From NCBI GenBank assembly GCA_018267925.1, contig JAFDXO010000182.1:62001-126000 (forward strand): a stretch of DNA of 64,000 bases. The letters are read 5' to 3'. Both the position numbers and the translations under genes were made by a program. This document shows positions 1 through 64,000 of the stretch, one piece after another. The stretch is from Bacteroidota bacterium. GTDB taxonomy: Bacteria; Bacteroidota; Bacteroidia; Chitinophagales; Chitinophagaceae. The notes under the pieces are model-generated. The model had not been told where the DNA came from, ran no database searches, and saw only the letters and a list, made by a program, of their open reading frames with translations. Each line of letters starts with the position of its first letter. The stretch's first letter is position 1.

Positions 1-1
1 T

Positions 2-691
2 GTTTTTGCTATTTATTTTAATGGTTCACAAGCCGCAGACATCCCATTTTTGCCCTATTTTTTGGGTGCTATTTCTACCTCCGTGCTATTGCAATTAAGT
101 TCGGTTGAAAAGGGACATCGTAAGGCTTTGGACATTATGCGAAATATGGGAATTGTTTTAGCCGACGTAGTTTTTCCTTTATTTTTCTTCTTGCTTTTTT
201 TTCGTGAAGAGTTGTTTTCAGTAGTGCTGAGTCCAAAATATTTATCTTCTGTTCCGGTTTTTACGGTAGCTATTTTTTCACTTCCGTTGCGAGCTTATAA
301 TTACACTACCTTATTGCAACATTTACATCGAGGAGACCTTATCAATCGCGGTGCTTTAATAGATCTATCCGTTACGCTTTGTTTGGTATATCCTTGTTAT
401 CACGTATGGGGTTTGCCCGGAGTTCCATTTAGTTTTGTATTGGCTACTTATGTGCAAGTTGGATTTTATGTGTACCATATTCAACGGATTTTACACACTT
501 CGATTACTGCTTTTTTACCTTTAAAAAATTGGATAAAAAAGATGTTTGTAATGGCAATCTTGTTTTTTTCAGTGCATTATATTTCCCTAACAACACTTCA
601 TTCAATTTCGATCTTGATAGTGGGATTAGTGTTATTTATGTTTACGGTTATTGTTTCTTTTTTCTGGGACAGAAGAAAATTGCTTCGTTAA
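2..691 (+). CDS. Polysaccharide/oligosaccharide flippase, C-terminal part (5' truncated by window)
   Basis: The reading frame is open from base 2, so the gene starts outside the window; the first visible alternative start (TTG at 50) is internal. The visible part of about 229 residues is very hydrophobic, with some six membrane segments separated by short charged loops. This is the pattern of the C-terminal half of MATE/MOP-superfamily Wzx-type flippases, which move lipid-linked sugars across the inner membrane. No single diagnostic motif is visible, so the assignment rests on topology and on the neighbouring methyltransferase, which would suit a surface-glycan locus. It converges with the methyltransferase and the stop codons overlap by 4 bp. 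Confidence 0.6.
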   Translation, partial: VFAIYFNGSQAADIPFLPYFLGAISTSVLLQLSSVEKGHRKALDIMRNMGIVLADVVFPLFFFLLFFREELFSVVLSPKYLSSVPVFTVAIFSLPLRAYNYTTLLQHLHRGDLINRGALIDLSVTLCLVYPCYHVWGLPGVPFSFVLATYVQVGFYVYHIQRILHTSITAFLPLKNWIKKMFVMAILFFSVHYISLTTLHSISILIVGLVLFMFTVIVSFFWDRRKLLR

Positions 692-1599
692 CCTTTTTTT
701 GTTTGGGTAGCAATTAAACGATAGGCGCGTTTACCAGTTAAGTAAATGATGGGTTGTTCAATTATTTGATAAAGCCAAAGTGGGAGAAATCGAAAAGCAC
801 TTTGGATTCCCATTTTCACCAACAGTTTACTATTAAAAATTCTTATGAAAGGGAAATTATCGGTAGGAAAGAGATTGCATATTTTGGCTTCGGTGAAAGA
901 GTGTAAATGGGCATTGTGTGGTGTCTCTTTATTGCAATGGATGCAGAGAGAAGTGCGTATCAGCTCGTTGTAAGGAGTGGTAATAATCAGTTTTCCTCCG
1001 GGTTTTAACACTTGGAAAAGGGCGTGCACAAAGGCTTTGGGGTCAGGAACATGTTCTATAATTTCAGAGGCTACAATACAGTCTATGGAATTGGCGGCAA
1101 AGGGTAAGGCAAAAACATCGGCGACTAAGGCTTCGTGTGAAGGGTGGGGGATCGTTTTTTTAGCCCTGATAGGATTGATGTCTGAAATGTCCATGCTAAT
1201 AACCTTTCTACCTTTTGGGGTAAGCATTTTTGCTAACCAAGCTCCTCCACAACCTACGTCTAAAATCCATTCTGCAGCAAGCGGAATTTGATGTAGAATT
1301 TGTTGATGCAAACGATTTATTTCAGCTAATTCAATCGTATTTTTCGATGTTTCGGTGTAATCATAAACGGCAGCATCAAGTTGATAATGTGCTTTGTAGT
1401 CAAAGGGTTCAAAAGTATCTGAAGACGTATTTGATTCGGAGAGTTTAGTTGTAGGAGGAAGTAAAATAGGTACTCCTTCTTTAAATGGAAACGAATCTTG
1501 GTGAAACTCGTCACTCAGGGTATTGCTTTGCTCATGAAAATAGAGTGGTGTCTTTAATGTAGGATGCACCAATAGTTGAAGAAACGACAACGAAGCCAT
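688..1599 (-). CDS. Class I SAM-dependent methyltransferase with degenerate Trm112-like N-terminus
   Basis: The SAM-binding glycine motif LDVGCGGAWLAKML is followed by an acidic beta-2 end (ISMDIS) and a PGGKLIITTPY post-motif, typical of Methyltransf_11-type enzymes. A CIHC...HAHLHSF-like segment follows, common in glycan or lipid methyltransferases of this group. The first 50 residues (LLVHPTLKTPLYF... FPFKEGVPILLP) resemble a Trm112/UPF0434 zinc-ribbon, but the cysteines are missing. The ATG at 1599 is preferred over the upstream start at 1647 because a TATCTTTG -7 box lies at 1611-1604, between the two. The substrate is unknown; a sugar or lipid is plausible given the adjacent flippase. 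Confidence 0.75.
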   Translation of the reverse strand: MASLSFLQLLVHPTLKTPLYFHEQSNTLSDEFHQDSFPFKEGVPILLPPTTKLSESNTSSDTFEPFDYKAHYQLDAAVYDYTETSKNTIELAEINRLHQQILHQIPLAAEWILDVGCGGAWLAKMLTPKGRKVISMDISDINPIRAKKTIPHPSHEALVADVFALPFAANSIDCIVASEIIEHVPDPKAFVHALFQVLKPGGKLIITTPYNELIRTSLCIHCNKETPHNAHLHSFTEAKICNLFPTDNFPFIRIFNSKLLVKMGIQSAFRFLPLWLYQIIEQPIIYLTGKRAYRLIATQTKKG

Positions 1600-1603
1600 T
1601 GAG

Positions 1604-1611
1604 CAAAGATA
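1604..1611 (-). promoter_or_regulatory. Bacteroidota -7 box TATCTTTG
   Basis: This is a perfect TAnnTTTG match on the minus strand, ending four bases before the ATG of the methyltransferase. If it is used, the transcript would begin at or next to the start codon (leaderless). No clear -33 TTG was found. Confidence 0.5.
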
Positions 1612-1681
1612 TACTTTGGTGAATGTGAAGCATATAATTATGACCATGACATTTTAGTAGTTTTATGAAAAATTTATTTGC

Positions 1682-2659
1682 TTGAAGACGAGCAGAGCAA
1701 CGCCTCATCAGGTCAACAACACTGGATTTACTTCTATCAGTAACACGGAAGGAGCAAGGCTTACAAACGCTGACGGAACGCTCAATATGCGTAAAACCGG
1801 ATTGCCACCATGGGAGTTAATTAGCATTTATCATACGCTTATCCACATGGATCGGAGGCGGTTTTTTTTGTTTATTTTTTTGTTTTATGCAATAGCGAAT
1901 ATGCTTTTTGCTTGGGGATATGTATTGATCGGAGTGGAGCATTTGGAAGGTGTATCAAATACGGGATCCGATGGCATGAGCGGATTTTTACAAGCTTTCT
2001 TTTTTAGTTCGCAAACTTTGACCACAGTTGGATATGGGCACATTAGCCCTATTGGTATAGCGGCCAATTCATTAGCTGCTGTTGAATCCTTTTTAGGTAT
2101 TCTTTCTTTTGCTTTAGTTACAGGCTTATTATATGGACGATTCACCCGTCCAAAAGCTTATTTAAAGTTTAGCCAACAAGCTGTTATTACTATGCACAAA
2201 GGCTTTCGAGCAATCATGTTTCGATTTGCCAGCAGTAAAAATAATCACTTAACGGACGTAGAAGTGCAATTAAGCCTTGCATTTCATGTTAGAGAAAATG
2301 GACAACGGACCACTCAATTTTTTTCCTTAAAACCGGAAATGTCAAGAATCAATTCTTTAGCACTTAGTTGGACAATTGTGCATGTCATGAATGAGGAAAG
2401 CCCATTTTGGGGAATGAGTTGGACAGAAATGCAAAATGTCCAATTTGAGTTATTGGTTTTTGTAAAAGGGTTTGATGATCATTTTTCAAATCAGGTTCAA
2501 CAACGAACATCATATACAGTAAATGAAGTTATTTATGGAGCCCGATTTTTACCGACTTTCAGACGATCAGACGATGGTAAAACAACCTTTCTGGAGTTGG
2601 ATAAAATTAGCCTTTATGAAGTAGTGCCATTAGCAGAAGAATTTACTGCAACTGAATGA
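1682..2659 (+). CDS. Inward-rectifier (Kir/KirBac-type) potassium channel
   Basis: A slide-helix region (ISIYHTLIHMDRRRFF) is followed by TM1, a pore helix, the selectivity filter TTVGYG (about residue 117) and TM2. A C-terminal cytoplasmic immunoglobulin-like domain of about 175 residues completes the KirBac layout, and the length of 325 aa is normal. The conserved N-terminal stretch GARLTNADGTLN lies upstream of the first in-frame ATG (1787), so translation must begin earlier; the TTG at 1682 is the best candidate. An ATG at 1665 is in another frame and stops at once. It would conduct K+ across the inner membrane. Divergent from the methyltransferase. Confidence 0.88.
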   Translation: MKTSRATPHQVNNTGFTSISNTEGARLTNADGTLNMRKTGLPPWELISIYHTLIHMDRRRFFLFIFLFYAIANMLFAWGYVLIGVEHLEGVSNTGSDGMSGFLQAFFFSSQTLTTVGYGHISPIGIAANSLAAVESFLGILSFALVTGLLYGRFTRPKAYLKFSQQAVITMHKGFRAIMFRFASSKNNHLTDVEVQLSLAFHVRENGQRTTQFFSLKPEMSRINSLALSWTIVHVMNEESPFWGMSWTEMQNVQFELLVFVKGFDDHFSNQVQQRTSYTVNEVIYGARFLPTFRRSDDGKTTFLELDKISLYEVVPLAEEFTATE

Positions 2660-2737
2660 TAATACACTAATCTAATTGAGTTTTCTTTCTTTTCCATTTA
2701 TCTCTATTACCTTAGCAAACAGTATTTCAAAGAATTC

Positions 2738-3739
2738 ATGCGAAAGAAAAAAATTGCGTTGCTTGCAGGCGGCTATTCAGGAGAATATGTGATCTCTATA
2801 CAAACTGCTAACACTATTGAAAAGAACTTAGACCAAAATGTTTATCAGGTTTATAAAATTGTGGTAACACGTGAGGGTTGGTGGCATCAAACACCAGAAG
2901 GGATAAAAGTGGCTGTTAATAAAAATGATTTCAGTCTAATGATCGGACAAGAATCTGTTCATTTTGATTGTGCTTTTATAGCCATTCATGGTACACCGGG
3001 CGAGGACGGTAAAATTCAAGGATATCTTGACATGTTGCAAATACCATACACCACTTGCAACTCCATAGTTTCGGCTCTTACTTTTAATAAAAGCTATTGC
3101 AATAAAGTAGTCAAGGATTTTAAAGTAGTCAACATTGCCAATTCAGTACACCTGATCAAAGGGGAGGCATTTAATGTGGGTACTATTGTTGAACACTTAA
3201 GATTTCCTCTGTTTGTAAAACCCAATGAAAGTGGCTCCAGTCTTGGAGTTAGCAAAGTGAAAACAGTAGCTGAGTTGTTGCCGGCTATTGAAAAAGCCTT
3301 TAATGAAGACAACCAAGTTCTGATTGAAGAATTTATAGAAGGAAGGGAATTGACGATAGGGGTTTATCGAATAAATGGTAGCTTGAATACCTTACCTCCT
3401 ACGGAAATTGTAAGTAAAAATGAATTCTTTGATTACGAAGCAAAATATACGCCTGGTGTAACTAATGAAATAACACCAGCACTTATTTCTGATGATATTC
3501 TTGAAAAACTTAGTAACACAGCCGGATATATATACCGCCACTTGAACTGTAGAGGCGTAGTTCGTATGGATTTTATTCTTCAAAAAGAAACTAACAAACT
3601 ATTTTTTCTGGAAGTAAATACAATGCCCGGACAGAGTGAAAACAGCATTGTACCTCAACAAGTACTTGCCGCTGGACAAACTTTAATTGACTTTTATGGG
3701 GCACTTGTAGAAGATTGTTTAAAAACAAGTTTGACTTAA
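2738..3739 (+). CDS. ddl: D-alanine--D-alanine ligase
   Basis: An ATP-grasp enzyme that joins two D-alanines for peptidoglycan stem peptides in the cytoplasm. Visible motifs are the N-terminal LAGGYSGEYVIS loop, HGTPGEDG (about residues 84-91), KPNESGSSLGVSKV (ATP-binding loop) and the metal-binding EVNTMPGQS near residue 292. At 333 aa it is full length. A near-consensus -7 box TACCTTAG lies at 2708-2715, about 22 bases upstream of the ATG. It is followed 33 bp later by the PASTA gene, suggesting a cell-wall-linked cluster. Confidence 0.95.
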   Translation: MRKKKIALLAGGYSGEYVISIQTANTIEKNLDQNVYQVYKIVVTREGWWHQTPEGIKVAVNKNDFSLMIGQESVHFDCAFIAIHGTPGEDGKIQGYLDMLQIPYTTCNSIVSALTFNKSYCNKVVKDFKVVNIANSVHLIKGEAFNVGTIVEHLRFPLFVKPNESGSSLGVSKVKTVAELLPAIEKAFNEDNQVLIEEFIEGRELTIGVYRINGSLNTLPPTEIVSKNEFFDYEAKYTPGVTNEITPALISDDILEKLSNTAGYIYRHLNCRGVVRMDFILQKETNKLFFLEVNTMPGQSENSIVPQQVLAAGQTLIDFYGALVEDCLKTSLT

Positions 3740-3752
3740 ACTTATTACATTA

Positions 3753-3760
3753 CATCTTTG
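3753..3760 (+). promoter_or_regulatory. Probable -7 box CATCTTTG upstream of PASTA gene
   Basis: One mismatch from TAnnTTTG, ending 12 bases before the ATG at 3773. It overlaps the alternative TTG start at 3758 and therefore favours the ATG. Confidence 0.35.
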
Positions 3761-3772
3761 CCGTTTTGGCTT

Positions 3773-4606
3773 ATGGCTCAGGGACTGAAAAAATCTTTTC
3801 TTTTTAATTTTCTCGCAGTGCTTATTCTCTGCGGTGTACTGTATTTTTTGTTTTTTGCCAGTTTGGGTATTATAACACAACATGGACAAGAGTCTAAGGT
3901 ACCCAACTTGGTTGGAAAAAACCTAAAAGAAGCTCGAGCAGTTTTAGAAAAACTTGGCTTTGAGGTTGATGTGGATTCATCTTATGAACCAGATAAAAAA
4001 CCCTTTGTCATATTGTCACAAATGCCTGATGTCAATGCAACTGTGAAAGTAGGAAGGTCCATTTTTTTGACCGTAAACAAAGCGGAACCTCCTATGACCC
4101 CCATGCCTAAACTTACCGATCTTTCTTATCGAAGTGCAGTCTTGATTCTAAATAGCAGCCGTTTAGTGCTGGGTGATACGCTGCATCGCCCTGACTTTGC
4201 AAAAGGTACCGTCCTCGACATGCTGTTCAAGGGCAAACCTATTAAAGCAGGTGATATGGTGCCGCAAGGCAGCAAAATTGATTTGGTGATAGGAGAAGGT
4301 TTTGGAAATGTAGAATCAAATGTGCCTGATGTCATTGGCATGAGTGCTGATGAAGGAATCGCGATTCTCAATGGAAATGGACTTACCGTGACCACCATTT
4401 GGGATGGTGCTATTGTTGATTCTGCCAGTGCTATCATTTACAATCAAACGCCTTCACCGTTTAACGAATTGGATGTACCAAACAGAATTAAAGAAGGGGA
4501 TGTGATTGACATTCGCATCAAGCAAGATCCTACCAGTGATGAAATGGAAAACAATAGAAGACCGGCAAACAACGTTAATCCTCCGGCTACACCGCCAACA
4601 CCATGA
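3773..4606 (+). CDS. PASTA-domain membrane-anchored protein without kinase domain
   Basis: One N-terminal transmembrane helix (about residues 8-33) is followed by three PASTA repeats, each opening with a P(N/K/D)-(L/V)-x-G-like motif: VPNLVGKNLKEA, MPKLTDLSYRSA and VPDVIGMSADEG. A short proline/asparagine-rich tail ends the protein. PASTA domains bind peptidoglycan or muropeptides in Ser/Thr kinases and PBPs. Here no kinase is attached, and the next gene upstream is ddl, so a periplasmic wall-sensing or wall-anchoring role is inferred. The ATG at 3773 is chosen over the TTG at 3758. Its stop overlaps the next start (ATGA), implying translational coupling. Confidence 0.85.
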   Translation: MAQGLKKSFLFNFLAVLILCGVLYFLFFASLGIITQHGQESKVPNLVGKNLKEARAVLEKLGFEVDVDSSYEPDKKPFVILSQMPDVNATVKVGRSIFLTVNKAEPPMTPMPKLTDLSYRSAVLILNSSRLVLGDTLHRPDFAKGTVLDMLFKGKPIKAGDMVPQGSKIDLVIGEGFGNVESNVPDVIGMSADEGIAILNGNGLTVTTIWDGAIVDSASAIIYNQTPSPFNELDVPNRIKEGDVIDIRIKQDPTSDEMENNRRPANNVNPPATPPTP

Positions 4607-6444
4607 AAATAAGATTTGTATTTGCTTTCCTTTTTTTTGCACATCTAAATTCTTTGCAGGCTCAAGAATTTATTGCTCCATTAAATTTTAATCCATGGGT
4701 TAAAACGAAAACAGCAACATTATTTGCAAAAAAATCAACCGCATTAACACTTCCTTTCTTTGATGATTTTACCGGCTATGATCCGATTCCGGACAATGCC
4801 AAATGGATGGATCGAAGCACTTATGTCAACAACACCATGGGCTGGAATCCCATTAGTCGTGGAGTAGTTACTTTCGATGCTTTGAATGCACAGGGAGCAC
4901 CCTATGATTCCATAAACCCATTTCATTTGCTTTATGCTGACAGCTTAACTTCCCAACCTATTGACTTAAGTATAAACTCGCCCGGAGATAGTATTTATTT
5001 AAGCTTCTTTTTTCAGCCCCAAGGAAATGGATTTGCACCCGATAAGCCTGATTCGTTGATGCTTTATTTTAAAAACTCGGCAGATAAATGGATAAAGGTT
5101 TGGGCAACTACCGATACCACCTTGCGCCCTTTTAAACAAGCCATGATTCCTGTAACGGACAATTCATTTTTTCATGCCGGTTTTCAATTTCGATTCGTCA
5201 ACAAAGCAAGCATAAACCTCAACGATGACATTTGGAATGTAGATTATGTGCGCATGTACACGGGCCGAAACGTCAATGATACAGCTATCAACGATATTAC
5301 TACTACCATTCAACCAACTAACTTGTTGAATGACCTTACCTCAATGCCATATCGCCATTTTGTAGCGAATACAATTAAAGAATTAGCTACTCAACATAGT
5401 TTTTGGGGAATGAATTGGTATAATACACAACAATCAGTTGTTTATGGCTATCAAGCTCGCGAAGCTATTTCAAATACTACTTTATTTTCCGGCACACTCA
5501 ACAACGGAGTTTTGGGCACTTACGCTTCTAATCAATATACATTTCCTACTTATTCACCCAACTTTACTGCCGGAAACCCTTACCAGCTTGTGGTCTTCGA
5601 AAACAAATATTTTTTGGGAAACCCCGCAGCATCCGACCCTAAAATCAATGACACCATAATTTTTCGACAAATTTTCGACAACTATTTGGCTTATGATGAC
5701 GGAACTGCAGAAAAAAGTTATTTCCTTAAACAGTTTGCCACCTTACCTGCAAAAACAGCTATTGAATTTCACTTGAATCAGCCCGATACGCTCCGAGGAA
5801 TTGCTATATACTTTGGCAGACAAGTTCCTATGGCTTTCAGTAAATTTTTTGATGTAACCGTTTATGGAGATATAGCTGTGAATGGTGGATCGAATAAAAT
5901 CCTTTATACAAACCCGACTTCCTATTTACCGGGATATGTTGACACCATTAATCATTTTTGGAATTATCGTTTTGATACACCGGTTGCCTTACCAGCCGGA
6001 ACTTTTTATATAGGCACTACACAACCGGCACAAAGCGGAAGTGATAGTTTGTATTTTGGATTAGATGTAAATAGAGTAGGTGGAAATCATCTTTATGTGG
6101 ATTATCAAGGCTTTTGGCAACCCAGTGTGGTGCAAGGGGCATTGATGATTCGTCCATTGTTAGGTCAACCTATTATTGGCACAGATGTACAAAAAATTGC
6201 TTCAGCCAAACAAATAGATTGGTCTGTTTTTCCCAATCCGACAAACCAAAAAATCCAATTCTCTCTTCCCTTAAACCAACACTATCTCATGCAGATATTA
6301 GATTTGCAAGGTAAAATATTAATAACCCAAGAAGTGCAAAATGAGAAATGGATTGATATTTCAACACTTGCGCCGGGCGTATATTTCGCTCGCTTGTTAG
6401 ACAATATGCTCATTTCAGAACCAAAGAAAATTGTAAAATATTGA
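4603..6444 (+). CDS. Secreted protein with T9SS type A C-terminal sorting domain
   Basis: A Sec signal peptide (ending near SLQAQ, residue 20) is followed by about 500 residues of beta-rich extracellular sequence with no recognised catalytic motif. The C-terminal 75 residues form a classic type A sorting domain: WSVFPNPTNQKIQF, a DLQGK turn, LAPGVYFARL and a basic KKIVKY end. The protein is predicted to cross the outer membrane by the type IX system and be attached to, or released from, the surface. Its start overlaps the PASTA gene stop by 4 bp, so the two are probably co-translated. Confidence 0.85.
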   Translation: MKIRFVFAFLFFAHLNSLQAQEFIAPLNFNPWVKTKTATLFAKKSTALTLPFFDDFTGYDPIPDNAKWMDRSTYVNNTMGWNPISRGVVTFDALNAQGAPYDSINPFHLLYADSLTSQPIDLSINSPGDSIYLSFFFQPQGNGFAPDKPDSLMLYFKNSADKWIKVWATTDTTLRPFKQAMIPVTDNSFFHAGFQFRFVNKASINLNDDIWNVDYVRMYTGRNVNDTAINDITTTIQPTNLLNDLTSMPYRHFVANTIKELATQHSFWGMNWYNTQQSVVYGYQAREAISNTTLFSGTLNNGVLGTYASNQYTFPTYSPNFTAGNPYQLVVFENKYFLGNPAASDPKINDTIIFRQIFDNYLAYDDGTAEKSYFLKQFATLPAKTAIEFHLNQPDTLRGIAIYFGRQVPMAFSKFFDVTVYGDIAVNGGSNKILYTNPTSYLPGYVDTINHFWNYRFDTPVALPAGTFYIGTTQPAQSGSDSLYFGLDVNRVGGNHLYVDYQGFWQPSVVQGALMIRPLLGQPIIGTDVQKIASAKQIDWSVFPNPTNQKIQFSLPLNQHYLMQILDLQGKILITQEVQNEKWIDISTLAPGVYFARLLDNMLISEPKKIVKY

Positions 6445-6447
6445 ATC

Positions 6448-6765
6448 ATGCAAACTATAACTGTTGAAGAGCTTAAATCAAGATTAGATGCCGGCGAAAA
6501 GCTAAATGTAATTGATGTTCGTGAACCCAATGAACATGCACAATTCAATATTGGCGGGACATTGATACCACTTGGTCAAATAATGTCTATGCAAATAGAT
6601 GACCTAAATGGATTGGAAGATCAGGAATTAATCGTGTATTGCCGGTCTGGAAATCGTAGTGCACAAGCGTGTTTGTTTTTGGAAACAATGGGATTTAAAC
6701 ATTGTATCAATTTGATGGGAGGAATGAATGCTTGGGAAGACCAATTTGGAAATAAAAATGCCTAA
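6448..6765 (+). CDS. Rhodanese-like domain protein
   Basis: A single-domain rhodanese of 105 aa. The substrate-binding DVREPNEHAQFNI stretch and the active-site loop YCRSGNRS, whose cysteine (about residue 70) carries the persulfide, are both intact. It probably handles sulfane sulfur in the cytoplasm; the physiological acceptor is unknown. It begins 3 bp after the T9SS cargo gene. Confidence 0.9.
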   Translation: MQTITVEELKSRLDAGEKLNVIDVREPNEHAQFNIGGTLIPLGQIMSMQIDDLNGLEDQELIVYCRSGNRSAQACLFLETMGFKHCINLMGGMNAWEDQFGNKNA

Positions 6766-6806
6766 GTATTTAAATCTATCTTTTGCCTGATTGAAGTTTA
6801 TTAAAG

Positions 6807-7388
6807 ATGCACGAAATAGAACCATACTTTAATTGGAGCCATTTATATAATGCAGCCGAAGACGAACGATCTCCATTTTATGGAAATGAACATAGTGAGT
6901 TTGAGTTTTCCAACACTATTTACAATTACTATATTCACCCACAATGGGATGAATTTGGTAGTCGAACGCTTTATTTGAAAATTCTTTTTGCCGATTATGA
7001 TCTCAATTTTGCCATCATTGAATTGATTGGCGAATGGAATGATGCCATTGAGAACGACATCATGCAGCTCAAAAGATCCGTCATTGACCTGTTAATTTCA
7101 GAAGGCATTTTTAAGTTTATTCTCATTGCAGAAAATGTCCTCAATTTCCATAGTAGCGATGCCGAATATTATGAGGAATGGTATGAAGATATTAAGGATG
7201 AAGGCGGTTGGATTGTTGCCATCAATATGCCCGAACATACCCAACATGATTTTCAGAAATTGCACTTAGATCGTTATATTCATTTCCTTCAAAATGAAAA
7301 TTGGCGCACCTTTCAGCCTCTTCATTTCTTTCAGGTTATAGATAATACTATGCTGAGAATAGATTCCGGAAACGAAAAGATAAATTAA
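6807..7388 (+). CDS. Conserved hypothetical protein, acidic and cytoplasmic
   Basis: A 193-residue protein with no signal peptide or membrane segment, rich in Trp, Tyr, Asp and Glu. It has alternating beta and helix segments, including a central FILIAENVLNFH strand and an acidic EYYEEWYEDIKDEGGW turn. I do not recognise the family. The real codon pattern, good spacing and colinear position after the rhodanese support a gene. A near -7 box (TATCTTTTG) precedes it by about 22 bases. Confidence 0.65.
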   Translation: MHEIEPYFNWSHLYNAAEDERSPFYGNEHSEFEFSNTIYNYYIHPQWDEFGSRTLYLKILFADYDLNFAIIELIGEWNDAIENDIMQLKRSVIDLLISEGIFKFILIAENVLNFHSSDAEYYEEWYEDIKDEGGWIVAINMPEHTQHDFQKLHLDRYIHFLQNENWRTFQPLHFFQVIDNTMLRIDSGNEKIN

Positions 7389-7446
7389 ATGTACAACACA
7401 GAAAGAAAGTTATTTTTAAGTCATTTTCTTTTTAAAACTCACGAAT

Positions 7447-7454
7447 TATATTTG
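7447..7454 (+). promoter_or_regulatory. -7 box TATATTTG for sdhCAB
   Basis: A perfect TAnnTTTG element 63 bases before the sdhC ATG, in an AT-rich intergenic stretch. The likely leader is about 55 nt. No exact -33 TTG at ideal spacing. Confidence 0.45.
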
Positions 7455-7517
7455 CACAGTCATTCAGACACGAGCAAATTGTCATAAAAATGTCTGAAAA
7501 AAATCAACCGTATAGCA

Positions 7518-8204
7518 ATGAATTGGAAACACTATTTTACCACTTCTGTAGGACGAAAATTAGTAATGGGCTTCACCGGATTATTTCTCGTTCTTTTTTT
7601 ATTAGTACACTGTTACGTCAATTCCATGATTTTCATTAGTCGAAATGCCTTTAATGCAGCGGCTGATTTTATGGGAACAACGGTTGCTATCCGAATCATG
7701 GAAATAGGACTTTTTGCAGGTATTATCCTCCACATTATTCAAGGATTGATGTTAGCTCGCATGAACAAAGCTAAACGTTCAGTAGGCTATGCCACCAATG
7801 CTACCAATACCAAACAAGTTCCTTGGTATAGTCGCTCTATGACTTTGCTGGGAACTTTAGTAATGTTGTTTTTAATCATGCACATCAGCCATTTTTGGAT
7901 TCCATCACGCATTACCCATGATTTGAACGCTACTAAATTGCCAAATGGGGTAGAAACCCATGATTTGTTTCAAAAAATGCTCGATGTTTTTCAATCTCCT
8001 TTAGTAGTTATTTTATATTTATTAGGCGTAGCTTCTTTGGCTTTCCATCTGTTTCATGGCTTCTTTAGTGCTTGCCAAACAATGGGCTTCACCAGCCATA
8101 AGTACAAGAACTTTTTAAAAGGGTTCGGTATCGTTTTTACGGTGATTGTTTGTTTACTTTTTGCCGCCATGCCAATCTCTATGTACATGGGGTGGGTAGC
8201 TTAG
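7518..8204 (+). CDS. sdhC: Succinate dehydrogenase/fumarate reductase cytochrome b558 subunit
   Basis: Five transmembrane helices carry the conserved heme-ligand histidines (LVHCYVNS, GIILHIIQG, IMHISHFW, AFHLFHGF), the pattern of the single-subunit diheme b558 anchors of complex II. The length of 228 aa is typical. It anchors SdhAB in the inner membrane and passes electrons to or from menaquinone. No separate SdhD is expected for this type. It is the first gene of the sdhCAB operon, 66 bp upstream of sdhA. Confidence 0.92.
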   Translation: MNWKHYFTTSVGRKLVMGFTGLFLVLFLLVHCYVNSMIFISRNAFNAAADFMGTTVAIRIMEIGLFAGIILHIIQGLMLARMNKAKRSVGYATNATNTKQVPWYSRSMTLLGTLVMLFLIMHISHFWIPSRITHDLNATKLPNGVETHDLFQKMLDVFQSPLVVILYLLGVASLAFHLFHGFFSACQTMGFTSHKYKNFLKGFGIVFTVIVCLLFAAMPISMYMGWVA

Positions 8205-8270
8205 AATCGTTGCCACGCCAGCATTTTAAGCTTCTTTATCATTTCTAAAACATTAAACATCTTTTTGAAA

Positions 8271-10247
8271 ATGCCACTTAATTCTAAAATACCACAAGGC
8301 GAACTTTCTCAAAAGTGGACCTCCTATAAATCAACTTGCAAGTTGGTTAACCCTGCAAACAAACGCCAACTGGAAGTGATTGTTATCGGTACGGGTTTGG
8401 CAGGTGCATCTGCCGCGGCCAGTCTTGGAGAAATGGGCTATAAAGTAAAAACATTTTGCTTTCAAGATAGCCCACGTCGTGCACACTCTATTGCCGCTCA
8501 AGGGGGTATTAATGCAGCCAAAAATTATCAAAATGATGGCGACAGCACCTACCGGTTGTTTTATGATACGGTAAAAGGTGGTGACTATCGTTCTCGAGAA
8601 GCGAACGTGTATCGTTTGGCTGAAGTAAGTGCCAATATTATAGATCAATGTGTGGCTCAAGGTGTGCCATTTGCACGAGAATACGGTGGCTTACTCAGCA
8701 ATCGTTCTTTTGGCGGAGTGCAAGTTCAACGCACTTTCTATGCTGCCGGACAAACCGGTCAACAATTGTTGATTGGAGCTTATCAGGCATTAGAGCGACA
8801 AGTTGCACTTGGCAATGTAACCCAATATTCTCGACACGAGATGTTGGAAGTTGTAATCATTGACGGAAAAGCAAGAGGTGTCATTGTTCGCAACTTAGTA
8901 ACCGGTGAATTGGAACGTCATTTTGGTCATGCAGTTTTACTTTGTTCAGGTGGCTATGGTAATGTTTTCTACCTGTCAACAAATGCTATGGGCAGCAATG
9001 TAACGGCTGCTTGGAAAGCCCATAAAAGCGGGGCATTTTTCGGAAATCCTTGTTTCACACAAATTCACCCTACATGTATTCCGGTAAGTGGCGACCATCA
9101 ATCTAAATTAACGTTGATGTCTGAATCACTCAGAAATGATGGACGAATTTGGGTGCCTAAAAAACAAGGCGACACACGAAAACCTAATGAAATTCCGGTT
9201 GAAGAACGTGATTATTATTTAGAAAGAAGATACCCTGCATTCGGAAACTTAGTGCCGCGAGATGTGGCAAGCCGTGCTGCAAAAGAGCGTTGTGATGCCG
9301 GTTATGGTGTAGGTTCCAGCCGTCAAGCAGTTTATCTTGACTTTGCTTCTGCCATTGAACGATATGGAAAAATCGAAGCCGGAAAACATGGCAATCACAA
9401 TCCGGATGCTGAAACCGTTCGTCAATTAGGTGAAGAAGTGGTGAAAGAAAAGTATGGCAACCTTTTCGAAATGTATGAGAAAATTACTGGTGAAGATCCA
9501 TATAAAGTACCCATGAGAATATATCCGGCAGTACACTATACAATGGGCGGTCTTTGGGTTGATTATGAACTCATGACCACTGTACCCGGACTTTATGCTT
9601 TAGGTGAAGCAAATTTTAGTGATCATGGTGCAAATCGTCTTGGTGCTTCTGCTTTGATGCAAGGTTTGGCAGACGGCTATTTTGTTATTCCATACACCTT
9701 AGGAAACTATTTAGCAGACGATATTCGTACAAAACCAATTCCCACTACCCACGAAGCTTTTGAAGCCGCCGAAAAGAATGTCAGAAATCGCATTGAAACG
9801 ATGATGAATATTAAGGGTAGTGAAAGCGTTGAAAGCTTTCATAAACGTTTAGGAAAAATCATGTGGGACAAATGCGGTATGGCTCGTAATGCTAAAGGAT
9901 TGGCTGAAGCAATTGAAGAAATTAAAGCTTTACGTAAAGAATTTTGGACGAATGTGCGAATCCCGGGCGAAATCAAGGAATATAACCCAGAACTGGATAA
10001 GGCGGGTAGAGTAGCCGACTTTTTAGAACTGGGCGAATTGATGTGTAAAGATGCGTTATATCGTTCAGAAAGCTGCGGTGGACACTTCCGAGAAGAGTCT
10101 CAAACCGAAGAGGGAGAAGCCTTGCGCAAAGATGATGAATTTACTTTAGTTGCTGCGTGGGAATATAAAGGTGATAGCAACTTTGAACTTCATAAAGAAA
10201 ACTTGACTTATGAAGTCATGCACTTAACACAAAGAAGTTATAAATAG
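8271..10247 (+). CDS. sdhA: Succinate dehydrogenase/fumarate reductase flavoprotein subunit
   Basis: The dinucleotide-binding motif [18 protein letters not shown], the FAD-histidine motif [11 protein letters not shown], the HPTC substrate motif and the [14 protein letters not shown] signature are all intact. At about 658 aa it is the long Bacteroidota/epsilon-type SdhA/FrdA rather than the roughly 590-aa proteobacterial form. It oxidises succinate (or reduces fumarate) at the cytoplasmic face. The ATG at 8271 is chosen over a TTG two codons upstream. It is followed by a 143-bp gap and then sdhB. Confidence 0.96.
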
Positions 10248-10390
10248 AGTTAAAAAGAATAGTCATTCAAAACTAAATTTAAAAGATTTTTTGAATAAGG
10301 TTACAACTATTGATTGGCTAATACTTTTTCGCAAAAGAAAATTTTTATCTCAACATTTAATACTAATACCAAGAACATAAAATACTAATC

Positions 10391-11164
10391 ATGGAGCATT
10401 ATAGCATGAACCTCACCCTCAAAGTGTGGAAGCAAAAAAATACCCAATCAAAAGGTCATTTTGAAACATTCCAAGTTAAAAATATTTCTTCTGAAATGTC
10501 TTTTCTTGAAATGTTTGATGTTTTGAATGAACAACTTATTGCTGAGGGAAAAGAACCCATAGCCTTCGATCATGATTGCAGGGAGGGTATATGCGGCATG
10601 TGCTCCATGTATATCAATGGTCGTGCACACGGACCTTGGCATCACACTACGACTTGCCAACTTCACATGCGTGAATACAAAGACGGCGATACTATTGTCG
10701 TAGAGCCTTGGCGTGCAAATGCCTTTCCTGTAATTAAGGATTTAGTAGTGGATAGACAAGCCTTTGATCGAATTATTCAAGCAGGTGGTTACATTTCAGC
10801 CAATACCGGAAATGCTGTAGATGCAAATTCTATTCCTATTGAAAAACATAAAGCGGATGAAGCCTTTGCTGCAGCAGCTTGTATCGGTTGCGGTGCTTGT
10901 GTCGCTGCTTGCCCAAATGCGTCAGCTATGCTCTTTTTATCAGCTAAAGCCTCTCATCTCTCACTCCTGCCACAAGGAGATCCAGAAAGAAAAATTCGTG
11001 CCGTCAACATGGTGGAACAAATGGACAAAGAAGGCTTTGGAAGTTGTAGCAATATTGGACTTTGCGAAGCATCTTGCCCTAAAGGAATTAGCCTCGAAAA
11101 TATTGCTCGCTTAAACCGTGAATATCTTGGTGCCGTTTTTGGGGAAGGTGGTGACAATGCCTAA
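10391..11164 (+). CDS. sdhB: Succinate dehydrogenase/fumarate reductase iron-sulfur subunit
   Basis: Plant-type [2Fe-2S] ligands lie in [10 protein letters not shown], with a later Cys in TTCQLH. The C-terminal clusters are [12 protein letters not shown] and [15 protein letters not shown]. The final cluster pattern matches the b558-type complex II of Bacteroidota. An internal ATG at 10406 is an alternative start. It transfers electrons from SdhA FAD to the SdhC hemes. Confidence 0.95.
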
Positions 11165-11536
11165 TATAGTAGTGTATTTATAAATAATACTGAAATTTCA
11201 TACCTGATTTGTTAGTAGTGTTTTACACTTCTGGCAGTATTGAATATTTATACTCATTTTGACCTCTCAAAATGGGGATGTTTGCGTTATAATCCTTTCA
11301 GAAATCTTTTAAAAAGTGAACCACTTGCAACTTTACATAATATATTATTGCTAATACTTATAGGTATTTCTATGAGGAGGGTAGGGTGTCAATCTAATAT
11401 CCTTACTGTCTTTTTGGCTGTCAGTTATTTTGTTTGAGTAGATTTTTTTTCTTCATTTTCTTTCCTTCCGTCAATTTGGCAAATGTATTATGGCTTGGAA
11501 CAGCACTTGATACCAAATGAGAAAACAAATTTCCAG
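11165..11536. other. Intergenic region sdhB-htpG (372 bp)
   Basis: No convincing gene. A short hairpin (cattttga/tcaaaatg, 11255-11274) lies 90 bp after sdhB but lacks a T-run. A 65-codon open frame at 11240-11437 has no recognisable features and is treated as chance. The promoter of htpG presumably lies in the AT-rich second half, but no clean TAnnTTTG box was found (TCAATTTG at about 11474 is the nearest). Confidence 0.5.
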
Positions 11537-13420
11537 ATGCAAGAAAAAGGAACAATTTCCATTCATACCGAGAACATTTTCCCCATCATTAAAAAATTTC
11601 TCTATTCTGACCATGAGATATTTTTACGAGAATTAGTGAGCAATGCAGTTGATGCTACACAGAAATTAAAACGTCTTGCCAGTTTAGGTCAGTTTAGTGG
11701 TGAAGTTGGCGATACTACTATTGAAGTTTCCTTTGATGAAACTGCCCAAACGATCACTATTGCCGATAAAGGGATTGGCATGACGGATGAAGAAATTAAA
11801 AAATACATCAATCAAATTGCTTTTTCCGGTGCTACTGAATTTATGGAGAAATTTAAAGAAGCCAACGATGCCAATGAAATTATTGGTCGCTTTGGGTTAG
11901 GCTTCTATTCTGCATTTATGGTCGCTGACAAAGTAGAAATCCAATCTCTTTCTTATCAACCCGGAGCCGAGCCTGCAAGCTGGGTTTGTGAAGGCAGTAC
12001 CGAATTTGAAATTTCAGAAGGAAATCGTTTGCGTAGAGGTACAGAAGTTATTCTTCATGTAAACGATGATAATAAAGAGTTTTTGAATGAACATCGCCTT
12101 CAACAGATTTTAGACAAATACTGCCGCTTTTTGCCTATTCCTATCAAATTTGGCATCAAGACAAAATCTGTGGCAGATGGTGAAGATGCAGATGGCAAAA
12201 CAAAATACAAGGAAATTGAAGTGGATAATATTGTGAATACCACTTCTCCTCTTTGGACCAAAACACCCGCAGACCTCAAAGATGAAGACTATTTGAGTTT
12301 TTATCGCGAACTGTATCCGATGACTGAGGAGCCCTTATTTTGGATTCATTTGAATGTTGATTATCCCTTTAATCTGACGGGCATTCTTTACTTCCCTAAG
12401 GTGAAAAATGAATTGGAATTGCAGCGCAATAAAATTCAACTCTATTCTCGCCAGGTTTTTATTACCGATGAAGTAAAAGATATAGTGCCTGAATTTTTGA
12501 TGTTACTCCATGGTGTGATTGATAGCCCAGATATACCGTTGAACGTTTCACGAAGTTTTTTGCAGGCAGATGGTAATGTAAAAAAAATCAACAACTACAT
12601 TACCAAAAAGGTTGCCGACAAGCTTCTCGAATTATTTAAGGCAGACAGGAAAGCTTATGAAACCAAATGGAATGACATTGGTTTGTTTGTAAAATATGGC
12701 ATCATCAGCGAAGAAAAATTTGAAGAAAAAGCTAAGGATTTTACGTTGCTAAAAAATACAAACAATGAATATTTCACAACAGAAGAATACCATCAAAAAG
12801 TAAATAGCACACAAACAGATAAGGACGGAACCTTAGTGTTTCTCTACGCATCAGATGTGCAAAAGCAAGATAGTTTTATTCAAAGTGCTAATCGAAAAGG
12901 GTATGATGTATTGGTGATGGATGGACCATTAGACACACATTTTATCAGTCATTTAGAAAGAAAAGGAGAAAAACTTGCTTTGAAACGTGTGGATGCAGAT
13001 GTGATAAATAAGTTGATTGAAAAGGAAGAACATTTTGAAGATGTGCTGACTGAAGACCAACGCAATACAGTGAAAGAAATTTTCACCAAAGCCATCAACA
13101 AAGGAACTATGCAAGTGGAAGTAAGTGCGCACAGCCCGCTTGAAGCACCGGTTACCGTTACGATGGATGAATTTATGCGGCGCATGAAAGATATGTCTAA
13201 AATGGGAGGTCCTTATAGTTTTTATGGTTCAATGCCTGAAAACTACAAGGTTTCAGTAAATGCAAACCATCAGCTCATCAGCAAAATTTTAGGCACAAAT
13301 GACGAAATACAGCAAGAAAAGTTGGCGAAACAAGCATTTGATTTGGCATTGCTTTCGCAGGGAATGTTAACCGGTAGCGACTTGACAGAGTTTGTAAACA
13401 GAAGCGTTGCCTTGATATAA
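11537..13420 (+). CDS. htpG: Molecular chaperone HtpG (Hsp90)
   Basis: The Hsp90 N-terminal ATPase signature is clear: IFLRELVSNAVDATQKL, the DKGIGMT loop and GRFGLGFYSAFMVADKVE. Middle and C-terminal dimerisation domains follow. Bacteroidota HtpG proteins begin M-Q-x-K-G-T-I-S-(V/I)-H-T-E-N-I-F, which matches the ATG at 11537; the upstream ATG at 11483 would add 18 non-homologous residues. A cytoplasmic stress chaperone. An intrinsic terminator follows at 13454. Confidence 0.96.
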   Translation: MQEKGTISIHTENIFPIIKKFLYSDHEIFLRELVSNAVDATQKLKRLASLGQFSGEVGDTTIEVSFDETAQTITIADKGIGMTDEEIKKYINQIAFSGATEFMEKFKEANDANEIIGRFGLGFYSAFMVADKVEIQSLSYQPGAEPASWVCEGSTEFEISEGNRLRRGTEVILHVNDDNKEFLNEHRLQQILDKYCRFLPIPIKFGIKTKSVADGEDADGKTKYKEIEVDNIVNTTSPLWTKTPADLKDEDYLSFYRELYPMTEEPLFWIHLNVDYPFNLTGILYFPKVKNELELQRNKIQLYSRQVFITDEVKDIVPEFLMLLHGVIDSPDIPLNVSRSFLQADGNVKKINNYITKKVADKLLELFKADRKAYETKWNDIGLFVKYGIISEEKFEEKAKDFTLLKNTNNEYFTTEEYHQKVNSTQTDKDGTLVFLYASDVQKQDSFIQSANRKGYDVLVMDGPLDTHFISHLERKGEKLALKRVDADVINKLIEKEEHFEDVLTEDQRNTVKEIFTKAINKGTMQVEVSAHSPLEAPVTVTMDEFMRRMKDMSKMGGPYSFYGSMPENYKVSVNANHQLISKILGTNDEIQQEKLAKQAFDLALLSQGMLTGSDLTEFVNRSVALI

Positions 13421-13453
13421 GCAACTAACTTCATCGAAATTTATTTTTTAAGT

Positions 13454-13489
13454 AGCACCATGACTAAGTTGTTGTGGTGCTCTTTTGTT
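13454..13489 (+). terminator. Intrinsic terminator after htpG
   Basis: Stem agcacca/tggtgct (13454-13460 with 13475-13481), followed by cttttgtttttt. Confidence 0.75.
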
Positions 13490-13675
13490 TTTTATGGAAA
13501 ATGTAAATGGGTGGTTAAATAGAAGTAAATTTCCCGTTAATAACCATAAATAATGTGGAAATAAAGACAAAGTAGAAGCATTTTTGTGCAAAGAAAGTTA
13601 AGCCAAAAAATAAATTGAATTTAATGGCTAATTTTACAACTGTATAAAGAGAGGGAGTGATTAATCAAAAGCTCC

Positions 13676-14482
13676 ATGGATATCATTCAAAGAGAAAACA
13701 AATATTTCCTCCAACTTGCCAATGGTGAGATGGAGTTGACAGAACAACAGGTTAAAAGAAGGGTAGAGCGCGGTGATAAACTGCATGAATACTTACAAAA
13801 ATTAGAACAACGCGAACCTGAGGTTCCCAAAAAGGAAACTGAGCCTAAGTCGGCACAAACCTTTATTACTTCTGGAAAATATTTTGATAATCTGATCAAA
13901 GAATTTGAGCAGATATATCTAACCAGTGATGATAAAGCGGAAGCCGAAAGAAAGCTCTTGCAATTTTGTCATAACGCTATTTCAAAATTGCACTTAGACC
14001 GAAAGAACCCTAAAACGGATCACGTAGTCATTGATTACTACATTCTTTCTTGGTCACGGCTTGTATCTTTTGTGCAAGGACTGGCAAATAGAGAGCCTGA
14101 ACCTATCGTCGCTACTCAACCTGCGCCACAAGCCGCAGAAGCTGTTGTTGTTTCCAAGCCACTCAATTTATTGCGCCAAATGCTCATCTTGCAGCTGTTG
14201 CAGGCTGATGGATTATTTCCCATTAGCGATGCCTTGCAAGGTGTTTCACAAGGTGATATTTTAAGCATTGTTTCCGGTGTGTTAGATACAGACAAGGCAA
14301 GCATAGAAGATGCAATGGCTCAATCGTCGGCAATACTTTTGAAGAGAGGAATAACCCTGCAAAACAGAGAAGAAAGATTAGCTTTACTTGAAGAGCTTGA
14401 TGAATATTTTGAAAAATTACCTTATTCCAATATTGTTTCTCGATTGAAACTGCTCATCAAAATATATAGAGAGCAAACTTGA
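13676..14482 (+). CDS. Hypothetical protein, helical, with proline-rich linker
   Basis: A 268-residue soluble protein that I do not recognise. It has a charged N-terminus (about residues 1-60, Glu/Lys/Arg-rich), a helical domain (about 60-140) and a Pro/Ala linker near 143-155. The helical C-terminal half ends LLKLLIKIYREQ-like. There is no signal peptide, membrane segment or metal motif. It stands alone between the htpG terminator and mtgA. A near -7 box (TAATTTTA, one mismatch) lies about 45 bases upstream. Confidence 0.6.
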   Translation: MDIIQRENKYFLQLANGEMELTEQQVKRRVERGDKLHEYLQKLEQREPEVPKKETEPKSAQTFITSGKYFDNLIKEFEQIYLTSDDKAEAERKLLQFCHNAISKLHLDRKNPKTDHVVIDYYILSWSRLVSFVQGLANREPEPIVATQPAPQAAEAVVVSKPLNLLRQMLILQLLQADGLFPISDALQGVSQGDILSIVSGVLDTDKASIEDAMAQSSAILLKRGITLQNREERLALLEELDEYFEKLPYSNIVSRLKLLIKIYREQT

Positions 14483-14588
14483 TTTTATAATGCAACAAGA
14501 GCACTATATAACTAATGCTATTCGATGAAATAGTTTTCTACTTTACCGTTATCTTGCACAAACGAAAACAGTAAATTACAATCATCGT

Positions 14589-15281
14589 ATGTTCCGTTTT
14601 TTTGTGCGAACCCTATTTGGCTTATTGGTTGTTTCCATGCTCTATTTAGTAGTTTGCAAATGGATTTTTCCACCTGTTACCATCACACAAATGGGAGCCT
14701 TATTCGGTGGTTATGGGTTAAAGCGTGACTATGTTAATTGGAACGAAATTTCGCCCAATGTCAAGTTGGCTGCATTAGCCAGTGAAGATCAGTTATTTCC
14801 CGACCACGATGGATTTGATTGGCAGGCAATAGAAAAAAGCCTCGATAATCAACAATCAAATAAAAAAAAGAAAAGACCGGCAGGTGCAGCCGCCAGCACT
14901 ATTTCTCAACAAACAGCTAAAAATGTTTTTTTATGGCAGGGAAGCGGGTGGAGTAGGTATGTTCGGAAAGTGCCTGAAGCGTTTTACACTAAAATGATTG
15001 AGTGGATATGGGGTAAAAAACGCATTCTTGAAGTTTATTTAAACGTAATTGAAATGGGGCCGGGGATTTTTGGTATCGAAGCCGCTTCTCGACAATATTT
15101 TCATAAATCAGCCAATAGCCTAAGCAGGCAAGAAGCAGCCATGATTATTGCTTGTTTGCCCAATCCTAAAAAATTTACAGTTGTTCCTCAAAGTAAGCGC
15201 GTAAAATGGCGCACGCCGGCTATCGTTCGGCAAATGAGCCTAATAGAGTCTGACCCTGATGTGCAAACATTGATTCATTAA
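14589..15281 (+). CDS. mtgA: Monofunctional biosynthetic peptidoglycan transglycosylase
   Basis: A GT51 glycosyltransferase. An N-terminal membrane anchor (about residues 5-27) is followed by the catalytic motif 1 ASEDQLFPDHDGFDW with the general-base Glu. Motif 2 is GAAASTISQQTAKN, motif 3 is KVPEAFYTKMIEWIWGKKRILEVYLN and motif 4 is GIEAASRQYF. With 230 aa and no transpeptidase domain it is MtgA rather than a class A PBP. It polymerises lipid II at the outer face of the inner membrane. Confidence 0.95.
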   Translation: MFRFFVRTLFGLLVVSMLYLVVCKWIFPPVTITQMGALFGGYGLKRDYVNWNEISPNVKLAALASEDQLFPDHDGFDWQAIEKSLDNQQSNKKKKRPAGAAASTISQQTAKNVFLWQGSGWSRYVRKVPEAFYTKMIEWIWGKKRILEVYLNVIEMGPGIFGIEAASRQYFHKSANSLSRQEAAMIIACLPNPKKFTVVPQSKRVKWRTPAIVRQMSLIESDPDVQTLIH

Positions 15282-15376
15282 TCCCTCATTATGCCATTAT
15301 TAAGAAATCTTTATCTTTCTTAAACTGGTTTTAATATCTTGACAACTTGCCTTTACCTTCGTCTTTTTTAGACTTT

Positions 15377-16708
15377 ATGAGGCAAGGATTTTTATTCTTT
15401 TGTTACAGTATAGTTTTGATATTGGCATTGCCTATCAGCAGCCATGCGCAGCGATTCCTTACAGATATGATGGATACGTCCACTGCCTTGGGTCGGGGAA
15501 TATATCCATTGTATCAAAAACATGACAGGCTAAGATTTGGTGGGTATATGCAACCTCAATTTCAATGGGCTAATCAAAAAGGATTACAAAACTTTAGCGG
15601 TGGTGATTTTTCTCCGAATTCTAATAATCGTTTTACACTTCGTCGCGGTCATGTAAGAATAGATTACGGACACTTTACGGAAGATGGAAAACCACTTGCA
15701 TTGATGGTTTTTCAGTTTGATGGTTCGGAGCGTGGTGTTTTTATTCGAGATTTTTTTGGTCGTTTGTATGAAAACAAATGGGAAATGCTTTCCCTGACAA
15801 TGGGCATGTTTGCTCGACCAATGGGATTTGAAGTAAACCTTTCTTCTGCTGAACGTGAATCACCCGAACGAGGCAGAATGTCGCAAATCTTGATGCGTAC
15901 AGAACGAGATTTAGGAGCTATGATAACCATTGAAACCAGAAAGAAAAATGCGGCAATAAAAATGTTGAAATTTGATTTAGGAATCTTTAATGGACAGGGA
16001 CTTTCCGGCTCGACCGACTATGATAGTCATAAAGATTTAATTGGTAGATTAGCTCTAAAACCTTATAAAATATCTAAAAAAGGTTTGCTTTTATCTGGTG
16101 GAATTTCGGGTTATTGGGGTGGCATAGTCAGCCAAAACACAGTCAGATACTTTATGGTTGAAAACGGCAGTACCTCTAATTGGTTTAAAGATTCCGCATC
16201 GGGAAATATGGGATTAGTAGCACCCCGTAAATACATCGGAGGGGATTTACAATTAAAAATTCCAAACCGTTGGGGAAATACGGAGCTTCGATTTGAATAT
16301 ATTCGCGGTTTGCAAACGGCAACGGCAACTACATCAGAAACGCCAGGTATTTATCCGCAAGCCGTAGGTACAAATAATCCGATTCCTTTATTTACACGCC
16401 CCTTTGCTGGAGCTTATTGCTATTTTTTACAAAACTTAGGCAGCAACAATATTTTGTTTGCCTTAAAATATGATTGGTATGATCCCAACACCAAGGCAAA
16501 GGGAAAACAAATAGACCCGGCAAACGGTTTTTCGGCAGCCGATATTCGATACGACACCTTTGGAGGAGGCTTGATTTATAATTTCAATTCTCATGTAAAA
16601 TCAACCCTGTGGTATGAACAGATTCATAACGAAACCACTAATATACCCGGATTTACCACTGATTTAAATAGCCAAGTATTAACACTTCGAGTACAATACC
16701 GTTTTTGA
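15377..16708 (+). CDS. Outer-membrane porin, phosphate-selective O/P family
   Basis: A signal peptide ends near SSHAQ (about residue 25). The mature chain has the OprO/OprP-like opening (LRFGGYMQPQFQWA, FTLRRGHVRIDYGHF) and alternating amphipathic strands, ending VQYRF with the terminal Phe typical of outer-membrane barrels. The ATG at 15377 begins the signal peptide and is preferred over a TTG at 15347. The following DUF47-Pit phosphate pair supports phosphate or anion uptake, though these porins vary in selectivity. Confidence 0.85.
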   Translation: MRQGFLFFCYSIVLILALPISSHAQRFLTDMMDTSTALGRGIYPLYQKHDRLRFGGYMQPQFQWANQKGLQNFSGGDFSPNSNNRFTLRRGHVRIDYGHFTEDGKPLALMVFQFDGSERGVFIRDFFGRLYENKWEMLSLTMGMFARPMGFEVNLSSAERESPERGRMSQILMRTERDLGAMITIETRKKNAAIKMLKFDLGIFNGQGLSGSTDYDSHKDLIGRLALKPYKISKKGLLLSGGISGYWGGIVSQNTVRYFMVENGSTSNWFKDSASGNMGLVAPRKYIGGDLQLKIPNRWGNTELRFEYIRGLQTATATTSETPGIYPQAVGTNNPIPLFTRPFAGAYCYFLQNLGSNNILFALKYDWYDPNTKAKGKQIDPANGFSAADIRYDTFGGGLIYNFNSHVKSTLWYEQIHNETTNIPGFTTDLNSQVLTLRVQYRF

Positions 16709-16771
16709 TTTTCATTGTTAATAAATCATTACCAATTTTACACAAAATCCACATCTTAACTCCTTTCAAAA

Positions 16772-16779
16772 TAATTTTG
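16772..16779 (+). promoter_or_regulatory. -7 box TAATTTTG upstream of DUF47-pit operon
   Basis: A perfect TAnnTTTG element 23 bases before the ATG at 16803, giving an expected leader of about 17 nt. Confidence 0.5.
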
Positions 16780-16802
16780 TTCCTCAAGGTCAACTTAACT
16801 TT

Positions 16803-17450
16803 ATGAGCTTAGCATCTGTTCTCAAAATTTTTCTTCCCAAAGATCGAGTATTTTACGGTTTGTTTGAAGAGGTAGCCCATGTACTTGGCGAGATGGCCAA
16901 TGTTTTTGTTCAGGCTGTCAATGAACCGGATCCAGACCTTCGAGTAAAAAAGTTTAAAAGCCTTGAAGAGTGGGAGCACAAAAATGATGAAATTACCCAC
17001 AAAATATTTATTGAGCTTGGGCAAAATTTTATTACTCCTTTTGACAGAGAGGATATTCATGCTTTGGCTACTTCATTAGATGATATTGCAGACTTTATAT
17101 GGGCTGCTGCCAAGCGAATAACCAATTATTCTATCGAAGAGTCGGATGAAATTACCAAGCGATTTGCAGATGTCATTTCTCGTTCCGTCAATGCACTTAG
17201 TTCGGCAGTGCGGGAACTACGCGACATGAAAGATCTTCGAGCTATCACAAAGAGTTGTGTGTTGATTAATAGTTTGGAAAATGAAGGTGATGATTTGCTT
17301 GATATTTCCATGTCGCAGCTTTTTAATTCACAGACCGATGCTATTGAGCTGATTAAAATGAAAGACCTCTATGAACTTTTAGAAATAGTTACGGATAAAT
17401 GTGAAGATGCAGCTAACGTAATTGAATCTATTATTATTAAGTACGCCTAA
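16803..17450 (+). CDS. DUF47/PhoU-like protein, Pit-associated
   Basis: A helical 215-aa protein of the DUF47 (TIGR00153, PhoU-like) family. It shows the heptad-like distribution of acidic metal-binding residues (EWEHKNDEITHKIFIEL; FDREDIHALATSLDDIADFIW; LENEGDDLLD). DUF47 proteins are encoded beside Pit transporters and are thought to modulate them from the cytoplasm. The Pit gene follows 39 bp later and shares the promoter. Confidence 0.9.
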   Translation: MSLASVLKIFLPKDRVFYGLFEEVAHVLGEMANVFVQAVNEPDPDLRVKKFKSLEEWEHKNDEITHKIFIELGQNFITPFDREDIHALATSLDDIADFIWAAAKRITNYSIEESDEITKRFADVISRSVNALSSAVRELRDMKDLRAITKSCVLINSLENEGDDLLDISMSQLFNSQTDAIELIKMKDLYELLEIVTDKCEDAANVIESIIIKYA

Positions 17451-17489
17451 CTTTCTTCTTTTTCACGCAATACTCACACTGCTTTTTTT

Positions 17490-18923
17490 ATGACGGCGTT
17501 GCTTATTACAATTATCGTATTAGCGCTTATTTTCGATTATATAAATGGCTTTCATGACGCTGCAAATTCAATTGCGACGATTGTTTCAACCAAAGTTTTG
17601 ACACCTTTTCAAGCTGTACTATGGGCTGCCTTATTCAATTTTGTTGCCTTTTTCATTTTTAAAGATCATGGTGTTGCTAATACGATTGCCAAAACGGTAA
17701 AAGTAGATTTTATCACCCTTCCAGTTATTTTGTCGGGTTTAATAGCTGCTATTTGTTGGAATTTACTCACTTGGTGGTTTGGTATTCCTTCTTCGTCTTC
17801 TCACACGCTGATCGGTGGATTTGCCGGTGCAGCCATAGCACATGCCGGTTTTCATAGCGTAAACCCCGAACCGGTTATCAAAACGGTAAGTTTTATTGTT
17901 TTGGCACCTCTAATAGGTATGCTGATTGCCTTTATAGTTTCTGTATGGTTTATCAACTCGTTTAAAAAAGGGGTTTTTCCTAAGCTGATTTCTATTTCAA
18001 TCATCCTGTGTGTATTTTATGTTTTGTCAGCCATTATAGTTAACAAACAAAGTACTTTGATAGGACTTAAAACACAAGTTGTTGAAGGTCAAAACGGCGT
18101 ATTGATTACCGATGTTCCGCATAAATCTGATGCACAAAAAATGGGCTTTAAAAAAGGTGATTGGGTGCTTGCTTTGGATAATATTCCAGTAGAAAATGAA
18201 CGAAAGTTGGATAAGGTTTTGACCACTTACCATCAGCGAGATAGTATGCACATTTCAGTAGAGCGGGATGGGGTAATGAAGCAAATTTCCACAGTTTATA
18301 AAACAAAGTTCGCTTCTCATTTTTGGCAAACTTTTTTTTATGGCAGCAACTTCAAATGGATTTTACTCTCTTTTATCCTTGTCGTGATGGCCAGTTTTGC
18401 TCTATTTCTGAGCAGCTTGAACGTGTCTAAAGCCACCGTTTGGTTTAAACGATTACAACTTGTTTCTTCTGCTGCCTTCAGCATTGGTCATGGCGGAAAT
18501 GATGCTCAAAAAGTTATGGGCATTATCACTGCAGCTCTCATTGCCAAAGGCGATATCGGAAGTTTTGAAGAAATGCCGGTATGGGTTCCTTTAGCTTGCT
18601 ATACTGCCATTGCAGCAGGAACCATGAGTGGTGGATGGAAAATTATTAAGACTATGGGAACGCGCATAACAAAGGTAACACCTTTTGAAGGAGTAGCTGC
18701 CGAAACAGCTGGTGCCATAACCCTTTTTGTAACAGAGCAATTGAAAATTCCGGTTAGTACAACGCATACTATTACGGGTTCCATAATTGGAGTTGGAGCT
18801 ACCAAACGGTTGTCTGCGGTGCGTTGGGGTGTAACTATCAATCTGCTTTGGGCTTGGATTTTAACTATTCCTGTAAGTGGATTAATGGCAGCAATCGTTT
18901 ATTGGATTACTCGTTTGTTTTAG
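17490..18923 (+). CDS. Inorganic phosphate transporter PitA-type with internal PDZ domain
   Basis: A Pit/PiT (PHO-4) family transporter. The two duplicated signature motifs, GFHDAANSIAT near residue 21 and GHGGNDAQKVMG near residue 333, flank multiple membrane helices. Between the halves, residues about 200-270 form a PDZ-like module: GVLITDVPHKSDAQKMGFKKGDWVL is the carboxylate loop and GD-x-I/V core, and SVERDG is the closing strand. PDZ domains bind C-terminal peptides and are not part of ordinary Pit proteins. Given the predicted topology it could sit in the periplasm or cytoplasm, depending on helix count. Co-transcribed with the DUF47 gene. Confidence 0.9.
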   Translation: MTALLITIIVLALIFDYINGFHDAANSIATIVSTKVLTPFQAVLWAALFNFVAFFIFKDHGVANTIAKTVKVDFITLPVILSGLIAAICWNLLTWWFGIPSSSSHTLIGGFAGAAIAHAGFHSVNPEPVIKTVSFIVLAPLIGMLIAFIVSVWFINSFKKGVFPKLISISIILCVFYVLSAIIVNKQSTLIGLKTQVVEGQNGVLITDVPHKSDAQKMGFKKGDWVLALDNIPVENERKLDKVLTTYHQRDSMHISVERDGVMKQISTVYKTKFASHFWQTFFYGSNFKWILLSFILVVMASFALFLSSLNVSKATVWFKRLQLVSSAAFSIGHGGNDAQKVMGIITAALIAKGDIGSFEEMPVWVPLACYTAIAAGTMSGGWKIIKTMGTRITKVTPFEGVAAETAGAITLFVTEQLKIPVSTTHTITGSIIGVGATKRLSAVRWGVTINLLWAWILTIPVSGLMAAIVYWITRLF

Positions 18924-19298
18924 CTGAAAATTCCTTCGTTAATATGTTGTGTTTTCACCGATAGTTCTATTATCAACTTTTATACAACTTTAACTAACTC
19001 ACAGTTGCTATTTATTCTCAGCAGACCTTAAAAGTAGATCGCCAATAGCTAACCGACCGTTGACGATTTGTTCCAAAATTTAAATAGACAAGAGTAATAG
19101 AGTTGTATTTAGTAGGAAATATTTTAACTATCCCTGAAAAGAATTGCTTTGCTGAAATCAAGTTATTTCCTACGATTGTGAATATGGCTACTGAATTTGA
19201 AATAGGAATGAGGCATGAGTTTTCAAATAGCTACGTATAAACTTGTTCCTTTTCATACTTAACATAATATAAATTATAGAACAGAAGTAGGGTTTAAA
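18924..19298. other. Gene-free region (375 bp) after pit
   Basis: No open frame with coding character on either strand, and no tRNA cloverleaf or repeat, was seen. The sequence is AT-rich and low in structure. It could be decayed coding DNA or the 3' leader of the phaC terminator. Confidence 0.4.
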
Positions 19299-19334
19299 AA
19301 AAATGCGTCTATTTCAGACGCATTATTTTTATTG
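19299..19334. terminator. Bidirectional intrinsic terminator between pit and phaC
   Basis: A perfect 9-bp stem, aatgcgtct (19302-19310) with agacgcatt (19316-19324), has a 5-nt loop. A-rich sequence lies on the left and attttta on the right, so it works in both directions for the convergent genes. Confidence 0.85.
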
Positions 19335-19358
19335 CATTGTCCATTAGGTAATATCCTA

Positions 19359-20411
19359 TTAACAGCGCTCTATAGTCCAGTTAGCAACTGACGGGGCTAA
19401 TTCTTTTTGAGATTTTCCACCAACAAACACACCTATATGACCACCCGGAAATGGATATTCCTTTTTATCCTTAGAGCCAATTTTCCCCATAATTGCTAAG
19501 GTGCTTGGGTTTGGAATAATGTTATCTTCCGTAGCATAGACATTTAAGTAAGGTACGGACATATTTTTAAGATCTACTTTTCTACCACCTAATTCAAATT
19601 CGCCTTTTATCAATAAATTGTCTCTAAATAGATCTTTTATATATTTCCTATACATCTCGCCGGCAATAGCTGGTAGATCACCTTTCCATTTTTCCATACG
19701 TAGAAAGTTTTCAAGCTTACTTTGGTCTTCAAGACTATCCATCACACCAAAATATTTACTGATGTTCATGCTTGGTTTTAACATGCCAAATGCGCTATCG
19801 ATTTGCTCACCGGGAATTGTTCCAACACTGTCAACCATGGTGTCCACATCAATATATTTTGCCCATTTATACAACATGCAACCACCGTTTTCAAAATCAA
19901 ATGGTGCTACATAAGTTGTTAGTGACTTTAGCTTTTCGGGATATAAAGAAGCATATATCATAGAAAAGGTTCCACCCTGACAAATTCCTTGCTTATGAAT
20001 CTTATCTACCTTATGTTTTTTACGTAGGAAGTCAACCGCATCATTCATGTAGCCATCAATATAATCTTCCATAGTCAGAAAACGATCTGCTTTGGTTGGG
20101 TATCCCCAGTCCATGATATATACATCCAACCCTTCTTCAACCAACTTTTTCATTAGACTTCTATCCGGCTGAAGGTCAAGTACATCTTGACGATTGAGCA
20201 TAGCAAACGAAACCAATACAGGTGTTTTGCACTTAGGGGGTGTGCTACGTAAGTAATGATACATTTTTACTTTATCCGATTGCCATACTAATTCTTTTGG
20301 CGTAGTAGCGACATCAACTTTTTCAATTTTTTGGAGTGTCTCATATCCTTTAGCTAATTTTTGCGTAGTGGAAATTAGTTCTTCCATCATTCCTGTGGGA
20401 TTCCAATTCAT
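19359..20411 (-). CDS. phaC: Class III polyhydroxyalkanoate synthase subunit PhaC
   Basis: A 350-aa alpha/beta-hydrolase polymerase. The lipase-like box GICQGG carries the catalytic Cys144, Asp296 lies in ATEDNIIP and His325 in PGGHIGVFVG, completing the PhaC triad. Length and motif spacing match class III (Allochromatium-type) PhaC, which forms an active complex with PhaE. No phaE, phaA, phaB or phasin is visible in this window, so the partner must be elsewhere or the role has changed. A TAGCTTTG -7 box lies 17 bases upstream. Confidence 0.9.
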   Translation of the reverse strand: MNWNPTGMMEELISTTQKLAKGYETLQKIEKVDVATTPKELVWQSDKVKMYHYLRSTPPKCKTPVLVSFAMLNRQDVLDLQPDRSLMKKLVEEGLDVYIMDWGYPTKADRFLTMEDYIDGYMNDAVDFLRKKHKVDKIHKQGICQGGTFSMIYASLYPEKLKSLTTYVAPFDFENGGCMLYKWAKYIDVDTMVDSVGTIPGEQIDSAFGMLKPSMNISKYFGVMDSLEDQSKLENFLRMEKWKGDLPAIAGEMYRKYIKDLFRDNLLIKGEFELGGRKVDLKNMSVPYLNVYATEDNIIPNPSTLAIMGKIGSKDKKEYPFPGGHIGVFVGGKSQKELAPSVANWTIERC

Positions 20412-20427
20412 TGATCTATTTTTTTTG

Positions 20428-20435
20428 CAAAGCTA
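20428..20435 (-). promoter_or_regulatory. -7 box TAGCTTTG for phaC
   Basis: A perfect TAnnTTTG on the minus strand, 16 bases upstream of the phaC ATG. Confidence 0.5.
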
Positions 20436-20532
20436 AAAAGAGAAACGGAAAAATTTTGTAGATTTAGTTAAAATTCTTTATAGTTCTGAGTTAAGTTTCG
20501 AAAGTTTGAACAGGATTAAATCATAACCCTCC

Positions 20533-21297
20533 CTACCCTTGTCCATCTTTGTACATTTCAAGAATAGATCTTGTGCATGATAGATAAAGATCACGCCAAG
20601 TCGGTTGTTCGGAAAGTAGGCTCAAGTGTCTTTCTAACGTCAAAATATCATTTCTGCGTGCGGGTCCGGTTTGAATGTGTTTTGGGTCTTCTCCATTATT
20701 TATTTTTTCAACTGTTTGTTGAAGGATGGGTAAAAATAATTGAAAAGGCAGTCCATTTTCAGCACAAATTTGTTTGCTGATAGCGGCTAAATGATTGCCA
20801 AAATTGTTCATTAATACGGCGCAAAGATGAAGCCATTGTCGTTCTAAAGCCCTAACCTGTATAATTTTATTTGTAAGCGATGCGGCAATTTGATGAGCAA
20901 TTAGTGTAGCTTGTTCATTATTACATTCAATTACAACCGGAATTTGTTTGTCATTTAGTGCCGGAGAAATGGAGTAAATAGGCCAGATGACACCTTTGTT
21001 TTGTTGAATAATTTGTGTGATTGTAGCAGAGCCGGCAAAATGAAATGCTGTTGTCTGTTCTTTTGGCAGTAATTTTGAAATAGGCTCAATAGCTTGATCT
21101 GAAACAGCAATCAAACAAACATCCGAAATGGGTAATTCACTTATATTTTCAACGAATTTTGTTTTTAAAAAGGAGGACAATTCTTTCGCCTTTTCTTGAT
21201 TCCTTCCATACAACCCTACACATCGAATCCCGGCATCTGACAAATGATTAGCCAAATATTTTGCCATGTTTCCCGTACCAATCAGTGTATAGGTCAT
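20533..21297 (-). CDS. Rossmann-fold NAD(P)-binding protein with DUF2520 domain
   Basis: The N-terminal dinucleotide-binding motif LIGTGNMAKYLA (GxGxxA-like) is followed by a 6-phosphogluconate-dehydrogenase-like fold. The C-terminal half is helical DUF2520 (HLCAVLMNNFGNHLAAI). The pairing of an F420/NADP-binding Rossmann domain with DUF2520 is a well-known uncharacterised oxidoreductase family. The start overlaps the plsC stop (ATGA), so it is translationally coupled as the third gene of ung-plsC-DUF2520. Confidence 0.85.
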   Translation of the reverse strand: MTYTLIGTGNMAKYLANHLSDAGIRCVGLYGRNQEKAKELSSFLKTKFVENISELPISDVCLIAVSDQAIEPISKLLPKEQTTAFHFAGSATITQIIQQNKGVIWPIYSISPALNDKQIPVVIECNNEQATLIAHQIAASLTNKIIQVRALERQWLHLCAVLMNNFGNHLAAISKQICAENGLPFQLFLPILQQTVEKINNGEDPKHIQTGPARRNDILTLERHLSLLSEQPTWRDLYLSCTRSILEMYKDGQG

Positions 21298-22049
21298 AGT
21301 TTATCTCTGTGATCTACAAAATACTTTTCCATCGTTTGTCGAACCCGTTCTTTTAATGCAGCCGTATCTTTGTGGGTCATTCCGTCTGTTTCTATCGGTT
21401 CTAAAAAATGAATATGTATGGGAAGCGGGCGTGCCCACACTTTACTGGTTATGGCAGGATATATTTTTTTTGTGTTGAAAATAATTGCCGGAATAATGGG
21501 CTTTTGAGCTTTTATGGCAGCTATGAATGCACCATCGTAAAAGGGCTGTAAGGGCTGATTGGTTTTATTACGAGTGCCTTCGGGATACAAGCACAAGTGA
21601 AGTCCTAAGTCCAACATTTCTTGCATTTTGGTAAAGCTCTCTCTCCTACTGTTTTCATTTTTTCTGTTAACCAATATTGAACCTGCTTTATATACCAATC
21701 CAAAAATGGGGATTTTAGCCATCTCGGCTTTAGCCAATGTTTTATTTGCACCGGGAATCCATGGAGAAGAAACAGGAATATCTGCTAATGAATTATGGTT
21801 TATCACCACAATATAATTTTTTCCTTTTTTAAAGTGCTTTTTCCCTTTTCTAATGACCGGACAACCAACTAAGGGTAAATAAATACTCATCCAAAGTTTA
21901 AAAACCGGATGCAAAACTTTGGATCGGCGGGGTTCTGAAAAAAGTGTAGATATCCATACTGGAATAGCCACTATTAGCATGGTAACGACAAACAAAAGAA
22001 TGGCGTAAATGAAAAATAGGTATCCCAAAAAGTGTAAGATGCGTTTCAT
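21294..22049 (-). CDS. plsC: 1-acyl-sn-glycerol-3-phosphate acyltransferase
   Basis: An N-terminal membrane helix (about residues 5-30) precedes the acyltransferase motifs: the catalytic NHNSLAD (N-H-x4-D), the substrate-binding loop with KTLAKAEMAKIPIFG, and YPEGTRNKT. It makes phosphatidic acid from lysophosphatidate at the inner membrane. The ATG at 22049 overlaps the ung stop by 4 bp and is preferred over 22061. Confidence 0.9.
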   Translation of the reverse strand: MKRILHFLGYLFFIYAILLFVVTMLIVAIPVWISTLFSEPRRSKVLHPVFKLWMSIYLPLVGCPVIRKGKKHFKKGKNYIVVINHNSLADIPVSSPWIPGANKTLAKAEMAKIPIFGLVYKAGSILVNRKNENSRRESFTKMQEMLDLGLHLCLYPEGTRNKTNQPLQPFYDGAFIAAIKAQKPIIPAIIFNTKKIYPAITSKVWARPLPIHIHFLEPIETDGMTHKDTAALKERVRQTMEKYFVDHRDKL

Positions 22050-22720
22050 ACTAATGACCAATCTATTGAATTAAGCCCGTTTTCTAATAGCCATTCATTG
22101 GCTTTGCTAAAATGCCTACATCCCCAAAATCCATTGTGTGCAGACAAAGGTGAAGGATGTGCAGCCGTCAAAATTAGGTGTTTAGAACTATCTATCAGGT
22201 TTTGTTTACTTCGGGCGAATGCTCCCCAAAGTATAAAAACTACATGAGGACGGCGGTCACTAATCAGCTGAATCACGCCATTGGTAAATTCATGCCATCC
22301 AATAGAACTATGCGACATGGGTTTTCCGGCTTCAACGGTGAGTGAAGCATTGAGTAATAAAACACCCTGCCTTGCCCATTTTTCTAAATTGCCATGCGGA
22401 GGAATAGAGCAACCGATATCTGCCAGCATTTCTTTATAAATATTAGCTAATGATGGCGGAACAGTAACACCCTTTTGCACTGAAAATGCTAAACCATGTG
22501 CTTGATTTAGCCCGTGATAAGGGTCTTGACCTAAGATCACAACTTTCACTTCATCAAATGGAGTTAATGAAAAAGCTTTAAAAATGTCTTGACCTTTGGG
22601 GTAAATGGCTTTCCCATTTTGTTTTTCAGCTTTGAGCCATTGAACAAGGTTGACAAAATAAGGCTGATCAAATTGATGTTGCAGCAAGAATTTCCAGCTT
22701 GACTCCATTTGTACATCCAT
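22046..22720 (-). CDS. ung: Uracil-DNA glycosylase, family 1
   Basis: The water-activating motif GQDPYHGLNQAHGLAFSV and the DNA-minor-groove motif HPSPLSAHNGF are intact, and 224 aa is standard. It excises uracil from DNA. It is the first gene of a coupled operon with plsC and DUF2520. A TACCTTTG -7 box ends 6 bases before the ATG at 22720, so either this mRNA is leaderless or translation begins at the ATG four codons later (22708). Confidence 0.95.
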   Translation of the reverse strand: MDVQMESSWKFLLQHQFDQPYFVNLVQWLKAEKQNGKAIYPKGQDIFKAFSLTPFDEVKVVILGQDPYHGLNQAHGLAFSVQKGVTVPPSLANIYKEMLADIGCSIPPHGNLEKWARQGVLLLNASLTVEAGKPMSHSSIGWHEFTNGVIQLISDRRPHVVFILWGAFARSKQNLIDSSKHLILTAAHPSPLSAHNGFWGCRHFSKANEWLLENGLNSIDWSLV

Positions 22721-22725
22721 GTCAG

Positions 22726-22733
22726 CAAAGGTA
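22726..22733 (-). promoter_or_regulatory. -7 box TACCTTTG for ung-plsC-DUF2520
   Basis: A perfect TAnnTTTG on the minus strand, directly abutting the ung start and implying a leaderless or near-leaderless transcript. Confidence 0.5.
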
Positions 22734-22751
22734 ATAAAGCATCTATGCTTA

Positions 22752-22797
22752 AAAGCATTTTTGAGGCAAAACCTTTGTTTGCCTCAAAAAATGCAAT
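22752..22797 (-). terminator. Intrinsic terminator downstream of the 22801-23469 gene
   Basis: A 10-bp stem ttgaggcaaa/tttgcctcaa (22761-22770 with 22778-22787) extends outward by gcat/atgc with one bulge. It lies between the upstream gene end and the ung promoter. Confidence 0.7.
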
Positions 22798-22800
22798 GTT

Positions 22801-23469
22801 TTATTTTAATTGTCCTTTTTGTTGTTGTGCCTCACGAGTTGCGCGAGTTCGATTTGGGTTTGGGCGTTGGTTGTCAGGGTAATTATTAGAAGGTTGTGGT
22901 GCTTGAGGCGCACTTTTAATAGTTGTCGGTGCTGCTTTTGATGGTGTTGTATTATGAGGGGCTACTTTTGTCTGCGTTGAAGGAGTTGTTACTTTTTTGA
23001 TAGGTGTAACAACCGCCGGAACTGCACCTTTAGACATGACACCAAAGTAGCCACAGAAATTTTTCAACCCTTTCTTTTGATAAAGCATCACCAAATAAAC
23101 ATCCGTTTTTGTTGGTGTAAAAGGATAAACAATATTGCTGGTTGCTCGTTCAATTTTTTCATCCAATTTTTTATCTTTTCCATCAAATAGTTCCATCGTC
23201 ATTTTGTTGGAATTCTCATTACCTACATAAATTAATTGATAAGAAACACCGGCAACCAATTTTATACCAACCGGAATAGGTTCATTAGATTGCATTTTAA
23301 ACATGCCTTCCTGAAAAAGGCTCAATCCTTGTTTGGAGAATTTTTCTTTTATGCCTTGAGCTTGTGCCTTAATAGCGGCATCAACACAATCTGTTTGGGG
23401 CTTTTGTGCAAACACATAAGGTTGGGCTAATAGGCAAAAAGCTATCGCAGTTAAAATTGACTTTGTCAT
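22801..23469 (-). CDS. Secreted hypothetical protein with proline/threonine-rich tail
   Basis: A signal peptide ends near YVFAQ (residue 21). A folded domain of about 125 residues carries three cysteines in the mature chain (about residues 28, 138 and others), and an unstructured Pro/Thr/Ala/Gln/Asn tail makes up the last 70 residues. The folded part (LVAGVSYQLIYVGNENSNKMTMELFDG) reads like a beta-sandwich. I do not recognise a function; it is probably periplasmic or on the outer membrane. Confidence 0.65.
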   Translation of the reverse strand: MTKSILTAIAFCLLAQPYVFAQKPQTDCVDAAIKAQAQGIKEKFSKQGLSLFQEGMFKMQSNEPIPVGIKLVAGVSYQLIYVGNENSNKMTMELFDGKDKKLDEKIERATSNIVYPFTPTKTDVYLVMLYQKKGLKNFCGYFGVMSKGAVPAVVTPIKKVTTPSTQTKVAPHNTTPSKAAPTTIKSAPQAPQPSNNYPDNQRPNPNRTRATREAQQQKGQLK

Positions 23470-23553
23470 ATTCAGCGTTTTTAATCAGGGTGCAAAATAA
23501 GGCGGAGAATATCTCTTTCTATTTTCTATCCTTATCAATAACGCATTATTAAC

Positions 23554-24000
23554 CTAAGAAAGCAAAGCACCAAATTGTATCTCGGTTAAAACATCTTCCA
23601 CAAACCAAAAACTCATGTTTGCATCATTTATGTGCAATAGGGAGTTACCCGGCTCTTCATTGGCTATTTCTTCATCTTCTTCTACGTCTTTCCAGCCTTT
23701 TTTATCTATAAAAAGAAGTGCGTCTTTTTTGCTTTTACCTACTAAAGCAACACCGTCTAATGTATATTGGTCACTGCTTACAGCAATACTGGTTAATAGC
23801 CAATTATTTTCTTCATCAAAGGATAAGGATAGGTCTTGTTCATCATAGTGCCAAGCTTCTGTAGCATCATCATCTAACTCTGAAAGGTTATACTTTTCTT
23901 TTTCAAAAGGCTTTCCCAATAAGACTTCTACAGTTTCGCGCGGGCTGTCTAATTTCAAATCTCCAAGCCCAATTCCAATGTTTATTTCTTTTAAGTTCAT
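23554..24000 (-). CDS. Small acidic hypothetical protein
   Basis: A 148-residue cytoplasmic protein, strongly acidic, with repeated beta-strand/turn motifs (IGIGLGDLKLDSPRETVEVLLGKP). The opening resembles proteins in which a G-x-x-x-(L/F)-x-x-P-x-x-V motif begins an alpha/beta repeat, but no named family can be given. It lies 24 bp downstream of the IPExxxVDY gene on the same strand and is probably co-transcribed. Confidence 0.6.
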   Translation of the reverse strand: MNLKEINIGIGLGDLKLDSPRETVEVLLGKPFEKEKYNLSELDDDATEAWHYDEQDLSLSFDEENNWLLTSIAVSSDQYTLDGVALVGKSKKDALLFIDKKGWKDVEEDEEIANEEPGNSLLHINDANMSFWFVEDVLTEIQFGALLS

Positions 24001-24024
24001 ACTCGATTTTTATTTTTTTTTGAT

Positions 24025-24465
24025 TTACAATACCAGATTAGCCAAGCTATGTAGCTTGTCCGGTTCTAAGATTTGTGCCAATTGGATGCCGCTTATTTTT
24101 TTTAAATGAGAAACAATTTCAGCTGCTTCTATGTCGTTCGAAATACTACTTACTAACCATAAATAATCCAATTGTTTTATTTCCGGCAATAAAGGTTCAT
24201 TTTCATCCTTTAATTTATAGATCGTATGACTACGATTGGCAAAAGGAAGGTCATACTTATAGACAGGATATACCATTGACCCCGTTGATACTGATGGAAT
24301 GCAAATTTCATTATCCATATCTCTTGAAAAAGTAAAATCGAAATAGCGATTTATAGTCCAACAGAAATGATGAGCCTGCAATGCACTGGCAATACCGATA
24401 AGGGCTGCTTCTGCAAAAAAATTTTGACAAACAAGATCTATATCTAAGGTCAGCTTTAAAGACAT
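24025..24465 (-). CDS. IPExxxVDY family protein
   Basis: It matches the Bacteroidota-restricted IPExxxVDY family. A conserved LIGIASALQAHHFCWTIN segment comes early, and the name motif appears as LPEIKQLDY near the middle. Family length is about 145-155 aa and function is unknown. The ATG at 24465 is preferred over a TTG at 24489. It is divergent from the SPFH gene with a gap of about 68 bp. Confidence 0.8.
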   Translation of the reverse strand: MSLKLTLDIDLVCQNFFAEAALIGIASALQAHHFCWTINRYFDFTFSRDMDNEICIPSVSTGSMVYPVYKYDLPFANRSHTIYKLKDENEPLLPEIKQLDYLWLVSSISNDIEAAEIVSHLKKISGIQLAQILEPDKLHSLANLVL

Positions 24466-24533
24466 GCCATCTTTTATTCTTACGCTCAAAAGTCCGTCTT
24501 CTTATTCTATTTTGCAACAAAATTGAAATAGAA

Positions 24534-25457
24534 ATGATTGGCATTATCGTTCTCGTAATTTTAGTTCTTTTAGCTTTTTGTATGGTAAGTGTGCAACAAG
24601 GAACGGTTGCAGTTATTACCGTGTTTGGAAAATTTAAACGTATTCTACGCCCCGGACTTAGTTTTCGCGTTCCTTTTATTGAAAAAATTTTCAGTAGAAT
24701 TTCCTATCAAAATAGGTCTATCGAATTGAAATTTCAGGCCATTACGCAAGATCAAGCCAATGTCAATTTTTCTGCCATGTTGCTGTATGCTGTGCTAAAT
24801 CAAGATACGGAAACAATCAAAAACGTTGCCTTTAAGTTCATGGATGATCGAAATTTCATGCAAGCACTCATTCGATCTGTTGAAGGATCGGTTCGTGCAT
24901 TTGTAGCTACCAAAAAACAATCAGAAATTTTACAATTAAGAACTGAAATTATCCTTCATGTAAAAGATCAATTAGACAAGCAATTAGAAGATTGGGGATA
25001 TCATCTATTAGACTTACAACTGAATGATATAGCTTTTGATGAGACGATTATGCGAAGCATGGCACAAGTGGTGGCTTCCAACAACCTGAAAGCTGCTGCA
25101 GAAAATGAAGGTCAAGCACTCTTGATTACCAAAACAAAAGCTGCTGAAGCAGAAGGAAATGCTATTAAAATATCTGCTGAAGCAGAACGACAAGCCGCAC
25201 AATTGAGGGGGCAAGGAGTAGCATTGTTTAGAGAAGAAGTGGCTCGAGGCATGGCACATGCAGCACAAGAAATGCAACATGCAAACTTAGATGCTAGCTT
25301 CATTTTGTTCTCTATGTGGACGGATGCCATTAAACATTTTGCTGAAAATGGAAGCGGAAATACTATTTTTTTAGATGGTGGAACAGATGGTATGCAACGC
25401 ACTATGCAACAAATGATGTCTGTACTTCAAGGAAATTTGGGGAAAAATAAAGTTTAA
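24534..25457 (+). CDS. SPFH/Band 7 (stomatin-prohibitin-like) membrane protein
   Basis: One N-terminal membrane helix (residues 1-22) is followed by an SPFH domain opening QQGTVAVITVFGKFKRILRPGLSFRVPF. A coiled-coil region rich in Ala/Glu (ALLITKTKAAEAEGNAIKISAEAERQAAQLRG) precedes a short Met/Gln-rich tail. It lacks an adjacent NfeD partner. Such proteins build oligomeric scaffolds in membrane microdomains and modulate proteases. Confidence 0.88.
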   Translation: MIGIIVLVILVLLAFCMVSVQQGTVAVITVFGKFKRILRPGLSFRVPFIEKIFSRISYQNRSIELKFQAITQDQANVNFSAMLLYAVLNQDTETIKNVAFKFMDDRNFMQALIRSVEGSVRAFVATKKQSEILQLRTEIILHVKDQLDKQLEDWGYHLLDLQLNDIAFDETIMRSMAQVVASNNLKAAAENEGQALLITKTKAAEAEGNAIKISAEAERQAAQLRGQGVALFREEVARGMAHAAQEMQHANLDASFILFSMWTDAIKHFAENGSGNTIFLDGGTDGMQRTMQQMMSVLQGNLGKNKV

Positions 25458-25530
25458 TCAACATTTTCAAGAGACTTACCAAAACTAAAATCGCTTTTCA
25501 TAATTTTACCCTCTTTTTTAAAACGCTTTC

Positions 25531-26820
25531 ATGATTGATGTATTGCTCGGTTTGCAGTGGGGCGACGAAGGGAAAGGAAAAATCGTTGACTTTCTTGCTG
25601 CAAAATACGATGTCATTGCCCGCTTTCAGGGTGGGCCAAACGCTGGACACACCTTGTATGTAAACGGGAACAAAATTGTCCTACATACCATTCCTTCTGG
25701 TGTTTTTCACCAACATTGCCTAAACTTAATTGGCAATGGTGTAGTGATTGACCCCGTCACTTTAAATAAAGAAATTGAAGCCATTGTACCTTTACAATCA
25801 GACTTGTTAAGTCGGCTCTTTGTTTCTCAACGTGCCCATTTAATCGTCCCCACTCATCGTGCACTGGATGCGGCTTCCGAGTCATCAAAAGGACATGAAA
25901 AAATAGGTTCAACCCTAAAAGGTATTGGACCTGCTTACATGGACAAAACCGGAAGAAATGGCTTGCGTGTAGGGGATATTCTTAGTAAAAATTTTCATCG
26001 AAAATATGAAGCATTAAAGGCTAAACATTTAGAGATTTTAGCTCGCTATGAGCATGTCATTAATTGGGAAGAATTAGAAGCTCCGTTTTTTGATGCTATA
26101 GAAAAAATGCGCTCACTTCAGATTGTAAATGCAGAATATTGGCTCGAAGATCAACTGAAAAAAGGCAAAAACATATTGGCAGAAGGCGCTCAAGGAAGTA
26201 TGCTTGATATTGATTTTGGAACATACCCTTACGTTACATCCAGCAATACTGTGGCCGGCGGCGTTTGTAGCGGATTAGGCGTTTCACCTTCAAAAGTCAG
26301 AGATGTTATTGGCATCACAAAGGCATATTGCACTCGTGTAGGTAGCGGTCCATTCCCTACCGAATTGGTGGGCGAAGAAGGCGATGCTTTACGCAAAGCA
26401 GGGGCAGAATTTGGTGCAACAACCGGCAGACCTCGTCGCTGTGGCTGGATAGACTTAGTTGCTTTGAAGTATGCCGTGATGTTAAGTGGAGTTACTAAAC
26501 TTATCATCACGAAAGCCGATGTCATGGATGGATTTAATCCTATCAAAGCGGCAGTAGCCTATAACATAGAAGGAAAGGTCACTAAAGAATTGCCTTATGA
26601 TCTTTGTGATGTTGATATAGCACCTGTTTACAAAGAATTTCCCGGTTGGGATAATCCAATAGGACTTTGCAAAACTTTTGATGAGTTACCTGAAGTTTTT
26701 AAATCTTATTGTACTTATGTCGCTCAATATTTAAACACGAACATTGCTTATATCAGCAATGGAACAGGTCGAGACCAATTATTAAAAGTAATGTCAGAAA
26801 TGCCAACCCCTACAAGATAA
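25531..26820 (+). CDS. purA: Adenylosuccinate synthase
   Basis: The GTP-binding opening GLQWGDEGKGKIVDF, the IMP loop GGPNAGHT, the catalytic His in the same loop, QGSMLDIDFGTYPYVTSSN and TGRPRRCGW are all present, and 429 aa is standard. It catalyses the first committed step from IMP to AMP using GTP and aspartate. Confidence 0.97.
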   Translation: MIDVLLGLQWGDEGKGKIVDFLAAKYDVIARFQGGPNAGHTLYVNGNKIVLHTIPSGVFHQHCLNLIGNGVVIDPVTLNKEIEAIVPLQSDLLSRLFVSQRAHLIVPTHRALDAASESSKGHEKIGSTLKGIGPAYMDKTGRNGLRVGDILSKNFHRKYEALKAKHLEILARYEHVINWEELEAPFFDAIEKMRSLQIVNAEYWLEDQLKKGKNILAEGAQGSMLDIDFGTYPYVTSSNTVAGGVCSGLGVSPSKVRDVIGITKAYCTRVGSGPFPTELVGEEGDALRKAGAEFGATTGRPRRCGWIDLVALKYAVMLSGVTKLIITKADVMDGFNPIKAAVAYNIEGKVTKELPYDLCDVDIAPVYKEFPGWDNPIGLCKTFDELPEVFKSYCTYVAQYLNTNIAYISNGTGRDQLLKVMSEMPTPTR

Positions 26821-26944
26821 TTCATTCAGAAAACAACCACCTTTTTTTAAAAAATATTTACGAGAAAAAATTGCTTTTTTTCAGCAAAAAAATTTGGCAA
26901 ATTCGATAAACAATTAAAATTTTACACAGTAATTGTAAGAGAGT

Positions 26945-27391
26945 ATGAGATCTGGTTCCACTAACACAAAGCCCACAAAAAAAACCACTACACCCAATAA
27001 TGCCGGTGTAAAAAAGACAGCTTCAAAATCTGTTCGAAAATTAGAAGAAGAAGATGATGATGCACTTGAAATGAACGATGATGAAGAGCAAAAAAAGCCT
27101 GTGAAGAAGCTTTCTAAATCCACCACTCGAAATGAGGCAGATGAAGATGATGACTTTGATGATGAAGATGATGATTCAGATGAGTTTGAGGATGATGAGT
27201 TTGAAAACCAAGAAGATGAAGACTTCGACTTAGACAAGGAATTCGAAGAATTTGATATGCCCGCTTCTAAGAAAGGAAGTGGTGGTAAAAAGTCTTCCGG
27301 TGATGACGAATTTGAAGTGGATGACGAATTTAAAGACTTAGGCTTTTTCAATGAAGAAAGCGGCTTTGATGATGATGATGATGACTTCTAA
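26945..27391 (+). CDS. Highly acidic low-complexity protein
   Basis: 148 residues with a basic Lys/Thr-rich start (about residues 1-40) followed by runs of Asp and Glu interrupted by Phe (DDDFDDEDDDSDEFEDDEF-like). It ends in an Asp run. There is no globular domain. Such acidic tails bind basic proteins or cations; the function is unknown. Its stop lies 12 bp before pabB, suggesting one transcript. The antisense serine-rich frame is a shadow. Confidence 0.65.
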   Translation: MRSGSTNTKPTKKTTTPNNAGVKKTASKSVRKLEEEDDDALEMNDDEEQKKPVKKLSKSTTRNEADEDDDFDDEDDDSDEFEDDEFENQEDEDFDLDKEFEEFDMPASKKGSGGKKSSGDDEFEVDDEFKDLGFFNEESGFDDDDDDF

Positions 27392-27403
27392 TAAGCAATT
27401 CGT

Positions 27404-28705
27404 TTGCAAAGAAAAAAACTAACAAAATCTCTTGCACCAAATGAATGGCGCATTTTAAAGAACCGAATGCTGAACTGGTCAACTCAGTTCAGCATTCTTC
27501 TTTTCTTAGATACCAACAACTATCCTCATTCTCATTCCCGTTATGAATGTTTGATCGGTGTCGGTAATTCATCCTTAGTTCCCGTTTCTGAGAGCATTGA
27601 CGGGTTAAATATTTTAGCTAAACAACATCATCAAAATCCTGATTGGCTTTTCGGACATATTTGCTATGAACTAAAAGACCAATTGAATTCCAAAACTAAG
27701 AGCACAAAAATCCAAAGACATAATTATCCTTTAGCTCACTTTTTTAGCCCCCATACAGTTTGCTATATCAATAACACAAAAAGCCTATTATGTATTGAAA
27801 GCTTTGACGATCCTCAGAATATTTTAATTGAAATTTTAGAATCGTCTGAATCCTTATCAACTCAACAACAGAAAATTCAATTTTATCAACGCACCGATCA
27901 GGATCAATATATCCAAACGGTTTCAAAACTTAGAGAGCATATAGCTGCAGGTGATTGTTACGAAATTAATTATTGTTGTGAAGGTTATGCAGAAAATGTA
28001 AACATTGATCCGGTTAGTGCTTACACTTCTTTAACGACATTATCCTCTGCTCCGTTTGCTGCTTACTATCGGTTGGGAGAGCAGTATATGATGAGTGCCA
28101 GTCCGGAAAGATATTTGGTTAAATCCGGTAGCCAAATAGTAGCTCAACCAATGAAGGGGACAATAAAGCGCGGCAATGATAAAATTGAAGATGAACAGGC
28201 TAAAAATGCACTGCGAAACAGCATTAAAGAGCAGGCTGAAAACGTAATGATCGTTGATCTGATGCGTAATGATCTTGCCAGATCGTGTAAAGTAGGTTCT
28301 ATTAAGGTTGATGAGTTGTTTGGAATTTATTCATTTCCTCAAGTACACCAAATGATATCTTCTATTTCCGGTATCCTGAAAGAGGATTTCACCATTTCAG
28401 ATATTTTGCGATACTCATTTCCTATGGGCAGCATGACCGGTGCGCCCAAAATCAAGGTTATGGAATTGATAGAAACCTACGAAAACTTTCGCCGTCAGCT
28501 CTTTTCTGGCTCTGTTGGTTATATTTCTCCTGATGGAAATTGCGACTTCAATGTGATTATCCGAAGTCTTTTCTACAACCGTGTTACGCAATATTTATCT
28601 TATGCTACAGGAGGTGCTATAACATTCGATAGCGATCCGCTTAATGAATGGGAAGAAATGCGGCTGAAGGCAGCTTCCTTAGAACGAATATTTGCTTTTC
28701 ATTAA
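27404..28705 (+). CDS. pabB: Aminodeoxychorismate synthase component I (PabB-like chorismate-binding enzyme)
   Basis: It has the chorismate-binding fold motifs: GDCYEINYC, ASPERYL, the catalytic-lysine motif PMKGTIKRG, RNDLARSCKVGSI, FPMGSMTGAPKIKVMELI and the C-terminal YATGGAITFDSDP. The PMKGT motif (PIKGT in PabB) argues for aminodeoxychorismate rather than anthranilate synthesis. A TTG at 27404 starts homologous sequence before the first ATG (27467). The stop overlaps the convergent porin by 4 bp. Confidence 0.85.
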   Translation: MQRKKLTKSLAPNEWRILKNRMLNWSTQFSILLFLDTNNYPHSHSRYECLIGVGNSSLVPVSESIDGLNILAKQHHQNPDWLFGHICYELKDQLNSKTKSTKIQRHNYPLAHFFSPHTVCYINNTKSLLCIESFDDPQNILIEILESSESLSTQQQKIQFYQRTDQDQYIQTVSKLREHIAAGDCYEINYCCEGYAENVNIDPVSAYTSLTTLSSAPFAAYYRLGEQYMMSASPERYLVKSGSQIVAQPMKGTIKRGNDKIEDEQAKNALRNSIKEQAENVMIVDLMRNDLARSCKVGSIKVDELFGIYSFPQVHQMISSISGILKEDFTISDILRYSFPMGSMTGAPKIKVMELIETYENFRRQLFSGSVGYISPDGNCDFNVIIRSLFYNRVTQYLSYATGGAITFDSDPLNEWEEMRLKAASLERIFAFH

Positions 28706-30039
28706 AGTTGGACATGCAATCTCAAGGATAATATATTGACCGGACCTCGATCCTTATTAAAGCCCGGGTTGTTTACAAACTGATAATCACCGGTAAACCA
28801 AATTGGAAGACGAGATGGTTTATAGCTATAATAAAGTTCAGCAACGAATTCTGAACCATAATTTAACTTACTGTCGCCCAATACAAAACCATATCCACCA
28901 TCAGCTAAATAGGTTCGATGGTCTTTCGATAATCCACTGGCTATCACGGCAACGCCTGCTCCATCTTCCTTTCTGCGCCACCATTCCCCGTTTAAAGAAA
29001 TACCTAAAGATGCCGTTTGGTCAATTTCTGTAAATGCCCATGTTTCATTCTTGCCATCATTCCAACCTAATCGTGCAAAGGCACCAATGAAGTCCGTTAT
29101 TTCTTGTTCTGCGTTAAGCCCCAAACCATATTTTGTTCGTGTAACACCAAATTGGCGGGTAGCCACAATATTTGGTGTGTCGGGCAACTGCGCCATCGCT
29201 ATGCGATAATTTCCGGAATAGGCTGCATTTCGATAACCCAACAGTCGAACCATGCCTTTTCTTTGCCCAATTTTATAGCTATGCGAAACTTCGGCATTGA
29301 TGGCATTAGCCTCTTTAAGATTGGTGTTTAATTTAGGTCCGTTTGCTTCAATAGGTTGGGCAGCTAAAGAAATTTTATAGTTCATGCTTTTTTGTTGAAG
29401 TTCAACTGTAAAGGCATAAGTATATCCTCGAACATCTGCAGCATAATCCCATGCACCATTATTCATGAACGCCCAATTCATAAATTGTGTTCGAGGTGAA
29501 TTGCTGTATGTGTTGTTGTCAAACATGTCTCCTAAAGAATATTTTCCAACATAAATACGAAAGTAGTCTAAGGGAAACATGCCTTGAAATTGATTGGCAT
29601 CGCTTTCGTTAAATTCTTCTCGATTACTTAGCGGAAACTCTTGCATTAAATAGGCACGACCTAAGAATAAAGTCGGCGAAGGATCACCCACACGAAAAGT
29701 TTCTCCATTAGAAGATGCGCCCATTCCGTATGCTCCACTTAAAGCACTGCCGCCGGCAAGTTCTGGGTTAAGATAAATGCTTGCACCTTTCCAAAGACGC
29801 ATCGCAGCATATAATGTAGAGGTCAATGAATTTTGTCGTTCTCCAGATCCAAGTAAACTGTTAGTACTTTGATAAGGCGATCTAAATTGAGGCTTATATT
29901 GATAAATGTAGGTCGTTTGAAAATGAAATGAAAACCGATTATTTGAATCTTTAGGTAAGTTAAAATGGTTTGCCTTTTCAACTTGAGCAAACAGCATGGA
30001 AGGCAAAAAAACAAATAATGAGAAAATTAAAAAGCGCAC
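28702..30039 (-). CDS. Carbohydrate-selective porin (OprB-like) outer-membrane protein
   Basis: A signal peptide ends near MLFAQ (residue 19). The mature chain begins with FSFHFQTTYIYQYKPQF and continues with amphipathic strands, LFLGRAYLMQEF and a C-terminal RGPVNILSLRLHVQL. These are consistent with the OprB-like carbohydrate porins widespread in Bacteroidota, and 445 aa is typical. The substrate is unknown. A TACCTTTG -7 box lies 23 bases upstream of the ATG. Confidence 0.75.
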   Translation of the reverse strand: MRFLIFSLFVFLPSMLFAQVEKANHFNLPKDSNNRFSFHFQTTYIYQYKPQFRSPYQSTNSLLGSGERQNSLTSTLYAAMRLWKGASIYLNPELAGGSALSGAYGMGASSNGETFRVGDPSPTLFLGRAYLMQEFPLSNREEFNESDANQFQGMFPLDYFRIYVGKYSLGDMFDNNTYSNSPRTQFMNWAFMNNGAWDYAADVRGYTYAFTVELQQKSMNYKISLAAQPIEANGPKLNTNLKEANAINAEVSHSYKIGQRKGMVRLLGYRNAAYSGNYRIAMAQLPDTPNIVATRQFGVTRTKYGLGLNAEQEITDFIGAFARLGWNDGKNETWAFTEIDQTASLGISLNGEWWRRKEDGAGVAVIASGLSKDHRTYLADGGYGFVLGDSKLNYGSEFVAELYYSYKPSRLPIWFTGDYQFVNNPGFNKDRGPVNILSLRLHVQL

Positions 30040-30061
30040 GGAGGAGTTTTAAAAATGTGCG

Positions 30062-30069
30062 CAAAGGTA
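30062..30069 (-). promoter_or_regulatory. -7 box TACCTTTG for the OprB-like porin
   Basis: A perfect TAnnTTTG on the minus strand, 22 bases upstream of the ATG at 30039. Confidence 0.5.
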
Positions 30070-30105
30070 AAGGGTTTTATAATGGCTTTAATAACAAGCA
30101 TTTCC

Positions 30106-30603
30106 TTATTTTGTCAATATATATCGAAGCGATTTTACCATTTGTTTGTGCCCATCAGGCAGCACAATTTTTATTTGATCAAAATAGGCCGTATCACCGG
30201 CTTTAGTTTTGAAGAAGATATTATTTCGTACAGAAGGGGTAATGGTATCGCCGATACAAAATTCAGTAAGGAAATCGGTCAGTATAATCAACTTGCCAAT
30301 GGAATCTTCATAGAGATTTCGTTCCCCATAGCTAAACGAAAATCCATCTACTGTATAGTTTTTCCCAAAAGAGTCTTTTGCAGAAATGCCTTCTTTCAAT
30401 AAGCTATCAAACGAAGCCTTTGAAATTTGTCCATCTCTTTGGCAGCGTTTGCCCAAACAGGCAAATACCATCGGTGCTTTTGATGTTTTGACGTTTGTTT
30501 TAGCTTTAGTAGTAACGTTTGTTTTCTGTGCGTTCAACCGTGTTTGTGCAGTTATAAGCATGAAGCAGAAAAAAAGAAAAATAATTTGTTTCACGGAAAG
30601 CAA
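30106..30603 (-). CDS. Secreted hypothetical protein
   Basis: A signal peptide ends near LNAQ (about residue 26). A Lys/Thr spacer follows and then about 120 residues with strand-rich pattern and cysteines in FACLGKRCQR and TEFCIGDTI. No family is recognised. It is monocistronic on the minus strand, between the porin and valS. Confidence 0.6.
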   Translation of the reverse strand: MLSVKQIIFLFFCFMLITAQTRLNAQKTNVTTKAKTNVKTSKAPMVFACLGKRCQRDGQISKASFDSLLKEGISAKDSFGKNYTVDGFSFSYGERNLYEDSIGKLIILTDFLTEFCIGDTITPSVRNNIFFKTKAGDTAYFDQIKIVLPDGHKQMVKSLRYILTK

Positions 30604-30672
30604 TTCAGTTTTTATAAAAAAAAGTTACTCAACATAATGAGCTTTCAACATTTAGTATAAATGCCTTTAAAG

Positions 30673-33300
30673 TTACAGTAAACTCAGGCTTTTTTCAATT
30701 GCTTCAATTTTAGCTTTTGCATCGGATTGTTTCTTTCGTTCATTTTCCAGCACTTCGGGCTTTGCATTTTGCATAAACTTTTCATTATTTAATTTCTTTT
30801 CAACACTTGCTAAAAAGCCATTCAAATAATTAAGTTCTTTATTCATTTCTGCTGCTTGTTGTTCTTTATCAACAGTTGCTGTTTTGGCTTCAATAAACAG
30901 TTTTTCAGTTTGTACAACGATGGCTATACAATCATTTTGAGGTTCGGAAACCAGTTGAACTTTTTCTGCATTTACCTGTCGAGAAATGACATCCTCTACC
31001 CTATTATAGAATTCGGATTTATTGCTTTCAATCCAAAGCTTAATAGACTCCTTGGGTTTCAGTCCTGATTTGTTTCTACAATCACGAACAGCTGTAATTA
31101 TTTGCTGCAAGAGTATTCCCTCATTTAGGATTGACAAGTTTGACTGGGAAATAGTAAGTGGCATCACCATCAAGTCATGATTGGGTTCTCTTTGGGCTAA
31201 TTGATGAAAAATTTCTTCGGTAACAAATGGCATAAATGGATGAAGCAGTTGTAGTAATTGCTCAAAAATGCTCAAAGTATCCGTATAAATTTCAGTAGGC
31301 ATCGGCTTATCCATAGCAGGTTTCACCCATTCCAAATACCAACTACAGAAGTCATTCCAAATTAATGAATAGATGGTTTTCAAGGCTTCGCTCAACCTAA
31401 AATCTGCAAACATGGTATCTAATTGTAGGGATACTTCATGCAATTGAGCCTGCATCCATTTAACGGCAAATAGTTGTCCGTTTGTGGCAGCGCAATTTGA
31501 ATCTTGTTTTTGTTCCCAGCCTTTTATTAAGCGAAGCGCATTCCACATTTTGTTGCAAAAAAAGCGACCTTGGTCAAGCATGGACTCATCATACAGCAAA
31601 TCGTTTCCTGCAGGTGAAGCAATCATTACACTAAAGCGTACTGAATCAGATCCATACTCTTCAATTAATTGAAGCAAATCCGGTGAATTGCCTAATGATT
31701 TACTCATTTTTCTCCCCTGCTTATCTCGTACAATTCCGGTAAAGTAAACTTTATCAAAAGGCTTTTGCCCTCGAAACTCAAACCCTGCCATAATCATACG
31801 TGCCACCCAAAAGAAAATAATTTCCGGTGCTGTTACAAGTGTGCTGGAGGGATAGTAATATTTCAAATCTGCATTGTTTGGATTCTTGTTCCAATCAAAG
31901 ACTTCCATTGGCCATAACCAAGATGAAAACCACGTATCCAATACATCTACATCTTGTTTCAATTTTTGATCCTTAGATGAAGGATTTTTTTGAGCATATT
32001 GTTGGTAGGCTTCTTCTTCTGTTTCGGCTACATAAATGTTTCCTTCGGCATCATACCAAGCTGGAATGCGCTGTCCCCACCAAAGTTGGCGGCTGACACA
32101 CCAATCCTTGATATTTTCCATCCAATGCCGATATAAATTTTTGAATTTCGCTGGATAAAATTCAATACTGTCGTTCACAACTGCTTCCAGAGCCGGAGCA
32201 GCCATTTGATCCATTTTACACCACCATTGCATAGATAAGCGAGGTTCGATTACTACATCTGTACGTTCACTATATCCTACTTGGTTTTGATACTCTTCTA
32301 CTTTTACCAAATTGCCGGCTTGTTCCAAATCTTGAACAATTTTTTTCCTTACCGCAAAACGATCTTCACCAACATACAATTGTGCAGCTTCGCTCATCGT
32401 TCCATCATCGTTCAAGGTATCTACTATTTGCAAACGATGCTTCTGACCAAGATTATAATCATTGATATCATGCGCCGGCGTAACTTTTAAGGCGCCTGTA
32501 CCAAATTCACGGTCAATATATTCGTCGAAGATGATAGGTACTCTTCTATTGATTAATGGGACAAAACAAAATTTTCCTTTCAAGTGTGCATAGCGCGAAT
32601 CTTCAGGGTGTACGCACACAGCAGTATCTCCTAAAATTGTTTCCGGGCGAACGGTTGCAATTGTGATATACTCCTCATTTTCAGTGTCTATTTTATATCG
32701 AACATGATAAAGCTTACTGTTCGTTTGTTTATAGTTTACCTCTTCATCGCTAAGTGCTGTTTTGGCTTTGGGATCCCAGTTGATCATTTTTACACCTCGG
32801 TAGATATAACCCTTGTTGTAAAGTTCAACAAACACACGAATGACAGATTGATAGTAATTATCGTCCATCGTAAAACTGGTCCGATTCCAATCTAATGCCA
32901 AGCCTAATTTTCTAAATTGCTGAAGGATAATGCCGCCATATTTTTCTTTCCATTCCCAAGCAAACTTTAAAAACTCCTCACGACTCAATTTATTTTTATC
33001 AATTCCTCTTTCACGCAACATGGCTACCACTTTGGCTTCCGTAGCTATTGATGCATGGTCGGTGCCCGGAACCCAACAGGTGTTAAATCCTTTCATTTTC
33101 GCACGTCGCAACAACACATCTTGCACTGTATTGTTTAACGCATGACCCATGTGTAAAACTCCGGTAACATTTGGAGGTGGAATGACAATACTATAAGCGG
33201 GTCTTTCATCAGGTGTGCTTGAAAAATAACCTTGTTTTTCCCAATGTTCATACCAATATTGCTCGGCATCTTGATGCTGAAAATTTTTACTCAGTTCCAT
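30673..33300 (-). CDS. valS: Valyl-tRNA synthetase
   Basis: A class Ia synthetase of 875 aa. The HIGH-equivalent PPNVTGVLHMGHALN (near residue 45), the KMSKS loop GRKMSKSLGN, the CP1 editing domain and the C-terminal coiled-coil tail (EMNKELNYLNGFLASVEKKL) are present. The ATG at 33300 is preferred over a TTG at 33321 because a TATATTTG -7 box covers 33326-33319. It charges tRNA-Val and edits misactivated Thr. Its promoter abuts the left end of the hsd island. Confidence 0.97.
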   Translation of the reverse strand: MELSKNFQHQDAEQYWYEHWEKQGYFSSTPDERPAYSIVIPPPNVTGVLHMGHALNNTVQDVLLRRAKMKGFNTCWVPGTDHASIATEAKVVAMLRERGIDKNKLSREEFLKFAWEWKEKYGGIILQQFRKLGLALDWNRTSFTMDDNYYQSVIRVFVELYNKGYIYRGVKMINWDPKAKTALSDEEVNYKQTNSKLYHVRYKIDTENEEYITIATVRPETILGDTAVCVHPEDSRYAHLKGKFCFVPLINRRVPIIFDEYIDREFGTGALKVTPAHDINDYNLGQKHRLQIVDTLNDDGTMSEAAQLYVGEDRFAVRKKIVQDLEQAGNLVKVEEYQNQVGYSERTDVVIEPRLSMQWWCKMDQMAAPALEAVVNDSIEFYPAKFKNLYRHWMENIKDWCVSRQLWWGQRIPAWYDAEGNIYVAETEEEAYQQYAQKNPSSKDQKLKQDVDVLDTWFSSWLWPMEVFDWNKNPNNADLKYYYPSSTLVTAPEIIFFWVARMIMAGFEFRGQKPFDKVYFTGIVRDKQGRKMSKSLGNSPDLLQLIEEYGSDSVRFSVMIASPAGNDLLYDESMLDQGRFFCNKMWNALRLIKGWEQKQDSNCAATNGQLFAVKWMQAQLHEVSLQLDTMFADFRLSEALKTIYSLIWNDFCSWYLEWVKPAMDKPMPTEIYTDTLSIFEQLLQLLHPFMPFVTEEIFHQLAQREPNHDLMVMPLTISQSNLSILNEGILLQQIITAVRDCRNKSGLKPKESIKLWIESNKSEFYNRVEDVISRQVNAEKVQLVSEPQNDCIAIVVQTEKLFIEAKTATVDKEQQAAEMNKELNYLNGFLASVEKKLNNEKFMQNAKPEVLENERKKQSDAKAKIEAIEKSLSLL

Positions 33301-33318
33301 GCTAAAAAATGAAGAGTG

Positions 33319-33326
33319 CAAATATA
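33319..33326 (-). promoter_or_regulatory. -7 box TATATTTG for valS
   Basis: A perfect TAnnTTTG on the minus strand, with an 18-base gap to the ATG. It lies next to block A of the left island end (33328-33344). Confidence 0.55.
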
Positions 33327-33327
33327 G

Positions 33328-33700
33328 TTGTTATAACCAATGGTAGGGCGACCGTGTAACAACAAACAGACGACTAAAAACGAAAAAAAAGTAAACTATT
33401 TTGACAGGTGAACACAGACATAAAAACGATACGACAAACGGACAACGAGTAAGCCGACACTCATTGCCTACCCTTCTGTGTTTTAATTTTTTTCCCACCG
33501 CACAAAATATTTTGAAATACGAAGTATTCACGAACACCTTAGAAAATAAAAGTGACGTGAGTAATTGCCACCGCACAAATGGCACATTTGGTTTTGCCCC
33601 ACCCACAAGCCATCCCTTCGCAAAACCAAAAGAGCTAAAATTTTCCCACCGCACCGGCAAGAATGATAACTTTACAAATTGACAAAAACAGAGATAAATA
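33328..33700 (+). repeat. Left end of the hsd island: inverted-repeat blocks and palindromes
   Basis: A gene-free leader before hsdM. It contains block A TTGTTATAACCAATGGT (33328-33344), block B gtgttttaattttttt (33478-33493) and block C aaaatattttgaa (33504-33516). All three recur in the same order but inverted at the right end: C 41333-41345, B 41359-41374, A 41449-41465 (A 15/17, B 16/16, C 13/13). A 51-bp core (33514-33564) recurs in direct orientation at 41280-41330. Three ccaccgcac motifs and a tttggttttgc/gcaaaaccaaa hairpin (33587-33630) are also present. A short open frame (33401-33682) is not considered a gene. Confidence 0.7.
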
Positions 33701-35179
33701 ATGTTTGAGCAAACCTTTAAAAATATAGACGATATTCTTCACAAAGACGCAGGTTGCGGCAGTGAATTGGACTATGTGGAGCAAACCTCTTGGATTTTGT
33801 TCCTCAAATATTTGGATGACTTGGAGAAAGACCGAGCCACAGCAGCCGAACTAACAGGCAAGACTTACACGCCTATCATTGACAAAGATTACCAATGGAC
33901 AGTGTGGGCTATGCCAAAAAAGAAAAAGGCGGGCAGTGAGCTTGTCGAACTGGACCACCACAACGCCCTGACAGGTGACGACCTCACCGACTTTGTAAAC
34001 AACAAACTGTTTCCTTATCTCAAAAAGTTTAAGCTAAGTGCCGAAAGTGCCGACACTATTGAATATAAAATTGGCGAAATTTTCAGCGAACTGAAAAACC
34101 GCATACAAAGCGGCTACAATTTGCGGGAAGTGATTAACCGAATTGATGAATTGCGTTTCCGCACCCACGCAGAGAAGCACGAAATGAGCCATCTGTATGA
34201 AGACAAAATCAAAAATATGGGCAACGCTGGGCGTAACGGTGGCGAATACTACACGCCCCGACCGCTCATTACCACTATTGTAAAAGTGGTTGCTCCAAAA
34301 ATTGGCGACAAAATTTATGACGGTGCTGTAGGTTCTGCAGGCTTCTTGTGCGAAGCGTTCGACTATCTGAAAAACAGCAAATCACTTTCTACCAAAGAAA
34401 CCGAGATACTACAAAAACGCACCTTTTACGGCAAAGAGAAAAAATCGTTGGCGTATATCATTGGCATTATGAATATGATTTTGCACGGTGTGGAAGCTCC
34501 GAATATTATTCATACCAACACACTTGCCGAAAATCTTGCCGACATACAGGAAAAAGACCGCTATGATGTAGTGCTTGCCAATCCACCTTTTGGAGGAAAA
34601 GAACGAGCCGAAGTACAACAAAATTTTCCGATAAAAACAGGCGAAACAGCAAGTTTGTTCTTGCAACACTTTATCAAAATTCTCAAAGCAGGCGGAAAAG
34701 CAGGTATCGTTATTAAAAATACGTTTTTGAGCAATACCGATAATGCCACCGTTGCCATTCGCAAAACCTTGTTGGAAAACTGCAACCTGCATACCATATT
34801 GGATTTGCCGAGCGGAACATTTACCGGTGCAGGAGTAAAAACTGTTGTATTATTTTTTGAAAAAGGCAAACCCACGCAAAAAATATGGTATTATCAATTA
34901 AACCTCGACCGCAATTTGGGTAAAACCAACCCACTGAATGAAAACGATTTGGCAGAATTTGTAACCCTGCAAAAAACCTTTGCCAATAGCGACAACTCTT
35001 GGACTCTTTCGGTGGCTGAGCTTGCCGAAGCCACCAATGGCACTTTTGATTTAAGCGTAAAGAACCCGAACAAAAAAGAAGTGGTTCGACTACGCTCACC
35101 ACACGAGATTTTGCAAGAGATGAAAATGCTTGATGAAGAAAGTGCAGAAATCTTGGCAACTATTAAGAATTTGATATGA
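33701..35179 (+). CDS. hsdM: Type I restriction-modification system methyltransferase subunit
   Basis: An N-terminal HsdM helical domain (TFKNIDDILHKDAGCG) is followed by an N6-adenine methyltransferase domain. The SAM motif is DGAVGSAGFLCEA and the catalytic motif is ANPPFGGKERAEV (NPPF). The length of 492 aa is typical of this family. It methylates adenine in the sequence chosen by HsdS. Three small palindromes are embedded in frame: 33934-33952, 35011-35035 (arms ggtggct/agccacc) and 35081-35102 (arms gtggt/accac). The last two encode a C-terminal stretch with VAELAEAT and VVRLRSP. Confidence 0.95.
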   Translation: MFEQTFKNIDDILHKDAGCGSELDYVEQTSWILFLKYLDDLEKDRATAAELTGKTYTPIIDKDYQWTVWAMPKKKKAGSELVELDHHNALTGDDLTDFVNNKLFPYLKKFKLSAESADTIEYKIGEIFSELKNRIQSGYNLREVINRIDELRFRTHAEKHEMSHLYEDKIKNMGNAGRNGGEYYTPRPLITTIVKVVAPKIGDKIYDGAVGSAGFLCEAFDYLKNSKSLSTKETEILQKRTFYGKEKKSLAYIIGIMNMILHGVEAPNIIHTNTLAENLADIQEKDRYDVVLANPPFGGKERAEVQQNFPIKTGETASLFLQHFIKILKAGGKAGIVIKNTFLSNTDNATVAIRKTLLENCNLHTILDLPSGTFTGAGVKTVVLFFEKGKPTQKIWYYQLNLDRNLGKTNPLNENDLAEFVTLQKTFANSDNSWTLSVAELAEATNGTFDLSVKNPNKKEVVRLRSPHEILQEMKMLDEESAEILATIKNLI

Positions 35180-35225
35180 GTTTACATAGGGACAAATTGT
35201 CCCCAGATAAAAAGCAGAGAATAAT

Positions 35226-36362
35226 ATGAGCAACGAATTAACCATATCACAAAAACACATTGAAAACAAGATTTTCAACATTCGTGGTGTACAGGTAATG
35301 TTAGACTATCATTTGGCAGAACTCTACGAAGTAGAAACAAAAAGAGTAAATGAACAAGTAAAGCGGAATATTAATAGATTTCCAGAGTCTTTTATGTTTC
35401 AATTAACTAATGCCGAATGGGAAAATGTGCGGTCGCAATTTGCGACCAGTTCTAACCAGTCGCAAATTTTGCGACAGTTCAATAAAAAAACAGGAATGAA
35501 AAACGAAATTATACTATACAAACCAAACGAACTTTCTCAACACATTGAAGTAAGGATGGACGGAGAAAATGAAACTGTTTGGTTAAACCAATACCAATTA
35601 GCGGAACTATTTGAAACCGACAGAACTTCTATTGCTAAACACTTACAAAACATTTATACGAGTGGCGAATTAGATGAAAAAGCAACTTGTGCAAAAATTG
35701 CACAAGTTCGAAAAGAAGGAAATCGCTTAATAAAAAGAGATGTTTTAAACTACAATCTTGATGCAATCCTTTCCGTAGGTTACAGAGTTAATTCCAAGCA
35801 AGGCACACAATTCCGTATCTGGGCAAACCGCATTTTAAAAGATTATTTACTGAAGGGCTATGCCATCAATACCCGAATGAACCGCATGGAAGACAATGTG
35901 GACAAACTCTCGAAAAAAGTAACCGAAATAGATTTGCAAATAAGCACACACCTTATTCCCACACAAGGCGTGTTCTTTGATGGACAAGTATTTGATGCCT
36001 ACGAACTCGCCTCAAAAATTATACGCTCTGCCAAGCAAAACATTGTGCTGATAGACAATTACATTGACGAAACCACTTTAACGCATTTAAGCAAGAAGAA
36101 AAAAGGAGTAAGCGTAACGCTACTTACGAAAACCATTACCAAACAACTAACATTAGACCTACAAAAAGCCAATACACAATACGGAAATATTACCGCCCTT
36201 ACCTTTACTCAAAGCCACGACCGCTTTTTGATTATTGACCAAAAAGAAATTTATCATCTCGAAGCTTCGCTGAAAGACTTGGGCAGAAAGTGGTTTGCCT
36301 TTTCTAAAATGGAAGTGAAATCTGTAGAGGGAATTATGAACGAAATTAAGGAACTGATATGA
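35226..36362 (+). CDS. ORF6N - RhuM fusion with PLD-like C-terminal domain
   Basis: Residues about 10-75 match the ORF6N DNA-binding domain (IFNIRGVQVMLDYHLAELYEVE; VNRFPESFMFQL-like). Residues about 90-220 match the RhuM family (VWLNQYQLAELFETDRTSIAKHL; NLDAILSVGYRVNSKQGTQFR). Residues about 250-375 form a phospholipase-D-like fold with HDRFLIID and HLEASLKDLG but no full HKD motif. The ORF6N part is cut short and RhuM begins at an internal MKNEIILYKP that looks like an old start. Two palindromes sit at the junction (35441-35457 and 35469-35485). The stop overlaps the hsdS ATG. Such genes often sit within hsd operons; the role is unknown. Confidence 0.82.
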   Translation: MSNELTISQKHIENKIFNIRGVQVMLDYHLAELYEVETKRVNEQVKRNINRFPESFMFQLTNAEWENVRSQFATSSNQSQILRQFNKKTGMKNEIILYKPNELSQHIEVRMDGENETVWLNQYQLAELFETDRTSIAKHLQNIYTSGELDEKATCAKIAQVRKEGNRLIKRDVLNYNLDAILSVGYRVNSKQGTQFRIWANRILKDYLLKGYAINTRMNRMEDNVDKLSKKVTEIDLQISTHLIPTQGVFFDGQVFDAYELASKIIRSAKQNIVLIDNYIDETTLTHLSKKKKGVSVTLLTKTITKQLTLDLQKANTQYGNITALTFTQSHDRFLIIDQKEIYHLEASLKDLGRKWFAFSKMEVKSVEGIMNEIKELI

Positions 36363-37732
36363 AACAAGGTTGGGAAATAAAAAAGTTGGGGGAAGTGTGT
36401 TTAATTGATAATGGACAATTGAAAATTGAAAATGAAAAACAAGGCTTAATGGACAAAAATAATGCTACATCAGAAGCTGTCAATGCTCAATTAAATAAAG
36501 GTTGGGAAATAAAAAAGTTGGGTGAAGTGTGTGAGTTTAGAAATGGTGCTGCACATGAACAATATATTGACGAAAACGGAAAATATATTCTCATTAACTC
36601 AAAATTTATTTCAGCAGATGGAGAAAAGTTAAAGCGAACAAATAAAGCTTTGTCGCCTTTGTTTGTAAATGATATTGCTTTTGTAATGAGTGATGTCCCA
36701 AAAGGGAGAGCATTAGCAAAATGTTTTCTTGTTGATAAAGATGATACTTATACTTTGAATCAACGAATTGGTGCAATTAGATCAAAAGTTTTTATTCCTA
36801 AATTTCTCGTTTATCAATTTAATCGTAACAAATACTTATTGAGTTTTGATAATGGAGAAAATCAAACAAACTTGAGAAAGAACGATATTCTTAATACACC
36901 ACTTTTTGTTCCACCACTCCCCACCCAACACCACATCGTTTCTATTTTAGACAAAGCCTTCTTGGCTATTGAGCGTAGTCGAAATAATGCCGAACAAAAC
37001 CTTAAAAATGCGAAAGAGCTTTTTGAGAGCGTACTCAATCAATTGATAATTGAAAATGAAAAATTGAAAATGGATTGGGAGGAGAAGAAGTTGGGGGAAG
37101 TTGCATTTGTAAAAAGTGGAGGAACTCCGTCAAGAAGTAAAAAAGAATTTTGGGAAGGAAATATTGCTTGGTATTCATCAGGCGAATTAAATGACACTTA
37201 CACAATCGAACCAGAAAGATTTATCAATGAATTAGCAATTGAAAATTCAAATGCAAAATTATTTCCAAAAGGTTCTTTACTTATTGGAATGTACGATACA
37301 GCCGCATTAAAAATGTCAATCATTGATAGAGATGCAACTTTTAATCAAGCAATCGCAGGCGTAAAACCCAATCCTAAAATTGATTTACATTTCATACTTC
37401 ACGCAATAAATTCACAGAAACCTGAACTTTTGAATTTAAGACGTGGAACTCGTCAGAAGAATTTGAGCTTAGAAAAAATAAAAGACATTTCAATTCCATT
37501 TCCACCACTTGCCACCCAACGCACCATCGTCCGCCAATTAGATGCCCTGCGAGCCGAAACACAAAAGTTAGAAGCGATATATCAACAAAAAATTGCTAAT
37601 TTGGAGGAACTTAAAAAATCAATCTTGCAAAAAGCATTTGCAGGAGAATTGCGTGGTGGTGAACCTGTCGAACCAAAAACAGAAAAATCCCGAAGGGATG
37701 ACAAGATTATAGAAAAAATGATGAACGAATAA
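36359..37732 (+). CDS. hsdS: Type I restriction system specificity subunit with duplicated N-terminal edge
   Basis: Two target-recognition domains are each introduced by a W-E-x-K-K-L-G-E-V motif (TRD1 from about residue 48, TRD2 from about 240). Each is followed by a conserved helical spacer (PPLPTQHHIVSILDKAF; PPLATQRTIVRQLDALRAETQKL). The TRD1 opening is present twice, 132 bp apart (36366-36400 and 36498-36532, 34/35 identical), so the first 44 residues are an extra in-frame copy of the domain edge. AATTGA-type patches lie at 36404-36440 and 37041-37073. The C-terminal tail after AFAGEL is made from two palindromes (37657-37675, 37687-37699). Confidence 0.92.
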   Translation: MKQGWEIKKLGEVCLIDNGQLKIENEKQGLMDKNNATSEAVNAQLNKGWEIKKLGEVCEFRNGAAHEQYIDENGKYILINSKFISADGEKLKRTNKALSPLFVNDIAFVMSDVPKGRALAKCFLVDKDDTYTLNQRIGAIRSKVFIPKFLVYQFNRNKYLLSFDNGENQTNLRKNDILNTPLFVPPLPTQHHIVSILDKAFLAIERSRNNAEQNLKNAKELFESVLNQLIIENEKLKMDWEEKKLGEVAFVKSGGTPSRSKKEFWEGNIAWYSSGELNDTYTIEPERFINELAIENSNAKLFPKGSLLIGMYDTAALKMSIIDRDATFNQAIAGVKPNPKIDLHFILHAINSQKPELLNLRRGTRQKNLSLEKIKDISIPFPPLATQRTIVRQLDALRAETQKLEAIYQQKIANLEELKKSILQKAFAGELRGGEPVEPKTEKSRRDDKIIEKMMNE

Positions 37733-37928
37733 AAATAATCCTGAAGGGATGATATGATTATAACGACACATACAATATGGAAAATAAAACCCCGAAGGGG
37801 TGAAATTAATGCCACCCCTTCGGGGTTGGGTTCCTGTTTTATTGTAAATTTCTATAATCATTTCACCCCTTCGGGGTTGAGAAACCATTCAATGATAAAT
37901 TTCTATAACCTTAACACCCCTTTGGGGT
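37687..37928. repeat. REP-like palindrome array upstream of the Y1 transposase
   Basis: Copies of accccttcggggt or variants lie at 37687-37699 (atcccgaagggat, inside hsdS), 37738-37750, 37789-37801, 37814-37826, 37865-37877 and 37916-37928. The last three begin exactly 51 bp apart. Between them the spacer tail gtaaatttctataa or gataaatttctataa is conserved. The first copies have the GAA-loop orientation and the later ones the TTC orientation. Confidence 0.9.
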
Positions 37929-37943
37929 TAAAATCGTAGAACA

Positions 37944-38405
37944 ATGGCAGGCACATTTTCACAAATTTATATCCAATATGTTTTTGCCGTGAAAGGCAGA
38001 GAGAACCTATTACAGAAACCTTGGCGTGACGAAGTATTTAAGTATATGGCAGGCATTATCAAAGGTAAAAATCAAAAACCAATTATCGTAAATGGGGTAG
38101 CCGACCACGTTCACGTTTTTGTGGGATTAAAACCGGCAATGAGTATATCGGATTTGGTTCGAGACATCAAAAACAATTCCTCCAATTTCATCAACGAACA
38201 AAAATTTATCAAGAGAAAATTTTCCTGGCAGGAAGGATACGGGGCTTTTTCGTATGCTCATTCTCAAATTGAAAATGTATATCAATACATTGCTAATCAG
38301 GAAGAACATCATCGGAAGAAAACCTTTAAAGAAGAATACATTGATTTTCTTCAAAAATTTGAAATTGAATACAACGAAAAATATTTATTCGAATGGTTGA
38401 ATTAA
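37944..38405 (+). CDS. IS200/IS605-type Y1 transposase, RAYT-like
   Basis: A 153-aa HUH-superfamily single-strand transposase. The HUH metal motif is H55-V-H57 (VADHVHVFVG) and the probable nucleophile is Tyr115 in VYQYIANQEEHH. A WQEGYGAFSYAHSQI stretch matches the many Bacteroidota copies. No TnpB is present. It is flanked on both sides by short GC-rich palindromes, the hallmark of REP-associated tyrosine transposases (RAYTs). It sits between hsdS and hsdR on the same strand and appears intact. Confidence 0.92.
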   Translation: MAGTFSQIYIQYVFAVKGRENLLQKPWRDEVFKYMAGIIKGKNQKPIIVNGVADHVHVFVGLKPAMSISDLVRDIKNNSSNFINEQKFIKRKFSWQEGYGAFSYAHSQIENVYQYIANQEEHHRKKTFKEEYIDFLQKFEIEYNEKYLFEWLN

Positions 38406-38412
38406 AAATATC

Positions 38413-38562
38413 ACCCCTTCGGGGTTTATTAAAATTTTGGATTGCATTGGGCTACAATCTTTACATCCCTTCGGGATTAAAGAAGAATAATCAAATCCCG
38501 AAGGGGGTGAAAAGATTAGAAAAAAATTGATTGGAAAATATATCAAACCCCGAAGGGGGGTG
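38413..38562. repeat. REP-like palindrome array downstream of the Y1 transposase and directly before hsdR
   Basis: Copies lie at 38413-38425 (accccttcggggt), 38465-38477 (atcccttcgggat), 38495-38508 (atcccgaagggggt) and 38547-38561 (accccgaaggggggt). Spacing is 52, 30 and 52 bp. The final copy ends 15 bp before the hsdR ATG and could form a hairpin over the ribosome-loading region. Confidence 0.9.
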
Positions 38563-38575
38563 AAAAGATTGTAAT

Positions 38576-41143
38576 ATGAACGAAGCAGAAACAAGAGCAG
38601 AACTCATAGACCCAAAGCTAAAGGCTTGTGGTTGGGGCGTTGTAGAAGGTTCTAAAGTCCTTCGTGAATACAGCATTACCGCAGGTAAAATACAAACAGG
38701 CGGTGGTCGTGGCAAAAAAGAAATTGCCGATTATGTGTTGGTTTACAAAGGCATCAGATTGGCTGTTGTAGAAGCCAAAAGTGATGAACAAGAAGTTGGC
38801 GAAGGTGTAATGCAAGCCAAAAAATACGCAGAGAAACTTCAATTAGAAACCACATTCAGCACCAACGGAAAAGCCATTTACCAAATCTGTATGAAAACAG
38901 GCGAAGAAGGTTTGGTAACAAACTTTTTAAGCCCTGACGAACTTTGGAATAAAACATTTCCAATTGACAATGAAAAATTGACAATGGAAAATGAATGGCG
39001 GGAAAAGTTTGCAGCAGTTCCTTTTGAAGACATCAACAAAACCAAACCGCCAAGATATTATCAGGAGAGTGCAGTAAATGCCGTAATGGAAGCGGTTGTA
39101 AAAAAGAAAGATAGAATACTTCTTACATTGGCGACAGGAACGGGAAAAACAACTATTGCTTTTCACATTGCTTGGAAGTTGTTTCAAACAAGGTGGAATA
39201 TAAAATGGGATGGAAGCCGAAGACCACGAATTTTGTTTTTGGCTGATAGAAACATACTTTCAGACCAAGCTTATGGAGAATTTACAAGGTATTCTGCTTT
39301 TAAAGATGATGCATTGGTTCGTATCAGCCCTAAAGCAATTCGGGATTTGAATGAAGATGGCAAAAAAATAAAAGTCAATACTTTCTTGACAAACTCAAGG
39401 CAAAACCAAAATCGTGTTCCGACCAATGGAAACATTTTCTTTACCATTTTCCAAACGTTCTCAACTTCGCCAACGGAGAATGTAGAATTGAAAATTAACA
39501 ATGAAAGTATTCCATCAAACATTGCTGCTGAACCAACCTCTAATTATCCATTATCCAATGTCAATTATCAATTATACCCAGCCGACTATTTTGATTTCAT
39601 TATCATTGACGAGTGTCACCGTGGCGGAGCCAATGACGAAAGTAAATGGAGAAGCATTTTAGAATATTTCAGCCCGGCAGTTCAGTTGGGTTTAACCGCT
39701 ACACCCAAGCGAAAAGACAATGTGGACACTTACAAATATTTTGGCGAACCAGTTTACATCTATTCGCTTAAAGAAGGTATCAATGACGGCTACTTAACGC
39801 CTTTCAAAGTAAAACGCATCAAAACCACTTTAGACGATTACCGCTACACTTCGGATGATACCATTGTGGAAGGTGAAATTGAAGAAGGCAAACTTTATGA
39901 AGAAAAAGACTTTAACCGCACGATTGAAATTGAAGAACGAGAAGCCAAACGGGTAAACATCTTTTTAGATGAAGCCAACCAAAACGAAAAGGCAATTATC
40001 TTTTGTGCCAATCAAGGACACGCAGCATTGATAAGAGATTTGGTAAACCAAAGCGCAAAACCTGTCCCGAACGGAGCTTCGGGAAGCAAAGACCCATTTT
40101 ATTGTGTTCGTGTTACCGCAAATGACGGAGAAGAAGGCGAAAGATTGTTGCGAGAATTTCAGGACAACGAAAAAACATTGCCAACAATTTTAACCACTTC
40201 GCAAAAACTCTCCACAGGAGTGGATGCAAGGAACATTCGGAATATCGTTTTGCTTCGCCCGATCAATTCAATGATTGAGTTTAAACAAATTGTTGGACGT
40301 GGCACGCGATTGTTTGACGGCAAAGAATTTTTCACCATTTACGATTTTGTAGATGCTTACAAACATTTTTCAGACCCCGAATGGGACGGAGAACCGTTGG
40401 AAGAAGAACCTTGCAAAAAGTGCGGACAAAATCCGTGTGAGTGCGAATATGTGCCCCCAAAGCCTTGCCCTGTATGTGGCGAAAGACCTTGTGTGTGTGA
40501 GAAAAAACCACCGCAACCTTGCGAGAATTGCGGACAAAGACCTTGTGTGTGCAATAAGAAAGTAAAAATCAAACTGAAAAACGGTAAGGAACGAGAAATT
40601 CAACACATGGTTTCCACTTCATTTTGGAGTGGAGATAAACCCATTTCAGCAGAAGAGTTTTTGAATAATCTGTTGGGTGAATTGCCTAAACTCTTCAAAG
40701 ACGAAGAAGAATTGCGGAAGCTTTGGAGCAATCCATTGACACGAAAAATCTTGTTAGAAAATTTAGATGCAGCAGGTTTCCCAAAAGACGATTTACTGAC
40801 TTTACAAAAGTTGGTGGACATGGAAAAAAGCGACTTGTATGATGTGTTGGAATATGTTTTTAATGGCGACTATATTGCCATGACAAGAGAAGCCAGAGCC
40901 AAAGCAGCGGAAGCAACCATCTTTGCCTTACTCAACGACAAACAAAAAGAGTTTATCACTTTCGTGTTGAGTAAATACATTGAAACTGGTGTGGACGAAC
41001 TCGACCAAGAGAAACTACCAACCTTACTGACCAACAAGTATCAATCATTAGAAGATGCTAAGGAAATTTTAGGAGACGTTGCAAACATCAGCAGACTGTT
41101 TATAGAATTTCAAGAACACCTTTACAAACAGAAAGCAGCGTAA
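38576..41143 (+). CDS. hsdR: Type I restriction endonuclease motor/nuclease subunit
   Basis: The N-terminal PD-(D/E)xK nuclease has D52 (ADYVLVY) and E66-A-K68. The SF2 translocase has Walker A ATGTGKTT (186-193), the DECH box (about 344), LTATPKR and GRGTRLFDG. A Cys-rich insert (about 612-662) carries three PCxxCGxxPCxC units. The C-terminal domain is helical. Repeat-derived insertions occur in frame: AATTGA-type at 38962-38997, a pair at 39486-39506 and 39541-39576, and a CCTGTCCCG palindrome at 40061-40087 giving PVPNGASGS. All frames stay open. It cuts DNA after translocation when HsdM-HsdS meet unmodified sites. Confidence 0.95.
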   Translation: MNEAETRAELIDPKLKACGWGVVEGSKVLREYSITAGKIQTGGGRGKKEIADYVLVYKGIRLAVVEAKSDEQEVGEGVMQAKKYAEKLQLETTFSTNGKAIYQICMKTGEEGLVTNFLSPDELWNKTFPIDNEKLTMENEWREKFAAVPFEDINKTKPPRYYQESAVNAVMEAVVKKKDRILLTLATGTGKTTIAFHIAWKLFQTRWNIKWDGSRRPRILFLADRNILSDQAYGEFTRYSAFKDDALVRISPKAIRDLNEDGKKIKVNTFLTNSRQNQNRVPTNGNIFFTIFQTFSTSPTENVELKINNESIPSNIAAEPTSNYPLSNVNYQLYPADYFDFIIIDECHRGGANDESKWRSILEYFSPAVQLGLTATPKRKDNVDTYKYFGEPVYIYSLKEGINDGYLTPFKVKRIKTTLDDYRYTSDDTIVEGEIEEGKLYEEKDFNRTIEIEEREAKRVNIFLDEANQNEKAIIFCANQGHAALIRDLVNQSAKPVPNGASGSKDPFYCVRVTANDGEEGERLLREFQDNEKTLPTILTTSQKLSTGVDARNIRNIVLLRPINSMIEFKQIVGRGTRLFDGKEFFTIYDFVDAYKHFSDPEWDGEPLEEEPCKKCGQNPCECEYVPPKPCPVCGERPCVCEKKPPQPCENCGQRPCVCNKKVKIKLKNGKEREIQHMVSTSFWSGDKPISAEEFLNNLLGELPKLFKDEEELRKLWSNPLTRKILLENLDAAGFPKDDLLTLQKLVDMEKSDLYDVLEYVFNGDYIAMTREARAKAAEATIFALLNDKQKEFITFVLSKYIETGVDELDQEKLPTLLTNKYQSLEDAKEILGDVANISRLFIEFQEHLYKQKAA

Positions 41144-41675
41144 TGACAGGACAACAAACACATACAGCAAACGCACAGCAGTCATACACATTGGCAAGCC
41201 ACACGACTTGTCCCGAAACTTCGGGAAGCCAACGCACAGACCAAAGCTATCCAAAGAGTATGCCTGCCCCAACGCAAGAGAAATACGAAGTATTCACGAA
41301 CACCTTTGAGACTAAAAATGACGTGAGTAAAATTCAAAATATTTTTTCCTGCCCTTCTAAAAAAATTAAAACACCCGACACGCAAGCCGACACGACAAAG
41401 ACCGTAAAACTCAATAATGACAATGGTTTACAAGGACGGTGGAAAAGAACCACTGGCTATAACAAGGTATTGCCAAGACCTGTCCCGAATCTTCGGGAAG
41501 CGGGGCTGTACGGCTTCAATTGGGCATTTCCCGCTAAGGCGGGACAGGTCGTGCAAGGTTCAACATTCGTTCTTCTATTGAACTTTTCCCGCTTAGGCGG
41601 GACAGGTTGTGCTAAAAACCCCGCCTTCGGCAATACCCAAACTAATACTCGCTGCTTACTGTAATTTCGTCCAAT
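41144..41675 (+). repeat. Right end of the hsd island: inverted blocks and nested palindromes
   Basis: A gene-free repeat-rich segment. It has the direct core copy (41280-41330) and inverted blocks C, B and A (see left end). It also has palindromes tcccgaa/ttcggga (41211-41226 and 41483-41498) and cccgc/gcggg hairpins (41530-41543, 41588-41601), each followed by gacaggt. A long-range inverted pair, GGTATTGCC (41466-41474) with GGCAATACC (41629-41637), is reinforced by gcgggg (41500-41505) and ccccgc (41619-41624). An open frame of 173 codons starts at the hsdR stop, but it is built of repeats and is not accepted as a gene. Confidence 0.75.
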
Positions 41676-42221
41676 ATGGAATTATATATAGCACTTTTAA
41701 GAGGCGTAAACGTTAACGGGAAGAACAAGTTAAACATGCAGGTGTTGCATCAATCCTTAGAACAAGCAGGGTATAACGAGGTTCAAACGTACATTCAAAG
41801 CGGCAACATACTTTTCAAATCAGCCGAAATAAACGTTGATTATTTACAAAAGGCTTTGCAGGAATTGATCTTTAGTCAGTTTAAATTGTCTGTTCCTGTC
41901 GTTGTTTTAACAAATGAACAGCTTTCCAAAATCTTGATTGAAAACCCTTTTTTATCAGACCTTAGTGTGAATGTAAAAGGTCTATATTATTGTTTGTTAC
42001 AACAATATCCTCAAAATAGTTCGCAATGTTTGAAAAATATACTTGAATCTAAAGACAATTTTATTATCACTGGAAAAACAGTTTACCTTCTTGTTCAAAA
42101 TGGTTATGGTAATACCAAGCTTAACAATAATTTTTTTGAAAAGAAATTGAATGTAACGGCTACCACCCGCAACCATCAAACATTACAAAAGTTATTGGAA
42201 ATGAGCCAAAATTTTCGATAA
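41676..42221 (+). CDS. DUF1697 family protein
   Basis: 181 aa opening with the family signature YIALLRGVNVNGKNKLNM and followed by YIQSGNILF, which define DUF1697. The C-terminal AT(T)TRNHQTLQKL is also typical. The function is unknown; it is cytoplasmic, with two ferredoxin-like folds. It borders the hsd island on the right and is probably ordinary chromosome. Confidence 0.9.
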   Translation: MELYIALLRGVNVNGKNKLNMQVLHQSLEQAGYNEVQTYIQSGNILFKSAEINVDYLQKALQELIFSQFKLSVPVVVLTNEQLSKILIENPFLSDLSVNVKGLYYCLLQQYPQNSSQCLKNILESKDNFIITGKTVYLLVQNGYGNTKLNNNFFEKKLNVTATTRNHQTLQKLLEMSQNFR

Positions 42222-42320
42222 AACCTACATACTTATCTCAAGTTGTCAAGCGATAGTTAACCCCTAACAAACGCCTCGTTAAGCACAGCTAAAAGTTGTG
42301 TAGTATTTCAATCCTCGTTG

Positions 42321-42424
42321 CATCTTTGCAATACAATTAACAACCGGATCTTCTTTCTGACTATAACAATAAAGGTTTCATAGCGCACCCAATAGTGCAG
42401 TCTATGAAACCTTTTGTTTTTTTA
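42321..42424 (+). ncRNA. Candidate small RNA or short leader ended by intrinsic terminator
   Basis: A near-consensus -7 box CATCTTTG (42321-42328), with a TTG 22 bp upstream (42296-42298), is followed about 43 bp later by a long hairpin. The outer stem is aaaggtttcatag/ctatgaaacctttt (42371-42383 with 42402-42414). The inner stem is gcac/gtgc, and then gtttttttaag. The predicted transcript is about 85-90 nt and no gene starts inside. It may instead only be the distant terminator of DUF1697. Confidence 0.4.
42371..42424 (+). terminator. Strong intrinsic terminator
   Basis: A stem of at least 13 bp, aaaggtttcatag with ctatgaaacctttt, has an inner gcac/gtgc stem and a run of seven T. Confidence 0.85.
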
Positions 42425-42473
42425 AGGGAATCATAAAAGCTAATCCTAAATCCAAATATTCACATACAGCACA

Positions 42474-42495
42474 AAACCCTGTATTCACAGGGTTT
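42474..42495 (-). terminator. Probable terminator of the anti-sigma/barrel gene
   Basis: An 8-bp stem aaaccctg/cagggttt with a 6-nt loop lies 23 bp after the stop on the minus strand. The T-tract is short. Confidence 0.5.
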
Positions 42496-42517
42496 CCTAT
42501 ATTTAATACACTAAATT

Positions 42518-44326
42518 TTATTGAGCTTTCGGAATCTGATTTCGTTGATTAAAACGATAAAATATGGATAATTGACTGGAGGGTGAATTATAGAGTTGAG
42601 CAGATACTTCTTCTGTTGATAAACCAAATCCGTTATCCCAGAATTTTTTAGTTACACGAAAATCTAATTGAATTGCAGGTGTTACCTCCCAACTTATTCC
42701 AGCTAAACCACCCACAGCAAAACGCTCTCTAAAATCGTATAGTGAAATTCCGGGACGATCTTTGATTTTTCCACTTGTGGTAAGCGGCGTGTAATCTGCA
42801 TCATTGGGTTCAAATTTGCGCTCATCTGCATTTACCTTGAAATGAAAAGCTAAATTGGCTCCACAAAACAAATTCAATCTACCTGCAGCATAGCGTAAAG
42901 CAATTGGCATTTCTATGCTTTGAAGTGAAGTAAATTGGAAAAAGTGACGAACGTTTGCTTGGAAATTATTGCCATTCTTTTGAATCACATTCACATAATC
43001 ATCTTCTACTGTTTTACCTCCGTTAAACCGTTGTATATATTTCAACTCACCCATCATACTCCAAGTTTCTCCGAATGTAAACAATCCAAAAATACCTAAT
43101 TGAAAACCACCAAAATTACTTCCACTTGAAATATAACTATTGCCACCCGCTGATATTCCGGGGTAAAAACGTGTTTGAGCTAAATTGAATTTCACATTTT
43201 GAACAGCTTCATTAAAGCTTTGAGCATTCCACCTACTTGTTTTTCGTGATTTTACTTTTAGATGTGCTAAGGAAATAAGCTGTTCTGATTGATCATTAAT
43301 TGTCGTACTTGTATTAGGAACAATTTCTTGAGATAATGCTTGGTTTGAGGCAAGATCATTAGCTATTCTAATCATAGAAATGGTATCCATTATCAACTGA
43401 CGCATTTGAGACCGATGATTGATCACAACTCTTTGTACAACATCCATTTTTACGATCGAGTCTTTGTGCCAGATTGGTTGCTGCACCGGCTTAGGTACAA
43501 TGGTTAATCTTGTGTTGTCAGATGAATTGGGTAATTCACTGGAAGACATTTTTTCTTTAACTGCGGTTGCGTTAGGAATGTTCAACAACTCATCTTTTGC
43601 TTGAAGCTTGGTTTCATTCGTTGTGTTGAGTGCAGCAGTTGATTGAGAAGCGACTAATGAGGTAATAGGAATTTTTTCGGAATTGTTTGAAATGGATTTT
43701 GAAGTCAAACGCTGTTCTTCGAATTGAATTGGCTTCTGGCTTTGGTTTTCCGGCAATGTTTTTATTTGCTCAATCTTTTGAACAAGGGTAGCATTTGGGT
43801 GATCAGTTGTTGAAAGTTTAGAAGCTTTAGGGGATTTTAGTTTGACAGTTTCCAGCGTACGCGAACTTCTACTTTGATTGATATTATTTGATGTTTTAGC
43901 TTCAGTTTGATTGTGTGAAGCATTATTATAAGATGTTTCTTTCTTAGTTGCTGAAGCTGTGTTTTGAACAGTTGTAGGTTTATTGGTATGATCGTCAAAA
44001 GTTGGAGAATTTTGGATATTCGATCTATTATTTGCTACAATCTTATGGTTTTGGGAGGTCAATCTTGTTTCATTGCTCTTCATAGAAGATGAGGAAGCAA
44101 AAAAGGTACGATATCCGCCAACGCCGACAGCAGAGAGTAAAGCCAAAGCGACAACTGTGCTAAGTGTTTTTTGCCAAGGGAAAAAACTGAAACGACGGCG
44201 TTTTTCGGGCATTTCTTTGTCTAACAAATCATGCATACGTTGCCACGCACCAGGTATTTGTGGTTCTTCTCCACCGGCAAGCCGTTGCTTCACAAAATCA
44301 TCTATGTGGATCATGTTTTTATCCAT
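42518..44326 (-). CDS. Envelope-spanning anti-sigma-like protein fused to outer-membrane beta-barrel
   Basis: 602 residues in three parts. A cytoplasmic N-terminus of about 48 residues (IHIDDFVKQRLAGGEEPQIPGAWQRMHDLL, anti-sigma-like) is followed by one membrane helix (about 52-72). A roughly 280-residue Ser/Thr/Asn/Gln-rich linker leads to a C-terminal barrel of about 225 residues (FYPGISAGGNSY, FGLFTFGETWSMMGELKY, LFCGANLAFHFKV, ending FYRF plus a short tail). The ECF sigma factor gene ends 13 bp upstream, so they are one operon. The inferred role is a sensor that holds the sigma factor and reads the outer membrane directly. It could also be seen as a porin-like OMP with an atypical N-terminus. 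Confidence 0.75.
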   Translation of the reverse strand: MDKNMIHIDDFVKQRLAGGEEPQIPGAWQRMHDLLDKEMPEKRRRFSFFPWQKTLSTVVALALLSAVGVGGYRTFFASSSSMKSNETRLTSQNHKIVANNRSNIQNSPTFDDHTNKPTTVQNTASATKKETSYNNASHNQTEAKTSNNINQSRSSRTLETVKLKSPKASKLSTTDHPNATLVQKIEQIKTLPENQSQKPIQFEEQRLTSKSISNNSEKIPITSLVASQSTAALNTTNETKLQAKDELLNIPNATAVKEKMSSSELPNSSDNTRLTIVPKPVQQPIWHKDSIVKMDVVQRVVINHRSQMRQLIMDTISMIRIANDLASNQALSQEIVPNTSTTINDQSEQLISLAHLKVKSRKTSRWNAQSFNEAVQNVKFNLAQTRFYPGISAGGNSYISSGSNFGGFQLGIFGLFTFGETWSMMGELKYIQRFNGGKTVEDDYVNVIQKNGNNFQANVRHFFQFTSLQSIEMPIALRYAAGRLNLFCGANLAFHFKVNADERKFEPNDADYTPLTTSGKIKDRPGISLYDFRERFAVGGLAGISWEVTPAIQLDFRVTKKFWDNGFGLSTEEVSAQLYNSPSSQLSIFYRFNQRNQIPKAQ

Positions 44327-44339
44327 AAGGATAAATTTT

Positions 44340-44915
44340 TTATTTTTTCAAATGCAAATTCAGGCGTTCAATTTTTTCTTTCAGTATTCTTCGTCCTTCG
44401 GACAAGTGCCACTTTGAAGTTCCTTCGCTAATACCGAGTGATTTGCCAATTTCTTTATGTGAAAATCCATCCATCACATACATGTTAAATACAGCACGAG
44501 TAGAAGCGGGAAGGCTTTGAACTAACTCCAATAATTCTTTATAGTATAGGTTTTCTGCATGGTCTTTATGTATGAGTTGATCTTTTTCTACCAAAACAAC
44601 CTTTTCATTGTATTTGATATTTTGCTTTACATAATCACTCACAGCATGAAACACAATTTTCCTTAACCATCCTTCAAAAGAGCCTTGAAAAGTAAATTGT
44701 CCTACTTTTTGAAAAGCTCTCAGAAATCCATTATTTAACACTTCTTCTGCCTGCATTTCCTGATCTATATAACGCCGAACTACCGCCATCATGCGGGAGT
44801 AAAACAATTTGTAAATTCTTTCCTGAGCATGACGCTCATTGCGAACACATCCGCGGATGAGCTCCTCTAACTCACTAATTTGTTCTGTTGCGGTATATAC
44901 CAAAGCTATCGACAA
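44340..44915 (-). CDS. ECF (sigma-70 family) RNA polymerase sigma factor
   Basis: 191 aa with region 2 (ERIYKLFYSRMMAVVRRYIDQEMQAEEVLNNGFLRAFQ) and region 4 (LVQSLPASTRAVFNMYVMDGFSHKEIGKSLGISEGTSKWHLSEGR) separated by a short linker. It belongs to the RpoE/SigW-like ECF group of Bacteroidota. No in-frame ATG precedes region 2; an in-frame stop lies just upstream and translation must begin at a TTG (44915 or 44903). It is likely held inactive by the adjacent membrane protein. Confidence 0.9.
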   Translation of the reverse strand: MSIALVYTATEQISELEELIRGCVRNERHAQERIYKLFYSRMMAVVRRYIDQEMQAEEVLNNGFLRAFQKVGQFTFQGSFEGWLRKIVFHAVSDYVKQNIKYNEKVVLVEKDQLIHKDHAENLYYKELLELVQSLPASTRAVFNMYVMDGFSHKEIGKSLGISEGTSKWHLSEGRRILKEKIERLNLHLKK

Positions 44916-45140
44916 GAATGATGGGTATTAACAATTTTCCTTTCTAATAGACTGAACTTTAGCATTTTTGGTTGGGTTGATTTTTAGACCATTTGCAAAG
45001 TTCACGGAATTGGGGCAATTCTGTATCTACTTGCAACAACAAAGAGATCAATTTTATTGTATTTCTTTCTAAAGTTCTTATTTCTTCCCATAGTCGTAAT
45101 CATTTTTCCGGTTTTCAAAAAGTGAGCTTCATTAGTAACC

Positions 45141-45148
45141 TAATTTTG
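45141..45148 (+). promoter_or_regulatory. -7 box TAATTTTG upstream of DUF2249 gene
   Basis: A perfect TAnnTTTG, 43 bases before the ATG at 45192. Confidence 0.45.
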
Positions 45149-45191
45149 CATTTTATTTTTTTATACAAACATTTAAACAACAAGATAGACA

Positions 45192-45950
45192 ATGAGTCAG
45201 CAAATTCCAACAGAAGAATTAGATGTTAGAGTATTGATTCCAATCCAACGCCATGAAAAATTGATTCAACTTTTTAAAGAACTACCCGTTCATGAGAGTT
45301 TCATTTTTATAAATGATCACGATCCCCTACCCTTGTTTTATGAATTTCGTTCCATTTATGGTGATGTAGTAGGTTGGGAATATTTGAATCGAGGAGGTAG
45401 AGAGTGGAAAGTGAAAGTTACACGAACAGAAGAATCTCAAGGTAGAGAGTTTACGGATATTTCTACATTGCTTGATTTACGTAAGGTAGAGGTTAAAGAT
45501 TGGAAACAGGTTGTGTTTCATCGGTATGGCATGATGGAAGAAGGCACCACTATGGAATTGATTGCCAGTGAAGACCCGAAAGAAATTCATGGAATATTTG
45601 TAATGAAATTTGATGGAAAGCATAGTTGGATTTACAAAAAGAAAGAACCTAATGAAGTAGTTGTGCACATAACCAAAAAAGACAATAGTGGATTGGGAGA
45701 TACCGGCTTTTCGGTTGTTAATGAATTTGACATTCGCCCTTACCCACCAACCGAGCGACATGAAATGTTTTATAAGGCATTTGCCGACATCAAACCCGGT
45801 GAGGCTTTTGAATTCATAAATGATCATGATCCTAAACCTTTATATTATCAGATGGAAGCAGAAAGTAAAGAACCTTTTCGTTGGGAATATCTCGAAAAGG
45901 GTCCGGAGGTTTGGAAGGTTCGTGTCATAAAAGTGAAAGCAGAAAAATAG
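45192..45950 (+). CDS. Protein with two DUF2249 domains
   Basis: Residues about 8-75 and 180-250 are paralogous DUF2249 domains, each with P-x-x-(R)-H-E, a FIF/FEF-INDHDP(L/K)PL motif and WEYL-x-x-G-x-x-x-WKV(K/R)V. They are joined by a beta-rich middle region. DUF2249 is often linked to redox, nitrite or heme-related contexts, but its biochemical role is unknown. The conserved His/Asp in the motif could bind metal. It heads a likely operon with the PEP-mutase-like gene and dsdA. Confidence 0.88.
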   Translation: MSQQIPTEELDVRVLIPIQRHEKLIQLFKELPVHESFIFINDHDPLPLFYEFRSIYGDVVGWEYLNRGGREWKVKVTRTEESQGREFTDISTLLDLRKVEVKDWKQVVFHRYGMMEEGTTMELIASEDPKEIHGIFVMKFDGKHSWIYKKKEPNEVVVHITKKDNSGLGDTGFSVVNEFDIRPYPPTERHEMFYKAFADIKPGEAFEFINDHDPKPLYYQMEAESKEPFRWEYLEKGPEVWKVRVIKVKAEK

Positions 45951-45978
45951 TTTCATTAATTGCTTGTTCTACTTTAAA

Positions 45979-46947
45979 ATGCTTCATCGAATTTTAAAAG
46001 ATGAAAGGTGCTATCGCCCCAAAAGTTTTATCGAAGAGCATTTGCTGACTTATACCCCAATATCATCAGACTTTTATACCGCAAAAAATATATTTTTTAG
46101 AGCAGTGAAGAACCAATTTCAATCGGCTGAGCATCATGAAAAATTTAAGCATTTTCATGCACTACATTATACAGGGAAAACGTTGATTTTGCCTAATGCT
46201 TGGGATTGTATTTCAGCCCGAATGTTTGCTGAATGTGGGTTTCCGACTATAGCAACTACCAGTGCCGGTGTTGCCTGGTCATTAGGATATAAAGATGGTG
46301 AGCATTTGCCGGCACAACTATTGATAGAAACAACAGCACGCATTTGTAAGAGTGTGACTGTGCCTGTGTCGGCAGATATTGAATCAGGGTATTTTGGTGA
46401 AGATTTAGAGGGTTTTGCCTTATTTATTAAGCAATTAATAGAAATTGGTGTAGTTGGTGTGAACATTGAAGATGTGGATGAAAAAACGAGAAATCTTGTT
46501 GCCCTTGACCACCAGTTGGCAAAAATTCAAGTAGCAAAATCTGTGGCAAAACAGATGGGGACAGATTTATTTGTCAATGCCCGAACAGATGCGATGGAAA
46601 AACAGGAAGGAGATTCGGCGCATAAAATTTCAGTTTGTAAAACACGAATAAAAGCCTTTTCAAAAGCGGGTGCTGACGGGGTTTTTGTACCATTTATTCC
46701 GGATTTTGAAACGGTTGAAACCATTCAAACTGCAACCACCTTACCACTCAATATCATGATGTCTCCTTCGTTTTCTATTGCATCTTTACGACAAATAAAA
46801 GTGGCTCGTGTCAGCTTAGGAGTGAAGCCGATTTTGGCTACCATGCACACTATAAAGCAATTGAGTGAAATGCTGCAACAGCAAGAAGATTGGCACAACT
46901 TATATCCTAATGATCCTAATTATCCGACAGTAAATTCATGGTTTTAA
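45979..46947 (+). CDS. Isocitrate lyase/PEP mutase family protein
   Basis: The PEP mutase/ICL TIM-barrel signatures are LPNAWDCISARMFAECGFPTIATTSAGVAWSLGY, the metal site in SADIESGY, GVNIEDVD and NARTDA. It probably acts as a C-C or P-C lyase (carboxyvinyl-carboxyphosphonate or 2-methylisocitrate lyase-like), substrate unknown. The family usually begins just before FKALH-like sequence, so the GTG at 46105 (about 281 aa) may be the true start. The ATG at 45979 adds 42 unmatched residues. Confidence 0.82.
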   Translation: MLHRILKDERCYRPKSFIEEHLLTYTPISSDFYTAKNIFFRAVKNQFQSAEHHEKFKHFHALHYTGKTLILPNAWDCISARMFAECGFPTIATTSAGVAWSLGYKDGEHLPAQLLIETTARICKSVTVPVSADIESGYFGEDLEGFALFIKQLIEIGVVGVNIEDVDEKTRNLVALDHQLAKIQVAKSVAKQMGTDLFVNARTDAMEKQEGDSAHKISVCKTRIKAFSKAGADGVFVPFIPDFETVETIQTATTLPLNIMMSPSFSIASLRQIKVARVSLGVKPILATMHTIKQLSEMLQQQEDWHNLYPNDPNYPTVNSWF

Positions 46948-46968
46948 GTGAAATAAAATCAATTCAAT

Positions 46969-48303
46969 ATGGTGGCGCAATCAAAAATTGAAGCTTATAT
47001 AAAACGCGAACCATTGCTTGCCGATGTCATACTTAAGAAACCGGTAATTTGGTTAAATGCCCAAAGGAAAATAATGGCTAAAATGCCTGACTGCGGATTA
47101 AGTATGCAAAATATTGAAGCGGTAGAGTCCTTATGGGCAAGATTTTCACCCTTTTTAAAAGAGACTTTTACCGAATTAGCTTCTGTAGAAGGGAAAATTT
47201 CATCTCCTTTAAAAAGGACGGATAGCATGAAAGATTGGCTGAGCAAAAAAGATATAAAAATTGACGGACAGCTTTATGTAAAATGTGATAGTGATTTAGC
47301 AGTTGCAGGGTCTATCAAGGCGCGAGGCGGATTTTATGAAGTGCTTCATTATGCTGAAAAATTAGCTCTAAACGCGGGGATTTTGCAAGAGGGGGATGAT
47401 TACAGAAAATTTTCTGACGCGGCTTTCAAACGTTTTTTTAGTCAATACAAAATTGGAGTTGGTTCAACGGGAAATTTAGGCATGAGTATCGGCATAATGA
47501 GTGCTCGATTGGGATTTGAAGCCCATGTATATGTGTCAAACGATGCTAAACAATGGAAAAAAGATTTGTTAAGGAAAGAAGGCGCCATTGTAAAAGAATA
47601 TTCGGGTGATTTTAGCGAGGCTATTTTAGCAGGACGAAAAGAAACACTTGCTGATCCTAAAGGGTATTTTGTAGATGATGAAAATTCAAAAGAGCTTTTT
47701 ATAGGATATAGTTTGGGTGCCAAAGAATTGCAAAAAGACTTACAAGAACAAGGCGTAATAGTGGATGAAGCACACCCACTTTTTGTCTATTCTCCTTGTG
47801 GTGTTGGGGGATCTTCGGGTGGTATTGCTTTCGGGCTAAGAGAAATATTTGGCGATGCCGTTCACTGCTTTTTTGTAGAACCGACACATGCCCCTGCTGT
47901 GCTTATCGGGTTAGCAACAGGCGAAATGAGCCATATTTGCGTGCAAGACCTGGGAATAGATAACAAAACAGAAGCTGATGGATTGGCGGTAGGTCGCGCT
48001 TCAAATTTTGCCACACAAATCAGTGCCAATACAATCAGTGGAATATATACCATAGAAGACAATGAGTTGTTTGAATTACTTTCTGCATTATGGGATTGTG
48101 AAAAGATTTTTTTAGAACCATCTGCAACAGCCGGATTAATAGGAGCTCAAATGGTAGAAAAGTCAGGATACCCACAAAAATATGGGTTGAATATGCAGCA
48201 AGCAACGCATGTGGCTTGGGCTACGGGCGGATCATTGGTTCCGCAAACTGATAGAAATCTATTTTACAACCGAGGCAAAAAATTATTAACCGAGAAGCAT
48301 TAA
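46969..48303 (+). CDS. dsdA: D-serine ammonia-lyase
   Basis: A fold-type II PLP enzyme of 444 aa. The PLP lysine lies in AGSIKARGGFYEVL, the glycine-rich phosphate loop is VGSTGNLGMSIGI, and VYSPCGVGGSSGGIAFGL is also present. Length and motifs match DsdA. It converts D-serine to pyruvate and ammonia. It follows the PEP-mutase-like gene by 21 bp; the stop overlaps the convergent MMPL fusion by 4 bp. Confidence 0.92.
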   Translation: MVAQSKIEAYIKREPLLADVILKKPVIWLNAQRKIMAKMPDCGLSMQNIEAVESLWARFSPFLKETFTELASVEGKISSPLKRTDSMKDWLSKKDIKIDGQLYVKCDSDLAVAGSIKARGGFYEVLHYAEKLALNAGILQEGDDYRKFSDAAFKRFFSQYKIGVGSTGNLGMSIGIMSARLGFEAHVYVSNDAKQWKKDLLRKEGAIVKEYSGDFSEAILAGRKETLADPKGYFVDDENSKELFIGYSLGAKELQKDLQEQGVIVDEAHPLFVYSPCGVGGSSGGIAFGLREIFGDAVHCFFVEPTHAPAVLIGLATGEMSHICVQDLGIDNKTEADGLAVGRASNFATQISANTISGIYTIEDNELFELLSALWDCEKIFLEPSATAGLIGAQMVEKSGYPQKYGLNMQQATHVAWATGGSLVPQTDRNLFYNRGKKLLTEKH

Positions 48304-51300
48304 AGATGATTTTTTTTCTTCAGTATAAAAGTTAAGTTGGCTGTATAGCTTGCAAAATCCTTTTCCTCTATGCTCATATTGTGTCGCTGAGCAAAATCTT
48401 CAATAAAAGCCCGACTCATAAAATGAAGTTCATTTTGCGTTTTATTAAACTTCATAATCTTAGTACTCCACACTTCTGTCCTTTTAGTTCCTTCAATTCG
48501 ATCAGACAAGTCCGAAATACCATCGCGAATGATGAATAATCCGCCGGGTTTTAAAGCTTTATAGCAGCACTCTAACAAGTCCAATTGTTGCGAAGGCAAT
48601 AGATAATGCAATACATCGCTGATTATGATTCCATCGCAAGCAGATAAGTTGTAATTGTTTAAATCAGCTTGTTCAAAACAAATATTTTCATCTCTTAAAA
48701 AATTATTTTGTGCTGTTTCTATTTTTTCATCATCATAATCAACACCCACAAATTTTCGATTAGGTGCTGCCCAATGTAGCATATAGGTCATAAAACCATA
48801 ACCACATCCTAGGTCATAAAAGAAACCATTGCGAGGCAATATTTGATGATACGGCTCATAATTAGCTTCCGAAGCAGTTTTTATACGACAATACCATTCC
48901 AAAGAAGGTCCTTTATACATGTAGCTTCGGATTAATTGCTCACGAAAATATCGGGGAGTTTCTTCTCGAACTTTGATGCGTTCCAATTCAGAACGCATAT
49001 ATCCGCCAATTTTTTTTGCTCTTTCGCTATAACCGGAACCAAATGTTGCATCAACAGGCGAAATACGAGCAGAATAATTAATAGACAATGTACCATCTTT
49101 CAATAACCAATCTCCTTTTTGCATGGTATAATGAATGCCGTGCAATACCAAAGGCACAATATCTAAGCCTAATTTTTCTGCAATGTAAAATGCACCTTTA
49201 TGAAAACGTTTTATTTTATCATCGTAAGAACGAGTCCCTTCCGGAAAGACAACAATTGAATATCCGCGCTGGATAAGACTTTCCAAGGGTTTCAAACTAT
49301 CTTCTGCTCCATCTGCAACCGGATAATATTCAGCCATTCGAACTACGGCACCAAATACGGGCGATCGCCAAACCCACTTATTGGTCAATAACACTAACCT
49401 TGGGTTTAGCATCGTTGTACAAAGAATATCGAGGAAAGAACTGTGGTTGGCTACATACACAGCAGGTTTGCTAAAATCAGCATGATTACGCCCAACAATA
49501 CGCTTTTTAACGTTGAACATAATGTACATCATACTCCAAGTATAAGCACTCAAAAAACGATGAAAGAGAAACCTCCCTTTTTCTTTTGCAAAAGGAAGAT
49601 GAGTAAGGATAAAGCCAACAAAAGTCAACACCATGGAGCCGGTGAAGAAATAAGAAAAAGCAAATAGAGACTTCAAAAAACTCCATAATGTAAATGGTAA
49701 AAACTTTTTGTTAGCACGGTTTTGAATGAACCAATTAAATAGAAAAGGTTGCAAAGTTTGTGAAATAAAAAGTACACAAACCAATCCGGTTACGGAGATA
49801 AAGGCGATTGATTTTAAGGCAGGATGATTGGCTAACAACAAAACTCCTAAACCTATGACAACCGTGGCTACTGAAACATATACTGCAGCACGAACTGAAT
49901 TCAGTTTATTACTACCGGTTTTGAATTTTTCAACTAAGCCATCCATGGTAAAAATGGCATAATCATCGCCTAAACCAAAAATGAGTGATGAGATAATAAT
50001 ATTGACAATATTGAATTTAAGCCCTAACAAAGACATCAATCCTAAAATCCAAATCCATGATACAATCATTGGCAAGAAGGCCATAATGGCTAATTCAATT
50101 CTGCCATAGCCTATCAATAAGGCAAAAAACACAATTAATGAAGAGTAAAGTGCGATATGATTAAAGTCATTATCAAGAATATCAACCAACTGAACAGCAC
50201 CTTGTTGGCGATCCGTTATGGTTACAGATTTATCTGTTTCAAGTTTTGAAAAAACATGACTCCTAAATGTTTGAGGTACGCGCAAAGCAGCAATTACATA
50301 ATGTTGGCTAGTATCGTTGGAAAAGCCGCCCGGGAAAAATCCTTTTATTGTATTTGTTGCGGATGAATCTAAGGGGTTGTAAGTCCTAGAAATATTTTCT
50401 TCGAAAGCAGAAAATGCCTTAACGTCAAAGCCTAAACCCGGAGCTACATTTTGAATGGTTTGTAATACAGATGCCTGTTTTTGCTTCGACCAAAATGTAT
50501 GCCAGCGTGCTATTCTACGTTTTTGCTCAGCTAAAGAAGGCAGTAGATGAATCGGATTGGAAGAGCTTTTTATGTAGCCACTATCGGACAGTTGTTGAAT
50601 GACTGTATTTTCCCTTTCTAATTTTTGCAAAGCATCTTCACCAGACTTTCCATTTGCCACCACAAATACAGAACTTAATGCCATAGCATTGGCATCACCT
50701 ACTTCTTTTTGTGCTTGCTGCATTTCAGGAGAAAGATAATTTAGGTGCATTAAGTCGCTATCAAACTCCACATCCTGAGCAAAATAAACCATCACAGGGG
50801 TCAGCAAAAAAATCCCCAACACTAACCATTTATTTTTTTCGGGGTGCCAATTTCCCATTTTATCAAAAATGGTTTTAGACTCAGTTTCGTGTCGAATACC
50901 CAACGGAAAATGAGGCAAAAAAATGAGCGTACATAGTGCCGCACCGGTCAAACTTCCGGCAGCAAACAAACCCAAATCTTGGAGAATAGGCGTATGAACA
51001 AACCGTAACGACAAGAATGCCGCAATAGTAGTAAAGCTACCAATAGTTAAAGGATGTGCTAATTCAGCTATGGTTGCCGGGATATCCTTAGCATGGCGTG
51101 CATGAGAAAGAAAGTGAATGGAAAAATCAATAGCAATACCGAGAATAATAGCACCTGCACCCAGTGCGATAACAGACACGGAACCTTGCACTAAATATAC
51201 GATTCCCATTCCCATGGCAGCACCGTAAACCACAGGAACTAAGAGTAATAAAGGTGTACGTTTTCGGCGAAAGAAGTAGTATGTAAGTGCCATCAATAAA

Positions 51301-52136
51301 ATGACCGTAGCCGTTAAAGTAACAATCGTATCAGTACGAAGCTGTGAGGCATTTCCGGCAGCTACTGCAGGTCCGCCAAAATAAACAACATGCACTCCGG
51401 CATGATTTGATCGCCATTGATTTAAGTCATTGTTCAGAGAGGCAAAAAAAGTACTGTTAATCCCCGTTTCAGATGCTTTGTGTTTAGGTTTTAAAAAAAA
51501 GGTAAGGCGACGTTGGTTATTGCTAAGCAGATAGCCGTCATATAATTCGTAAGACGGATCAAATTGAAGAACACTCAATTTTTTCCAAATTAAGGACGAC
51601 ATCCCAATGGGATCTTGCGCTACAAACTGCTTGAAAACAACACTTGCCGGAGACAATAACAATTTTTTGTTTTGCTCTAAGGTTTTGGCAATGGCATCGG
51701 GTTGAGTTAATGTATCTAATCGCTGAAAGTCTGACTCGGTAAGGAAAAGCGGGATATTTTCTCTAAAAATTTGGGTTATGACTTCTTCTTGACCGCCACC
51801 GACTTGAGTTGAAACAGAATCTATCCATTTTGCATTCTTTTGTAAAACTGATCCGTTTAAATCTTGAGCTGCTGCTATTAAGCTATCCGGGTTGGTATAA
51901 GTTGAATCATCAAAAGATAAGAGGAAAATAATTTGCTCACCTGCTTGTGTGTGGCTGATGACTTCATTCATAGCCTTGATTGCCTTACTGTCGGGCAACA
52001 TGCTGCTAATATCTTCCTTTAGCTTTACGTTTAGTGAAAGCACTACCCACACTACAAATGTTGAAAAAAAGAGAGCCCAACAAAGTGCCTTGTGCTTATG
52101 AAGAAAATGATAGATTGTTACAAATAATCCTGCCAT
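48300..52136 (-). CDS. Trifunctional MMPL/RND exporter - PlsC acyltransferase - SAM methyltransferase fusion
   Basis: 1278 aa. Residues about 1-820 form an MMPL-type RND transporter with two sets of membrane helices and two periplasmic loops (IDFSIHFLSHARHAKD; FGLGDDYAIFTMDG). Residues about 870-1060 form a lysophosphatidate-type acyltransferase (NHSSFLD near 898; FPEGTRSYDD). Residues about 1085-1278 form a class I methyltransferase (FYDLGCGYGFMTYML near 1105; PGGLFIIRDG). All three lie in one frame with full-length motifs. It could acylate, methylate and export a lipid or pigment-like molecule; the substrate is unknown. Confidence 0.9.
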   Translation of the reverse strand: MAGLFVTIYHFLHKHKALCWALFFSTFVVWVVLSLNVKLKEDISSMLPDSKAIKAMNEVISHTQAGEQIIFLLSFDDSTYTNPDSLIAAAQDLNGSVLQKNAKWIDSVSTQVGGGQEEVITQIFRENIPLFLTESDFQRLDTLTQPDAIAKTLEQNKKLLLSPASVVFKQFVAQDPIGMSSLIWKKLSVLQFDPSYELYDGYLLSNNQRRLTFFLKPKHKASETGINSTFFASLNNDLNQWRSNHAGVHVVYFGGPAVAAGNASQLRTDTIVTLTATVILLMALTYYFFRRKRTPLLLLVPVVYGAAMGMGIVYLVQGSVSVIALGAGAIILGIAIDFSIHFLSHARHAKDIPATIAELAHPLTIGSFTTIAAFLSLRFVHTPILQDLGLFAAGSLTGAALCTLIFLPHFPLGIRHETESKTIFDKMGNWHPEKNKWLVLGIFLLTPVMVYFAQDVEFDSDLMHLNYLSPEMQQAQKEVGDANAMALSSVFVVANGKSGEDALQKLERENTVIQQLSDSGYIKSSSNPIHLLPSLAEQKRRIARWHTFWSKQKQASVLQTIQNVAPGLGFDVKAFSAFEENISRTYNPLDSSATNTIKGFFPGGFSNDTSQHYVIAALRVPQTFRSHVFSKLETDKSVTITDRQQGAVQLVDILDNDFNHIALYSSLIVFFALLIGYGRIELAIMAFLPMIVSWIWILGLMSLLGLKFNIVNIIISSLIFGLGDDYAIFTMDGLVEKFKTGSNKLNSVRAAVYVSVATVVIGLGVLLLANHPALKSIAFISVTGLVCVLFISQTLQPFLFNWFIQNRANKKFLPFTLWSFLKSLFAFSYFFTGSMVLTFVGFILTHLPFAKEKGRFLFHRFLSAYTWSMMYIMFNVKKRIVGRNHADFSKPAVYVANHSSFLDILCTTMLNPRLVLLTNKWVWRSPVFGAVVRMAEYYPVADGAEDSLKPLESLIQRGYSIVVFPEGTRSYDDKIKRFHKGAFYIAEKLGLDIVPLVLHGIHYTMQKGDWLLKDGTLSINYSARISPVDATFGSGYSERAKKIGGYMRSELERIKVREETPRYFREQLIRSYMYKGPSLEWYCRIKTASEANYEPYHQILPRNGFFYDLGCGYGFMTYMLHWAAPNRKFVGVDYDDEKIETAQNNFLRDENICFEQADLNNYNLSACDGIIISDVLHYLLPSQQLDLLECCYKALKPGGLFIIRDGISDLSDRIEGTKRTEVWSTKIMKFNKTQNELHFMSRAFIEDFAQRHNMSIEEKDFASYTANLTFILKKKNHL

Positions 52137-52156
52137 ATTTCAAATACAAATCACCA

Positions 52157-53362
52157 CTATTCAAAGTCGCGATACAGTAAATATTTAGTTCTAATTTTTT
52201 TAAAAGCATCCACTTCATCTTTCCATGAAGCTCGAATTTGATTGGTATTCTTACCTTCTCGAATCATATTTTCAAGACGATCAGTTCCGGCCAGTTTCGA
52301 AATAAAATTGTTAAAAAAATTTGATGATTGCGGATACCATTGATAAGCTTTAATTAATGGTTCAAAGTTTAAACCATTTTTTGCCCATTGAAAAGCCTCA
52401 ATATTATCTTGTGCTACCACTTCTCCAAAACATTTTTTGCCACCATATAAAGGATTGGAAGCCCCTACTGTAGCTTTAGGTAAAAAATAATAGTTACTCT
52501 TCCCTTCAAATTCCGGATGTCCCCATTGTTGAAAAGGCTTGTCTGTTCCGCGTCCTACGCTAACAACAGTTCCTTCAAAAAAACAAAGTGAGGGGTATAA
52601 ATAGACTGAAGACATTGTCTGTAGATTGGGTGAAGGCGCAATTGGTAAAGTATAATACGTTTGATGATCGTAGTTTTTGCAGGGAATAATTTTTAGCATC
52701 ATTTTTTTTGCTCCGATAAACCATTGTTCTCCAACCAACATTCGAGCATATTCTCCGGCCGTCATTCCATATACCACCGGCACAGGTTGCATTCCTACAA
52801 AAGACTGATATTTAGGTTCCAATACAAAACCATCAACATAATGTCCGTTTGGATTTGGACGATCTAAGAGCAATAAAAGTTTACCTGCATCAGAACAGGC
52901 TTCCATGGCGTATTGCAACGTAGAAATGTAGGTGTAAAATCGCACACCCACATCTTGCAAATCATAAATCAGCACATCAATATCGTTCAATTGTTGTTGA
53001 GTAGGCTTCTTGTTATTTCCATACAATGAAAAGATCGGCACACCGGTTTTTTGATCTAAATCATTCTTGACATGTGCACCGGCATCTGCGACTCCTCTAA
53101 AACCATGTTCGGGTACAAAAATCTTTTGAATTTGCACCCCTCTTTTCAACAAAGTATCTAACAAGGATTGAGATGACACCTGAGAAGTTTGGTTGATCAA
53201 AAGTGCTACACGTTTATTAGCTAATATTGGTAGATATTCATCTAACTGCCAAGCACCTGGTATTATTTGAGGGTTGCTTTTCTTTTTTTCTCTTGCAAAA
53301 GAAAATAGACTGCTCAACATTAGTAAGCACAACAAATAAACAAGACGAGAATTGTATAGCAT
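52157..53362 (-). CDS. namZ: DUF1343 family protein, NamZ-type exo-beta-N-acetylmuramidase
   Basis: 401 aa with an N-terminal signal segment (about residues 1-23) and a full DUF1343 domain. Conserved stretches are ALLINQTSQV, VPEHGFRGVADAG, LIYDLQDVGVRFYTYISTL, LDRPNPNG and GMTAGEYARML. DUF1343 members include the characterised exo-acting muramidase NamZ of wall-sugar recycling. The exported location fits release of MurNAc from peptidoglycan fragments. Function here is inferred from family only. It lies 20 bp upstream of the MMPL fusion on the same strand. Confidence 0.85.
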   Translation of the reverse strand: MLYNSRLVYLLCLLMLSSLFSFAREKKKSNPQIIPGAWQLDEYLPILANKRVALLINQTSQVSSQSLLDTLLKRGVQIQKIFVPEHGFRGVADAGAHVKNDLDQKTGVPIFSLYGNNKKPTQQQLNDIDVLIYDLQDVGVRFYTYISTLQYAMEACSDAGKLLLLLDRPNPNGHYVDGFVLEPKYQSFVGMQPVPVVYGMTAGEYARMLVGEQWFIGAKKMMLKIIPCKNYDHQTYYTLPIAPSPNLQTMSSVYLYPSLCFFEGTVVSVGRGTDKPFQQWGHPEFEGKSNYYFLPKATVGASNPLYGGKKCFGEVVAQDNIEAFQWAKNGLNFEPLIKAYQWYPQSSNFFNNFISKLAGTDRLENMIREGKNTNQIRASWKDEVDAFKKIRTKYLLYRDFE

Positions 53363-53541
53363 TTGGGGTACTTTTCATTTATCATTCCTAAAGACATCGC
53401 CAATAAAAGTAGCCGTAAAAATTCATAGAAAAATTTGAGTGGCAGTACTTAAAAAATTGCCTTGAGCGTGCAAATATAACCTTCCATTATAGATATTTCC
53501 TCTTAACTTGCTCCCGTTTTAAAGAAACCTAAAATAGGCTT

Positions 53542-53970
53542 ATGCAACAAGTAAAGAAGGGAGACACCGTGCGTGTACATTATCATGGAACCCTTACCGA
53601 TGGCTCAACATTTGATAGTTCTGAAGGACGTGATCCTTTAGAGTTTACAGTAGGCAACGGTCAAGTAATTAAAGGATTTGACGATGCACTGATTGACATG
53701 CAAACCGGACAAAAGAAAACAGTAAATATTCCGGTAGATATGGCTTATGGACACAGAAATGATGATATGATTTTGGAATATCCTAAATCTGAATTTCCTG
53801 CAGACATGAATCCTGAAATTGGCATGGAATTGCACATGAGTGACAACACCGGAAATGTATTTCCTGTTGTAATTACTGAAATAAAAGAAAACTCAGTACT
53901 TCTTGATGCAAACCATCCGCTTGCCGGACAAGATTTGACATTCGAAATAGAATTAGTTTCCATAGCATAG
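53542..53970 (+). CDS. FKBP-type peptidyl-prolyl isomerase, SlyD-like
   Basis: 142 aa. A split FKBP domain (VRVHYHGTLTDGSTFDSSEGRDPLEF; GQVIKGFDDALIDMQTGQKKTV) is interrupted by an IF (insert-in-flap) chaperone domain, as in SlyD, and closes ANHPLAGQDLTFEIELV. No C-terminal His-rich metal tail. Cytoplasmic foldase. An intrinsic terminator follows at 53992. Confidence 0.93.
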   Translation: MQQVKKGDTVRVHYHGTLTDGSTFDSSEGRDPLEFTVGNGQVIKGFDDALIDMQTGQKKTVNIPVDMAYGHRNDDMILEYPKSEFPADMNPEIGMELHMSDNTGNVFPVVITEIKENSVLLDANHPLAGQDLTFEIELVSIA

Positions 53971-53991
53971 AGCTAACTTTCTTTTTCCATG

Positions 53992-54030
53992 AAAGGCGAA
54001 ATAGGATAAAAACTATTTTGCCTTTTTTTA
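53992..54030 (+). terminator. Intrinsic terminator after SlyD-like gene
   Basis: A 13-bp stem aaaggcgaaatag/ctattttgccttt (53992-54004 with 54013-54025, one G-U) followed by tttta. Confidence 0.85.
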
Positions 54031-54172
54031 TTCAAATCTTAGCTTTTATTTCAGTCTTTACCAAGTAATCTTAACTAAGTTTATATCATTTGCTAAAGTT
54101 CCGATAAATTGACCGATGTAAAATTGACGGTTCCTACTCTTTGTGTATTATTACGCTTTAGTTCCTAACAAA

Positions 54173-54838
54173 ATGAGCTACTTCCCATCCTTACTGTTGC
54201 AAGCGGCAGGTTCTACAGAGCAAAAGATCTCCATTCTCTATCTTTTAAAAGAAGGTGGTGTGTTGATGATTCCACTACTATTATGTTCTATTGTGCTTGT
54301 GTATGTATTTGTAGAGCGTTGGTTGATTCTTTCTCGCACATCTCGACTTGATCCCAGGTTTATGAATCAAATCCGTGAATACATAACGGGAAGCAACTTA
54401 CAAGGAGCCAAAAGCCTTGCTCATAACGCCGACAGCCCTGTGGGTCGAATCATTGAAAAAGGAATCAGCCGAATTGGCAAGCCCATCGAACACATTGAAA
54501 AATCAATGGAAAGTGCCGGAAAATTGGAAGTTTATCAATTAGAGAAGAACCTGTCTATACTTTCAACCATTGCCGGAATTGCGCCTATGTTTGGTTTTTT
54601 AGGAACCATAGCCGGAATGATTATTTTGTTTTTCAACATTCAACATCAAGGTTTTTCATTAGAAAATATAGCCGGTGGAATTTACACTAAGATGGTAACA
54701 TCCGCTGTGGGATTGATCATTGGCTTATTAGCCTATGTAGCCTACAATTATTTCAATGCCCAAATCAACAAACAAGTAAATAAAATGGAAGCAGCAGCCG
54801 TAGAATTTTTAGATATTCTGCAAGAGCCTGCTCGATAA
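54173..54838 (+). CDS. MotA/TolQ/ExbB proton channel family protein
   Basis: Three membrane helices (about residues 35-55, 125-150 and 165-190 counted from the ATG) carry the ExbB/TolQ signature TIAGIAPMFGFLGTIAGMIILF. The ATG at 54173 is preferred over a TTG at 54143. It is paired with an ExbD/TolR gene 33 bp downstream and powers an outer-membrane process, probably TonB-dependent transport or Tol-type constriction. No TonB gene is present nearby. Confidence 0.9.
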   Translation: MSYFPSLLLQAAGSTEQKISILYLLKEGGVLMIPLLLCSIVLVYVFVERWLILSRTSRLDPRFMNQIREYITGSNLQGAKSLAHNADSPVGRIIEKGISRIGKPIEHIEKSMESAGKLEVYQLEKNLSILSTIAGIAPMFGFLGTIAGMIILFFNIQHQGFSLENIAGGIYTKMVTSAVGLIIGLLAYVAYNYFNAQINKQVNKMEAAAVEFLDILQEPAR

Positions 54839-54871
54839 AATTATTAGAGCAGAAAAAGCCAAATTTCTTTC

Positions 54872-55273
54872 ATGAATTTACGAAAGCATTTACGAGACAA
54901 ACCGGAAGCGCATTCCTCTGCACTGAATGATATTTTGTTCATCCTTTTGTTATTTTTTCTCATTATTTCCACTTTAGCAAATCCGAATGTCATTAAGGTC
55001 ATGACACCAAAGGGCGAAAGCGATACTAAAGCCAAACAAACAGTCGTGGTATCTATTGATTCGAGTCAACATATTTATGTAGGCACACAACTTACACAAA
55101 TTGACTCTTTGCAACATGCCATAGAACGAATGGTTCGAAAATCAGAAGATGCAGAACCCACCGTAGTTATAAACCCCGATAAAAAAGCCAATGCAGAAAG
55201 CATTTATCGAGTGATGTACGCAGCAAAAAAGTTACAACTACGCACCGTAATGTCAGTGGACAAAGAGCATTAA
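54872..55273 (+). CDS. ExbD/TolR family biopolymer transport protein
   Basis: 133 aa with one N-terminal membrane helix (about residues 18-38) preceded by ALNDILFILLLFF (channel Asp in the helix). A periplasmic domain contains the KKANAESIYRVMYAAKKLQL-like ExbD end. A partner of the preceding ExbB. A terminator follows at 55298. Confidence 0.88.
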   Translation: MNLRKHLRDKPEAHSSALNDILFILLLFFLIISTLANPNVIKVMTPKGESDTKAKQTVVVSIDSSQHIYVGTQLTQIDSLQHAIERMVRKSEDAEPTVVINPDKKANAESIYRVMYAAKKLQLRTVMSVDKEH

Positions 55274-55297
55274 ATTGATTTAGTAAAACTTGATGAC

Positions 55298-55327
55298 AAT
55301 GCACCTATTAAAGGTGCATTTTTTGTA
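55298..55327 (+). terminator. Intrinsic terminator after exbD-like gene
   Basis: A 9-bp perfect stem aatgcacct/aggtgcatt (55298-55306 with 55312-55320) followed by ttttttg. Confidence 0.88.
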
Positions 55328-55432
55328 AACCTGCCGTCCAAATCGAAAATTTTATTTTGATAGATTGCAAAGAAATGTTTTGCCGATCATTACCATATTC
55401 TTCGTACCTTATCTGCTCAATAAAATTTTGAC

Positions 55433-56254
55433 ATGTCGTTTAAAGGAAAAACATTTTTTATAACTGGTGCCAGTAGAGGGATTGGTAAAGCAATAGCATT
55501 AAAATTAGCTTCCGAGGGTGCTAACATTATTGTTGCAGCTAAATCCATAAAAGAAGACCCACGATTGGGTGGCACTATTTACACGGCTGCTGAAGAAATA
55601 GAACAAGCCGGAGGCAAAGCTCTTGCCATTCCTTGCGATATCAGAAACGAAGACCAAATTCTTCATGCCGTAGATCAAACTATTTTGACCTTTGGAGGAA
55701 TAGATGGAGTCATTAATAATGCTTCTGCCATTTCGCTTTCAGGCACTGAGCAAACAGAAACCAAACGATTCGACTTGATGCACGACATCAATGTTAGAGG
55801 TACTTTTTTGGTTACTCGTCATTGTATTCCCTATTTAAAAAAGAGTACCAACCCGCATATTTTAACCTTGTCGCCGCCCCTAAATTTAGACCCTCGTTGG
55901 CTTGCTTATCATGGTGCTTATACAATCAGTAAATACAACATGAGCATGTTGACTTTAGGCTGGGCGCAAGAATATAAATCCATTGGTATAGCGGCCAATG
56001 CCCTTTGGCCCATAACAACGATAGCTACAGCCGCAATTAAAAATTTATTAGGCGGTGAAAAAATGTTCCAACAAAGCAGAAAGCCAGAAATCTTAGCAGA
56101 CGCAGCTTTTGCTATTCTTTCAAAATCTTCAACCCAAGTAACCGGAAACTTATTTACGGACGAAGAAGTATTACGAGCAGAAGGAATCACCTCTTTTGAT
56201 CATTATGCTTTAGTACCGGGCGGTCATTTGCAAAAAGACCTATTTTTAGGATAA
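55433..56254 (+). CDS. SDR-family oxidoreductase, HSDL2-like
   Basis: A classical short-chain dehydrogenase with the cofactor motif TGASRGIGKAIALKL, CDIRNE, NNASAI and catalytic YTISK (Y-x3-K). The segment LTLSPPLNL and the long substrate loop after ANALWPITTIATAA match the HSDL2 subgroup. It is NAD(P)-dependent; the substrate is unknown. It stands alone after the ExbD terminator. Confidence 0.88.
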   Translation: MSFKGKTFFITGASRGIGKAIALKLASEGANIIVAAKSIKEDPRLGGTIYTAAEEIEQAGGKALAIPCDIRNEDQILHAVDQTILTFGGIDGVINNASAISLSGTEQTETKRFDLMHDINVRGTFLVTRHCIPYLKKSTNPHILTLSPPLNLDPRWLAYHGAYTISKYNMSMLTLGWAQEYKSIGIAANALWPITTIATAAIKNLLGGEKMFQQSRKPEILADAAFAILSKSSTQVTGNLFTDEEVLRAEGITSFDHYALVPGGHLQKDLFLG

Positions 56255-56288
56255 ATCTTCATTCTGCAATCAATCATTTGTCAATCAG

Positions 56289-58442
56289 CTATTTCAAAAA
56301 ATTATCGAAATAGTCTGATATTTTTTGCATCAAATGAACGCGGTCTTTTCCTCGTACATTATGTTCATATCCCGGATAAACAAAATAGTCAACCTGTACA
56401 TTTTGATCTATCGCGTTTTTCAAAAACAAAATCGAATGTTGCCACACAACCGTTGCGTCATCCGTACCATGAATAACCAACAATTTTCCTTTCAGTTCTT
56501 TTGTCTTAGTAAGCAAATTGGCATTTGCATAGCCTTCCGAATTGGTTTGAGGGGTTCCCATATATCGCTCGGTGTACATCACTTCATACATGCGCCAATC
56601 CATAACCGGTCCACCTGCAACTCCAACTTTAAAAACATCTGGATGTCGTAGCATCAATGAGGTGGTCATAAAACCGCCAAATGACCAACCATGAACACCC
56701 ATTCGCTTAGAATCTACAAACGGTAAAGATTTAAGATAATCTACACCTTTTAACTGATCTTCCATTTCAACCGTTCCCAATTGATGAAAAGTAGCTTGTT
56801 CAAACTTTAGACCTCGATTTGCACTTCCTCTTCCATCCATAGTAAACACCACATAGCCCCGCTGTGCCATATATTCATACCATAGATTTCCACTCTCAGG
56901 AAAAGTATTGCGTACTAATTGCACATGGGGACCATTATACAAATAAACGATGACGGGATATTTTTTAGTTTCATCAAAATTTGTTGGCAAAATCAATTTA
57001 CCATATAATGGCGTACCATCGCTTGCCTTTAAAGTAATGTCTTTGATTGATGGGCGATTATATTCAGCAAGGGTATTGCTCGCTTTTAGTAAGATAGTTG
57101 AAAAGTTCGTTTGAGTGCTTTGAATTTTACAAACCCGAGGAACAGCTTTACCGGTATAATTATCAAAAATAAAAGCTCCATTTTCACTTGTCAATAAGGT
57201 ATGCACGCCTGCTTCCTTGTCTAATCGGCGCATTTTTCCGGTTGTTAGATTAACTGCATATCCATGTTTTTCTAAAGGAGATTCTTTCGCAGATGTAATG
57301 ATAACCTCATTTTCATTAAAGCCTATAATTTCATTCACATCATAATTGCCCTTAGTAAGTTCTTTCAACTGTTCGCCTTGCGTACTGTATAAATAAAGGT
57401 GCTGATATCCATCTTTGTTGCTCCACCAAATAAAGCGATTGTTGTCATTAGGCAAAAACTGTAGCGGATGCTGTGGTTCTACATAGGTTTTACTTTCTTC
57501 TTCAAAAAGAGTTTTCAATCTGTTTCCGGTGTGTGCATCATATTGATTAAGCCATAGATGATTTTGGGCTCGATTTAGTACTGCGACATAAATGAAGCGT
57601 TCATCTGGACTCCATGTTACAGAGGTCAGATATTGATCTTTAGGTGCGCCCGTAGCCAATTCAACGGTATGTCGAGTAGCTGGATCAAATACGCGAATGG
57701 TTACCTCGTGCGAACTGTCGCCAGCCATCGGATACTTGATTATATCGGCAACAGCAGGGATCGGGTTCCAATTGATAATAGGATAATCTTTAACCATACG
57801 CTGATTCATGCGATAGTAGGCTATCAGATTGCCTTTGGGGGAAAAGAAAATTCCACGATCAATTCCAAATTCATTGCGGTGTACGGCTTGACCATTGATG
57901 ATGTTTTTGTCAGCATCATTAGTTAACTGAATTGGTGTTCCGTCACTTAAAGACAAAAACAGATTATTGGCTAAAGTGAATACTACTTTTTTACTTCGAT
58001 CTACCGTAATATTTGAGGCATCTTTGGGCAGTGTAAGCCACTGTTTCCATTTCATATCCTGATCACGAAGCACGCCCAGTACTAAATGATTTCGATTATT
58101 GAAATAGACTTGTTTGGAATCTATCCAATTGAATGACGGCATTCCTTTCAGACTATCCTTAGCAAATAACCGATTGTTCAAATTAGAGAGCGACTCAACG
58201 GTATCTTTTTTGATTTCAGGAATGGACAATCGAACTAACCATTCATTTTTCCCATCTTTTTCTACTTGAAAGAAACATGTTGTTCCTGGCTGCCATGAAG
58301 GTTGCTTAATGTTCTTTAAGGCTAAAGTAGTGGACAGCCCGTTAGTTGCTTCTGCAATGGTAAAATTCTTCTTTTGCGCTGAAGAAAAAGTAGTATTAAA
58401 AAGAGCAATTGCTAGTAAAAAGCGAACTCGATTAGATAACAT
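56289..58442 (-). CDS. Dipeptidyl peptidase IV-like S9B serine peptidase
   Basis: 717 aa with a signal peptide (end near FSSAQ, residue 22), an eight-bladed beta-propeller and an alpha/beta-hydrolase domain. The nucleophile lies in GWSFGGFMT (about 584). The Asp is in HGTDDATV (about 659) and the His in PGYEHNVRG (about 694). A DGRGSANRG motif precedes the catalytic domain, and the S9B DPP IV layout is complete. It removes X-Pro or X-Ala dipeptides in the periplasm. Confidence 0.92.
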   Translation of the reverse strand: MLSNRVRFLLAIALFNTTFSSAQKKNFTIAEATNGLSTTLALKNIKQPSWQPGTTCFFQVEKDGKNEWLVRLSIPEIKKDTVESLSNLNNRLFAKDSLKGMPSFNWIDSKQVYFNNRNHLVLGVLRDQDMKWKQWLTLPKDASNITVDRSKKVVFTLANNLFLSLSDGTPIQLTNDADKNIINGQAVHRNEFGIDRGIFFSPKGNLIAYYRMNQRMVKDYPIINWNPIPAVADIIKYPMAGDSSHEVTIRVFDPATRHTVELATGAPKDQYLTSVTWSPDERFIYVAVLNRAQNHLWLNQYDAHTGNRLKTLFEEESKTYVEPQHPLQFLPNDNNRFIWWSNKDGYQHLYLYSTQGEQLKELTKGNYDVNEIIGFNENEVIITSAKESPLEKHGYAVNLTTGKMRRLDKEAGVHTLLTSENGAFIFDNYTGKAVPRVCKIQSTQTNFSTILLKASNTLAEYNRPSIKDITLKASDGTPLYGKLILPTNFDETKKYPVIVYLYNGPHVQLVRNTFPESGNLWYEYMAQRGYVVFTMDGRGSANRGLKFEQATFHQLGTVEMEDQLKGVDYLKSLPFVDSKRMGVHGWSFGGFMTTSLMLRHPDVFKVGVAGGPVMDWRMYEVMYTERYMGTPQTNSEGYANANLLTKTKELKGKLLVIHGTDDATVVWQHSILFLKNAIDQNVQVDYFVYPGYEHNVRGKDRVHLMQKISDYFDNFLK

Positions 58443-58543
58443 GCCAAAGATTTTAAGTAGAAAATAACAGGGATAAAAATAGACATTCCCTTATTTTACA
58501 CAACGATTAACTCACCCACTTTACTGTTTTAAAATGTAAGGCT

Positions 58544-59617
58544 ATGCGCCAAATACTCCTATTTATGTCGTTCTTTATGTCGGCTATTGTATCTTTTGGT
58601 CAGTTCGCTTATTTCAATAGTGATGAATTTTGGCAAAAGACACCTTTACTCTCACCCAATACCGACGTAAAAATCTTACCTTCTGATACGGCTATTATAG
58701 TTGCCAGTAATAGAGAAGAAGATATTTCTAAGATTAGATATTTGCCTGAAATGCGCTCCGGGAAAGGCATTCGTTACTTTGTTGTTTTTTCTAGAAATGG
58801 GAAATGGAATGTTCTTCCTGTTTCATCCTTGCAAGATGCATTACATCAAATGCCTCGTCTTGATTTACCTTGGGTGATTTATACGGAAGGCATGGGTAAG
58901 TTTTTTACCTCTAATCTTGACAGAGGTATGAACCTCTCAGCACAATATGGTGTAAATGTGTTGATGTTTGATTATCCGAGTCTTTCATCGCATAGAAAAA
59001 GGTTAGGTAATTATTTTTTTGCTAAGAAAAATGCTACTGTTGCCTACCATGATTTTCTTCCAGTGCTGAAAGAAATCAGGTTGCTAAATTCAACTAAACA
59101 ATTTGGACAAGGCGGTATCAATCTTTTCTTTCACAGCATGGGCAATATTGTGATGCAGCAAATTGTTAAACATCATTTGGTTAATGAGCTAAACGGATCA
59201 AAATGGGTTAACAACCTCATTTTTAATGCGCCTTGTATTCCTCAAAAAGGGCATCAGAAAATGATAGACCAAATTCACTTTGCCAAGCACATTTATATCA
59301 ATTACAATCCTGAAGATTATACGCTTGGCGGAGCCTACCTTGTCAGTAAGCGTTATCAATTGGGCAAACAAATTCATCGTCCTTTAGCTAAGGAAGCTAT
59401 CTATGTTAATTTCAACGACATTGCCGGAGATGGTCATAGTAACTTTTTGAACCTTATAGGTAGAAATGAAATACCCCCTGCTGCGGAAAACTTTTACTAC
59501 ACCCTATTTCATGGTGATACGGCATCAGTTCATAATACTGTTTTATTTTTACCCAGTAAGCACAGAAAAATTGGTTATGATTTGCTTCCAATACCTTCAA
59601 CCACAGCACATCAATAA
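58544..59617 (+). CDS. Exported alpha/beta-hydrolase
   Basis: 357 aa with a signal peptide ending near VSFGQ (residue 20). The core alpha/beta-hydrolase motif is an FFHSMGN nucleophile elbow (Ser near residue 199), followed by FNAPCIPQKGH. The fold resembles DUF900-type periplasmic hydrolases. Catalytic Asp and His are not certain. The substrate is unknown. It converges with kdsB. Confidence 0.65.
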   Translation: MRQILLFMSFFMSAIVSFGQFAYFNSDEFWQKTPLLSPNTDVKILPSDTAIIVASNREEDISKIRYLPEMRSGKGIRYFVVFSRNGKWNVLPVSSLQDALHQMPRLDLPWVIYTEGMGKFFTSNLDRGMNLSAQYGVNVLMFDYPSLSSHRKRLGNYFFAKKNATVAYHDFLPVLKEIRLLNSTKQFGQGGINLFFHSMGNIVMQQIVKHHLVNELNGSKWVNNLIFNAPCIPQKGHQKMIDQIHFAKHIYINYNPEDYTLGGAYLVSKRYQLGKQIHRPLAKEAIYVNFNDIAGDGHSNFLNLIGRNEIPPAAENFYYTLFHGDTASVHNTVLFLPSKHRKIGYDLLPIPSTTAHQ

Positions 59618-59623
59618 CACCAA

Positions 59624-60367
59624 TTATTGTTTGTTCATCAGGCGCAAAACCTTTTCTACATCTTCCGGAGTATCTATACAATGGCTATCAAAACGAGTAA
59701 TGGCGCATTTTATTTTAAATCCATTTTCAAGCCAACGTAACTGCTCTAAAGACTCAGCTTTTTCTAAAGATGAAACCGGTAGTTGGGTTATTTGTTCTAA
59801 AATGTCCGTTCTATAAGCATACATGCCTACATGCCTATAATACGAATGGTGTTCATGCCATTTTTTAAGGTCAATACCTTTGATATATGGAATAACCGCT
59901 CTGCTGAAATAAAGAGCCTCCATTCGATGATTTAAGGTAACTTTTACTTCACCATAATCAAACAATACTTCAGGGTCATTAACCGGAATAATAAGTGTTG
60001 CCAATTCTGTTTTTTCATCTTGCAAAACAGTTGCCAATGTATCTATTTGCGTAGGGTCAATAAATGGTTCATCACCTTGAATATTGATCACATACCGTGT
60101 ATTACTACTGATTTGCTTCAAGGCATCCCAACACCTATCTGTGCCACTTGAATGATCTGATTGAGTCATTACAACTTGTCCACCAAAACGCTGAACATGG
60201 TCAAAAATTCGAGCATCATCCGTTGCAACAATCACTTTGTTTAGAGATTTGCTTTGAGAAGCTTGAGTATATACTCGCTCTATCATAGACTTTCCTTCTA
60301 TTTCGATCAGAGGCTTGCCCGGAAAGCGTGTGGAGGCATAGCGGGCAGGAATAATTCCAACAATCAT
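59624..60367 (-). CDS. kdsB: 3-deoxy-manno-octulosonate cytidylyltransferase (CMP-KDO synthetase)
   Basis: The GT-A-like opening IVGIIPARYASTRFPGKPLIEI, VATDD, QGDEPFIDP and YRHVGMYAYR are the KdsB signatures, and 247 aa is standard. It activates KDO with CTP for lipid A/LPS core. The ATG overlaps the stop of the HAD gene (ATGA), so the two are coupled. Confidence 0.95.
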   Translation of the reverse strand: MIVGIIPARYASTRFPGKPLIEIEGKSMIERVYTQASQSKSLNKVIVATDDARIFDHVQRFGGQVVMTQSDHSSGTDRCWDALKQISSNTRYVINIQGDEPFIDPTQIDTLATVLQDEKTELATLIIPVNDPEVLFDYGEVKVTLNHRMEALYFSRAVIPYIKGIDLKKWHEHHSYYRHVGMYAYRTDILEQITQLPVSSLEKAESLEQLRWLENGFKIKCAITRFDSHCIDTPEDVEKVLRLMNKQ

Positions 60368-61047
60368 AATGGTTGTTTAGATATAGTTGAGTTAATGCTG
60401 GTAAAAAATTCAGGTTCGGTTAATTGGCGTAGTTGTAAATAACGCTGATAAGTGTCTGTAAAGTTTATTCTATGATGAAGCGTTTCGTCAAATTGCCCAC
60501 CGAGGCTCATCAATAATTCGGCTATTTCACGCACTGCATAATGTCCTCCATCGCTAAAGGTGAGATAGTCCACCAGCTTGTTTCTTATTGCATAGTCTGT
60601 TAGCAAGGTACTACCTGATCTTGTTACCATGAAACGAAGGCTGATTTTAGCAGCTACTGAAAAATCAAGTACATCATCAAAAGCAAATACAATCTCATTA
60701 TGTTTGATCCCTTTTGTGTGACAAATATGATCTAATGCTTCTGTTTTAAACTTGATACTGCTATACACTGCATCAAACTTTTCGCGTCGTGCAAGGGTTT
60801 GTGCTGCTATATTATTTTCTCCGGAAATAATGAAAATCTTGGGCAGTCGTCCGGTTCGCAAATAATGGTTAAAGCGAAGCAAATTTGTCCCCATAGAATC
60901 TATTTCATTAAAAGGACTACTGCCGTTTTCATTTTTTTCTCCCCGATTAAATACACCATCCCAATCAAAAACATAGGCTCTTATGGCATTTAGTTTCTCT
61001 TTCAAAATAACCGGTTCGGTGATAAATGTGCCCTTAAAGTGTTCCAT
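60364..61047 (-). CDS. HAD-family phosphatase, KdsC-like (KDO-8-phosphate phosphatase candidate)
   Basis: 227 aa. The HAD motif I is FDWDGVFNRG (DxDGV as in KdsC), motif II is IISGENN and motif III is FAFDDVLD. The KdsC-like lysine segment (SIKFKTEAL) lies before motif III. KdsC is usually 170-190 aa; this protein has an extra C-terminal region of about 35 residues. The overlapping kdsB gene strongly supports KDO-8-P dephosphorylation. Confidence 0.8.
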   Translation of the reverse strand: MEHFKGTFITEPVILKEKLNAIRAYVFDWDGVFNRGEKNENGSSPFNEIDSMGTNLLRFNHYLRTGRLPKIFIISGENNIAAQTLARREKFDAVYSSIKFKTEALDHICHTKGIKHNEIVFAFDDVLDFSVAAKISLRFMVTRSGSTLLTDYAIRNKLVDYLTFSDGGHYAVREIAELLMSLGGQFDETLHHRINFTDTYQRYLQLRQLTEPEFFTSINSTISKQPL

Positions 61048-61179
61048 TGTATTGTTTTTATCTGGCTGTATTAATTAAGGAAAGAAGCTTATGACAAAGC
61101 AGATTTTCTGTTTTTGTTGATTTTCAATTAAGCTACGAAATTAAACTTTCAGCACAACGAATAGCACTCTAATTAATAA

Positions 61180-61214
61180 AAAAAGCGTCTCGAAATTTCG
61201 GACGCTTTATTCTC
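61180..61214. terminator. Bidirectional intrinsic terminator between the transaldolase-CBS and HAD genes
   Basis: Arms aaagcgtc/gacgcttt (61182-61189 with 61201-61208) enclose a palindromic cgaaatttcg. A-rich sequence lies on the left and tattct on the right. It separates the tal-CBS unit from the HAD-kdsB unit. Confidence 0.8.
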
Positions 61215-61233
61215 TTAAAAAAGAATTTATTTT

Positions 61234-62247
61234 CTAAAGAGCATCTAAATCTTGAATATCAAGCATACCAACCGGTTTACCACTTTCCGTAATCAAAATG
61301 GTATCAACATTTGTCTTTTTAAACAACAAATGAGCATCGTTCAATAAGGCAGAAGATTCAATACTGATAGGGTTTTTATATTCCATTTCACCCATCTTTT
61401 TATCCAGAATATTTTCTCCATCCTGTTGCAACAAACGACGAATATCACCATCTGTAAATACACCTTTTAAGGATCCGTCAGCATTCACTACTGTCACTGC
61501 ACCAAAGCCATATTCAGTCATTTTGATGATAGCTTCCTTCAAATTAGTATCTGCTTTCACTATGGGGTTTACACCATTGGCAGCTTCACCAACGCGAACA
61601 GTCATTAATCTGGTATCTTGAAGAAACTGTTCCGTTCCAATTGTTGTGAAATTGTTTTCTGTCAAGCCTTTCAGCACTTTTAGCGGAACAGTGATTGTGT
61701 GAACGCCCATATTGATAGCGTTGCGTACATGTTCTGCATGTCTAACGGATGAAAACATAATCTTTGTATTGTATCCATACTGATAAACAGCATTAACACA
61801 TTGCTCAACTAAGGCAAGAGCATCATGTCCTTGATCTTGCAAACGACCAACTAAAGGGCATACATACGTTGCTCCGGCGTGCATGGCCATGTATGCTTGC
61901 TGAAGGGTATATACAAGGTGTACATTCACCAGTAATCCTTCTTTACGTAACAAATAACAAGCTCGAGTTCCTTCAAGAGATACAGGGATTTTAAAAACGG
62001 TACGCTGTGGATCAAGACCAAGATCTAATTGCCGTTTTGCTTCTGCAACAACATCTTCAGCTGTTTTACCTAAAGCTTCAATTTGCAATACAGGAACCAT
62101 TTTCGATAGCTTGACGATGGTGCCGTCAATATCCGTAATGCCTTCACGCTGCATAAAAGTTGGCGTGGTTGTCAATCCATTTAAATAGCCAAGTTTGAAG
62201 CCCTCTTCAATTTCTTTGAGATTGGCGGAGTCGAGATATAATTCCAT
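61234..62247 (-). CDS. Transaldolase/FSA-like aldolase fused to two CBS domains
   Basis: 337 aa. Residues 1-215 form a small class-I aldolase barrel of the transaldolase/fructose-6-phosphate aldolase (TalC/FSA) type. Asp6 lies in YLDSANL and the Schiff-base lysine K86 in VFKIPVS. The (A)-x-x-Y-V-C-P-L-V-G-R segment carries Leu132 where FSA has Tyr and transaldolases Phe. Residues about 222-337 are two CBS domains (VVNADGSLKGVFTDGDIRRLL) strikingly like those of KdsD. It is upstream of the HAD-kdsB pair. A TACCTTTG -7 box lies at 62312-62305. Confidence 0.88.
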   Translation of the reverse strand: MELYLDSANLKEIEEGFKLGYLNGLTTTPTFMQREGITDIDGTIVKLSKMVPVLQIEALGKTAEDVVAEAKRQLDLGLDPQRTVFKIPVSLEGTRACYLLRKEGLLVNVHLVYTLQQAYMAMHAGATYVCPLVGRLQDQGHDALALVEQCVNAVYQYGYNTKIMFSSVRHAEHVRNAINMGVHTITVPLKVLKGLTENNFTTIGTEQFLQDTRLMTVRVGEAANGVNPIVKADTNLKEAIIKMTEYGFGAVTVVNADGSLKGVFTDGDIRRLLQQDGENILDKKMGEMEYKNPISIESSALLNDAHLLFKKTNVDTILITESGKPVGMLDIQDLDAL

Positions 62248-62304
62248 GAGAAACTAAAAGTAAAAAAATGAAAGTAATTACACCTTATGGCGCAATAAGG
62301 AGTG

Positions 62305-62312
62305 CAAAGGTA
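62305..62312 (-). promoter_or_regulatory. -7 box TACCTTTG for the transaldolase-CBS gene, with leader hairpin
   Basis: A perfect TAnnTTTG, 57 bases upstream of the ATG. The leader then holds a ccttat/ataagg hairpin (62283-62300). Confidence 0.5.
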
Positions 62313-62452
62313 TAAAGTTGAAACATAAATTTTGTGCTTGAAATTCATATCATTAAAAAAACTTCAAATTACCCTATTCTGATCAATTGATAAAGCTCAT
62401 CCATTTCGAACAAATTTTCTCTCATCTTTGCCACCGAAAAAAAATCACTATC

Positions 62453-63043
62453 ATGAACCAATTCAGCTTATCTCAAAATATACTGACCTACCATCAATAT
62501 CTAATACTTACTGAAACACTCTTAGCAGAAGGAAAAACAACAGGCTCCGACCAAAGTGCTGAAATGCTTGAATATACGAGGCTCAATTTGCATCGAATGC
62601 GACGTTGGGATAAAACCTTACAATTGTTGCCAGAAATCGTTGCTTTGGCTCAAACGCAAGAAAAGCAAGATTGGTGGGTAATTACCGAGCCTTGGTGTGG
62701 AGATAGTGCTCAAATTTTACCTTTTATCAATGCTATTGCACTTGCCTCAAATGGGAAAATTGAACTCAAAATTATCTTACGTGATGAGCATCCCGACTTA
62801 ATGGATCAATATTTGACCAATGGCACTCGAGGTATTCCAAAATTGGTAGCGTTTTCGGCAAAGGGCGAACCCTTGTTTGTTTGGGGACCCCGCCCTGCAG
62901 AAACCCAACAAATGGTTTTAAATCTAAAACAGCAACCCGACTATTCTTACGACAAATTAAAAACAGAAATTCATCTTTGGTATAGCAAAAATAAAGGCAT
63001 CGCATTGCAAGCTGAGTTCAAAGAAATATTGTCCCGAAACTAA
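62453..63043 (+). CDS. Thioredoxin-family protein (Thioredoxin_9-like)
   Basis: 196 aa from the ATG at 62453. A thioredoxin-fold segment has TEPWCGDSAQILP (single CxD redox-type site, not CxxC) and a cis-Pro in RGIPKL, as in the Thioredoxin_9 family of Bacteroidota. A CATCTTTG near -7 box at 62423-62430 lies downstream of the alternative TTG start at 62387, favouring 62453. The function is unknown, presumably thiol-related and cytoplasmic. Confidence 0.78.
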   Translation: MNQFSLSQNILTYHQYLILTETLLAEGKTTGSDQSAEMLEYTRLNLHRMRRWDKTLQLLPEIVALAQTQEKQDWWVITEPWCGDSAQILPFINAIALASNGKIELKIILRDEHPDLMDQYLTNGTRGIPKLVAFSAKGEPLFVWGPRPAETQQMVLNLKQQPDYSYDKLKTEIHLWYSKNKGIALQAEFKEILSRN

Positions 63044-63077
63044 ACCTTTCGTTTGAAGACATATATTTTCTGAGTAT

Positions 63078-64000
63078 TCAGGGTAGTTGATTTGCTTGTT
63101 GAATTAATTGCTGAGGAATAGAAAAGCCTCTATGCTTCATAGCTTCAATTTGGTGTAAACTTTTTTGCTTTTCGTGCATTTCTAAATACAGAAGTAACAA
63201 ATTGTTGTTTGCCGGAGAATTCATGGAATCGCGCGTCAGGTAACGTTCTAAATGTTTTGCTGCGCCTAAATTGTCTTGTTTTTTATGGCTTACCTGAGCT
63301 AAATAAAAATCACATTCGTAGTAGTCTGAAGTCTTTTGCTCTTTTAAGAAATACTTTTCCGACTCAAGGACAGAATCTTGATTTTGCAACATTACACCAT
63401 AGTAATAATTCAGGTATTTTTCATTCGGATTAAGTTGGTATGCCCTTCGCATCATGGCATATCCTAATTGCTTGTCTTCAACCCTTGCACCATACATCAT
63501 TACTGCATAGGCAGAGTGAGGTGACGTTTCTTCTGCTTGTGTCCAAAAAGTAAGTGGATCTTTAAAATATTGTTGATGGTGATAATTAATTATTCCCAAG
63601 AAAACTACCAAAGCACCTACTATCAATACCAGACTTTTATCCTCTTTCGGACGAGTAAATAAAGCGGATTGAGACAACACCATCAATATTCCGATTATGG
63701 GTAAATATAACCGATGTTCGAAAGTTTGTTGATTGATTTTATCCGGCAGAATAAGAAGTGGCAATATGAAAACAAAGAACAATAAAAATCCTGCAATAAT
63801 GGTGCGTTTATCGCGATGTTTTGACCAAAGTAACAAAGCAATGATCAAAACAATAGCAACTATGCCATATACATTTGAAGTGTCTTGCTGGATGGGGAAT
63901 ACACTGAGATTGAAAGGTAAAAAGATTTTTCCCAGATATTGCCAAATGATTGGAATTTTAGTAAAAAAACCATGAAAAACACTTACCCAATCAATGGCTT
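63078..64000 (-). CDS. Membrane TPR protein, C-terminal part (5' end outside window)
   Basis: The frame is open to the window edge; the TTG at 63848 is internal. The visible protein of about 307 residues has several membrane helices (the last near VLIVGALVVFLGIINYH) after a short loop with HRLYLPIIG. TPR-like helices follow (SPHSAYAVMMYGARV, NPNEKYLNYYYGVML, CDFYLAQVSHKKQDNLGAAKHLERYL). The layout matches O-mannosyltransferase/TMTC-like or other TPR-bearing GT-C proteins of Bacteroidota. Confidence 0.75.
   Translation of the reverse strand, partial: AIDWVSVFHGFFTKIPIIWQYLGKIFLPFNLSVFPIQQDTSNVYGIVAIVLIIALLLWSKHRDKRTIIAGFLLFFVFILPLLILPDKINQQTFEHRLYLPIIGILMVLSQSALFTRPKEDKSLVLIVGALVVFLGIINYHHQQYFKDPLTFWTQAEETSPHSAYAVMMYGARVEDKQLGYAMMRRAYQLNPNEKYLNYYYGVMLQNQDSVLESEKYFLKEQKTSDYYECDFYLAQVSHKKQDNLGAAKHLERYLTRDSMNSPANNNLLLLYLEMHEKQKSLHQIEAMKHRGFSIPQQLIQQANQLP

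Follow-up and report, generated by a model that had tools for sequence, protein, structure and literature searches.

Kdo synthesis is near universal in Gram-negative bacteria and is a drug target, and to our knowledge its arabinose 5-phosphate (A5P) step is known through SIS isomerases such as KdsD only. In the window studied here (the whole 64,000-nucleotide stretch of a Bacteroidota contig), one open reading frame joins an aldolase-type barrel to a CBS pair beside genes of this pathway. The locus raises the question of what such a fusion does there, and whether it could stand in for KdsD, as the first-pass annotation had suggested. The features concerned are the following.

59624..60367, minus strand: kdsB, CMP-Kdo synthetase (3-deoxy-manno-octulosonate cytidylyltransferase); TIGR00466, 225 bits against a cut-off of 155
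60364..61047, minus strand: HAD*, a divergent KdsC-like HAD phosphatase; top NCBIfam match KdsC PRK09484
61182..61208, minus strand: terminator-like hairpin with a U-run between the fusion and HAD*; from sequence and fold
61234..62247, minus strand: the fusion, an FSA/transaldolase-type barrel with a KdsD-type CBS pair, proposed KdsD replacement; from Pfam, alignment, and structure prediction

Architecture and active site of the fusion

The fusion encodes 337 amino acids from an ATG start. Pfam bore out the architecture read from the sequence in the first-pass annotation, with a TAL_FSA domain (PF00923) at residues 3 to 201 (117.8 bits against a gathering threshold of 27), which places the protein in that superfamily, and a CBS pair from residue 229 (58 bits); these were the only domains found, an SIS domain being absent. 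The barrel spans residues 1 to ca. 215 and the CBS pair ca. 220 to 335. An AlphaFold model (pLDDT 86.6, pTM 0.59) confirmed the fold of both parts, its top Foldseek matches were transaldolases from Thermotoga, Bacillus, and Thermoplasma, and the protein is 35% identical to 1vpx. The tail had been likened to that of KdsD, and indeed the closest solved structure was the CBS pair of an arabinose-5-phosphate isomerase (PDB 4o9k, E 1e-12), the only matches among the ORFs fetched were KdsD proteins, and the motif GxxTDGD[IL]RR is common to both. The KdsD model TIGR00393 matched the C-terminal part only (56 bits against a cut-off of 204), and the FSA/TalC model TIGR00875 gave 162 bits, under its equivalog cut-off of 246. 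The protein lacks defining features of KdsD as well as of FSA and should carry neither name. A join by chance or by faulty assembly was rejected because at least 86 distinct, unbroken copies were recovered, with identities of 58 to 98%. In the papers found, all of them outside subscription, no TAL-CBS protein in Kdo synthesis is described.

Across 86 fusion proteins, D6, T26, E57, K86, N108, R135, S167, and R169 were invariant and the same as in transaldolases, so that the Schiff-base lysine and Asp6 of FSA are there in 86/86. Equally invariant, and specific to the fusion when compared with 22 TAL paralogues, were T28 (for Asn), H110 (for Thr109), C130 (for Ala/Ser129), L132 (for Tyr/Phe131), and S166 (for Ala165). 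The Asn28/Thr109/Tyr/Phe131 set that serves the catalytic water and the donor in FSA is thus missing, with T28, H110, and L132 in all 86. Asp6, Lys86, and Leu132 had been picked out from this one protein, together with a departure from FSA and transaldolase at the Tyr/Phe position; the residues are as claimed, and the departure is larger, extending to T28, H110, and C130. FSA uses Lys85 for covalent catalysis and Tyr131 as proton shuttle; its catalytic water is held by Gln59/Thr109/Tyr131, the donor is contacted by Asp6/Asn28, and the phosphate-recognition region consists of Ser30/Ser166/Lys168 (PMC13259622). With K86, D6, and the phosphate site invariant and T28, H110, C130, and L132 altered, the fusion would thus retain Schiff-base chemistry and a phosphorylated partner, with proton transfer and donor contacts rebuilt. 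Because Tyr131/Phe, Thr109, and Asn28, all central to FSA/TAL chemistry, are replaced, ordinary aldolase activity should not be assumed.

A conserved operon with kdnA and kdnB

The Kdo genes said to lie next door are there: kdsB is well above its model cut-off, and HAD*, which overlaps it by 4 bases, has KdsC as its top match, though with 42 bits, far under the cut-off of PRK09484. HAD* carries the motifs DWDG, IISGEN, K, and FDDVLD. Those KdsD-positive members of the family that were tested have canonical KdsC. The source genome and many HAD*-bearing fusion genomes lack it, and several fusion genomes whose operon has no HAD* possess it; from this complementary presence, HAD* probably does the work of KdsC. 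The hairpin separating HAD* from the fusion (the segment 61165-61236 folds at -18.4 kcal/mol, z -3.6) suggests that in the source genome HAD*-kdsB may be a transcript of its own. It was missed in the terminator scan owing to its loop.

Comparison of 91 fusion loci gave the same-strand order waaA-kdnA-kdnB-kdsA*-fusion-HAD*-kdsB, in which kdsA* encodes the modified KDO8P synthase described below. Counting only loci with enough flank (within L056-L135), kdsA* lay upstream of the fusion in 49/71, and kdnB was found in 42/62, kdnA in 42/61, HAD* in 59/73, and kdsB in 44/64; the survey of context that had been proposed as a check therefore revealed conserved linkage to kds genes. In the source genome, waaA-kdnA-kdnB-kdsA* is on another contig (L225 = C38). 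As no NCBIfam model for KdnA or KdnB was above cut-off, their identity was established through PDB sequences, KdnA matching the Kdo8N transaminase 5k8b (E 3.6e-129) and KdnB the Kdo 8-oxidase 5k8c (E 1.3e-120). The combination of kdnA and kdnB with kds genes, by which Kdo8N (8-amino-Kdo) synthesis is recognized, occurs at L225 and at ca. two-thirds of the eligible fusion loci, while the other module genes were absent from the neighborhoods of 20 ordinary kdsA genes of KdsD-positive relatives. The kdnA/kdnB homologues beside kdsA* recall the Kdo8N pathway of Shewanella, of which, as far as we know, neither the fusion nor KdsA* is a part. The linkage to kdnA/kdnB and the presence of KdsA* place the fusion in a variant pathway, probably for Kdo8N, whose intermediate may be other than plain A5P.

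Loss of KdsD and a co-varying KdsA

The source genome is 100% complete. SIS, CBS, and TIGR00393 searches of it found no KdsD, and a hidden copy was rejected because the SIS matches were GlmS, PGI/PMI (phosphoglucose/phosphomannose isomerase), and GmhA only. It does have KdsA, KdsB, WaaA, and a separate canonical transaldolase (TAL). The canonical Kdo pathway (KdsD, R-type KdsA, and KdsC) is thus not found in this genome, in which KdsD is absent, KdsA* is of the M type, and no KdsC exceeds the cut-off. The genome search that could have undermined the replacement idea, for kdsD and kdsA, accordingly left it standing.

In the order (299 genomes), the full fusion occurred in nine, of which eight lacked a TIGR00393 match. 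Among 85 genomes of the same family, KdsD was missing in eight, seven of them with the fusion; one had neither (G234), and one had both (G220). Swaps between KdsD and the fusion were seen inside genera, in g5 (G071 versus seven others) and g26 (G252 versus G198). A set of 50 fusion-bearing genomes, reached through the loci and partly overlapping the order sample, gave KdsD absent in 48/50 and KdsA present in 50/50; one of them (CP075895, L067) is assembled as one complete chromosome. KdsD loss hence tracks fusion gain across and within genera, which, with the conserved kds linkage, supports the proposed replacement. KdsA was found in 25 of the 80 KdsD-negative genomes of the order, eight of these 25 being fusion genomes; most KdsD-negative genomes without the fusion had no KdsA either. 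The 17 with an ordinary R-type KdsA and neither KdsD (TIGR00393) nor the fusion (L170-L185 and L190, mainly family f20; also G234, G180, G257, G275, G291, G111, and G115) imply that other A5P sources probably exist, so that KdsD absence alone is no proof of replacement. In the two fusion genomes with KdsD (L148/L224, G220=G322; L149, G335), the KdsA found belonged to the KdsA* type; contamination or a pre-loss state could account for the KdsD contigs of G220 and G335.

Outside the order, the fusion was sparse in the phylum sample (6/395). Distant relatives (74%, 70%, and 58% identity) occurred in other families and another class, two of them, L221 and L223, retaining the kdsA*-fusion adjacency and one, L222, not, which weakens the view that the operon linkage is an accident of one family. 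Together with the within-genus swaps, these relatives suggest that the module has spread horizontally.

All 59 distinct KdsA proteins of fusion genomes carried A61D, F117Y, R120M, and K139H (E. coli numbering), which fall in the KANRS and PAFLxRQxDL motifs around the A5P pocket, while K60, N62, R63, K138, R168, H202, E239, D250, and C26 were intact, as were the PEP and metal residues. The 18 KdsA examined from other genomes had A, F, R, and K at positions 61, 117, 120, and 139. We take R120, in the PAFLxRQxDL motif, to be a ligand of the A5P phosphate. F117 corresponds to Phe112 in the Neisseria enzyme (PMC6650799), which places it in the A5P pocket. From these pocket changes, KdsA* would take either a somewhat different aldose or A5P in a different manner. 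KdsA* forms a single clade (support 100/99) and was present, in one copy each, in exactly the nine fusion genomes of the 299, where it was 72 to 86% identical to the KdsA* query. KdsA matches in the remaining 217 genomes that had one were of the ordinary type, at ≤51% identity to that query. The association has a Fisher p of ca. 2e-17, a value that ignores phylogeny, and co-transfer of the operon could explain part of it. One fusion genome (L150, G321) has both KdsA* and an ordinary R-type KdsA and no KdsD, which suggested mixed content or a binning error. Two loci titled Azovibrio restrictus and uncultured Bacteroides group (L059 and L060) fall inside the Chitinophagales KdsA* clade and are probably mislabeled MAGs.

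Proposed role, rival explanations, and wider gene context

Some Bacteroidota appear to have swapped KdsD for an unrelated aldolase-like enzyme bearing KdsD's regulatory tail. The constant company of the fusion and a modified KdsA suggests that an essential bacterial pathway has a variant not yet described, and the best reading is a transferable Kdo/Kdo8N module with an FSA-CBS enzyme in the place of KdsD. We consider it likely that the fusion is a non-orthologous replacement of KdsD, supplying a C5 aldose (A5P or a close equivalent) to the co-evolved KdsA*. It would have arisen when a transaldolase/FSA-type class I aldolase acquired the CBS pair of a KdsD. Octulosonates being what KdsB, WaaA, and KdnB work on, KdsA* should require a C5 aldose; downstream of it, the KdsC-like HAD (or KdsC), KdsB, often KdnB/KdnA, and WaaA would complete the Kdo or Kdo8N pathway, and HAD* could act before or after KdsA*. 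Through the CBS pair, CMP-Kdo(8N) or a nucleotide would probably exert feedback control. With KdsD/GutQ/KpsF (SIS-CBS), the fusion shares the proposed pathway position and a homologous CBS pair that includes TDGD[IL]RR, but its catalytic barrel is unrelated to SIS. With FSA/transaldolase C it shares the fold, Asp6, the Lys86 Schiff base, and the phosphate site, but it differs in the model score, the residues replaced at Asn28/Thr109/Ala/Ser129/Tyr/Phe131, the CBS tail, and the linkage to Kdo genes.

As to the chemistry, Lys86 would hold a C2 aldehyde unit as a Schiff base. The fusion might then add glycolaldehyde to glyceraldehyde 3-phosphate (G3P), to which we give somewhat less than an even chance; we know of no source of free glycolaldehyde at Kdo-scale flux, which counts against it. 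With these two substrates, A5P is reported as the sole product of E. coli FsaA, and TalB F178Y is reported to yield ribose 5-phosphate (R5P) in addition (PMC9947464; see also PMC8208507). The behavior of TalB F178Y makes plausible a C2 epimerase of the aldolase type, by which the fusion would split and rejoin R5P with C2 inverted and no net glycolaldehyde. This retro-aldol/aldol route would dispense with a glycolaldehyde supply and accord with the altered donor contact at position 28, and we rate it as possible if rather unlikely; the remaining weight falls on a different route or product. Synthetic Ara5P-dependent glycolaldehyde assimilation likewise obtains A5P from glycolaldehyde and G3P with FSA or TalB F178Y (PMC9947464, PMC8208507), but that pathway is engineered and catabolic, whereas the fusion occurs naturally, inside a Kdo operon, and its aldolase activity is putative. 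If the replacement is real, it would be a clear non-orthologous displacement in an essential pathway with a co-varying KdsA, and it would give the engineered FSA route to A5P a natural counterpart. It would also explain the missing kdsD of fusion genomes, and the gene swap would reveal how KdsD's CBS tail regulates. More tentatively, the two proteins may amount to an alternative way of building the Kdo (Kdo8N) octulosonate skeleton. An aldolase-fold enzyme, in place of an SIS isomerase, would make the C5 aldose for a dedicated KDO8P-synthase subtype that accepts something else than free A5P or is handed it directly by the aldolase, and the pair would spread among Bacteroidota as one module.

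The intermediate passed to KdsA* might not be A5P at all; the fusion and HAD* could, for example, yield D-arabinose or another C5 aldose whose condensation with PEP gives Kdo without an 8-phosphate. The less cationic site of KdsA* (no R120, an altered F117, D61 gained, K139 lost), with PEP and metal residues kept, speaks for this, as does its occurrence only alongside the fusion, even in the KdsD-bearing G220. We find it unlikely, however, given that R63, N62, and S64 of KdsA* and R135, S167, and R169 of the fusion are kept and that nearly all fusion genomes still have a phosphatase (HAD* or KdsC). Direct isomerization of ribulose 5-phosphate (Ru5P) to A5P on a transaldolase scaffold, with H110/E57 as acid-base pair and no C-C cleavage, would draw on an abundant precursor and fit both the replacement of KdsD and a rebuilt catalytic water triad in which a conserved His is gained and the Tyr/Phe lost. 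The invariance of the Schiff-base Lys86 and Asp6 makes it quite improbable, and we know of no precedent for aldose-ketose isomerization by a TAL/FSA fold. More improbable still, the fusion could be a passenger of an LPS operon, either a regulatory protein or a transaldolase/FSA of the ordinary kind, with A5P coming from an unrecognized isomerase. Such sources seem to exist, as in the 17 KdsA-positive genomes above, but the source genome already has a canonical TAL and its SIS proteins are all accounted for, the altered active-site residues are invariant in 86 proteins, and fusion and KdsA* coincide exactly in the 299 genomes.

The DPP-IV-like and DUF900 genes bordering kdsB (window 56289-59617) border an ordinary kdsA in the sister genome G198 (L226:3874-7928), as if the module sat at the old kdsA site, and a DPP-like gene is also near kdsA in L236. 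The gmhA gene adjoins a GmhB-like HAD (G000:C90:12135-12311; L012, L053), so heptose synthesis seems to be separate from the Kdo module.
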